Origin: Rhodocyclaceae bacterium
GTDB lineage: Bacteria; Pseudomonadota; Gammaproteobacteria; Burkholderiales; Rhodocyclaceae
Reading direction: 5' to 3'
Assembly (NCBI GenBank): GCA_030682175.1
Contig: JAUXOM010000132.1
Span: 1-38,290, forward strand
Length of the DNA stretch: 38,290 bases
A program made the position numbers and the translations under genes. The notes beneath the pieces were generated by a model. The model had not been told where the DNA came from and made no database searches. It was given only the letters and a program-made list of their open reading frames with translations. Numbering within the stretch: position 1 is the first letter of the stretch; each line of letters starts with the position of its first letter. Shown here in pieces: positions 1-38,290 of this stretch.

Positions 1-10
1 TGCTCCTGTC

Positions 11-39
11 GGAAATCGAGGCGGGATTGCCTCGTTTCC
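11..39. repeat. Imperfect inverted repeat, possible terminator
   Basis: GGAAATCGAGGC at 11-22 pairs, with one bulged base, with GCCTCGTTTCC at 29-39, leaving a 6-base loop. It lies about 170 bases beyond the stop of the minus-strand draT gene, so it could end that transcript, but there is no clear U-run. The rest of 1-188 shows no convincing gene. Confidence 0.35.
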
Positions 40-188
40 AACATCGGCAGTTGCCTGCCTTTGCAAACCTCCTACGGTCCAGAACACCCTACTACAGTCC
101 AGCACCACCCCTACCGCGCGAGCGGTTTAGTCCTTGGCCGAGATACAGACGTACAGTCGATCTGAACTACCGCACCGGGCGGCCTCCC

Positions 189-211
189 GCCGTCCTGCCA
201 GCGCCGACTTT
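189..211 (-). repeat. Dispersed 23-bp repeat, copy A
   Basis: Minus-strand copy of the motif with core GTCGGCGCTGGC, followed by AGGACGGC. It starts on the last base of the draT stop codon, so it directly follows draT in the direction of transcription. Seven further copies are in the window. Confidence 0.8.
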
Positions 212-1083
212 TACAGCGTGCTCAGCGTGACTTCGTAGGCGCCGCCGATGACGAGGTGTTCGTCCTCGCCCTTGAGGATGCCGGGCAGCAGGGCGCAGTG
301 GAAGAAGATCTTGGCGCGGGGGACCGCGACGGCGAGGATGTAGTCGCCGAACTCGCCGGCGCGCTCGCGGCTGGCGGTGAATGAGCCCAGGTTGTTGAAC
401 AGCACGACCTGGCGCCGGCCCGCGCCGGAGAGCACCTCGTGTTCGCCGATGCGGTTGATGCCGCGGTAGAGCGTCAGGCGGTCGCCTGCGGCGGCGCGGG
501 CGAATTCATATTGGCAATAGGCGTAGAGCAGGTCGAGCTGTGCCTCGAGCGCGTTGGTGCCGTAAAGGCCGCCGGCGCGCATTTCCTCGTAGCGCAGCCA
601 GGCCGGGCCGCTGAAGTCGCGCAGCGGCTCGCCGTGGAAGCGCGGCACGAGGCCGAAGCGCGATTCCACCCAGCCCTTGAGCACCGCGCCCTCGCGGCCG
701 TCGGCGTCGAAGCTCCAGCCGCGCAGCGTGCGCAGCCAGTTGGCCTTGGCGCGTTTTTGCGAATGTTCGTCGATGCCGGCTGCTTCGAGATGGTCGAGGC
801 AGAAGTGCGCGGCGACGTAGTCGCGGAACAATTGCGCACGCTCGGTGGCAGTGTCGATGCCGTCCTGCAGGGCGAACAGGTCGGCATGCAGTTCGGCGAC
901 GCCGTCGAGCGCGAGCGCTGTCGGGTGCTGCTGGAAAGTGAGGCTGCCGAGGATCACCGCCGGCAGGTTGCAGCGGTTGATCGGCAGGCGTGCCCAGGAG
1001 GGCAAGCTGGGGTTCTGTGCGGAATTGTCGGAAGTGCTACAAGAACCCACTGTGTTGTCGCTTCGCTTCGTCACGCTGAGCAC
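211..1083 (-). CDS. draT: NAD+-dinitrogen-reductase ADP-ribosyltransferase DraT
   Basis: DraT switches nitrogenase off by transferring ADP-ribose from NAD+ to one arginine of the NifH dimer when ammonium or darkness/energy limitation is sensed. The family-typical opening LPINRCNLPAVILGSLTFQ is at residues 33-51. Later come LTLYRG (likely the R of the R-S-E ADP-ribosyltransferase triad), GSFTAS (the S) and KGEDEH (the acidic part). The gene is divergent from nifH, whose target arginine (Arg102) is intact. The partner draG is not in the window. The start is uncertain: the first codon shown is GTG, no good Shine-Dalgarno is visible, and about 30 residues precede the conserved region, so a GTG near 1050 or a TTG near 1005 is also possible. 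The nifH NifA site lies inside this 5' end. Confidence 0.93.
   Translation of the reverse strand: MLSVTKRSDNTVGSCSTSDNSAQNPSLPSWARLPINRCNLPAVILGSLTFQQHPTALALDGVAELHADLFALQDGIDTATERAQLFRDYVAAHFCLDHLEAAGIDEHSQKRAKANWLRTLRGWSFDADGREGAVLKGWVESRFGLVPRFHGEPLRDFSGPAWLRYEEMRAGGLYGTNALEAQLDLLYAYCQYEFARAAAGDRLTLYRGINRIGEHEVLSGAGRRQVVLFNNLGSFTASRERAGEFGDYILAVAVPRAKIFFHCALLPGILKGEDEHLVIGGAYEVTLSTL
1026..1041 (+). promoter_or_regulatory. NifA upstream activator site of nifH
   Basis: TGTCGGAAGTGCTACA matches the NifA consensus TGT-N10-ACA exactly. It is about 90 bases before the -24 element, a usual distance for an enhancer-type site. It overlaps the 5' end of the divergent draT reading frame. Confidence 0.8.
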
Positions 1084-1088
1084 GTTGA

Positions 1089-2108
<1,020 letters not shown>

Positions 2109-2118
2109 GGAGACAGTA

Positions 2119-2196
2119 ATGGCCCCCACGCTCACTTTGTTCGCTGCCCCCACAGGGGGCGCCGTCTCCTTCGGGACGGCCCTTCAGGAGACGTAA
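2119..2196 (+). repeat. 78-bp intercistronic element, copy 1, with 25-codon ORF
   Basis: Fills nearly the whole nifH-nifD gap and is repeated at 19265-19342 with about eight changes. It contains a 25-codon frame ([14 protein letters not shown]...) ending three bases before the nifD start. A hairpin GCCCCC-ACA-GGGGGC is at 2146-2160. A second possible stem pairs CTCCT (2166-2170) with AGGAG (2186-2190), which is the nifD Shine-Dalgarno. It resembles betaproteobacterial intergenic repeats with CCCCC/GGGGG and CTTGGGGCGGCCC blocks. Whether the peptide is made is unknown. Confidence 0.8.
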
Positions 2197-2198
2197 TC

Positions 2199-3668
2199 AT
2201 GTCCGCATTAACCCGCGAAGCAACCGAGACCCTCATCCAGGAAGTGCTCGAGATTTATCCCGAAAAGGCCAGGAAGGACCGTGCCAAGCACTTGATGGTC
2301 AACGACACGGAACTCGAATCGTCCAAAAAGTGCATCACCTCAAACCGCAAGTCGCTGCCCGGCGTGATGACCATGCGCGGCTGTGCCTACGCCGGTTCGA
2401 AGGGCGTCGTCTGGGGGCCGATCAAGGACATGATCTCGATCTCCCACGGCCCGATCGGCTGCGGCCAGTATGCGCGCGGCGGCCGCCGCAACTACTACGT
2501 CGGCACCACCGGCGTGGATACCTTCTGCGAAATGAACTTCACCTCCGATTTCCAGGAAAAGGACATCGTCTTCGGCGGCGACAAGAAACTCGCCAAGCTG
2601 ATCGACGAGATCGAGATGCTGTTCCCGCTCAACAAGGGCATCTCGGTGCAGTCGGAGTGTCCGGTCGGCCTGATCGGTGACGACATCGAGGCGGTATCGA
2701 AGAAGGCCGCCGCCCAACTCGACAAGCCGGTGGTGCCGGTGCGCTGCGAGGGTTTCCGCGGCGTGTCGCAGTCGCTCGGCCACCACATCGCCAACGACTC
2801 GGTGCGTGACTGGATTCTCTCCAACCGCGACGGCCAGCCCTTCGAGAAGACACCCTACGACGTGGCCATCCTCGGCGACTACAACATCGGCGGCGACGCC
2901 TGGGCCTCGCGAATCCTGCTCGAAGAGATGGGTCTGCGCGTCGTGGCGCAGTGGTCCGGCGACGGCACGCTGGCCGAGATGGAGAACACTCCGTTCGTCA
3001 AGCTCAACCTGCTGCACTGCTACCGCTCGATGAACTACATCTCGCGCCACATGGAAGAGAAGTACGGCATTCCCTGGCTCGAATACAACTTCTTCGGCCC
3101 GACCAAGATCGCCGAGTCGCTGCGCAAGATCGCCAGCTTTTTCGACGACCACATCAAGGAAGGCGCCGAGCGCGTGATCGAGAAATACACGCCCGCCATG
3201 AACGAGGTGATCGCCAAGTACAAGCCGCGCCTGCAGGGCAAGAAGGTGATGCTCTACGTCGGCGGCCTGCGGCCGCGCCACGTCGTCGGCGCCTACGAGG
3301 ACCTCGGCATGGAAGTGGTCGGCACCGGCTACGAGTTCGCCCACAACGACGACTATGACCGCACCATCAAGGACATGGGCGACGCGACGCTGATCTACGA
3401 CGACGCCACCGGCCACGAGCTCGACGAATTCGTCAAGGCGCTGAAACCCGACCTGATCGGTTCCGGCATCAAGGAGAAGTACGTCTTCCACAAGATGGGC
3501 TTCCCCTTCCGCCAGATGCACTCCTGGGACTACTCGGGCCCCTACCACGGCTACGACGGCTTCGCCGTGTTCGCCAAGGACATGGACCTGACGCTCAACA
3601 ATCCGTGCTGGAAGATGCTCAAGGCGCCGTGGCTGAAGGAAGAGGCTGCCGAACTGAAGGCCGCCTGA
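2199..3668 (+). CDS. nifD: Nitrogenase MoFe protein alpha chain NifD
   Basis: NifD forms the alpha2beta2 dinitrogenase with NifK and holds the FeMo-cofactor where N2 is reduced. At 489 residues it is of normal length. P-cluster cysteines are Cys62 (MRGCAYAG), Cys88 (GPIGCGQ) and Cys154 (SECPVG). Cofactor ligands are Cys274 (LLHCYRS) and His441 ([19 protein letters not shown]), one lower than Azotobacter numbering. The start is preceded by AGGAG at 2186-2190, which is part of the repeat element before it. nifK follows after 77 bases. Confidence 0.98.
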
Positions 3669-3745
3669 AGCCGCGGAAGCAAACACACCCTTTCGATAAC
3701 TTTCGCCCGCGTCCACAGATTGGTGGCCGGGCAAAGGAGATGAAA

Positions 3746-5314
3746 ATGCAAGCAGCAGAAAATATCAAGACGTGCTTCCCCCTGTTTCGGGACGACGACT
3801 ACAAGGGCATGATCGCCAAGAAGCGCGAACTTTTCGAGGAAATCTCACCCAAGGACAAGATCGACGAGGTCTTCAACTGGACGACGACCCAGGAATACCA
3901 GGACCTCAACTTCAAGCGCGAGGCCCTCACCATCAACCCGGCCAAGCAGTGCCAGCCGCTCGGCTCGGCGCTGTGCTCGCTCGGCTTCCACAAGACGCTG
4001 GTGTATATCCACGGCTCGCAGGGCTGCATCGCCTACTTTCGCACCTACTTCAACCGCCACTTCAAGGAGCCGATCGCCATCATCGCCGACTCGATGACGG
4101 AAGACGCGGCCGTGTTCGGCGGGCAGAAGAACATCCATGAAGGCCTGGCCAACGCCAAGGCGCTCTACGGCGCCGAGATGATCGCGATGTCGACCACCTG
4201 CATCGCCGAGGTGATCGGCGACGACCTGAACGCCTTCATCGGCAACGCCCGCAAGGAAGGCCATGTGCCCGAGGACTTCCCGATCCCCTTCGCCCACACG
4301 CCGAGCTTCGTCGGCAGCCATGTCACCGGCTGGGACAACATGGAAGAGGGCATCCTGCGTTACTTCACCCTCAACACCATGGAAGGCAAGGTCGTCGGCA
4401 GCAACGGCAAGATCAACATCGTGCCGGGCTTCGAGACCTATCTGGGCAACTACCGCGTCATCAAGCGCTACATGAAGGAAATGGGCGTCGATTACACGAT
4501 GCTCTCCGATCCGGAAGAAGTGCTCGACACCCCGGCCGACGGCGAGTTCCGCATGTATGCCGGCGGCACGACGCAGGACGAGGTCAAGGACGCGCCCAAT
4601 GCCCACAACACCTTCCTGATCCAGCCGCTCGGCCTCGCCAAGACCAGCAAGTTCGTCGAGAGCACCTGGAACCATGAAGTGCCCAAGCTCAACATCCCGA
4701 TGGGTGTCGAGTGGACCGACGAATTCCTGATGAAGGTTTCCGAAGTCAGCGGCAAGCCGATTCCCGCTTCCCTGCAACTGGAGCGCGGTCGCCTGGTGGA
4801 CATGATGACCGACTCGCACGCCTGGCTGCACGGCAAGAAAATGGCGGTCTACGGCGATCCGGACTTCACCATGGGCATGGTGAAGCTGATGATGGAATTC
4901 GGCATCGAACCGACCCATGTCGTCTGCAACAACGGCAGCAAGAAGTGGGCAAAGGCGATGACCGCATTGCTGGCGTCGAGTCCCTATGGCGCCAACGGCA
5001 AGCCCTATCCCGGCGCGGACCTGTGGCACCTGCGCAGCCTGTGCTTCACCGACAAGCCGGACTTTCTCATCGGCAACAGCTACGGCAAGTACATCCAGCG
5101 CGACACCTTCCACAAGGGCGCGGAGTTCGAGGTACCGCTGATCCGCATCGGCTTCCCGATCTTCGACCGGCACCATCTGCATCGCCAGACCACGCTCGGC
5201 TACGAAGGCGCCATGCAGGTGCTGACCACGCTGACCAACGCCGTGCTCGAACTGCTCGACGACAAGACGCGCGGGATGGGCACGACCGACTACAACCACG
5301 ACCTTGTGCGGTAA
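3746..5314 (+). CDS. nifK: Nitrogenase MoFe protein beta chain NifK
   Basis: Beta chain of dinitrogenase; shares the P-cluster with NifD. 522 residues. P-cluster cysteines are Cys69 (AKQCQPLG), Cys94 (GSQGCIAYF) and Cys152 (STTCIAEVIGDD). ATG 3746 is chosen because AAAGGAG ends six bases before it. ATG 3740 touches that Shine-Dalgarno, and the longer frame to 3605 overlaps nifD without homology. nifT follows six bases after the stop. Confidence 0.97.
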   Translation: MQAAENIKTCFPLFRDDDYKGMIAKKRELFEEISPKDKIDEVFNWTTTQEYQDLNFKREALTINPAKQCQPLGSALCSLGFHKTLVYIHGSQGCIAYFRTYFNRHFKEPIAIIADSMTEDAAVFGGQKNIHEGLANAKALYGAEMIAMSTTCIAEVIGDDLNAFIGNARKEGHVPEDFPIPFAHTPSFVGSHVTGWDNMEEGILRYFTLNTMEGKVVGSNGKINIVPGFETYLGNYRVIKRYMKEMGVDYTMLSDPEEVLDTPADGEFRMYAGGTTQDEVKDAPNAHNTFLIQPLGLAKTSKFVESTWNHEVPKLNIPMGVEWTDEFLMKVSEVSGKPIPASLQLERGRLVDMMTDSHAWLHGKKMAVYGDPDFTMGMVKLMMEFGIEPTHVVCNNGSKKWAKAMTALLASSPYGANGKPYPGADLWHLRSLCFTDKPDFLIGNSYGKYIQRDTFHKGAEFEVPLIRIGFPIFDRHHLHRQTTLGYEGAMQVLTTLTNAVLELLDDKTRGMGTTDYNHDLVR

Positions 5315-5320
5315 TTCATC

Positions 5321-5542
5321 GTGGCCAACATCATGATCCGCCGCGGCGACGCAGGCTATGTGTTCTACATGCCCAAGCGCGATATCGAGGACCAGATTAC
5401 CTCGATGGAATTCGATAGCCCCGAAAAGTGGGGCGGCGAGATCAGGTTGAAGAATGGCGGCATCTACTTCATCGAACCGCAAAGCGCGCCCGAGCGCCTG
5501 CCTTGCTCGCTGCGGGCCAAGCGAATCGATGGTGTCGAGTAA
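5321..5542 (+). CDS. nifT: Nitrogen fixation protein NifT (FixT family)
   Basis: Small protein usually found directly behind nifK; its role is unresolved and mutants of it commonly show little phenotype. 73 residues, with the family pattern MIRR near the N-terminus, an acidic-aromatic middle (DSPEKWGGEIRLKNGG) and a C-terminal PERLPCSLRAKRI. The start is taken as GTG at 5321, giving the usual few residues before MIRR; ATG 5333 is the alternative. No strong Shine-Dalgarno is visible, so translation may couple to nifK. Confidence 0.9.
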   Translation: MANIMIRRGDAGYVFYMPKRDIEDQITSMEFDSPEKWGGEIRLKNGGIYFIEPQSAPERLPCSLRAKRIDGVE

Positions 5543-5562
5543 ATTTTTAAAGGAGTTTCATC

Positions 5563-5757
5563 ATGGCAATGAAAATCATCCAGGCGGAATGCACATCCTG
5601 CGGCGACTGCGTGCCGGTCTGCCCGACCACCTCGATTACCGATAAGGGCGGCATTTACAAGATCAACAAGGACACCTGCAACGAGTGCGAAGACCAGGAT
5701 TCGCCGCAGTGCGTGGCGGCCTGCCCCGCCGGCGATGCCTGCATCGTGTATCTCTGA
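5563..5757 (+). CDS. fdxN: 2[4Fe-4S] ferredoxin, nitrogenase-associated (FdxN type)
   Basis: 64-residue cytoplasmic electron carrier. The first cluster motif is CTSCGDCVPVC (CX2CX2CX3C). The second is CNEC, seven residues, then CVAAC (CX2CX7CX3C), the longer-loop form seen in nif-linked and Alvin-type ferredoxins. AAAGGAG stands well before ATG 5563. Position between nifT and nifY makes an electron-donor role for NifH or for cofactor assembly likely. The symbol is given by analogy; the exact subfamily was not tested. Confidence 0.88.
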   Translation: MAMKIIQAECTSCGDCVPVCPTTSITDKGGIYKINKDTCNECEDQDSPQCVAACPAGDACIVYL

Positions 5758-5791
5758 TACACGATGCCCATCGTCACCCGCCCCCTCCCAG

Positions 5792-5811
5792 CCTCCCCCT
5801 CGCGGGGGAGG
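5792..5811. repeat. Perfect 8-bp hairpin in ferredoxin-nifY gap
   Basis: CCTCCCCC (5792-5799), loop TCGC, GGGGGAGG (5804-5811). It is in the 92-base gap before the GTG start of nifY. No U-run follows, so it is more likely an intergenic repeat or mRNA-processing/stability element than a full terminator. Confidence 0.6.
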
Positions 5812-5849
5812 TGACTCATCTGCTCGCTTCGCTCGAAAGGAAACTGTAC

Positions 5850-6278
5850 GTGTCTGCATCTCTTAAAGGAGCCATTCGCGTTGCCTGCGCCACGGACAGT
5901 GGCGAACTGATCGACGGGCACTTCGGTTCCTGCCGCGCTTTTCTGGTGTATCAGGTGTCGCCGGAGACGGTGGAGTTCGTCAACGCGCTCTCCACCGCCG
6001 CGGCCGACGAGGCCGAAGATCGCAACAAGGCCCGTGCCGCCCTGATCGACGGTTGCCAGATCGCCTGTTTCCAGTCGATCGGCGGTCCGGCCGCTGCCAA
6101 GGTCGTGCGCGCCGGCACGCATCCGCTCAAGGTGGCGCCGAATACGCGGGTCGATGACATGCTGGCCAGGCTGCAGCAGACCCTGACGAACCCGCCGCCC
6201 TGGCTCGCCAAGGTGATGGGCGTGGAGGCCGCCTCGCTGGCCACCTATCGCGAACTCGCCGAGGTCGGGGAAGAATGA
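5850..6278 (+). CDS. nifY: NifY/NifX-family FeMo-cofactor-binding protein
   Basis: Dinitrogenase iron-molybdenum cofactor-binding domain protein; relatives carry or stage FeMo-co or its precursors and hold apo-NifDK open. From GTG 5850 it is 142 residues. Conserved start of the domain is IRVACATDSGELIDGHFGSC (residues 8-27), with the family HFG signature, followed by CFQSIGGPAAAKVV. GTG 5850 is chosen because GAAAGG lies nine bases before it and the domain begins at once; no ATG is available upstream in a homologous stretch. It overlaps the next gene by ATGA. Called nifY from its place behind nifHDK; it could equally be called nifX-like. Confidence 0.82.
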   Translation: MSASLKGAIRVACATDSGELIDGHFGSCRAFLVYQVSPETVEFVNALSTAAADEAEDRNKARAALIDGCQIACFQSIGGPAAAKVVRAGTHPLKVAPNTRVDDMLARLQQTLTNPPPWLAKVMGVEAASLATYRELAEVGEE

Positions 6279-6562
6279 ATTCCGGCATCACGCCCGACTA
6301 CCTCGACGCGGTGCTCGCGCACGTCGCGGCCAGCCCGTCGCGGGACTACGAGGCGCTGGTGCAGGAATTGCGGGCCACCTTTCCCGGTCGCCACATCTCG
6401 GTGTGCGGCGCTGACGACGTTTCGCCGCGACTCGCGTCGGCAGCGGGGAACCCGGTCTGCGAGATCTATTATGTGGCCACCGGCGAACACTGCCTCAGCC
6501 TCACCAACGACCTGGCCGCCGCAACCGGCATCGTGGTGGCGCTGCGTGACGACGAAGACTGA
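6275..6562 (+). CDS. Small nif-cluster protein, DUF6129-like
   Basis: 95 residues, no signal peptide or membrane segment, no metal-binding motif; contains two isolated cysteines. The start codon overlaps the nifY stop (ATGA), so it is translated in step with nifY. It resembles small uncharacterised proteins found next to nifY in betaproteobacterial nif clusters, which I believe are grouped as DUF6129; this family name is from memory. Function unknown. Confidence 0.75.
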   Translation: MNSGITPDYLDAVLAHVAASPSRDYEALVQELRATFPGRHISVCGADDVSPRLASAAGNPVCEIYYVATGEHCLSLTNDLAAATGIVVALRDDED

Positions 6563-6580
6563 GCGCATGGAGCAATCCGG

Positions 6581-7573
6581 ATGTTCGTCACCACCAATGC
6601 CCCAAAAGTGCCCGAGCTGACCACCCTGTCGCACCTGGTCGCCGAATATTGCGTCCAGGTGCCGGTGGCACAGGGGCCGGCCGCCCTGGCTCGCGAACTG
6701 GCGCGCCTGGTGCCGCAACTGAACTTCCGCGGCGTGCTGACGCGCGGCGGCTGGTATCGCCTCGGTGGCGTGGTGGATGCGCAAGGCCGGCATATTGCCG
6801 ACGATATCGAGCGCTGGGCCGAGGAAGAACTGGAACGCTGCGATGAGGACCTCGCCGTCGTCGCCAGCGCCCATGCCGACGACAAGCTGCGTGCCACGCG
6901 GCTGACCGGCAAGACACACTACTGGGTGGCACGCAGCGGCCCGGGCGCCGCCGATTTCATCCAGATCGACATCGAGGAACTGCAAGAGGTCATTTGCCAT
7001 GCCCTGTTTCCCGCCGGCGAGGTGCCGACCAGCCTCGCGGAACTTGTCGATCCGCGCGACGCCTGTCCGAACCATCAGGCCGCGCTGGGCGTGCCGTTCT
7101 ACGCCATGCGCCGACTGACCCATATCGCCGAATTCCTCGACGGCATGCGGGCGCAGAAACCCGAGCCGCAGCCGGTGCATCGCTTCATCGAGGCCTGGGA
7201 AGCGAGCTCCGCCAGCCATGCCAGCGACTTCAGCAATCACTGGGTGCTTGCGGTGCGCGAACACCTCGACCGCTATCGCCAGCCGATCCGTGGCGCCACC
7301 CCGGTGGCGGCCTTGAATGGCGCGCCGCCGCGTTTCGATGGCGGGTTTGGCGCCCATGAGCTAAGGGGATTGGCACTGGCCGGCGCGCTGCAACGCTTCG
7401 ACCGCCACCTCGGTTATCCAATGGCGTGGTTCTTCCACATGCTCACGACGAAGAGTGTGCCGCATGCCGTCGCGGCCGTCGTGATCGAGGACGTGCAAGG
7501 CGGCTTCAACTACCTGCCCGGCCGCGACGTGCAGGTCGTGCGCGACTGGCTGCACCGGCCCTACAGCTTTTGA
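6581..7573 (+). CDS. Unrecognised 330-residue protein ending the nifHDK operon
   Basis: I do not recognise the family. It is a soluble-looking protein with no signal peptide, transmembrane segment or obvious nucleotide- or metal-binding motif. It has several Trp/Tyr-rich patches (GGWYRLGG, THYWVARSG, YPMAWFFHMLTT). It starts 18 bases after the DUF6129-like gene and has GGAG ahead of ATG 6581, so it is probably the last gene of the nifH transcript. Its stop abuts the stop of the convergent GNAT gene. Codon use is like the neighbouring nif genes. A nitrogenase-related role is an inference from position only. Confidence 0.8.
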   Translation: MFVTTNAPKVPELTTLSHLVAEYCVQVPVAQGPAALARELARLVPQLNFRGVLTRGGWYRLGGVVDAQGRHIADDIERWAEEELERCDEDLAVVASAHADDKLRATRLTGKTHYWVARSGPGAADFIQIDIEELQEVICHALFPAGEVPTSLAELVDPRDACPNHQAALGVPFYAMRRLTHIAEFLDGMRAQKPEPQPVHRFIEAWEASSASHASDFSNHWVLAVREHLDRYRQPIRGATPVAALNGAPPRFDGGFGAHELRGLALAGALQRFDRHLGYPMAWFFHMLTTKSVPHAVAAVVIEDVQGGFNYLPGRDVQVVRDWLHRPYSF

Positions 7574-8029
7574 TCACAACGGCTTGCGCCGTACCACCAT
7601 CGCCGAGTTTTCGAAACCGAGCCGGTCGTAGAAAGCCAGGGCGGCCGTGTTGTCCCGGTCGGCCAGCAGGGTGACGCGCGTCATGCCCTGCGCTGTCGCC
7701 CACGCGAGTACCTGCTCGACCAGTGCGCGGCCCAGCCCGGCGCCCCGGTACTTCGCGCTGACGATCACATCTTCAAGCAGCAACACGCGCGTGCCCTGCG
7801 CCGTGCTGACGGTGATCAGCGCATTGGCCATGCCGGCGACTTTGCCTTCGACGCGCAGCACGAAGAGCTGACCCAGCGCCGGGTTGTCGAGAATCAGTTT
7901 CAGGCCTTGCAGTTGTTTGTCGTGCTCGGGCTGAAAATCGCTTTCGAGGGTGAACAGTTCGCGCATGAGGTCGATCATCTCCGGGAGATCGGTGGCTGTC
8001 GCAAAGTCGATAATCGCGTGCATCGTCAT
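7574..8029 (-). CDS. GNAT-family N-acetyltransferase
   Basis: 151 residues with the GNAT fold pattern: N-terminal helices, LLLEDVIVSAKYRGAGLGRALVEQVL (acetyl-CoA-binding Q/RxxGxG/A around residues 93-104), and a C-terminal ADRDNTAALAFYDRLGF. It transfers an acetyl group to an unknown amine. It is convergent with the nifHDK operon with no gap and shows no nif-type promoter. ATG 8029 or 8023 could be the start. Confidence 0.88.
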   Translation of the reverse strand: MTMHAIIDFATATDLPEMIDLMRELFTLESDFQPEHDKQLQGLKLILDNPALGQLFVLRVEGKVAGMANALITVSTAQGTRVLLLEDVIVSAKYRGAGLGRALVEQVLAWATAQGMTRVTLLADRDNTAALAFYDRLGFENSAMVVRRKPL

Positions 8030-8128
8030 CCGATCAGAGCCACAGCCTTGATCTGTACAAGGCGAAATTACCTCACACTACATAGCGCTAGATAAAAACC
8101 AGGCCACGTTGGGTTTTCCGTAGGGCGA

Positions 8129-8527
8129 TCAGGCGTCTTCAGGCCCGAAGCAGACCGGCTTGTCGTCACACTCCGCGCAATGCGGAGACTTGCAGATCGG
8201 CACGCCGGCGCGTTCGCAGAGCTGGCGGTAGAAGAACTTCTTCCACTTCATGTCGCCCACATTGCGCGCGACGAGCGCCGGGAAGTGCGCCTCCAGCAAT
8301 GCCGACATTGCCTTGCGGCTGGCCAGCCCCATGTCCTGCCAGAGATGGTTTTCGCCCATCGATGCGGTGGCGATGGCGTAGCAAAGCCGCAGGGTTTCGG
8401 CGCTGTCGTCGCTGCGGTAATCCATCAGCAGGGCGACGATGTCCTCGTACTCGTTGTCGATCGAGTTGAGGGGGCGGGCGGCGACGATACGCGGCGCCCA
8501 GACGACTTGCTCGAATACGGTTTGCAT
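8129..8527 (-). CDS. nifQ: Molybdenum-donor protein NifQ
   Basis: NifQ carries a Mo-Fe-S cluster and supplies molybdenum to NifEN/NifH during FeMo-co assembly. 132 residues. The C-terminal signature CKSPHCAECDDKPVC is the diagnostic CX4CX2CX5C, preceded by the typical MKWKKFFYRQLCERAG. ATG 8527 is chosen because GGAGG lies six bases before it; the frame extends to 8623 but that extension covers the promoter region. It is divergent from nifE and has its own sigma-54 promoter. Confidence 0.95.
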   Translation of the reverse strand: MQTVFEQVVWAPRIVAARPLNSIDNEYEDIVALLMDYRSDDSAETLRLCYAIATASMGENHLWQDMGLASRKAMSALLEAHFPALVARNVGDMKWKKFFYRQLCERAGVPICKSPHCAECDDKPVCFGPEDA

Positions 8528-8562
8528 GGCGTCCTCCAATGAGTGGGTGCACTGTCGATCAC

Positions 8563-8577
8563 GCAAACCCCATGCCA
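8563..8577 (-). promoter_or_regulatory. Sigma-54 promoter of nifQ
   Basis: Read on the minus strand, TGGCATGGGGTTTGC has GG and GC 12 bases apart. It is 36 bases before the chosen nifQ start, and this supports that start. The NifA site at 8631-8646 is about 54 bases upstream. Confidence 0.82.
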
Positions 8578-8630
8578 CGCCCCGTTTGGCCTGAAATTCA
8601 GGCGCATGGCTTTGTCGCGTCAACGCTCAT

Positions 8631-8646
8631 TGTCGCAAATGCGACA
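8631..8646. promoter_or_regulatory. Palindromic NifA site shared by nifQ and nifE
   Basis: TGTCGCAAATGCGACA matches TGT-N10-ACA and is a near-perfect palindrome with 6-base arms. It lies between two diverging sigma-54 promoters at similar distances (about 54 and 46 bases), and no second full site was found between them. Confidence 0.85.
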
Positions 8647-8690
8647 ACGTGCCAGATCGCGCGATCCTTGTCGAAACAGATGCTTAGGCA

Positions 8691-8705
8691 TGGCACACGG
8701 TTTGC
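8691..8705 (+). promoter_or_regulatory. Sigma-54 promoter of nifE
   Basis: TGGCACACGGTTTGC with GG and GC 12 bases apart, 26 bases before the nifE start. A Shine-Dalgarno AAAGGA follows at 8719-8724. Confidence 0.92.
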
Positions 8706-8730
8706 ACTAGGAGGCTAGAAAGGACCGTCC

Positions 8731-10137
8731 ATGAAAACTGCCCAGATCGCCGAACTGCTCAACGAACCCGCCTGCGCCCACAATGCCAAGGAGAAATCCG
8801 GCTGCGCCAAGCCCAAGCCCGGCGCCACCGCCGGCGGCTGCGCCTTCGACGGGGCGCAGATCGCGCTGCTGCCGATCGCCGATGTCGCCCACATCGTGCA
8901 TGGCCCGATCGCCTGCGCCGGCAGTTCGTGGGATAACCGCGGCACGCGCTCCACCGGCCCGACGCTGTGGCGCACCGGCATGACGACCGACCTCACCGAA
9001 CAGGACGTGATCATGGGGCGCGGCGAGAAGCGCCTGTTCCATGCGATCAAGCAGGCGGTGGCCGACCATGCGCCCGCCGCGGTGTTCGTCTATGCCACCT
9101 GCGTCACCGCGCTGATCGGCGACGATCTCGACGCCATCTGCAAGGCGGCGGCGGAACATTTCGGCGTGCCGGTCGTGCCGGTCGATGCGGCCGGCTTCTA
9201 CGGCACCAAGAACATGGGCAACCGCCTCGGCGGCGAGGCCATGCTCAAGTATGTGATCGGCACGCGCGAACCCGATCCGGTGCCGGCCGCCGCGCAGCGG
9301 CCGGGCATCCGGGTGCATGACATCAACCTGATCGGCGAATACAACATCGCCGGCGAGTTCTTCCATGTCGCGCCGCTGTTCGACGAGCTGGGCCTGCGCA
9401 TCCTCGCGACCCTCTCGGGCGACGCGCGCTTTCACGAAATCCAGACCATGCACCGCGCGGCGGCGACCATGGTGGTCTGCGCCAAGGCGCTGCTCAATGT
9501 GGCGCGCAAGCTCAAGGAAAAACATGGCGTGCCCTTCTTCGAAGGCAGCTTCTACGGCGTGCGCGACATGTCGCAGGCGCTGCGCGACTTCGCCGGCCTG
9601 CTCAACGATCCCGACCTCACCGCGCGCACCGAGGCGCTGATCGCGCGCGAGGAAGCCAGGGCCAACGCCGTCCTCGAACCCTGGCGCACGCGGCTCAAGG
9701 GCAAGCGCGTGCTGCTCTATACCGGCGGCGTCAAGTCGTGGTCGATCGTCTCGGCCCTGCAGGATCTGGGCATGGAAGTTGTCGCCACTGGCACGAAGAA
9801 ATCGACCGAGGAAGACAAGGAACGCATCCGCGAGATCATGGGCCCGGACGCGAACATGATCGAGGACGGCAGCCCGAAGGCGCTGCTCGGCGCCTACAAG
9901 GATCTGCGCGCCGACATCCTCATCGCCGGCGGCCGCAACCTCTACATGGCGCTCAAGTCGCGCATCCCCTTCCTCGACATCAACCAGGAACGCGAGTTCG
10001 GCTACGCGGGCTACGCCGGCATGCCGGAACTGGCGCGGCAACTCGCGCTGACGATGGAAAGCCCGGTGTGGGCGGCGGTGAAGAAGCCGGCGCCGTGGGC
10101 GAGTGTAAAGGCGGCAGGCACCCCGGTCGCGGCTTGA
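8731..10137 (+). CDS. nifE: FeMo-cofactor scaffold protein NifE
   Basis: Alpha subunit of the NifEN scaffold on which the NifB product is converted to FeMo-cofactor. 468 residues. Cys37, Cys62 and Cys124 match the permanent-cluster ligands of Azotobacter NifE by number, and Cys250 ([10 protein letters not shown]) matches the residue near the transferable L-cluster. The N-terminus is Cys-rich (Cys15, Cys25, Cys37). Unlike most clusters, nifN does not follow directly: about 4.9 kb of unrelated genes lie between. A dispersed repeat follows the stop at once. Confidence 0.97.
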
Positions 10138-10160
10138 AAACTCGGCGCTGGCGAGACGGC
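10138..10160 (+). repeat. Dispersed 23-bp repeat, copy B
   Basis: AAACTCGGCGCTGGCGAGAC with GGC following; directly after the nifE stop codon and in the same orientation as the gene. Confidence 0.8.
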
Positions 10161-10205
10161 ACCACCAGAATTTCGCTCGCCATTTTCACCGGATCAGGCA
10201 TCCGG

Positions 10206-10227
10206 ACATTTATTAAGACACAAATGT
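10206..10227. promoter_or_regulatory. AT-rich upstream region of fic with inverted repeat
   Basis: ACATTT (10206-10211) and AAATGT (10222-10227) form an inverted repeat in a markedly AT-rich 60-base stretch before the fic gene. A -10-like TATAAA lies at about 10240. It is a candidate promoter/operator for the inserted gene block; no sigma-54 motif is present. Confidence 0.4.
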
Positions 10228-10267
10228 TCTTTGGTAATGTATAAAGTGAATAGAAACAGGGTGTTCC

Positions 10268-11497
10268 ATGTTTCCTCACAAAGACATTTCTAAGGACAAA
10301 ATGTTGCCAGAAATCCTTCCGGACATTACCCGCCGCATCGACACGGAGCGCTTCGGCCCCTTCGTGTTCGAGCCGGGCATCGTCATCGCGGACATGGCGC
10401 TCGCGCTCCAGCGGGTCGAGGATGCGCATGAGCGTTTCGTTGCCTCGCCGCTTGACCAGGTCGCGAATCGTCTGGAAAAGGAGGTGGTCGTCAGCAGCGT
10501 GTTCGGCACCAATACCATCGAGGGCGGCACGCTGAGCGAAAACGAAACCGCTACTGCGCTGGCCCTCGACCCGGCTCTGGTGCAGGAGGTCGAGCAGCGG
10601 CGCGCCATCAACATCAAGGCCGCCTACGATCTGTCGCAGGCCGCGGCGGCCAAGCCGGGATGGTCACTGGATGTGCCATTCATCATCGACGTGCATCGCC
10701 TGATCACGGACCGGATTCCCCATGCCGACAATCGGCCGGGCTTGCTGCGCGACAATCCGAAGGATCGCGTCACCTATGTCGGCGATGCCGCCCATGGCGG
10801 CCGCTACCAGCCACCGCAATCCGGCCGGGACATCGACGTCCTGCTTCAGGCACTGGTGGAATGGCATGCCAAACTGGAGGCGGCGGGCGTCCCCGCGCTG
10901 ATCCGGGCGCCCCTCGTGCATCTGTACTACGAACTGATCCATCCCTTCTGGGACGGCAATGGCCGCGTCGGGCGGGTCGTCGAGGCGACCTTGCTCCAGG
11001 CCGCGGGCTATCGCTACGCCCCGTTCGCGCTGGCCCGCTACTACCTCGCGAACATCGACAGCTATTTCACCCTCTTCAATACCTGCAGAAAGGCGGCCGA
11101 CAAGCATCGGCCCGCACCCAACCAGCCCTTCGTCACGTTTCATCTCGAGGGAATGCGGCAGACGATCAACGCGCTGCATGATCGGGTCAATCGCCTCGTC
11201 GGCATGCTGCTCCACGCGAGCAACATCCGCCGCGCCCTCGATGACAAGGAGATCAACGTCCGCCAGTACACGATCCTGTCGCAGTTGCTCGACCGCGGAC
11301 GGCCCTATGTGCTCGAAGAGATGCGCCGCGCGCCCTGGTATCTCAGCCTTTATCTCCAGCGCAACGACAAGACGCGGCAGCGCGACCTGCGCCGCTTGCG
11401 CGAACTGGAACTGCTCTATCTCGATAGCGACGACGCGCTCTGGCCCGGTTTCATCGTGCCGCAGCGCATCAAGCCGCTGGGCAAGAAGGCGCCCTGA
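10268..11497 (+). CDS. Fic/DOC-family adenylyltransferase (AMPylator)
   Basis: Fic enzymes transfer AMP (or another nucleotide moiety) to a hydroxyl side chain of target proteins. 409 residues. The active-site motif HPFWDGNGRVGR is complete, with catalytic His and phosphate-binding Arg. An N-terminal inhibitory motif of the [ST]xxxE[GN] type is seen in TNTIEG (around residue 83), which makes this the self-inhibited class. After the Fic core there is a winged-helix-like C-terminal region, as in many stand-alone bacterial Fic proteins. ATG 10268 lies behind an AT-rich region; M12 is an alternative. Not a known nif gene. Target unknown. Confidence 0.93.
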   Translation: MFPHKDISKDKMLPEILPDITRRIDTERFGPFVFEPGIVIADMALALQRVEDAHERFVASPLDQVANRLEKEVVVSSVFGTNTIEGGTLSENETATALALDPALVQEVEQRRAINIKAAYDLSQAAAAKPGWSLDVPFIIDVHRLITDRIPHADNRPGLLRDNPKDRVTYVGDAAHGGRYQPPQSGRDIDVLLQALVEWHAKLEAAGVPALIRAPLVHLYYELIHPFWDGNGRVGRVVEATLLQAAGYRYAPFALARYYLANIDSYFTLFNTCRKAADKHRPAPNQPFVTFHLEGMRQTINALHDRVNRLVGMLLHASNIRRALDDKEINVRQYTILSQLLDRGRPYVLEEMRRAPWYLSLYLQRNDKTRQRDLRRLRELELLYLDSDDALWPGFIVPQRIKPLGKKAP

Positions 11498-11519
11498 AAG
11501 TCGGCCCCGGCGAGACGGC
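11497..11519 (+). repeat. Dispersed 23-bp repeat, copy C
   Basis: AAAGTCGGCCCCGGCGAGAC plus GGC, overlapping the last base of the fic stop codon; two changes (GCT to CCC) from the consensus. Confidence 0.75.
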
Positions 11520-11521
11520 AC

Positions 11522-12676
11522 ATGCTGCACACCGAACTCCTCACCGCTGCTGGCGCTGTGTCCGCAGCCGACTGGCAACGGCTCGCCACGGACGGCGATC
11601 CCTTCGTCAGCCGCGCCTTCCTCGGCGCGGCCGAACAATGCGTCACCGCGCGCGGCCCGGCCGGCTGGCAGCCGATGCATCTTGCGCTGCGCACGGGCGA
11701 CGGACGCCTCACCGGCCTGTTGCCCCTGTATCAGCGGCACCACTGGTACGGCGATTTCGCCATGGACTACGCCTGGGGACCGGCCTGGCAGCAGGCCGGC
11801 CTGAACTACTTCCCCAAGCTCGTCAGCGGCGTGCCCTTCACACCCTCGCCGGGGCCGCGTCTGCTGGTGACCGATAACGACAACGCGGCGCGCGCCGCGC
11901 TGATCGCCGCCGCCATCGACCTCACCGCCGAAACCGGCGCCTCCAACTGGCAATGCCTGTTCGTGCGCGAGCCCGACCGCGCAGCGTTTGAAACAGCCGG
12001 GCTGCTGCTGCGGCGCGGCGTGCAGTTCCACTGGCTTAATCGCGGCTACCGCGACTTCGCCGACTTCCTGGCCACCTTTACGTCCGAGAAGCGCAAGAAG
12101 CTCAAGCGCGAGCGGCGCGCCGTGACCGACGCCGGCCTGCGCATCGAGGCGCGCCACGGCGACGAGATCGACGACGCTTTATGGCTGGCCATCCACCGCC
12201 ATTACCGCAGCACCTTCGAGCGGCTCGGCGGCGTGGCCGCGTTCACCGCCGATTTCTTCCGCAGCGTTGGCGACGCGCTGGGCCGGCGCATGGTGGTGCT
12301 CTGCGCCTTCGCTGGCGATCAACCGGTCGCCTCGGCGATCTGCTACCGCGACATTGAGGATCGGGCCCTCTACGGCCGCCACTGGGGCACCGACATCGAC
12401 TGCCCCGGCCTGCATTTCGAGCTGTGCTACCACGCCGGCATCGAATACGCGATTTCTCACGGCCTGCAGCGCTTCGAGCCCGGCGCGCAGGGCGAGCACA
12501 AGATCGCGCGCGGCTTCGAGCCGGTGTCGACCTGGTCCGCCTACTGGGTCGCCGATCCGCGCCTGCGCGACGCGGTGGCGCGCTACCTCGCGCGCGAAGA
12601 CGGCGCGATGCTCGACTACCAGGACGAGATGGCCGGCCACCTGCCGTACCGGACAGCGGAGCAGGGGCCGGCTTAA
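11522..12676 (+). CDS. FemAB-like/GNAT-fold protein (PF04339 type)
   Basis: 384 residues, resembling the family once called DUF482 or 'peptidogalycan biosynthesis/recognition', related to FemAB aminoacyl/acyl transferases. Typical stretches are FTSEKRKKLKRERRAV, HRHYRSTFERLGG, YGRHWGTDIDCPGLHFELCYHAGIEYA and EPGAQGEHKIARGFEPV. The true substrate of the family is not settled. It starts 24 bases after fic, only just past the repeat, so the two may be co-transcribed. No Shine-Dalgarno stands out. Not nif-related by family. Confidence 0.88.
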   Translation: MLHTELLTAAGAVSAADWQRLATDGDPFVSRAFLGAAEQCVTARGPAGWQPMHLALRTGDGRLTGLLPLYQRHHWYGDFAMDYAWGPAWQQAGLNYFPKLVSGVPFTPSPGPRLLVTDNDNAARAALIAAAIDLTAETGASNWQCLFVREPDRAAFETAGLLLRRGVQFHWLNRGYRDFADFLATFTSEKRKKLKRERRAVTDAGLRIEARHGDEIDDALWLAIHRHYRSTFERLGGVAAFTADFFRSVGDALGRRMVVLCAFAGDQPVASAICYRDIEDRALYGRHWGTDIDCPGLHFELCYHAGIEYAISHGLQRFEPGAQGEHKIARGFEPVSTWSAYWVADPRLRDAVARYLAREDGAMLDYQDEMAGHLPYRTAEQGPA

Positions 12677-12738
12677 CGGCCCCTTAGCGGCCCTTTGCTT
12701 TAGGGGAAGGCATGTCTTAGTGCGGCCAGATGAATGAA

Positions 12739-13461
12739 TCAGCGTCCGGTCTTGACCCAGGTTTCGTAGCGCGCCTTGTTCTCTTCGTTCGCTGGATACA
12801 GGCCAGGCAAGGGAACGCCAGCCGCCACCTGTGTCATGATCCACCCTTCGAGGCGCTCCTGTTCGACCGCAACGGAAACCACCTCGTCTGCCAGATCGGC
12901 GGGAATCAGCACGGCGCCATCTGCGTCGGCAACAATGATGTCGTTGGGAAATACCGCGACGCCGCCGCAACCGATCGGCTGTTGCCAGTCCACAAAAGTG
13001 AGCCCGACGACAGATGGCGGCGCAGCCGTACCGGCACACCATACGGGCAAGTCGGTACCCAGGACGCCTGCCTTGTCGCGAATGACGCCGTCGGTAACCA
13101 GTCCCGCGACGCCTCGCATCTTCATGCGCGAGCATAAGATGTCGCCAAAGATGCCCGCGTCGGTGATACCCATGGCATCGACAACGGCGATACAACCGGC
13201 CGGCATGGACTCGATGGCGGCTCGAGTGGATATCGGTGAAGCCCACGAGGCGGGCGTCGCCAGGTCTTCACGGGCGGGAACAAACCGCAGCGTGAAGGCG
13301 CGCCCGACGCGTCGCGGTTGCCCGTCCTTGATCGGCATTGCGCCACGGACCCAGACGTTGCGCAAGCCCTTCTTGAGCAGGACAGTCGTCAGCGTGGCGG
13401 TGGTCACGCCAGACAGTTGATGTGCCAGTTCGGGATCGAGTGGTAGAGATTCGATGGTCAT
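12739..13461 (-). CDS. RraA-like / HMG-aldolase-type protein
   Basis: 240 residues of the RraA fold. Members act as divalent-metal aldolases or decarboxylases (4-hydroxy-4-methyl-2-oxoglutarate aldolase) or inhibit RNase E. The active-site region is seen in GIFGDILCSRMKMRGVAGLVTDGVIRD, with the Gly-rich stretch, the RD metal/substrate pair and the later DADGAVLIP. The length and the C-terminal extension fit a metabolic aldolase-like member better than the approximately 160-residue RNase regulator. It is on the opposite strand to its neighbours. Confidence 0.85.
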   Translation of the reverse strand: MTIESLPLDPELAHQLSGVTTATLTTVLLKKGLRNVWVRGAMPIKDGQPRRVGRAFTLRFVPAREDLATPASWASPISTRAAIESMPAGCIAVVDAMGITDAGIFGDILCSRMKMRGVAGLVTDGVIRDKAGVLGTDLPVWCAGTAAPPSVVGLTFVDWQQPIGCGGVAVFPNDIIVADADGAVLIPADLADEVVSVAVEQERLEGWIMTQVAAGVPLPGLYPANEENKARYETWVKTGR

Positions 13462-13602
13462 GTGCGTTTCCTGTTTTTAAAAGTCGTGATGTCAGCCGAG
13501 GATCGCGGCGGTAGCGGGCATCAATCAGCGCCGATATGTTCCCATCAAACTGGACTTCATCTTCATCGGTGAAAGTGCGAATCCCATGCGCACAACTCCT
13601 GG

Positions 13603-14091
13603 ATGAATAAGTTAATCTGTTCGGACTGCTGCCTTAGCGGATCATGGATTGCCTTGGTGGATGACGTGACTGCACTATACGACTTGCAGAGATTCAGCGA
13701 TGCACAGGAAAGCATTTATGCTCAAGCGCTGAACGAGCTGAAGGCTGGCCAGAAGCAAACCCATTGGATGTGGTTCATCTTTCCTCAGGTGGCCGGGCTG
13801 GGCAACAGTCCGATGGCGCTACGCTACGCCATCAACAGCCGGGAAGAGGCGCAAGCCTATCTCGACCATCCGCGTCTTGGCAGCCGCCTGCGAGAGTGTG
13901 CTGCGGCCCTGCTGGATGTTCAGGGAAGAACAGCCAATCAGATCATGGGCTTTCCGGACGACCTGAAGCTCAAGTCCTCAATGACCCTGTTTGCGTCGTT
14001 TCCCAATGCCGATCCGGTGTTCAGGCAAGTACTGGAGCGCTACTTCCGTGGCGAGCAAGACGAAAAGACTCTACAGCTTCTGAGCGGGTAA
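13603..14091 (+). CDS. DUF1810 family protein
   Basis: 162 residues as drawn. The family core starts YDLQRFSDAQESIYAQALNELKAG and continues with HWMWFIFPQ, ALRYAINSREEAQAYLDHP and MTLFASFPNADPVF. DUF1810 has been called calpastatin-like, without known function; some relatives sit in NAD/ADP-ribose contexts. The start is uncertain: ATG 13603 gives an 18-residue extension, and GTG 13657 would place the core near the N-terminus as usual. No clear Shine-Dalgarno at either. Confidence 0.85.
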   Translation: MNKLICSDCCLSGSWIALVDDVTALYDLQRFSDAQESIYAQALNELKAGQKQTHWMWFIFPQVAGLGNSPMALRYAINSREEAQAYLDHPRLGSRLRECAAALLDVQGRTANQIMGFPDDLKLKSSMTLFASFPNADPVFRQVLERYFRGEQDEKTLQLLSG

Positions 14092-14212
14092 GCCTTGCCA
14101 GCGGATATCTGGAGAGTGCGAATGGCCGCAACCAGTTGCGGCCAGATATGCGCAGTAGGGGAACCAGGGGTAGGAAGACCCTGAATCCTCGGGATGCGGG
14201 CTGCTTTCTTTG

Positions 14213-14235
14213 AAAGTCGGCGCTGGCGAGACGGC
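14213..14235 (+). repeat. Dispersed 23-bp repeat, copy D
   Basis: AAAGTCGGCGCTGGCGAGAC plus GGC, in the 177-base gap between DUF1810 and the higA stop; nothing else is recognisable in that gap. Confidence 0.8.
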
Positions 14236-14268
14236 ACGATTCGTTGCCGTCGTTAGCGGATACGGCGT

Positions 14269-14574
14269 TTATGCCGCCGCCCGCAGGGGCTCGACTTCCG
14301 CCTGAATCGTCTTGGCGTTGGCGACTTCCGCCGTGCGCAGATCGTAGATCGATTGCAGGTTCAGCCAGGTTTGCGCATCGCCGCCGAAGCAACGCGACAG
14401 TCGCAGCGCGGTGTCCGCCGTTACGCCGCGCCGTTCCAGCACGATGTCGTTGATGCGCGAAGCCGGCACGTGCAGGCGCTTGGCCAGCGCGTTCGCGCTC
14501 ATGCTCAGCGGGACCAGATAGTCCTCGCGCAATACTTCGCCCGGGTGCACCGGGCGCATGCCATTCTTCACCAT
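14269..14574 (-). CDS. higA: HigA-type antitoxin (XRE/HTH family)
   Basis: 101 residues. Starts with the classic HigA/VapI opening MRPVHPGEVLREDYL (residues 6-20), then an HTH: MSANALAKRLHVPASRINDIVLERRGVTADTALRLSRCFG, and the family pattern WLNLQSIYDL. ATG 14574 is chosen because AAGGAG lies six bases before it; the frame extends to 14595. It neutralises HigB and probably represses the pair. Gene order toxin then antitoxin is that of higBA. Confidence 0.93.
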   Translation of the reverse strand: MVKNGMRPVHPGEVLREDYLVPLSMSANALAKRLHVPASRINDIVLERRGVTADTALRLSRCFGGDAQTWLNLQSIYDLRTAEVANAKTIQAEVEPLRAAA

Positions 14575-14601
14575 TGCCTGCTCCTTTCCGCGCATGCCAC
14601 C

Positions 14602-14880
14602 TCAGTGGTAATCGACAATTTCCACGTTTGTTACACCTTCATCCGACCAGACAAAGCACACGCGCCACTGATCGTTGATGCGGATACTGTGCTGCCCCAG
14701 CCGGTCGCCCGTCAGCGCTTCGAGCCGGTTGCCAGGCGGCGCGCGCAACGAATCCAGCGCCGCGGCCGCATGCAGTTGTGTCAGCTTACGTTCGGCCACC
14801 GTCTTGATATTGGCGAAACGCCGCGATTTTCCGGTGGCAAACAACGTTTCCGTATCGGCGCACTTGAACGAACGAATCAT
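14602..14880 (-). CDS. higB: HigB-type toxin (RelE/ParE superfamily)
   Basis: 92 residues, an mRNA-cleaving ribosome-dependent toxin by family. Opening MIRSFKCADTETLF, middle AALDSLRAPPGNRLEALTGDR, and the C-terminal WRVCFVWSDEGVTNVEIVDYH are typical of HigB/'plasmid maintenance system killer'. It precedes higA with a short gap (operon). It is divergent from nifN, sharing the intergenic region. Confidence 0.93.
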   Translation of the reverse strand: MIRSFKCADTETLFATGKSRRFANIKTVAERKLTQLHAAAALDSLRAPPGNRLEALTGDRLGQHSIRINDQWRVCFVWSDEGVTNVEIVDYH

Positions 14881-14892
14881 GGCGCAAGTCTA

Positions 14893-14907
14893 TACCGGTT
14901 ACCGGTA
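14893..14907. promoter_or_regulatory. higBA operator palindrome
   Basis: TACCGGTTACCGGTA is a perfect palindrome around a central T. On the minus strand it lies between a -35-like TTGCCG and a -10-like TAGACT with 17-base spacing, 13 bases before the higB start. This is a fitting place for HigA autorepression. Confidence 0.65.
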
Positions 14908-14942
14908 AGCGGCAATCCCGTTATTTGCGATGACAAAGGCCA

Positions 14943-14958
14943 TGTCGGCTTTCCTACA
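14943..14958 (+). promoter_or_regulatory. NifA upstream activator site of nifN
   Basis: TGTCGGCTTTCCTACA matches TGT-N10-ACA exactly and is about 46 bases before the -24 element, the same spacing as for nifE. Confidence 0.82.
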
Positions 14959-15002
14959 AACCAAAAATCCGCCAAGCCATTGAACTTTAAGTAATCCTGC
15001 TC

Positions 15003-15017
15003 TGGCATGGCCCTTGC
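15003..15017 (+). promoter_or_regulatory. Sigma-54 promoter of nifN
   Basis: TGGCATGGCCCTTGC with GG and GC 12 bases apart, 40 bases before nifN. It gives nifN and the genes behind it their own NifA-dependent start, as the gene is cut off from nifE. Confidence 0.9.
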
Positions 15018-15056
15018 GAAGGAAGGGGTGTCCTCTCTTTGTAGGGTACCAATGTC

Positions 15057-16493
15057 ATGGCCGAGATTCTCAAGCGCACCAAAGCCCTGGCGGTCAATCC
15101 GCTCAAGGTGTCCCAGCCGGTCGGCGCGTCGCTGGCCTTTCTCGGCCTGCGCAGCGCCATTCCGATGCTGCATGGCTCGCAGGGCTGCACGGCCTTCGGC
15201 AAGGTGTTTTTCGTGCGCCACTTCCGCGAACCGATTCCGCTGCAGACGACGGCGATGGATCACATCTCGACGGTGATGGGTGCCGACGCGAACGTGATCG
15301 AGGGCTTGAAGACGATCTGCGAGAAGAACGCGCCAGAGATCATCGGCCTGCCGACCACCGGACTGTCGGAGACGCAGGGCACCGACATCAAACGGCTGGT
15401 GAAGCGTTTCCGCGAAGAGCATCCGCAGTTCGACCACATTGCCGTGGTGCCGGTGAATGCGCCCGACGACATGGGCTCGCTGGAGAGCGGCTTCGCGCTC
15501 GCGGTCGAGGCAATCATCGACTATATGGTCCCAATGAGGGTGCCAATGAGGGAGCCAAAGTCGGCGCTGGCAGGACGGCGCCAAAACAGGAGTGTGGCGG
15601 GGCGACGCCACATGCAGGTGAATGTGCTGGCCTCATCGATGCTGACGCCCGGCGACATCGAGACGATCAAGGAATGGATCGAGGCCTTCGGCCTGCGGCC
15701 CGTGGTGCTGCCCGACCTCGGCGATTCGCTCGACGGCCATCTGACCGACCGCGAGTTTTCGCCGCTCACCGTGGGTGGCACGCCAAAGAGCGAAATCGAG
15801 GCGCTCGGCGAAGCGGCCGCCACGCTGGTGATTGGCCGCTCGCTGTGCCGCGCCGCTGACCTGCTGAAGGAACGCACCGGCGTGCCCGACGTGCGCTTTG
15901 ACCACCTGATGGGCCTCGATGCCTGCGATGCCTTCACCGCGGCGCTCGCGGAGATTGCCGGCCAGCCGGTGCCGGAAAAGATCGAACGCCAGCGCGCGCA
16001 GTTGCAGGACGCGATGGTCGACACGCATTTCATGGCCGGCTTTGCGCGCCTTGCGCTCGCGCTCGACCCCGACCACCTGCTGGCCTTCGGCGAGTTCTTC
16101 AGCGGCATGGGCGCCGAGATCGTCGCCGCCGTCGCCCCCAACGTACCCAAAAACGGTGCCGCTACGTTGAAAGACGTGCCATGCGCGACGGTGCAGATCG
16201 GCGACCTCGAAGACCTCGAACGCACAGCGAAGCTGGGCAACGCGCAATTGCTGATATCCAACTCACATGCCGCGCAGAGCGCCGGACGCCTGAACCTTCC
16301 GCTGCTGCGCGCCGGCTTTCCGCAGTACGACCTCGTCGGCGGCTATGCGCGCGCGTGGGTGGGTTATCGCGGCGCGCGCCAGGCCCTGTTCGACCTCGCC
16401 AATCTCATTTTGGGACAGCACCATGACATCCCCGCCTATCGCTCCATCTACCGCCGGCCGGCGGAAGCTGACGCTGGCCTGGTCCGGCACTGA
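15057..16493 (+). CDS. nifN: FeMo-cofactor scaffold protein NifN, with in-frame insertion
   Basis: Beta subunit of the NifEN scaffold. Cys44 (GSQGCTAFG) matches the fourth ligand of the permanent cluster. The start MAEILKRTKALAVNPLKVSQP is typical. At 478 residues it is somewhat long. The excess is at residues about 159-185 ([20 protein letters not shown]...). There a 12-bp tandem duplication (15528-15551) and one copy of the dispersed 23-bp repeat (15557-15579) lie in frame between EAIIDYM and the conserved QVNVLASSMLTPGDIE. The frame remains open, so the protein is probably functional. It is overlapped by nifX for 71 bases. Confidence 0.95.
   Translation: MAEILKRTKALAVNPLKVSQPVGASLAFLGLRSAIPMLHGSQGCTAFGKVFFVRHFREPIPLQTTAMDHISTVMGADANVIEGLKTICEKNAPEIIGLPTTGLSETQGTDIKRLVKRFREEHPQFDHIAVVPVNAPDDMGSLESGFALAVEAIIDYMVPMRVPMREPKSALAGRRQNRSVAGRRHMQVNVLASSMLTPGDIETIKEWIEAFGLRPVVLPDLGDSLDGHLTDREFSPLTVGGTPKSEIEALGEAAATLVIGRSLCRAADLLKERTGVPDVRFDHLMGLDACDAFTAALAEIAGQPVPEKIERQRAQLQDAMVDTHFMAGFARLALALDPDHLLAFGEFFSGMGAEIVAAVAPNVPKNGAATLKDVPCATVQIGDLEDLERTAKLGNAQLLISNSHAAQSAGRLNLPLLRAGFPQYDLVGGYARAWVGYRGARQALFDLANLILGQHHDIPAYRSIYRRPAEADAGLVRH
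15557..15579 (+). repeat. Dispersed 23-bp repeat, copy E, inside nifN
   Basis: AAAGTCGGCGCTGGCAGGAC plus GGC, read in frame as part of NifN (KSALAGR). This is the only copy in the middle of a conserved gene. It follows a 12-bp tandem duplication of GTGCCAATGAGG. Confidence 0.85.
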
Positions 16494-16932
16494 GCCGCTG
16501 CCCGCCATGCTCAAGGTTGCCTTCGCCTCGGACGATCGCGCGCGGGTGAACCAGCATTTCGGCGCGGCCACCGGCTTCGTCATCTATACGCTCGACGGCG
16601 AGCGGGCCCGGCTCGTCGAGGTGGCCGAGTTTTCCGAGGAGGGCATGGACGGCAACGAGGGCAAGCTGGCCGCCAAGATCGCCGCGCTGTCCGGCTGCGC
16701 GGCCGTGTATTGCCAGGCGGTGGGCGGCTCGGCGGTGCGCCAGTTGCTGGCCGCGGGCATCCAGCCGCTGCGCCTCGATGCGCCCGAAGCCATCGATGCC
16801 TTGCTCGGCCAGCTGCGCGCCGCGATCCGCGACGGCGGCGTGGCGTGGCTCGACAAGGCGATCCGGAAGCAGGCCCCGGATGGCGATGCCGGCCGCTTCG
16901 CGCGCATGGCCGCCGAGGACTGGGAAGAATGA
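16423..16932 (+). CDS. nifX: FeMo-cofactor precursor-binding protein NifX
   Basis: NifX holds NifB-co/VK-cluster during FeMo-co assembly and exchanges it with NifEN. 169 residues from ATG 16423. The cofactor-binding domain begins LKVAFASDDRARVNQHFG, with the HFG signature, and continues CAAVYCQAVGGSAVRQLL. The N-terminal ~28 residues (RRKLTLAWSG) are common in NifX. It starts within nifN, an overlap often seen for this pair, and ends in an ATGA overlap with the next gene. Confidence 0.92.
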   Translation: MTSPPIAPSTAGRRKLTLAWSGTEPLPAMLKVAFASDDRARVNQHFGAATGFVIYTLDGERARLVEVAEFSEEGMDGNEGKLAAKIAALSGCAAVYCQAVGGSAVRQLLAAGIQPLRLDAPEAIDALLGQLRAAIRDGGVAWLDKAIRKQAPDGDAGRFARMAAEDWEE

Positions 16933-17348
16933 TCGCCCGCCGCGGCCGCATCCTCGCCGTTCAGGACGGCATGGCGACGATCAGCGTCGACACGCCGGCG
17001 GCCTGCGCGTCCTGCGGCAGCCGCAGCGCTTGCGGCAGCACGGGTACGACGGTGCGCCTGCCGGTGGCGGCCGCGCTGCGCGCCGGGGATGACGTGACGC
17101 TGACGCTGGCCGAGGGCGCGCTGGTACGTGGCGCCCTGCGCGCTTACCTGTTGCCGACCACCACGCTGCTGCTCGGCGCCATCGCGCTGTCCGCCTTCGG
17201 CGATCTGGCCGCCGTCGGCGGCGCGCTGTCCGGACTGGGCGTCGGCCTGATCGCCCAGCGCATCCTCGCCCGCCGCGCAACCTGCGCGTCGCCTGCCGTC
17301 TCGCCAGCGCCGACTTTCGAACCATCCCCCATTGGAGAACCCACATGA
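16929..17348 (+). CDS. RseC/MucC-family membrane protein
   Basis: 139 residues. N-terminal Cys motif CASCGSRSACG (residues 24-34), then two hydrophobic membrane segments (around YLLPTTTLLLGAIALSAFG and AVGGALSGLGVGLIAQ). This is the SoxR-reducing-system RseC/MucC family, whose relatives sit with rnf genes and handle redox control at the membrane. It overlaps nifX and the following DUF269 gene by ATGA on both sides, so it belongs to the nif transcript. The last 20 or so residues (SPAVSPAPTFEPS) are coded by a reverse copy of the dispersed repeat and are probably an acquired tail. Confidence 0.85.
   Translation: MIARRGRILAVQDGMATISVDTPAACASCGSRSACGSTGTTVRLPVAAALRAGDDVTLTLAEGALVRGALRAYLLPTTTLLLGAIALSAFGDLAAVGGALSGLGVGLIAQRILARRATCASPAVSPAPTFEPSPIGEPT
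17295..17317 (-). repeat. Dispersed 23-bp repeat, copy F
   Basis: Reverse copy (GCCGTCTCGCCAGCGCCGAC plus TTT) inside the 3' end of the rseC-like gene, read as AVSPAPTF. Confidence 0.8.
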
Positions 17349-17812
17349 GCACCCCCGCCGTATTGGAACGCGACCCGATTTACGAGACCGATTTCATCAA
17401 GGAGATGATCCGCCAGATGCGCGCGCTCGACAGCTATGGCACCTACGACGGCCAACCGGGCGAGAAGCTGCTCGCGCCGCTGATCATGACGAAGGAGCGC
17501 AAGGCGCAAATCCCGATCGTCGGCGATCCCGACGAGGAAACCATCGCCTGCGTGAAGGCCTTCTACAACGCCATCGCCGTGCTGATCGAGAAGGAATGCG
17601 GCCAGATGGCCGTGCCGCTGGTGCATCTCTCGCACGAGGGCTTCGGCCGCGCGCTGATCACCGTCGGCAAGCTGGTGGTCGGCGACCGCACGCTGCGCGA
17701 CGTGCATCGCTTCGGCTTCGAGAGCCTGTCGAAGATGAAGACCGAGGGCGACAAGATCCTCGCCGTCGCCCTGGAAATCATCGGCGCACATCCGGACGTG
17801 GCGGGGATGTAA
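17345..17812 (+). CDS. NifX-associated nitrogen fixation protein (DUF269)
   Basis: 155 residues, a family found only with nifENX. It has the typical MRALDSYGTYDG, FYNAIAVLIEKECGQMAVPLVHLSHEGFGRALI and the C-terminal EKMK-like helix. Biochemical role unknown, probably in cofactor assembly or protection. Its start overlaps the preceding stop by ATGA, and the DUF683 gene follows two bases after the stop. Confidence 0.93.
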   Translation: MSTPAVLERDPIYETDFIKEMIRQMRALDSYGTYDGQPGEKLLAPLIMTKERKAQIPIVGDPDEETIACVKAFYNAIAVLIEKECGQMAVPLVHLSHEGFGRALITVGKLVVGDRTLRDVHRFGFESLSKMKTEGDKILAVALEIIGAHPDVAGM

Positions 17813-17814
17813 AC

Positions 17815-18051
17815 ATGAACGAGGAAGAACTCAGGGCACTGGAAAAGGAAGTGAAGAAGCTCAAGCGCATCGCCAGCGAGTGGGCCGGGCAGATGCACGA
17901 CCTTGTCGAGGAGCGCCTGCCGGCGGCCTACGCCGAGATTCCCGCTCTCGCGCAATCGACCTTCGACGCCTGCAAGGCCTGGACCGACGCCAACGAACGC
18001 CTGGCCAAACTCAATTCAATGCAACCCTCCTGGAAAGGAAAAACTTCATGA
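17815..18051 (+). CDS. CCE_0567-type small metalloprotein (DUF683)
   Basis: 78-residue helical protein. N-terminal acidic/basic coiled helix MNEEELRALEKEVKKLKRIASEWAGQMHDLVEERLP is the family signature; the cyanobacterial relative forms a metal-binding (Ni/Fe) dimer. Always close to nifX/DUF269. The stop overlaps the fdxB start. Confidence 0.9.
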   Translation: MNEEELRALEKEVKKLKRIASEWAGQMHDLVEERLPAAYAEIPALAQSTFDACKAWTDANERLAKLNSMQPSWKGKTS

Positions 18052-18332
18052 TTGCAACTACCGTAACCCGTGGCGGCACCCCGTACACGCCGACCTACGC
18101 CGAGTCGATCGACGCGAAGAAATGCATCGGCTGCGGCCGTTGTTACAAGGTGTGCGTGCGCGACGTGCTGACGCTCGTCGACCGTGGCGAGGACGACGAG
18201 GTTGATGATGACGATTGGGACGACGAGGATGCCAAGGCGATGATGACCGTCAAGAATTCCGGCGATTGCACCGGCTGCGGTGCCTGTGGGCGTACCTGTC
18301 CGAAGGGCTGTTTCACCTTCGTCACGGCCTGA
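18048..18332 (+). CDS. fdxB: Nif-specific ferredoxin III FdxB
   Basis: 94 residues. Two CX2CX2CX3C motifs, CIGCGRCYKVC and CTGCGACGRTC, bind two [4Fe-4S] clusters. Between them is the long acidic loop (EDDEVDDDDWDDEDAK) typical of the nif FdxB family. AAAGGA precedes ATG 18048. It likely supplies electrons for cofactor assembly or NifH. Confidence 0.93.
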   Translation: MIATTVTRGGTPYTPTYAESIDAKKCIGCGRCYKVCVRDVLTLVDRGEDDEVDDDDWDDEDAKAMMTVKNSGDCTGCGACGRTCPKGCFTFVTA

Positions 18333-18368
18333 GGCAAGTCTTTCAGCATCTGAGCAGGGAGAACGAGC

Positions 18369-19265
18369 ATGTGGGATTACTCTGAAAAAGTTCGCGAACA
18401 TTTCTTCAACCCGCGCAATGCCGGCTTGCTCGACGGGGCCAACGGTGTCGGTGACGTCGGCTCGATCAAATGCGGCGATGCGCTGCGGCTGATGCTCAAG
18501 GTCGATCCCGACAGCGAGAAGATCGTCGAGGCAGGTTTCCAGACCTTCGGCTGCGGTTCGGCGATCGCCTCTTCCTCGGCGCTCACCGAGATCATCAAGG
18601 GCAAGACGCTCGACGAGGCGCTCAAGGTCAGCAACCAGGACATCGCCGATTATCTCGACGGCCTGCCGCCCGAGAAGATGCACTGCTCGGTGATGGGCCG
18701 CGAGGCGCTGCAGGCGGCCGTGGCCAACTATCGCGGCGAGGTATGGAAGGACGACCACGAGGAAGGCGCGCTGATCTGCAAGTGCTTCGCCGTCGACGCG
18801 GTGCTGATCGAGGAGGTGGTGCGCGTCAACAGCCTCACCACCGTCGAGCAGGTCGCCCACTTCACCAAGGCTGGCGGCGGCTGCGCCTCATGCCACGAGG
18901 GCATCGAGGAGATCCTCGCCAAGGTGTCGAAGGAAGCCTGCACCGCGCCGACCGCCGCGACGAAGCCCACCCCCGCGTCCGTGGCTGCCGCGGCGCCCGC
19001 TGCCGCGCCCAAGCTCACCAACTTCCAGCGCATCCGCAAGATCGAGGAAACCGTCGAGGCCATCCGCCCGATGCTGCAACGCGACCACGGCGACATCGAG
19101 ATCGTCGAGATCGACGGCAAGAACATCTACGTCAATCTCAAGGGCGCCTGCGTCGGCTGCATGATGGAAGCGGCGACGCTCAACGGCATCCAGACCAAGC
19201 TGGTCGAGGCGCTCGGCGAATTCGTGCGCCTGCTGCCCGCCGCGATGCTCGGAAAGGCACAATAA
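18369..19265 (+). CDS. nifU: Nitrogenase Fe-S scaffold protein NifU
   Basis: NifU assembles Fe-S clusters from NifS sulfur and delivers them to NifH and the cofactor pathway. All three domains are present in 298 residues. The IscU-like N-terminus has Cys35, a Cys in [11 protein letters not shown], and Cys in MHCSVMG. The central [2Fe-2S] domain has CKC and CASC. The C-terminal NFU domain has CVGC. A Pro/Ala-rich linker (residues ~195-218) joins the last two. Its stop overlaps the start codon of the 25-codon ORF of the next repeat element. Confidence 0.97.
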
Positions 19266-19342
19266 TGGCCCCCACGCTCACTTTGTTCGCTGCCCCCACA
19301 GGGGGCGATACCTCCTTCGGGGCGGCCCTTCAGGAGGCATGA
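19265..19342 (+). repeat. 78-bp intercistronic element, copy 2, with 25-codon ORF
   Basis: Same element as at 2119-2196, here between nifU and nifS. The 25-codon frame ([17 protein letters not shown]...) opens within the nifU stop codon and ends one base before nifS. CTCCT (19312-19316) can pair with AGGAG (19332-19336), the nifS Shine-Dalgarno. The protein frame is kept although bases differ between copies. Confidence 0.8.
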
Positions 19343-19343
19343 C

Positions 19344-20558
19344 ATGAACGACGCTCCCATCTATCTCGACAACAACGCCACGACCGCCTGCGATCCGGCG
19401 GTGGTGAGCGCGATGCTGCCGTTCTTCACCGAGCAGTTCGGCAATCCCTCGTCGATGCACAGTTTCGGCAACAAGGTCGGCTTCGCACTGAAGGAGGCGC
19501 GCGCCAAGGTGCAGGCGCTGCTCGGCGCCGAGCACGACTCGGAGATCGTGTTCACCTCCTGCGGCACCGAGTCGGACTCGACCGCGATCCTCTCGGCGTT
19601 GAAAGCGCAACCCGAGCGCAACCAGATCATCACCACCGCCGTCGAGCATCCGGCCATCCTTACACTCTGCGAGTATCTCGAAAAGGAAGGCTATGCCATC
19701 ACGCGCCTCGGCGTGGACAAGCGCGGCCGGCTCGACATGGACGAATACAAGGCCGCCCTCGGCCCGCGCACCGCGATCGTATCGGCGATGTGGGCGAACA
19801 ACGAATCGGGGACGATCTTTCCGGTCGAGCAGATGGCCGAGCTGGCGCATGCCGCCGGCGCGCAGTTCCACACCGACGCCGTGCAGGCGGTCGGCAAGAT
19901 CGCCATCGACTTGAAGAAGACCAAGATCGACATGCTCTCGCTGTCGGGCCACAAGCTGCATGCGCCCAAGGGCGTTGGCGTGCTGTATCTCAGGCGCGGC
20001 ACGCGCTATCGCCCATTATTGAGAGGCGGCCATCAGGAGCGCGGCCGGCGCGCCGGCACCGAGAACGCTGCTTCCATCGTCGGCCTTGGCGTGGCCTGCG
20101 AGCAGGCGCAGCAGCAAATGGCCTTCGAGAACACCGCAGTGAAGCGACTACGCGACCGGCTCGAAGCCGGCATCCTCGCCCAGGTGCCGCGCTGCTTCCC
20201 GACCGGCGACGTGACGAACCGCCTGCCCAACACCAGCAACATCGCCTTCGAGTTCATCGAAGGCGAGGCGATCCTGCTGCTGCTCAACAAGGCCGGCATC
20301 GCCGCCTCGTCGGGCTCGGCCTGTACCTCGGGCTCGCTCGAACCCTCGCACGTGATGCGCGCGATGGGCATTCCCTACACCGCCGCACACGGCACGACGC
20401 GTTTTTCGCTGTCGCGCTACAACACCGAGTCAGAGATTGACCGCGTCATCGCGGCCGTGCCGCCGATCATCGCCCAGCTGCGCAAGATATCCCCCTACTG
20501 GGGCGAGAAGGGACCGGTTGAGAAACCGGAAGATGCCTTCGCTCCAGCATATGCGTAG
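19344..20558 (+). CDS. nifS: Cysteine desulfurase NifS
   Basis: PLP enzyme that takes sulfur from cysteine and passes it to NifU. 404 residues. PLP lysine is Lys204 (SLSGHKLHAPKG), and the catalytic cysteine is Cys327 (SSGSACTSG) on the mobile loop. Opening IYLDNNATTACDP is typical. Its Shine-Dalgarno is part of the upstream repeat. It is the last nif gene visible here. Confidence 0.97.
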   Translation: MNDAPIYLDNNATTACDPAVVSAMLPFFTEQFGNPSSMHSFGNKVGFALKEARAKVQALLGAEHDSEIVFTSCGTESDSTAILSALKAQPERNQIITTAVEHPAILTLCEYLEKEGYAITRLGVDKRGRLDMDEYKAALGPRTAIVSAMWANNESGTIFPVEQMAELAHAAGAQFHTDAVQAVGKIAIDLKKTKIDMLSLSGHKLHAPKGVGVLYLRRGTRYRPLLRGGHQERGRRAGTENAASIVGLGVACEQAQQQMAFENTAVKRLRDRLEAGILAQVPRCFPTGDVTNRLPNTSNIAFEFIEGEAILLLLNKAGIAASSGSACTSGSLEPSHVMRAMGIPYTAAHGTTRFSLSRYNTESEIDRVIAAVPPIIAQLRKISPYWGEKGPVEKPEDAFAPAYA

Positions 20559-20571
20559 GTTTCCTCCAGCG

Positions 20572-20852
20572 TTATGTCAAGGCTAAGGTATCCTCGCGAC
20601 CAAGGCGGCAAAACCAGCGGTACGCCAGGTTTAGATGTACCTCCTCGCACAAACAACGTTCGGAGCGGATGCGTAGCTGTAACCAATGATGAGCATGCGC
20701 TCCACCAGCTCTGGATCGATGGTGGGGCGCCCGGTATGGCTGTTGTGCTCGGCCAGATGCTGGCGCAACCCGCTCGGGTCCTGACAGGAATCGATGTCGC
20801 GCAGAAGACGACTCCGGGGCACATGTTCTTCGAGATTAAACAAGTAGAACAA
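20572..20852 (-). pseudogene. Decayed transposase fragment (IS1182/IS5-like N-terminus)
   Basis: The first frame reads MFYLFNLEEHVPRSRLLRDID... HTGRPTIDPELVERMLIIGYSY, the N-terminal (DUF772-type) domain of IS1182/IS5-like transposases. After a frameshift near 20680 the match goes on as IRSERCLCEEVHLNLAYRWF and ends at a stop at 20572. The catalytic domain is missing. It lies exactly at the nif/phn boundary. Confidence 0.85.
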
Positions 20853-20899
20853 CCGCTCCTGCCCGCCCTTCTGCTACCCCGCCATTTCCCTGATGACTT

Positions 20900-21751
20900 T
20901 CAGGATGCTGTAACCATCAAACCAACTGCAACAATGGCTGCCCCAATGAGCCGCCGTCCCCAGTCCTGTCTTTCCTTGAACCAGGTCAGCGAGAGGATGC
21001 TGGCAATCACGATACCGGCATTCGTGTAGGTCACGACCTCAGCGGACGGGAGTGTGCGCATCGCATGAATGACCAGTGCGTAAGCCGTGCCGATGCACAG
21101 CCCGCCGACGAGCATGGCTGTCGTGTTGATTCGCTTTGCCGGTATCCAGCGACCGGTTTTGCGTTTCATTGTCCACGTGATGCTGAGCCAGGCCGCAAGG
21201 TAGCCAACGGAAACAAAGCCGATCAAACCGGCGAACCCCGGGACGCTCCCGGTTGCTGCTTTGTCGCTCAAGGAATAGACACTGGTCGCCAGCATTGCCA
21301 CGAAAGCCCAGGGCAGCGCTTGGCGGTCGTGCGCGTTAAGCAGCGCACTCCAGGAAAGTAGCCAGAGTCCGATGACACTGATACCGATCCCCAGCCAGGC
21401 GTTGGCGCTCAACGACTCCCCTGTCAGCAGAACGCTTAACAGTGCGATCGGCAGCGGCGAACTACGCACCAGCGGGTAAACCAGTGCAACTGGCGCATGC
21501 TCGTAGGCCTTGCGAAGACCCCAGAAATAAATCACGTTGGCGGTCGCGGAAGTGGCCATCAAGGCGACAAACATTGGAGTCCATGTCACGCTCGTAATCA
21601 AGGCGGGAAAACCAATCGGACCCAGCAGGACCAGATGCGCCAGCAGTACCCACCATAAGGGAAAAGCCTCGGCGGGCTGTCGCCGGGCGATGAGATTCCA
21701 GGTGACATGCATGGCCACCGAGACGGCCACTGCGAGAATCGCCTCATTCAT
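20900..21751 (-). CDS. EamA-family (DMT superfamily) transporter
   Basis: 283 residues, about ten hydrophobic segments in two halves, as in EamA exporters. Features include VIYFWGLRKAYEHAPVALVYPLVRSSPLPIALLSV and the second-half YTNAGIVIASILSLTWFKE. Substrate unknown. It overlaps the small ORF upstream by eight bases. It is on the same strand as the phn transporter genes and about 230 bases after them, but there is no family link to phosphonates. Confidence 0.9.
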   Translation of the reverse strand: MNEAILAVAVSVAMHVTWNLIARRQPAEAFPLWWVLLAHLVLLGPIGFPALITSVTWTPMFVALMATSATANVIYFWGLRKAYEHAPVALVYPLVRSSPLPIALLSVLLTGESLSANAWLGIGISVIGLWLLSWSALLNAHDRQALPWAFVAMLATSVYSLSDKAATGSVPGFAGLIGFVSVGYLAAWLSITWTMKRKTGRWIPAKRINTTAMLVGGLCIGTAYALVIHAMRTLPSAEVVTYTNAGIVIASILSLTWFKERQDWGRRLIGAAIVAVGLMVTAS

Positions 21752-21935
21752 TTTGGCTTCGCAGTTCGTCCATTTCGCCGTCTGCAGCTATCGACACCCC
21801 GATCGGCAGGGGCAGGCAGCCGCCAGAAAACTGCCAGATGGACAACAGCAGCTCGTCAGCCTGCGCTGACGGTGGATGGCTGTGCGGCATCGGGCTGTAC
21901 AAGGGCAGCCACTGGTCGCCTTTCAGATCGACCAA
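21744..21935 (-). CDS. Doubtful small ORF
   Basis: 63 codons with no recognised homology. It has no membrane segment or motif. Its only support is an eight-base overlap with the EamA start, which could mean coupled translation, and the absence of anything else in this 230-base gap. It may be a chance frame or a gene remnant. Confidence 0.25.
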   Translation of the reverse strand: MVDLKGDQWLPLYSPMPHSHPPSAQADELLLSIWQFSGGCLPLPIGVSIAADGEMDELRSQNE

Positions 21936-21981
21936 TGTCTAAAAACCGACGAGAAAAGCCGCGCGGGCGTCGCCCCGGCGC

Positions 21982-22857
21982 TCAGTGCAAGCCGCCCGAC
22001 GTTTCCGCCGCGCCGCCGATCAGGCGGCGGCGGATCAGCTTGGAAATCCAGTCGATCACATAGACGGCGATCAGGATCATGATCATGATGAAACTGGCTT
22101 CTTCCCACAGCATGGTGCGGATGCGGTCCGCCAGATAGAAGCCGATGCCGCCGGCACCGACGATGCCGAGGATGGTGGCCGAGCGGGTGTTGGATTCGAA
22201 GATGTAGAGCACATTGGACAGCATCACCGGGAGCACCTGCGGGATGATGCCGAAGCGGATGGTCTGCAGGGGATTGCCGCCGCAGCCGCGAATGCCGTCC
22301 ACCTGTTTCTTTTCCGCGTTCTCGATGGCTTCCGAATACAGTTTGGCCAGCGTGCCGGTATCGGAAATGATGATGGCGAGTATGCCCGCCAGCGGACCGA
22401 GGCCGACGGCGCGGACGAAGATCAGCGCCCAAATCACCTGATCGATGCCGCGCAGGGTGTCGCTGGTACGCCGGAAAAAAAACTGGGCGATGCGCACCGG
22501 CAGCACGTTGCGGGCGCACAGCAGCCCCAGCGGCACGGCCAGTACCGCCGCAATCACGGTGCCGAGAAAGGCCATGGCGATGGTCTGGAACAAGGCCCAC
22601 AGGTAATCGTTGAAGGCATCGCCTACAGTAGGCGGGAACATACGCGATGCCACGTCCAGCAGCGTACCCGAACCTGCCCAGAGGCGTGCCGGCGAAAGAT
22701 CGAAGGTCCAGAAGCAGTAAGCAGTGAGGACGAAAAAGGCGAACCAGGCCGCCTGGTTGCGCAGGCGGACGGACAAGGGCGCCTGAAAGGCCAGCGGGTG
22801 GCGGGCGCGGATGGCGGCGATGCTTGCGGCGTCGAAGTTGGCGATGTTTTCGCGCAT
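21982..22857 (-). CDS. phnE: Phosphonate ABC transporter permease PhnE (fourth)
   Basis: 291 residues, an inner-membrane permease with a cytoplasmic N-terminus of about 35 residues and about six membrane segments. The PhnE signature is clear: RGIDQVIWALIFVRAVGLGPLAGILAI, then the EAA loop VDGIRGCGGNPLQTIRFGIIPQVLP and [23 protein letters not shown]. It lies one base after the other permease of the same importer and probably forms a heterodimer with it. Confidence 0.93.
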   Translation of the reverse strand: MRENIANFDAASIAAIRARHPLAFQAPLSVRLRNQAAWFAFFVLTAYCFWTFDLSPARLWAGSGTLLDVASRMFPPTVGDAFNDYLWALFQTIAMAFLGTVIAAVLAVPLGLLCARNVLPVRIAQFFFRRTSDTLRGIDQVIWALIFVRAVGLGPLAGILAIIISDTGTLAKLYSEAIENAEKKQVDGIRGCGGNPLQTIRFGIIPQVLPVMLSNVLYIFESNTRSATILGIVGAGGIGFYLADRIRTMLWEEASFIMIMILIAVYVIDWISKLIRRRLIGGAAETSGGLH

Positions 22858-22858
22858 G

Positions 22859-23725
22859 TCAGTGGTGCTCCTTGCCGATCATGGCGTGGCGCAGTTTTTC
22901 GCAGCCGAAGTCGATCAGCATGACGGTGATAACCAGCAGCAGCAGCAGGGCGCTGATGTCCTCGTAATACAGCCTTGCGATGGCGATGTACAACTCCTGG
23001 CCGATGCCACCGGCGCCGACGAAGCCGATCACGCTGGCGGTACGCACATTGATCTCGAAACGCCACAGGGTGAAGGTGGCGAAGTTGGGCAGCACCTGCG
23101 GCAGCACGGCGAAGCGCACGATCTGCAGCCAGTTGGCGCCGGTGGCACGCAGGCCCTCCACCGGTTTCATGTCGATGTTTTCCACCGTCTCGGCGAACAA
23201 CTTGCCCGAGCCGCCCATGGAGTGCACGGCGATGGCGAGAATGCCGGCCAGCGGCCCGATGCCGAAGGCGAAGACGAAGATCAGGGCGTAAACCAGATCG
23301 GGGATCGTGCGCGCCACTTCGAAGATGCGCCGCACGAGCCAGTAGCTGACACTGCCGCGCCGCAGGTTCTGTGAGGCGTGGAAACACAGGGCCAGTGCGC
23401 CTAGCGTGCCGAGCAGGGTGGCGGTGTAGGCGATGAGTATGGTTTCCCACAGCAGCGAGAGCCATTTGCCCGGCGCGTAGAACCATTCGTTGAGGTCATG
23501 CCACAGGGTGGCCAGGCTCAGTGTCGGCAGGGTCTTGACCGCATATTCATGCACTCGGGGCAGGCTGCGCAGCAGCTTCAGCGGATCAAACTCGCCGACC
23601 CAGGCCGATAGCCCGAAGGCGATCAGGAACAGGGTGCCGTAGGCGATGGTGACGAGCCGCTTGCGGGCGCCCAGGGAGCGGTAATGCGCCTCGAAGTCGA
23701 GAGCGGTGGCGCTGGAGGATGTCAT
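22859..23725 (-). CDS. phnE: Phosphonate ABC transporter permease PhnE (third)
   Basis: 288 residues, same family. Signature FEVARTIPDLVYALIFVFAFGIGPLAGILAIAVH, EAA loop VEGLRATGANWLQIVRFAVLPQVLPNF and RTASVIGFVGAGGIGQEL. It sits between the phnD of this importer (90 bases upstream) and the fourth permease. Confidence 0.93.
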   Translation of the reverse strand: MTSSSATALDFEAHYRSLGARKRLVTIAYGTLFLIAFGLSAWVGEFDPLKLLRSLPRVHEYAVKTLPTLSLATLWHDLNEWFYAPGKWLSLLWETILIAYTATLLGTLGALALCFHASQNLRRGSVSYWLVRRIFEVARTIPDLVYALIFVFAFGIGPLAGILAIAVHSMGGSGKLFAETVENIDMKPVEGLRATGANWLQIVRFAVLPQVLPNFATFTLWRFEINVRTASVIGFVGAGGIGQELYIAIARLYYEDISALLLLLVITVMLIDFGCEKLRHAMIGKEHH

Positions 23726-23815
23726 GGGGCAAAGAATCTGGAAAGCCTGTCAATGCTGTAAAAGACCGTGGCCGCCTGTGATGGCGGCCACGGCCCGCTC
23801 GGCCGAATGGACTGA

Positions 23816-24733
23816 TTACTTCTTGCGGTTTTTGCGGACTTCCAGCGCGGCGTCGAGCACCGGCTTGTACATTTCGTGCGTCGCGGGAACGAAACCGGCA
23901 GTCTTGCCGCGTGCGGCAGATTCGGCCACCTGCGGATGGGTCTTGTGCAGATCGGTCCAGAAGGCCAGCAACTCACGCCTCATATCAGCCGGCATGTCCT
24001 TGCGTACCACGACCAAGGGGTTGGGGATCAGCGGCGATTCCCAGATGATGCGGAACTGGTCCATCTTCAGCACGCCGCGATCCACCATGGCGCGAATCTG
24101 GCCGGCATTGTGGCCTTTCGAGGACCAGGTGAAGGCGGAGTCGAACTGACCATTAATTACGCCCAGCACACTCTGCTCATGGCCGCCGGAAAACAGGGTC
24201 TTGCCGAAGAACTTGTCCGGCTCGATACCGGCGCTGCGCAGACTGACCAGCGGGATCAGGTAGCCGGAGGTGGAGTTGGCATCCGCCCAGGCCAGGGTCT
24301 TGCCCTTGAGGTCATCGAGCTTCTTGTAAGGGCTGTCGCTCTTGACGATGAGGATCGAGTGGTAGCCGAGCTGGCCGTCCAGTTCCTTGTTCGTCACCAG
24401 CGGCTCGACCTGGCCGCCGGAATCGATCCATGCGGCAGCGTAAGCGCTGGCACCGGTCTGGGCCATTTGAATCTGGCCCGAGGTTAGGGCTTGTACGGTG
24501 CCAGAGTAGTCGGAGGCGGTAAAGATTTTCATCTCGACGCCGGTTTTTTGCTTGAAGACCTCGGCCACCTCCTTGAATCGCGCCGAAGTGGCGGCCTGAT
24601 TCTCAGAACTCACCGAGCTGAAATAGACCACGGGAAATTTCTTCTTCCAGTCCTCGGCGGCATGGGCCAGCGTGGCGGAAGCAGTGAGGGCGACGGCAGC
24701 GATGCCGAGGGAAAGACGACGCAAGCGGGACAT
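23816..24733 (-). CDS. phnD: Phosphonate-binding periplasmic protein PhnD (second system)
   Basis: 305 residues with an N-terminal signal peptide (basic MSRLRR, hydrophobic LSLGIAAVALTASATLA, cleavage likely after AHA). Binding-protein family motifs: FSSVSSENQAATSARFKEV, GQIQMAQTGASAYAAAW, DLKGKTLAWADANSTSGYLIP. These differ from the first system, so the two may prefer different phosphonates. ATG 24733 is used because GGAG is ahead of it and the signal peptide begins there; the frame extends to 24898. Confidence 0.93.
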   Translation of the reverse strand: MSRLRRLSLGIAAVALTASATLAHAAEDWKKKFPVVYFSSVSSENQAATSARFKEVAEVFKQKTGVEMKIFTASDYSGTVQALTSGQIQMAQTGASAYAAAWIDSGGQVEPLVTNKELDGQLGYHSILIVKSDSPYKKLDDLKGKTLAWADANSTSGYLIPLVSLRSAGIEPDKFFGKTLFSGGHEQSVLGVINGQFDSAFTWSSKGHNAGQIRAMVDRGVLKMDQFRIIWESPLIPNPLVVVRKDMPADMRRELLAFWTDLHKTHPQVAESAARGKTAGFVPATHEMYKPVLDAALEVRKNRKK

Positions 24734-24782
24734 GTGGTGATCTCCGGAAATGGGAAAGACGGGGTTGGCTGTAGCGGAAAAC

Positions 24783-25598
24783 TCAGGCGGCGATGGGGAC
24801 CAGGGACGGTATGTTCTCGAAGGCGGTCGTGGAGGTGGCGGACTCGTCGAACCGCGGGTCGTTATCGGCCACGCCGTAGATGCGGCGCACCATGGCATCG
24901 TCGAGGGCCGCCGGCACGCCGTCGAAGATCACCTCGCCGGCAGCGATGCCGACGATGCGGTCGCAATACTGGCGGGCCGTGTCGAGGGTATGCAAATTGC
25001 ACAGGACGGTAATGCCGTCCTCGCGGTTGATGCGGCGCAGGGCGTCCATCACCAGGATGGCGCTGCGCGGATCGAGGGAGGCGATGGGTTCGTCGGCCAG
25101 CATCATTTCTGGCGCCTGTACCAGGGCACGGGCAATCGCCACGCGCTGCTGCTGGCCGCCGGAAAGCGTCTCGGCCCGTTGCAAAGCCAGTTGGGCGCAA
25201 TCCAGGCGCTCCAGGGCGTGGATCGCCATGGCTCGTTCGGCCGGCGAAAACACCTTGAGCAGGGACGGCAGCGTGCCCTTGTAGGCGGCGCGACCGAGCA
25301 TCACGTTGGTCAGCACATCGAGGCGCGGCACCAGATTGAATTGCTGGAAGATCATCGCGCAGCGCGCGCGCCAAGCCAGCAGCGGCTTGCCGCGCAGCGC
25401 CGAAACGGCTTCGCCGCGCCAGATGATGTCGCCGTGGCTCGGTTCCGCGAGACGGTTGATCATGCGCAGCAGGGTGGACTTGCCGGCGCCGGAACGCCCG
25501 ATCACGCCCACCATCTGGCCGGCGGGAATGTCCAGCGATACGGATTTGAGTGCAGTGGCTTCGCCGAAGCGCTTGCCAAGGTTCCTGATTTCCAGCAT
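24783..25598 (-). CDS. phnC: Phosphonate ABC transporter ATPase PhnC (second system)
   Basis: 271 residues, cytoplasmic ATPase of the importer. Walker [10 protein letters not shown], signature LSGGQQQR, Walker [14 protein letters not shown]. Start ATG 25598 has AGGAG ahead; the longer frame to 25727 would run into the dispersed repeat. Order is phnC-phnD-phnE-phnE. Confidence 0.94.
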
Positions 25599-25683
25599 GA
25601 CGGTTTCTCCTGTCTTGAATTTGTGGAGAAGTCTAGACAGGCTATGTGAACGTCTTATTGCAGTTGCGTGATGATTCCGTTGA

Positions 25684-25732
25684 AAAGTCGGCGCTGGCGG
25701 GACGGCGGTCGGGGTTTCGCAAAGCACTGCTT
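25684..25732 (+). repeat. Dispersed repeat, copy G, extended 49-bp form
   Basis: The 23-bp motif (25684-25706) followed by 26 more bases shared with copy H (one mismatch over 49). Immediately overlapping its end, GCAAAGC-ACT-GCTTTGC (25719-25735) is a perfect hairpin. It lies in the 214-base gap between the two importer operons; the rest of the gap holds nothing recognisable. Confidence 0.85.
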
Positions 25733-25812
25733 TGCGCCGAACGCCGCTGGCGAGGCCATGCAGGGCCGAGGCAACCCGAATAGACGAAGGGAGCGGCGAC
25801 TGCCCGGGCGTC

Positions 25813-26619
25813 TCAGATCAGCCGCTTGCGCACCGCCGCCGTGATCCACTCGCTCACCACCACGGTAGCGAGAATGGCGATCAGCAGCATAGTCACCTTG
25901 GGCCAGGCCAGCACGCCCAGCGCGGCTTCGAGCTTGAGGCCGATGCCGCCGGCGCCGACCAGGCCGAGTACGGTGGATTCGCGGATGTTGATGTCCCAAC
26001 GGAAGACGCTGATGCCGGCCAGCGTCGGCATCACCTGCGGCGCCACGCCCCAGGCCATGACCTGGGCGCGACTGGCGCCGGTGGCCGCGATGGCTTCCAC
26101 CTGCGTTGCGTCGATTTCCTCGATGGATTCATACAGCAGCTTGCCGATGAAGCCGATCGAACGCAGCGCGATGGCGATGATGCCGGCGAGTACGCCGGGG
26201 CCGAGAATGGCCACCAGCAGCAGCGCCCAGATCAGCGAGTTGATCGAACGCGAGGCGGCAATGACGAACAGCGCGATGGGGCGCACGAAAATCCTGCTGG
26301 GCGTGGTATTGCGCGCGGCGAGGAAGGCGACGGGCGTGGCCAGCACGATGCCCAGCAAGGTGCCCAGGGTGGCGATGTTGAGCGTTTCCCACAAGGGCCA
26401 CCACAACTCGTGAATGTAGCTCCAGGCCGGGGGTAACATGCGGCCGCCAATGTCGGCGGCCTGTTTGGGCGCGTCGGTGACAAAGGCCCAGATCGTGTCC
26501 TGCGTCATGACCTGGAAGGCCCAGGAGGTGAAGGCCAGCGCCAGAACCCAAGCAGCAAAGACCGCCAGTTCGGCGCGCGGTGCGCGCTTGCGCCAGACGG
26601 CTACGGTTTCGTTGCTCAT
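25813..26619 (-). CDS. phnE: Phosphonate ABC transporter permease PhnE (second)
   Basis: 268 residues, membrane permease. [32 protein letters not shown] loop [25 protein letters not shown], and [18 protein letters not shown]. Its start overlaps the preceding permease by four bases. Last gene of the first importer. Confidence 0.93.
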
Positions 26620-27431
26620 TGGATGCGCGCCCGCAACATTCCGGAAAGGTATTCGGCGGCCATCACGATGGCGATGATGATGAGGATCACAGCGGCGGCC
26701 GTGTCGTATTCGTAGCGATCCATCGCCGTGTTGAGGGTGGCACCGATGCCGCCGGCGCCGACAATTCCGATCACTGCCGATTCGCGGAAATTGATGTCGA
26801 GGCGATACAGCGACAAGCCGATGAAGCGCGGCATGACCTGCGGGAACACAGCGAAATCGAGCCGCTGCAGGAAACCGGCGCCGGTGGCGCGCAATGCCTC
26901 CAGCGGCGCGGCGTCGGCCTCCTCGATGTCCTCGGCCAGCAATTTGGCCATGAAGCCGATCGTGGCGAATGTCAGGGTCAGGAAGCCGGCGAAGGGACCG
27001 AAACCAAACAGGGCCACCAGAAAGATGGCGACGATGATCTCGTTCAGCGTACGCGAAACGGCGATAAAGCCGCGACAGGCCAGATAGACCGGCGTCGGCG
27101 CGAGGTTGCGTGCGGCGCCCACCGCGACGGGGATCGACAGCGCGATGCCGAGCGCGGTCGATGTGATCGTCATGGTCAGGCTCTCACTGAATCCGGCGAG
27201 AATGTCGTTCCAGCGCGAGGTGAAATCGGGCTGTACGAAGGCGGCCACAAATCGCCCACCGCGTTCGAGGCCTTCCACGAGGCGCGCCCAATTGACTTCC
27301 AGTGACCCCAGCGCAAGCACGAGATACAGCACGGCCCCCAGCCACAGGGCCACGCGCCAGGCGGCACTCTCGATGAACGGCGGTTTTTTCCACTGTGTGG
27401 GGTAGGCCGTGGCGGCCAGTGCTTGCGTCAT
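26616..27431 (-). CDS. phnE: Phosphonate ABC transporter permease PhnE (first)
   Basis: 271 residues. [33 protein letters not shown] loop [25 protein letters not shown] and [18 protein letters not shown]. Overlaps both phnC and the next permease by four bases, so the importer is tightly coupled. Confidence 0.93.
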
Positions 27432-28273
27432 GCGGCGATGGCGACAAGCTTGGCTTCGTCGAGATGCTCGTCGTCCTGCGCTGCCTGCTGCATGCGGCGC
27501 GTGATCGCCGTCCAGTCCTCGTCGCCGTAGATGCTCGTCAGCACGTCGGTCGATACGTCGCCGGCCGGGCCGTCGAACACCACTTCTCCGGCACGCAGGC
27601 CGACGATGCGCGGCAGGAACTCGGTCGCCAGCACCACGTCGTGGATATTGACGATGGCTGCCAGCCCGTGTTCGCGACAGAGTTCCAGCAACAGGCGCAT
27701 GATCTGGCGCGACGTCTTGGGATCGAGACTGGCGGTCGGCTCATCGACCAACAGGAGGCGTGGATGCTGGATCAAGGCGCGGGCGATGCCGACGCGCTGG
27801 CGCTGGCCACCGGAGAGCGCATCGGCACGCTTGTTCTCCATGCCGGCCAACCCGACGCGATCAAGCAGGCGGTAAGCCGCCGCGATGTCCTCGCCAGGAA
27901 AGCGGCGAAACCAGCTGGCCCAGAAACCCACCGTGCCGAGCCGGCCGGAGAGCACATTCTCCATCACCGTCAGACGCTCGACCAGCGCGAATTCCTGGAA
28001 GATCATGCCGATCTGCCGCCGCTCGCGGCGCAGGGCGCCGCCCGACAAAGCGCCGATATCGGTTCCCGCCAGGCGGATTGCGCCCGCCGTCGGCTCGACC
28101 AGCCGGTTGATGCAGCGGATCAAGGTTGACTTGCCCGCGCCCGACGGGCCGATCAGCCCCAGCACCGCGCCGGGCGCCAGATCAAGATCAACACCCTTGA
28201 TCGCGAGATCGCCCGTCGGGTAGCGTTTCTCCAGTCCCCGGATTTCGAGCACCGGGGCAGGGCTTACTTGCAT
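27428..28273 (-). CDS. phnC: Phosphonate ABC transporter ATPase PhnC (first system)
   Basis: 281 residues. Walker [10 protein letters not shown], signature LSGGQRQR, Walker [15 protein letters not shown]-loop [10 protein letters not shown] 28273 lies within the end of phnD (10-base overlap). Order in this system is D-C-E-E, unlike the C-D-E-E of the second. Confidence 0.94.
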
Positions 28274-29214
28274 GCGTAACTGACACCCATGGCACGGTCG
28301 ATATCGCGTACCACCTGCCAGTGCTGCTTGTAAGTGATGGGCATGAACTTCTCCATGGGCGGCTCGGCACTGTTGAATTCCTTGGCCATTTCCGTGCCTT
28401 CCCAGTTGAAGCTGAAGAAAGCCTCTTTCACCTTGGTGGCCAATTCCGGCTTGAGGTTATAGGCATGGCCATAGCCGGTCGTCGGGAAGGTCTGCGACTT
28501 GTAGATCACCTTGGTCGCCTCCGGCTTGACCGCACCGCGCGCTTCCATGCGCCCCTTGACAGAGTTGGCAATTGCGGCGGCGGGATAGTCCTTGTTCGCC
28601 ACACCAAGGATCGAGTTGTCGTGCTTGCCTGAGAAGACCGGGGTGTAATCCTTGCCGGCTTCCATCTTGAACTGGTCGCGCAACAGGGCGGAAGGCGCCT
28701 TGTAGCCGGAATTCGAGGTTTCCGAAGTGAAGGCCATCTTCTTGCCACGGATGTCCTCAACCTTCACGATGCCACTGCCCGGGTAGGTGATGATCTCCAT
28801 CTCATAACCGTAGCGGTTGTCCTTCGAGGCCATCATGGCGAAGGGCACGAAGCCGGCGCAATTCACCGCCAGCGGGTTGGAACCCGTGTTGAAGCCCGCC
28901 ACATGCAGGCGACCGGCGCGCATCGCCTCGATCTGGGCGGCGTTCGACTGCACGGGGAAGAACTGCACCTTCTTGCCTGTTACCTTGGCCAGATGCTGGA
29001 TGAAACCATCCCAGACCTTGGCGTAGACGGACGGGTCTTCCACGGGGGTATAGGCAAAAACCAGCGTGGGGGGATCGATCTGTTCCGCCGCCGGCGGGGT
29101 ATCGGCGACCATATCGCCGTCCTTGTCGACATAACGGGCATCCATGGCATGCACCTGGACGGCAAACAGGGATGACAGCAGCAAAGGCAGGAATTGGCGG
29201 GTGGGGAATCGCAT
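28264..29214 (-). CDS. phnD: Phosphonate-binding periplasmic protein PhnD (first system)
   Basis: 316 residues. Signal peptide [20 protein letters not shown], probably cut after VHA. Then [50 protein letters not shown] and [21 protein letters not shown], the phosphate/phosphite/phosphonate-binding PhnD family. Distant from the second PhnD. A 211-base gap separates it from the divergent HAD gene and should hold its promoter; no certain Pho box was found there. Confidence 0.93.
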
Positions 29215-29425
29215 GTCGGGCTCCGGTTATTGGAAACCGGCAACGGTAAGTCACAAGTGTTTCAGTTTGATGGCGAATGGATGACACCGTGCGGTCACAC
29301 AAGCTTCGCGCCATGGCTGCTTGTGCCGACTTGCCAAGCAGATTGAAGACGGCGATGCCCTTGTTAAACCGGAAGTAACAATTGCCATTCATCATGGCGA
29401 ACATTCATCACTCAGGAATTACGTC

Positions 29426-30124
29426 ATGACACCTCCTTACACCTTGGCCGAAAGTGCCCAGGCCATCGTCTTCGATCTCGATGGTACCTTGGTGGATACT
29501 TTCGATGACCTCGCTCTGGCGCTTGATGACGCGCTGTGCGAATTCGATCTGCCCCCCGCCCCACGGGACGTTGTGCTGGCCGACATCCATCGCGGACTGG
29601 ACGAGACCGCACGCGCCATATTGCATCGCTACGGCACAGCGCCTGCCGTGCATGAAGGCGTGATCGCCGCCTACCGCAAGCATTACCGCCGGCGCGCCCA
29701 TGCCGTATCGCGGCTGTATCCCGGCGTGGCGGAATTTCTCGCCCTCACCTGGCAGCGTGGCTGCCCCATGGCGGTGTGCACCAACAAGCTCACCGCCGAT
29801 GCCAGGGAGCTGCTGGCTCTGCTGGGCATCGACGGATTCTTTGCCGAAGTGACCGGCATCGATGCCGGGGGCCAGGCCAAGCCAGCCCCGGAACCCCTCT
29901 GGCTGACGATCCGTCTCCTTGGCAGCAGCCCTGACGTGACCCTCTTCGTCGGTGACAGCGAGATCGACGCGCAATGCGCGAAGAACGCCGGAGTGACATT
30001 CCTGCTGCATGACGCAGGCTTTGGCCCGGAGGCGGCTGCCGCCATCGGCTGCGCAGGCCGGTTCCAAGCGTATGCGGAACTTCATGAGCGGAAATCGGCC
30101 GGGACACAGGCTATAGCCGTCTGA
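29426..30124 (+). CDS. HAD-family phosphatase, phosphoglycolate-phosphatase-like
   Basis: 232 residues. Motif I FDLDGTLVDTFDDLALALDDAL, motif II CTNK, motif III lysine near KPAPEPLW, motif IV FVGDSEIDAQCAKNAG. This is the Gph-like subfamily. It lacks the FDxAGTT of phosphonoacetaldehyde hydrolase, so it is not PhnX. It is the only plus-strand gene within the phn block. ATG 29426 places motif I at residue 16. Possible role: hydrolysis of a phosphorylated product of phosphonate breakdown; inference only. Confidence 0.88.
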   Translation: MTPPYTLAESAQAIVFDLDGTLVDTFDDLALALDDALCEFDLPPAPRDVVLADIHRGLDETARAILHRYGTAPAVHEGVIAAYRKHYRRRAHAVSRLYPGVAEFLALTWQRGCPMAVCTNKLTADARELLALLGIDGFFAEVTGIDAGGQAKPAPEPLWLTIRLLGSSPDVTLFVGDSEIDAQCAKNAGVTFLLHDAGFGPEAAAAIGCAGRFQAYAELHERKSAGTQAIAV

Positions 30125-30131
30125 TCGCAAA

Positions 30132-30180
30132 AAAGTCGGCGCTGCCGGGACGGCGGTCGGGGTTTCGCAAAGCACTGCTT
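30132..30180 (+). repeat. Dispersed repeat, copy H, extended 49-bp form
   Basis: Same 49 bp as copy G with one change. It lies seven bases after the stop of the HAD gene, and its last base is the last base of the stop codon of the minus-strand EEP gene. It thus fills the whole space between two convergent genes. The hairpin seen at copy G is broken here. Confidence 0.85.
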
Positions 30181-30938
30181 CAGCGAAAACTCGCGCTGAC
30201 GCCGCAGTGGTCGCTCGCCAGCACGCCGGTTGCCGGGTCTGGTCCGTCGAGGACGACGCTGGCCCCGGTCTCGACCAGCCGGCTGTCGGCCCGGATCAGG
30301 ATGTGGTCCAGATCGCGGCTTGCGCCTGCGGTGCGGAAGGTGCGTTTGTCCGGCACGCTGGCGCAGGCATCGCGCCAAGCTCCGGCTGTCGTCAGGAAAG
30401 CGTGCATTGCGGGCGTGTCGAGTCCGGCATTGAAGTCGCCGCAGACCAGGGCCAGGTCGGCGGCGGCGGTCAGCCAGGGATGCTTGAGCAGGCAGGCCAG
30501 TTGCTGCTGTCGCAGGGCACCATCGTCCAGATGGGTCAGATGGATATTGCCGAGGACGATCTGTCGCCCGTTCCAATGCAGGCGCAGCAGTTGGGCCGAG
30601 CGGCCGCCGTCTGCCGCGTTCGACGGTAGCGGCAGGTGGTGTTCCGCCGCGATGGGCAGGCGGCTGAGGACGGCGAGGCCGGAGTGGCTGTCGAACGACT
30701 GGCTACCGACCGTACGCGGCTTGCGCCGTTCGGGCAGGAAGGCCAGGCCCATGCCGAGATGGCGGGCGAGCCGGGCTGCGGTGTCGTGGCGGCCATCGAC
30801 GCTGGCGAACGACTCCTGCAGCGCCACCACGTCCGGCGTCAGCGCCGCCAGTTGGCGTTCCAGAACGTCCATGCGGGCGCCATAGTCGCCAGCGCATTTC
30901 CAGGTGTTGATGCTGACCAGCCGCAGGCACTCGGCCAT
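30180..30938 (-). CDS. Endonuclease/exonuclease/phosphatase (EEP) family hydrolase
   Basis: 252 residues. Motifs: SINTWKC at the start, ALQES (metal Glu), NIHLTHL, CGDFNAG, and the C-terminal LDHILI and SDHCGVSASF. This is a metal-dependent phosphodiesterase/phosphomonoesterase fold. No signal peptide. It is six bases after fosX and the last gene of the phnG operon. phnP, the usual cyclic-phosphodiesterase of the C-P lyase pathway, is missing here, so EEP may replace it; this is an inference. Confidence 0.88.
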   Translation of the reverse strand: MAECLRLVSINTWKCAGDYGARMDVLERQLAALTPDVVALQESFASVDGRHDTAARLARHLGMGLAFLPERRKPRTVGSQSFDSHSGLAVLSRLPIAAEHHLPLPSNAADGGRSAQLLRLHWNGRQIVLGNIHLTHLDDGALRQQQLACLLKHPWLTAAADLALVCGDFNAGLDTPAMHAFLTTAGAWRDACASVPDKRTFRTAGASRDLDHILIRADSRLVETGASVVLDGPDPATGVLASDHCGVSASFR

Positions 30939-30944
30939 GGGCGC

Positions 30945-31349
30945 TCAAGCGCTGGCGTAGCGGGCCAGACGCTGGTCGAGCGTGCCGGTGTGCAGCTCGA
31001 ACAGATGGTTGTCGAAATCGTGGAAGTAGAGCGAGCGCCCTTCGCCATCGACGCGGGGGCGCGGCGGCCGGAAATCCACCCCGGCGGCGGCGATGCGCGC
31101 GGCGCAGGCGTCGAAGTCGGCCTCGTCGATCTTGAAGGCGACGTGGCGGTAGCTGCGCTCGGCCAGGCTTTCGCCCTGCATCAGCGCGATCCAGAGATCG
31201 CCGATCAGCAGGAACTTCTCCGGCGCGAGGGAAAAGCCCTGCGGGCCGCTGTCATAGACTTCCCGCGCATCCAGCACCTGCGCGAACAGGCGCGCCGTGC
31301 GGGCGATGTCCTGCACCACGAAGGTAAGGTGACTGAGGCCTTCGATCAT
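30945..31349 (-). CDS. fosX: FosX-type fosfomycin hydrolase (glyoxalase/VOC fold)
   Basis: 134 residues, closely like Listeria FosX. The metal ligands His7 (LSHLTF), His69 (YRHVAF) and Glu118 (LFELHTG) and the catalytic base Glu44 (PEKFLLI) agree with FosX numbering. FosX opens the fosfomycin epoxide with water, using Mn2+. Location in a C-P lyase operon is as in Mesorhizobium loti, where FosX was proposed to have an original role in phosphonate metabolism. Two bases separate it from phnM. Whether this one gives fosfomycin resistance cannot be told from sequence. Confidence 0.93.
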   Translation of the reverse strand: MIEGLSHLTFVVQDIARTARLFAQVLDAREVYDSGPQGFSLAPEKFLLIGDLWIALMQGESLAERSYRHVAFKIDEADFDACAARIAAAGVDFRPPRPRVDGEGRSLYFHDFDNHLFELHTGTLDQRLARYASA

Positions 31350-31351
31350 GT

Positions 31352-32494
31352 TCAGGCGGCGCGCTGTCCATTCACCCAGATCATGAGCGGATGCGGAATG
31401 TGTTCGCTTTCGCGCACCCGCACCAGATCGGCGCGCAGGCCGGGGGCGATTTCGCCGCGGTCGCTCAGGTTCGCCATCCGCGCCGGGTTTTTCGTCACTG
31501 TCGCCACCGCCTGCGGCAAGCTCCAGCCGGCCTGGTCGCGCAGCAGGAAAGCGGCGTAGAGCAGGCTGGCCGGCACATAGTCGGAGGACAGCGCATCGAG
31601 CAGGTCGTGCCGCGCCAGGTCGGCGGCGGCGACGTTGCCGGAATGGGAGCCGCCGCGCACCACATTGGGCGCGCCCATCATGATGCCGATGCCGTTCGCG
31701 CGGGCGGCGCGGGCGGCCTCGACGGTGGTGGGAAATTCGGATATCGACACGCCGTCGGCAACGGCTTCATCCACATGCGCGGCGGTGGTGTCGTCGTGGC
31801 TGGCGACGGCGATGCCGCGTGCGCGGGCGAAGCCGACGATGCTGCGCCGGTTGGGCACGGCATTGCGTGCTTGCAGGGCCATCAGCTCGACGATCACGGA
31901 CTGCAGCTTGGCTTCGTCCCAGTGGGCGCTCTTTTGCGTGTAGATGCGGAACTTGTCGACATTGGTCCACTGCCGCTGGCCCGGCGTATGGTCCATGATC
32001 GACAGCAGCTTGAGCAGGGGCTCGTCGAGCAGCGGCGTCAGTTCGTCGATCACGTCGTCGGCGGCGATTTCGCAGCGCAGGTGCAGCAGGTGGTCGACAC
32101 GCATCAGGCGGGCATCGATACCCTGGCGGATGGCCTGGATGATGGGGGCGATGGCCAGCGGCTTGGCGGCCTTCGCCTCCACCTCGCCGATGCGGATGGA
32201 ATCGAAGACAGTGGTGATGCCGGCGGCGGCCACCTGGGCGTCATGGATCAGCATGGCCGAGAGCAGCGGCCACTCGACGCCGGGGCGCGGCATCATGTGC
32301 TTTTCCATGTTGTCGGTGTGCAGTTCGACGAGGCCGGGAATCAGGTAGTCGCCTTCGCAATCGATGGCGCCCGGCACGGCGCTGGCGCCGCTGGAGATAG
32401 CGGCGATGCGGCCGTCGGCCACCTGCACGGTGCCGGTGAAGACTTCGTCGGCAGTGACGATCCGGGCGTTGGTCAGGGTCAGGGTGCGGGTCAT
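31352..32494 (-). CDS. phnM: PhnM, ribose-1-phosphonate triphosphate diphosphatase
   Basis: 380-residue amidohydrolase-superfamily enzyme that removes pyrophosphate from alkylphosphonate-ribose triphosphate in the C-P lyase pathway. It has the metal motif GLVELHTDNMEKHMMPRPGV, then SIMDHTPGQRQW and SHDDTTAAHVDEA. ATG 32494 overlaps the phnL stop by four bases. The frame extends to 32761 without homology. Confidence 0.96.
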   Translation of the reverse strand: MTRTLTLTNARIVTADEVFTGTVQVADGRIAAISSGASAVPGAIDCEGDYLIPGLVELHTDNMEKHMMPRPGVEWPLLSAMLIHDAQVAAAGITTVFDSIRIGEVEAKAAKPLAIAPIIQAIRQGIDARLMRVDHLLHLRCEIAADDVIDELTPLLDEPLLKLLSIMDHTPGQRQWTNVDKFRIYTQKSAHWDEAKLQSVIVELMALQARNAVPNRRSIVGFARARGIAVASHDDTTAAHVDEAVADGVSISEFPTTVEAARAARANGIGIMMGAPNVVRGGSHSGNVAAADLARHDLLDALSSDYVPASLLYAAFLLRDQAGWSLPQAVATVTKNPARMANLSDRGEIAPGLRADLVRVRESEHIPHPLMIWVNGQRAA

Positions 32495-33195
32495 GCGGCA
32501 AGCTCCAGAAGTTGCGCCTCGACCGCGAACAGGCGCGTGGCCAGGCGGTCGCGGATGGCGGGATCGTGAAAAATGCCGACCACGGCGGCGCCACGCTGAC
32601 GGGCCTCGTCGACCAGTTGGGCAACGCGACCGGCATTGGCCACGTCGAGGGATGCGGTGGGTTCGTCGAGCAGCAGCACGGGTTTTTCGGCGATCAGGCC
32701 ACGGGCGATGTTCACCCGCTGCTGCTCGCCGCCGGAGAACGTCGCCGGCGGCAGGGACCACAGGCGCTGCGGCAGGTGCAAGCGGTCCAGCAGCTCTGCC
32801 GCGCGCTCGCGGGCGGCGGCGGCATCGGTCCCCAGTTCGCGCAGGGGTTCGGCCACCACGTCGAGCGTGGAAACGCGGGGAATCACGCGCAGGAACTGGC
32901 TGACATAGCCCAGGCTCTTGCGCCGCACGGCGAGGATGTCGCGCGGCGTCGCGCGGGCCAGGTCCACCCAGCGACCTTCATGGCGAATGCGGATGCTGCC
33001 GGCGCTGGCCAGGTAGTTGCCGTAGAGGCAGCGCAGCAGCGTGCTCTTGCCGGCGCCCGAAGGGCCGGCCAGGGCGACGCATTCGCCGGCCGCCACATCG
33101 AGGGATACGTTCTCCAGCACGGGAATCCGCGCCTCGTCGCGATGGTGGAGAACGAAGGTCTTGGCCAGACCCCGGACGTTGATCAAGGTGTTCAT
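32491..33195 (-). CDS. phnL: PhnL, C-P lyase ABC-type ATPase
   Basis: 234 residues. Walker [10 protein letters not shown], signature FSGGEQQR, Walker [13 protein letters not shown]. Needed for the first (ribosylation) step together with PhnGHI. ATG 33195 is used because AGGAG precedes it by seven bases; a TTG at 33201 is less likely. Confidence 0.95.
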   Translation of the reverse strand: MNTLINVRGLAKTFVLHHRDEARIPVLENVSLDVAAGECVALAGPSGAGKSTLLRCLYGNYLASAGSIRIRHEGRWVDLARATPRDILAVRRKSLGYVSQFLRVIPRVSTLDVVAEPLRELGTDAAAARERAAELLDRLHLPQRLWSLPPATFSGGEQQRVNIARGLIAEKPVLLLDEPTASLDVANAGRVAQLVDEARQRGAAVVGIFHDPAIRDRLATRLFAVEAQLLELAA

Positions 33196-33204
33196 GGACA
33201 ACTC

Positions 33205-33975
33205 CTATACCTGCAAGACGGAAGACACCAGCAACTGGGTGTAGGGATGCTGGGGATCGTCCAGCACCTGGTCGGTCAGTCCGGTTTCCACCACCCGGCC
33301 CCGGCGCATCACCAGCAGGCGATGCCCCAGCAGGCGGGCAACGGCGAGGTCGTGGGTGACGATCACTGCGGCGAGACCCAGATCGGTGACCAGCTCGCGC
33401 ATCAGGTCGAGCAGCCGCGCCTGTACCGAAACATCGAGGCCGGCGGTGGGCTCGTCCATGAACACCAGGCGCGGCCGGGTGACGAGGTTGCGGGCGATTT
33501 GCAGGCGCTGCTGCATGCCGCCGGAAAATCCCGTGGGCAGTTCGTCGAGGCGGGCCGGATCGAGTTCCACCCGCGCCAGCCAGTCGCTGGCGGTGGCGCG
33601 GATCTGGCCGTAATGGCGGGCGCCGGTGGCCATCAGCCGTTCGCCGACATTGGCGCCGGCGCTGACGTTCATGCGCAGTCCGTCGCGCGGATTCTGTTCG
33701 ACGAAGCCCCAGTCGGTGCGCAGCAGCCAGCGCCGCTCGGCTTCGGAAAGCTCGGCCAGGTCCACCAGGCCCCGGCCGGTGATCTGGTAACGGACATGGC
33801 CGGCGTCCGCCGCCAATCGCGTCGACAGCAGTTTCAGCAGGGTGGATTTGCCCGACCCCGATTCGCCAACTACCGCCAGCACTTCGCCGGGATACAGATC
33901 GAAGCCGACATCGGCGCAGCCGATGTGCTCGCCGAAGCGTTTCGACAGGCCTTCTACGCGCAGCAAGGGATTCAT
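33205..33975 (-). CDS. phnK: PhnK, C-P lyase-complex ABC-type ATPase
   Basis: 256 residues. Walker A GESGSGKST, signature FSGGMQQR, Walker B VFMDEPTAGLDV, and the PhnK-typical GFVEQNPRDGLRM. PhnK binds the PhnGHIJ core. ATG 33975 and its GGAGG are inside the right copy of a 17-bp duplication that brackets a repeat element between phnJ and phnK. Confidence 0.96.
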   Translation of the reverse strand: MNPLLRVEGLSKRFGEHIGCADVGFDLYPGEVLAVVGESGSGKSTLLKLLSTRLAADAGHVRYQITGRGLVDLAELSEAERRWLLRTDWGFVEQNPRDGLRMNVSAGANVGERLMATGARHYGQIRATASDWLARVELDPARLDELPTGFSGGMQQRLQIARNLVTRPRLVFMDEPTAGLDVSVQARLLDLMRELVTDLGLAAVIVTHDLAVARLLGHRLLVMRRGRVVETGLTDQVLDDPQHPYTQLLVSSVLQV

Positions 33976-33986
33976 GTCGCCTCCGC

Positions 33987-34085
33987 CGGGCCGCCCCAAG
34001 AAGGCGACGGTGTTTCCCGGAAGCCGCATCGCGGCTGAACCAGTGTCACCCCCTTTCGCGGAAAGGGGGTTGGGGGGATTGTCGT
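33987..34085 (-). repeat. 99-bp element between phnJ and phnK, bounded by 17-bp direct repeats
   Basis: The exact 17 bp ATTCATGTCGCCTCCGC stands at 33970-33986 and again at 34086-34102. Between them is a 99-bp stretch with a strong hairpin (CCCCCTTTC-GCG-GAAAGGGGG) and a GGGCCGCCCCAAG block, similar in layout to the 78-bp element before nifD and nifS. On the minus strand each 17-bp copy contains GGAGG and ATG, so the first copy opens a 39-codon frame overlapping the phnJ stop. Confidence 0.85.
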
Positions 34086-34087
34086 AT

Positions 34088-34966
34088 TCATGTCGCCTCC
34101 GCAGGAATAGGGCTTTGCGAGCCGGTATGGCCGGCGCCCTGGCGCGTCTTGCAGTAGTCGGAATCGGAGCAGACGAACATGCGCCCGCCGGCGTCGTCGA
34201 GCACCACTTCGTCGAGGAAGCTGTCCGCGGTGCCGCACAGGGCGCAGGGCTCGTCCCAGCGCTGGACGCTGAAGGGATGGTCCTCGAAATCCAGGCTCTC
34301 GACCCGGGTGTAGGGCGGGATGGCATAGACGCGTTTTTCGCGGCCGGCGCCGAAAAGTTGCAGGGCAGGGTTCATGTGCAGCTTGGGGTTGTCGAATTTC
34401 GGAATCGGCGAAGGCGCCATCAGGTAGCGGCCATTGACCAGCACCGGGTAGTCGTAGGTGCTGGCGATGTGACCATAGCGGGCGATGTCCTCGTAGAGCT
34501 TGACGTGCATCAGCCCGTAGTCGGCCAACGCGTGCAGCTTGCGCGTCACCGCCTCGCGCGGTTCGAGCCGGCCCAGCGGTTCGGGCAGCGGCACCTGGTA
34601 CACCATGATCTGATGCTCGCCCAGAGGTTTTTCCGGAATGCGGTGGCGAGTCTGGATGATGCTGGCTTCGCCGGTGCTGTCGGTGGTGGCGACGCCGGCG
34701 GTCTGGGCGAAGAAGCGGCGGATATTGACCGCATTGGTGGTGTCGTCCGAACCCTGGTCGATGACCTTGAGCACATCGCTGCGGCCGAGTATCGAGGCCG
34801 TGACCTGGATGCCGCCGGTGCCCCAGCCGTAGGGCAGCGGCATCTCGCGGCTGCCGAAGGGCACCTGATAGCCGGGGATGGCGACGGCCTTGAGCAGGGC
34901 GCGGCGGATCATGCGCTTGGTCTGCTCGTCGAGATAGGCGAAGTTGTAGCCGGCGACGGTGTTCAT
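34088..34966 (-). CDS. phnJ: PhnJ, radical-SAM carbon-phosphorus lyase
   Basis: Breaks the C-P bond of alkylphosphonate-ribose phosphate, releasing the alkane and a 1,2-cyclic phosphate. 292 residues. Unusual cluster motif CALC, 21 residues, C, five residues, C (CX2CX21CX5C) is exact. Gly32 (AIPGYQVPF), the glycyl-radical site, is in place. The start overlaps the phnI stop by ATGA. The last residues QSPIPAEAT end in the duplicated 17-bp segment. Confidence 0.97.
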   Translation of the reverse strand: MNTVAGYNFAYLDEQTKRMIRRALLKAVAIPGYQVPFGSREMPLPYGWGTGGIQVTASILGRSDVLKVIDQGSDDTTNAVNIRRFFAQTAGVATTDSTGEASIIQTRHRIPEKPLGEHQIMVYQVPLPEPLGRLEPREAVTRKLHALADYGLMHVKLYEDIARYGHIASTYDYPVLVNGRYLMAPSPIPKFDNPKLHMNPALQLFGAGREKRVYAIPPYTRVESLDFEDHPFSVQRWDEPCALCGTADSFLDEVVLDDAGGRMFVCSDSDYCKTRQGAGHTGSQSPIPAEAT

Positions 34967-36120
34967 GCGTTTTCCCCCACGGCGATCTCCGTGTGCGCCT
35001 TCCCACCAGTCCCGAAAAGGGGATTCCCTTCGGTCACGCTGACTTTCTTGCGCCCCTCATGCCTTTTGCGCATCTTGCGCAGCAGTTCGAGTTCGGACTG
35101 GAAATCCACGTAATGCGGCAGTTTCAGGTGCTGGACGAAGCCGCTGGCCTCGACGTTGTCCGAATGCGAGAGGACGAATTCCGGCTGCTGGGCCGGCGCC
35201 ACAACCTCTTCGCCCAGTTCGGCGGCGCGCAGGGCGCGGTCCACCAAGGCCATGGCCATGGCCTTGCGCTCCGCTTCGCCGAAGGCCAGGCCGTAGCCCC
35301 GTGTGAATTGCGGCGGCACCGTGCTGGAGCCGGCGAACTGGTTGATCATCTGGCATTCGGTGAGCGTGATCTCGCCGATGGCGATGGGAAAGCCGAGTTC
35401 CTCGGGCACGATCTCCAGCGCAACTTCGCCCATGCGAATCTCGCCGGCAAAGGGATGGGAATTGGCATAGCCGCGCTGCGTCGAATAGCCCATCGCCAGC
35501 AGGAAGCCTTCGTCGCCGCGCGCCAGATTCTGCAGGCGGGTGGCGCGGTCGGCGGGAAAGCGCAGCGGCTCGCGCGACAGATCGCCAGGCGCCGGATCGC
35601 CTGCGGGCGGCAGCTCGGCTTCCATCAGCCCTTCGTGCCCAAGCAGATCGGCAACGCGCGGCATCGCCGCCGGCAGGGGCTCGTCGGCGCAGGGCGGCAG
35701 CTTGCAGGCAGCCGGCGCATGCAAGGAGAAATCGAGCAGGCGCTGGGTGTAGTCATAGGTCGGGCCCAGCACCTGGCCGCCGGGCAGGTCCTTGAAGGCC
35801 GCCGAAATCCGGCGCCGGATGTTCATGCGCCCGCTATCAACCGGCAGGCTGTAGCCGAAACGCGGCAGGGTGGTGCGGTAGGCGCGCAGCAGAAAGATCG
35901 CCTCGACCTGATCGCCGGCCGCCTGCTTCAGCGCCAGCGCCGCCAGCTCTTCGTCATACAGCGCGCCCTCGCTCATTACCCGCGCCACGCCCAGACGCAT
36001 CTGTTCGCGAATCTGCGCCGGCGAGATTTCGGGCACGCCCTCGTCGCCACGCCGGGCGGCGGCAAGCAGTTCGTGGGAGTTGAGGATGGCGGTTTCGCCC
36101 CCTTTGACGGCTACATACAT
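34963..36120 (-). CDS. phnI: PhnI, C-P lyase core subunit (nucleosidase)
   Basis: 385 residues. With PhnG, PhnH and PhnL it exchanges the adenine of ATP for the phosphonate. Family stretches: MYVAVKGGETAI at the start, TLPRFGYSLPVDSGRMNIRRRISAAFKDLPGGQVLGPTYDYTQRLLDF, and NVEASGFVQHLKLPHYVDFQSELELLRKM near the end. About 28 residues follow this last block (KKVSVTEGNPLF...), longer than I expect for the family; that tail may derive from repeat sequence. Three bases after phnH. Confidence 0.95.
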   Translation of the reverse strand: MYVAVKGGETAILNSHELLAAARRGDEGVPEISPAQIREQMRLGVARVMSEGALYDEELAALALKQAAGDQVEAIFLLRAYRTTLPRFGYSLPVDSGRMNIRRRISAAFKDLPGGQVLGPTYDYTQRLLDFSLHAPAACKLPPCADEPLPAAMPRVADLLGHEGLMEAELPPAGDPAPGDLSREPLRFPADRATRLQNLARGDEGFLLAMGYSTQRGYANSHPFAGEIRMGEVALEIVPEELGFPIAIGEITLTECQMINQFAGSSTVPPQFTRGYGLAFGEAERKAMAMALVDRALRAAELGEEVVAPAQQPEFVLSHSDNVEASGFVQHLKLPHYVDFQSELELLRKMRKRHEGRKKVSVTEGNPLFGTGGKAHTEIAVGENA

Positions 36121-36123
36121 GGC

Positions 36124-36729
36124 CTATTCCCCCTTCCCTTCCACGTCCACCCGCGTGCTGCGCGGCAGGCCCAGCAGCGAATCGCCATTGACGAACAACA
36201 GGTCCACGCCGAGCGGCGCGTGCCCCTGCTGACTTTGCCAGCTACGCCAGAAATCCGGCGCCAGACCGTCGATACCGAGGCGGCATTCGTCCTGGATGCC
36301 GGGACCGGTCAGGCGCAGACCCTGGTCGCCGAATCCGGCGCTGTGCACGATGAGGGTGGCCGAGCGGTCCGGATACTCCGGCAGCCCTTGGGCAAAGGCG
36401 GCCAGCGGCGGCAGGGCGAGGGGCTGGGAGATCACGGCGAAGACCGCCTCGGCCGGCGCATCGACCAGCGGCGCACCGCAATGAAAGCGCAGCCACGCGC
36501 AGGCCTCGGGCGACGGCGATTGGAGCCACACCGGCGTCTCGTAATCGGCTAGCGCCAGCAGGACGGCGCCGCTGGCCGCGCAGAGCGGCGCCGGTGCGGG
36601 CGGCAGGCCGCTGATGGCCTGCAGCATGCCGGGCCGGGACAGGGCGGCCAGCACGGCGCGGAAGATGCGTTGGGCGTCATCGACGGGGTCGGCGAAGCCA
36701 GGCAGCAGGGGAATATGCGGTGCGTTCAT
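36124..36729 (-). CDS. phnH: PhnH, C-P lyase core subunit
   Basis: 201 residues. Family features: an opening LPGFADPVDDAQRIFRAVLAALSRPG, WLRFHCGAPL, GSATLIV-like ATLIVHSAGF, and the C-terminal LLGLPRSTRVDVEGK. ATG 36729 fits the GGGAG five bases before it; a GTG at 36735 overlapping the phnG stop is the alternative. Confidence 0.94.
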   Translation of the reverse strand: MNAPHIPLLPGFADPVDDAQRIFRAVLAALSRPGMLQAISGLPPAPAPLCAASGAVLLALADYETPVWLQSPSPEACAWLRFHCGAPLVDAPAEAVFAVISQPLALPPLAAFAQGLPEYPDRSATLIVHSAGFGDQGLRLTGPGIQDECRLGIDGLAPDFWRSWQSQQGHAPLGVDLLFVNGDSLLGLPRSTRVDVEGKGE

Positions 36730-36731
36730 GT

Positions 36732-37205
36732 TCACTCCCGTGCCAGGGTGTAGAAATTCACGCGGGTTGCCGCCGCTTCCCTGCTCGCGGTTTCCCTGGC
36801 CGCTGCCTGGCGCTCGGCCAGGGGGCCGATCACTGTTGCCAGCAACTGCGGCCGGCTTTCATCGTTCTGCAGGAAAAGATCGAACAGGGCCACCAGCTCG
36901 GCGTGGCGGGCATTGCCGCCGCGCACATAGCCGACGCCGATGCGCCCGCTGTCGTCCTGCACCGCGCAGCGGGTCACGCTGGCTTCGCCGAGGTTGAACT
37001 GGGCGCCGGTGCCGCCGGCCCGCGCGCGCACCATGTAAAGGCCGGACTGCGGCTTGCGCAGCCAGCCCAGGGGCGGCGGCTCGCAGACGGTCAGAGTCTG
37101 CTGCAGCGCCTGCTCCAGCGTCGCGCAGGGGGCGAGGGCAAGGATGGAAAGCCAGTGCTGGCGCTGCGCATGGCTGCCGGAGGGTTCGCCGCTGAAGTCT
37201 GTCAT
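36732..37205 (-). CDS. phnG: PhnG, C-P lyase core subunit
   Basis: 157 residues. RQHWLSILALAP at the start, EPPPLGWLRKPQSGLYMVRARAGGTGAQFNLGEASVTRCAV in the middle, GYVRGGNARHAELVALFDLFLQ. First gene of the C-P lyase operon. ATG 37205 is nine bases from AGGG; ATG 37211 is possible. A TTG further up is not needed. Confidence 0.94.
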   Translation of the reverse strand: MTDFSGEPSGSHAQRQHWLSILALAPCATLEQALQQTLTVCEPPPLGWLRKPQSGLYMVRARAGGTGAQFNLGEASVTRCAVQDDSGRIGVGYVRGGNARHAELVALFDLFLQNDESRPQLLATVIGPLAERQAAARETASREAAATRVNFYTLARE

Positions 37206-37221
37206 GTTCATAAACCCTAGA

Positions 37222-37258
37222 TGTCTATACAACTGGATGTATCGAAGAATATCCAGTT
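37222..37258. promoter_or_regulatory. Candidate PhnF operators between phnG and phnF
   Basis: TGTCTATACA (37222-37231) is a near-palindrome similar in style to GntR/HutC-type sites (TGGTATAGACCA is known for mycobacterial PhnF). Overlapping it, AACTGGAT (37231-37238) and ATCCAGTT (37251-37258) form a perfect 8-bp inverted repeat. Both are within 55 bases of the phnG start. Confidence 0.5.
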
Positions 37259-37275
37259 AAGATGCCGGCAGTCAA

Positions 37276-37289
37276 TCACTGTTCAGTGA
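37276..37289. promoter_or_regulatory. Perfect inverted repeat in phnG-phnF gap
   Basis: TCACTG-TT-CAGTGA. A possible second operator; it overlaps the Pho-box-like site by four bases. Confidence 0.35.
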
Positions 37290-37303
37290 AATTTTTGTGA
37301 CAC
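37286..37303 (-). promoter_or_regulatory. Pho-box-like site before phnG
   Basis: On the minus strand, GTGTCAC-AAAA-ATTTCAC fits two PhoB half-sites (CTGTCAC type) 11 bases apart, with 11 of 14 half-site positions matched. It is about 80 bases before phnG and oriented towards it. phn operons are classic PhoB targets. Confidence 0.5.
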
Positions 37304-37327
37304 CCCTCAAATGAAAGGCAGGCAAGC

Positions 37328-38047
37328 ATGATTCAGCGCGGTTCCGGCGTCGCCGTCTGGTGGCAAATCGTCCAGACCCTGGAAAAGGAAATTTCGGACC
37401 AGATCTACAAACCGGGCGCGCGCCTGCCGAGCGAAGCCGAGTTCGCGGAACGCTTCGGCGTTAACCGGCACACCATCCGCCGCGCCGTGGGAGAACTGGA
37501 AAAGCACGGTCTGGTCCGCATCGAGCAGGGCCGGGGCATTTTTCTGCAGGATTACGCCGTGCGCTACAGCGTCGGTCGCCGCACCCGTTTTTCCGAAAAC
37601 TTGCGCCGCCAGCAACTAGCCGGTGGCATGAACGTGGTGGGCAGCGAGACGCTGGCCGCCCCGGCCGGCATCGCCAAATCGCTCGGCGTGCGTGCCGGCA
37701 CCGCACTGCTCAAGGTCGATACGGTGGGCGAGGTGGATGGCGCGCCGATCAACTTCAGCAGCCACTACTTCGTCGCCAAGCGCTTCGCCGGCATCGCCGA
37801 AGCCATCGCCGAAGCCGGCTCCATCACCCGCGCGCTGCACGGCTTCGGCGTCGCGGATTACGAGCGCACGGAAAGCCGCATCACCGCCCATCTTCCCGAC
37901 GATGCCACCGCCCGCCTGCTGCAGCAGCCGCGCACCCAGCCGGTGTTGCAGGTCGAAGGCGTGAACGTGGATCAGGACGGCAAGCCGGTCGAATACTGCA
38001 TCTCCCGCTTCGCCGGCGATGCGGTGCAACTGGTGGTGAGCGACTGA
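37328..38047 (+). CDS. phnF: PhnF, GntR/HutC-family regulator of phosphonate genes
   Basis: 239 residues. N-terminal winged HTH (residues 10-75: QIYKPGARLPSEAEFAERFGVNRHTIRRAVGELEKHGLVRIEQGRGIFL) and a C-terminal UTRA ligand domain ending VNVDQDGKPVEYCISRFAGDAVQLVV. It is divergent from phnG, the standard place for PhnF. It probably represses the phn operon until a phosphonate-related ligand binds. Confidence 0.95.
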   Translation: MIQRGSGVAVWWQIVQTLEKEISDQIYKPGARLPSEAEFAERFGVNRHTIRRAVGELEKHGLVRIEQGRGIFLQDYAVRYSVGRRTRFSENLRRQQLAGGMNVVGSETLAAPAGIAKSLGVRAGTALLKVDTVGEVDGAPINFSSHYFVAKRFAGIAEAIAEAGSITRALHGFGVADYERTESRITAHLPDDATARLLQQPRTQPVLQVEGVNVDQDGKPVEYCISRFAGDAVQLVVSD

Positions 38048-38103
38048 AACGCCAGATACGGCGACGCATCCCGCGAATAAAGTCCGACAGGCTGCTAGGG
38101 TTT

Positions 38104-38182
38104 AGGTTTGTTCGACGTCTGCCCCCCACGTGACGAAGCTGGCTGACGCGCGAGTGCCTGCGGGCAGACGTTGAATAAACCT
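38104..38182. repeat. Long imperfect inverted repeat after phnF
   Basis: Two 21-bp arms (38104-38124 and 38162-38182) pair at 19 positions across a 37-base spacer. Arm core is ACGTCTGCCC/GGGCAGACGT. It starts 57 bases after phnF. Could be a terminator, the two ends of a tiny mobile element (MITE), or a structured RNA. Nothing else is seen from 38048 to the end, apart from a small CCTCC-AG-GGAGG hairpin at about 38180. Confidence 0.7.
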
Positions 38183-38290
38183 CCAGGGAGGAAACCGCGG
38201 AATGCTGCTGCGCGGTTCGGGTTGGCCACGGCCTATGGGGATTTGACATCAGCCGCTGTTCCTGAGATGGCCGATGATTGGAGCACCGCG

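Follow-up and report, generated by a model that had tools for sequence, protein, structure and literature searches.

The window, the whole 38,290-nucleotide stretch of Rhodocyclaceae DNA analyzed here (contig JAUXOM010000132.1), carries phnH-phnI-phnJ-phnK-phnL in that order on its minus strand. At the phnJ-phnK junction the 17-mer ATTCATGTCGCCTCCGC, which reads GCGGAGGCGACATGAAT on the minus strand, occurs twice in identical form at 33970-33986 and 34086-34102 with 99 bp in between. The repeat lengthens to 20 nt if one mismatch is allowed and is the sole direct-repeat family detected within 33900-34200. The intervening 99 bp hold a perfect 10-bp hairpin at 34048-34070 and, in the predicted RNA fold, further stems. 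The features of the junction, in the direction of transcription, are the following.

34963..36120, minus strand: phnI (PF05861, E 1.4e-161), overlapping phnJ as ATGA
34088..34966, minus strand: phnJ (PF06007, Pfam PhnJ, E 2.2e-147)
34086..34102, minus strand: first 17-bp copy, comprising the native phnJ end, its Shine-Dalgarno (SD) GGAGGCGAC and the original start codon, which is now the start of the leader frame
33976..34085, ends approximate, minus strand: inserted element (33971-34079 matches other copies)
33972..34091, minus strand: leader ORF of 39 codons, MNTTIPPTPFPRKGVTLVQPRCGFRETPSPSWGGPAEAT, whose TGA stop overlaps the phnK ATG
33988-34078, minus strand: conserved element body, matching the family consensus
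34048..34070, minus strand: 5′ hairpin with 10-bp arms
34022..34036, minus strand: middle hairpin AGCCGC/GCGGCT, from the fold
33976..34008, minus strand: 3′ hairpin, which takes the phnK SD into its stem and runs up to the base directly preceding the ATG, from fold and covariation
33980..33984, minus strand: GGAGG, the predicted phnK SD, inside the 3′ hairpin, from sequence and fold
33970..33986, minus strand: second 17-bp copy, comprising the element 3′ end GCGGAGGCGAC and the regenerated phnK start ATGAAT
33205..33975, minus strand: phnK (TIGR02323 PhnK, 5.8e-116, on a longer ORF), its start at 33975 placed by comparison with genomes G009 and G071

A sequence-only reading of this DNA had described a repeat with GGAGG and ATG around a 99-bp hairpin element, and both copies are indeed identical with the hairpin present. 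As that reading also had it, the ATG of the first copy shares an ATGA with the phnJ stop and begins a frame of 39 codons, and phnK stands behind the new start, with the leader stopping as ATGA on the phnK ATG at 33975. Judged by its letters, the operon is left unbroken by the insertion. Separately, we noted another palindrome-like stretch, GGGAATCCCC..., in the phnI C-terminus by the phnI-phnJ junction (window 34966-35050), which is possibly a different repeat fused to PhnI.

Comparison with related junctions revealed the state lacking the element. In G009, a genome of the same genus that is itself element-rich, phnJ and phnK are joined by one SD and ATG with the element absent (...CAGGAGGAGGCGGCATGAGTCCG), and the same holds in G071 from another genus, whose phnJ is 92% identical (...AAGGAGGCTGCATGAATCCC). 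Because both junctions have a single SD and ATG and no element, we read the element as an insertion at the phnK start codon, in agreement with the insertion first proposed for this junction. A phnK gene was detected at E 1e-50 in three of the 19 genus genomes, namely the window's own, G009 (88% identical to the window phnK) and G010 (52%). The family HMM found zero copies in 80 named phnJ loci, one of which stops short of the junction (L083), one of which lacks a clean phnJ stop (L084) and several of which have an acetyltransferase-like gene rather than phnK behind phnJ; it likewise found zero copies in 11 further wider-family loci and in the phnK loci of G009 and G010. If two copies had been the ancestral state, with deletions in the relatives, clean loss would have to have occurred independently many times, given the single-copy junction seen throughout the phn tree. 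No copy is present in any of the loci just listed, nothing was found in favor of such a history, and we consider it extremely improbable.

The inserted stretch belongs to a dispersed family. A check for the same element elsewhere, suggested by the sequence-only reading, returned 48 full or partial matches to the window stretch in its own genome (G000), where the 3′ hairpin core with at most 3 mismatches occurs at 150 sites (reversed control 0). Of 41 genomes, 20 including the window's own contain a match to the consensus, as do 6 of 23 genera, some over the hairpin core only. Across the order, the exact core pattern turned up in 3 genomes out of 300, again own included, with one of the other two being of the same family. 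Full-length copies of about 100 bp number 44 in G000 and 37 in G009 among the retrieved loci. We distinguished three classes that have a common 3′ stem-loop, CCTTGGGGCGGCCCGGCGG, and different bodies: class A, to which the window copy belongs, class B with the body CCCCCCACGCTCG..., and the longer class C. Class C copies in G000 (L174, L175, L178-L183) carry the same 3′ stem-loop with varied arms and look intergenic. Tandem class-A copies occur in L100, L102, L124, L134 and L206, and a livM-like start carries class B and class A in tandem in G009 (C5; L189/L147) and class A alone in G000 (C26; L092). At L172 (G000:C56, ~428-499) a class-B copy lies in frame within an open frame that, reading its translation, we take to be MurC-like, with the in-frame product ...EIAIPGGG / QDGPPRSQDPLAAPHGGASAALGRP / GGGSFTLIDDYGHHP.... 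An exact-pattern scan of viral contigs located the hairpin core in three IMG/VR contigs; one has two class-B copies at gene junctions (L348), and related copies occur in L350 and in L349, where the end of the contig truncates the match. In plasmids, the search matched only a 34-bp end of the hairpin, in two Burkholderia replicons that have nothing annotated at the match; the replicons L351 (Burkholderia cenocepacia) and L352 (B. stagnalis) carry short class-B-like copies at ~2457-2545, bounded by ATGA on either side, with GTCAGCC/GGCTGAC as their arms.

We used these copies to assess the length of the duplication. From 73 copies, 57 were non-tandem, 51 of them independent, and 34 of these had an ATG on each side. 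The stretch common to both flanks was 3 bp in three of the 34, 4 bp in 15, 5 bp in five, 6 bp in five, 7 bp in four, 8 bp in one and 17 bp in one, the window copy; 18 of the 34 share 3-4 bp, usually ATG(A) alone. The shared extension upstream of the ATG averaged 1.12 compared with 0.50 for mispaired flanks (p 0.0005), or 0.82 compared with 0.46 with the window copy left out (p 0.0008), and the extension downstream was not above mispaired flanks (p 0.45, 34 copies). A short duplication containing the ATG is common in the family; a 17-bp one is not.

These data bear on the view of a simple insertion that duplicated 17 bp of its target site, the element itself lacking a start signal and the leader being a useless decoy. 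The two sides of the window copy are identical, and theirs is the longest shared stretch among the 34 independent copies; against this, the other 33 share at most 8 bp, the family consensus 3′ end is GGCGGAGGC, and the element-free phnJ of G009 natively ends GGAGGCGGCATGA. Because the family consensus ends in this way, the GCGGAGG on the phnK side is the element's own, and we regard the simple insertion as improbable. The 17-bp target-site duplication of the sequence-only reading is abandoned on the same grounds, the SD being supplied once by the element end and once by phnJ, as in G009; copies with the element and without that duplication, which had been named as contrary evidence, are the rule, only the window copy sharing more than 8 bp. 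The companion idea, that the element brings its own start signal, survives in part: the element does supply an SD, through its own end and not through a 17-bp duplication. The 17 bp is a composite rather than a single duplicated unit, and the extra match in the window is most simply a native phnJ SD (GGAGGCGGC in G009) that resembles the element end (GGAGGCGAC here). A phnJ tail overwritten by the element end (18 bases matching L130 and L193) was also considered and set aside as less likely, given the native GGAGGCGGCATGA of G009.

We then turn to where copies reside. In G000, 25 of the 44 full-length copies are followed at a distance of 2-15 nt by an ORF that starts with ATG and has 40 codons or more, compared with a fraction of 0.126 for control positions 300-900 bases away, and in G009 the corresponding values are 20 of 37 and 0.11; these counts refer to copies in loci retrieved by core-only queries, with near-contig-end copies dropped, and leave out at least one listed copy per genome (G000:C82, G009:C25:151468). 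The remaining 36 of the 81 copies have no ATG-started ORF within reach. A GGAG end was present in 38 of the 45 copies at starts compared with 15 of the 36 others (p 1e-4). Because the 3′ end carries GGAGG, the gene behind the element gets a new ribosome-binding site and start. The enrichment at starts may reflect survival rather than targeting, and many copies stand before core biosynthesis genes, as identified by reading their translations.

At 18 class-A loci, chosen because a copy sits at a gene start, the retrieved orthologous starts comprised 23 filled and 93 empty locus-genome pairs, with gene names such as aceF-like and folB-like read from translations. We count 17 of the 18 loci as good, because the two "empty" relatives of the doubtful aceF-like locus resemble paralogues. 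At a ferredoxin-like gene (L116 and L201) the regenerated start is GTG, and the element-free relatives have ATG, with one GTG. The folB-like and pyrC-like starts, which carry class A in G009, have a different repeat-like stretch, ...GGGGCGGCCCTTC..., directly before them in G000 (L322 and L331).

Copies were also evaluated for starts on the opposite strand. Nine of the 36 copies away from sense starts pass the test for an antisense start and may stand at one, as do 8 of the 45 at sense starts, a difference that is not significant by itself; because those eight sense copies pass as well, the count alone shows no enrichment. The nine rows include two orthologous pairs and two copies that resemble class B or C. 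Read backwards, the C-rich left end gives a G-rich run ~4-9 nt before an ATG in L096, L128, L109 and L429, and likewise in L199, L197 and L154. CTCAT-type stretches in both flanks of L096, L154, L197 and L008 are a point in favor of antisense insertion. We raise, as a tentative reading, an element that targets start codons (ATGA) whatever its orientation and has a ribosome-binding site pointing outward from each end: GGAGG at its 3′ end and, on the opposite strand, a G-rich run of the kind GGGGGGAAGG read from its 5′ end. The gene would then gain a new start whichever way the element lands. The sense half of this reading is well supported, and the antisense half draws on a handful of copies. 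If true, the element would be a natural, self-inserting bicistronic cassette.

The leader frame was next compared across the family. Among the 73 copies the right ATG is present in 52 and the left ATG as well in 49, and in 41 of these 49 the leader stop lies at most 4 nt from the right ATG, 37 of the 49 having an exact ATGA, the window copy included. Reduced to 60 independent loci, of which 44 have the right ATG and 41 both, the leader distance is in frame with the new start in 36 of 41. Outside the two commonest lengths, 17 of 22 loci are in frame (p 3e-5 against 1/3), and the five out-of-frame loci are L205, L099, L098, L147 and L148, the last with a second, in-frame ATG. Codon-position entropies of the leader were 0.82/0.76/0.77 (26 copies, 101 nt) and 0.54/0.47/0.62 (26 copies, 98 nt), giving no clear coding selection by this measure and no third-position signal, and the leader peptide has no Pfam match at E <= 0.1. 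The old start had been said to open a decoy frame. It does open the 39-codon leader; "decoy" is probably too weak a word for it, and because the register is kept at such a share of independent loci, a coupling leader appears more likely than a decoy.

Conservation was likewise observed in the 3′ hairpin. Across 64 of 67 sequences (the divergent L113, L155 and L112 left out), 89.8% of cells are paired compared with 78.5% after shuffling, covariation is 0.295 compared with 0.110, and 10 of the 14 pairs change on both sides; shuffles scored as high in 0/500 cases for four of five measures and in 5/500 for the fifth, and sliding the pairing by one column reduced it to 47-51%. The helix reaches to the base directly preceding the ATG, with the four pairs nearest the ATG the most variable, and class B exhibits like covariation at most arm positions (30 independent copies). 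The GGAGG site has a predicted mean unpaired probability of 0.12 (46 family copies). Predicted openness of the pre-start region is 0.21 in filled (n=52) compared with 0.47 in empty sites (n=74); filled sites are also richer in G+C, and higher G+C alone lowers openness. Compared with shuffled sequence, the window stretch gains only a little stability in its fold (z -1.56), and 18 of the 200 shuffles match it. Template-switch repair of the palindrome, or copying at insertion, could have produced the arm covariation instead of RNA selection.

Two further explanations can be weighed at this point. In a pure survival filter, insertion would occur anywhere, junction copies would survive, and the hairpin and leader would be merely harmless: a dense genome leaves the most freedom at its junctions, the leader lacks a third-position signal and no ATG-started ORF follows 36 of 81 copies, all of which would fit, whereas the frame kept at 17 of 22 non-modal lengths, a covarying SD hairpin that ends at the ATG and the association of the GGAG end with start location speak against it. 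We find this filter possible, if somewhat unlikely, as the full account. A host-selected RNA regulator, a leader switch spread by tuning core genes, would explain the covarying hairpin over the SD and the many copies before genes read as core biosynthesis; its patchiness between species (93 of 116 locus-genome pairs empty), targets without a common theme as read from translations, and an Rfam search of 33700-34400 with 0 matches up to E 1 make it a poor candidate.

Taken together, we consider it likely, judging from these alignments and folds, that the family is a ~100-bp palindromic mobile element that inserts at translation starts and rebuilds a coupled start via a leader. In the window, it inserted into the phnJ-phnK ATGA junction, probably duplicating ATGAA and at most a few more bases. 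The old SD and ATG left in front would drive the short leader, here of 39 codons, the duplicated ATG is the new start, and the 3′ end brings an SD that is hidden in the predicted fold. With the leader stop overlapping the new start as ATGA and the new SD buried in the hairpin, ribosomes finishing phnJ would read the leader, open the hairpin and reinitiate on phnK, so that coupling from phnJ to phnK would pass through the element. Insertion into operons would be tolerated because the coupled start is rebuilt, near-neutrality then presumably being the cause of survival there, and because the element end carries a ribosome-binding site, spread through operons may proceed without gene shut-off.

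RAYT transposases belong with REP/BIME palindromes. In the 19 genus genomes, neither candidate mover tracked element abundance: the Y1 transposase (PF01797) was found in 5 and reverse transcriptase (PF00078) in 7, and G005, G008 and G015 have many element matches and no Y1_Tnp, G008 (85%) and G015 (83%) being incomplete. Our guess is a mechanism recognising the 3′ stem-loop, which would fit both the single 3′ stem-loop common to three different bodies and the short duplications of variable length.

Several known systems resemble the element in part. Rickettsia palindromic elements, as described in a MITE review (PMC10969869), are ~150 bp long in several families, have an open frame with a conserved peptide and sit in unrelated metabolic genes, often fused into proteins. 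The present element is similarly short with an open frame, and the class-B copy L172 is in frame in the MurC-like gene; the window's class differs in lying on start codons and forming a separate leader cistron with a new SD and ATG. In-frame insertion within proteins was not seen in class A, where 41 of the 49 two-ATG copies end their leader at the next start. Like MITEs (PMC10969869; MITEAba12, PMC6382973), the element is short and dispersed, lacks a transposase gene and varies in presence between relatives, whereas its shared flank of 3-8 bp and start-codon location set it apart, and no parent IS was found among the two enzyme families checked (PF01797, PF00078). The window copy yielded no terminal inverted repeats, the only inverted repeat of at least 10 bp within 33900-34200 being internal. 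REP/BIME sequences (PMC3733652) are likewise short hairpins with a conserved tag that often form dimers; the element differs from them in being longer, at starts and equipped with an open frame, and Y1_Tnp does not track its abundance.

On the translational side, overlapping stop-start pairs couple translation and an SD inside the upstream gene contributes (PMC6728339, PMC12548453). The element resembles such pairs in that its upstream cistron contains the SD and its stop overlaps the next start, and its hairpin is a structure that an upstream ribosome could open; it differs from them in that the whole, putatively coupling cassette is mobile and arrived by insertion. The engineered bicistronic design is alike in having an upstream cistron with an SD and a stop overlapping the next start. 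Literature searches of open-licence PMC, including one by the element's own sequence, turned up no account of the element. Short palindromic mobile elements and coupled leader cistrons are known in kind; their combination is, as far as our searches reach, new.

Insertions into tight operons are mostly expected to harm downstream genes, and an element that rebuilds the start could multiply in core operons. Filled and empty alleles in sister species would offer natural experiments on leader cistrons and SD hairpins, and gene finders may misplace starts at element sites. The element would also amount to a ready-made coupling part.
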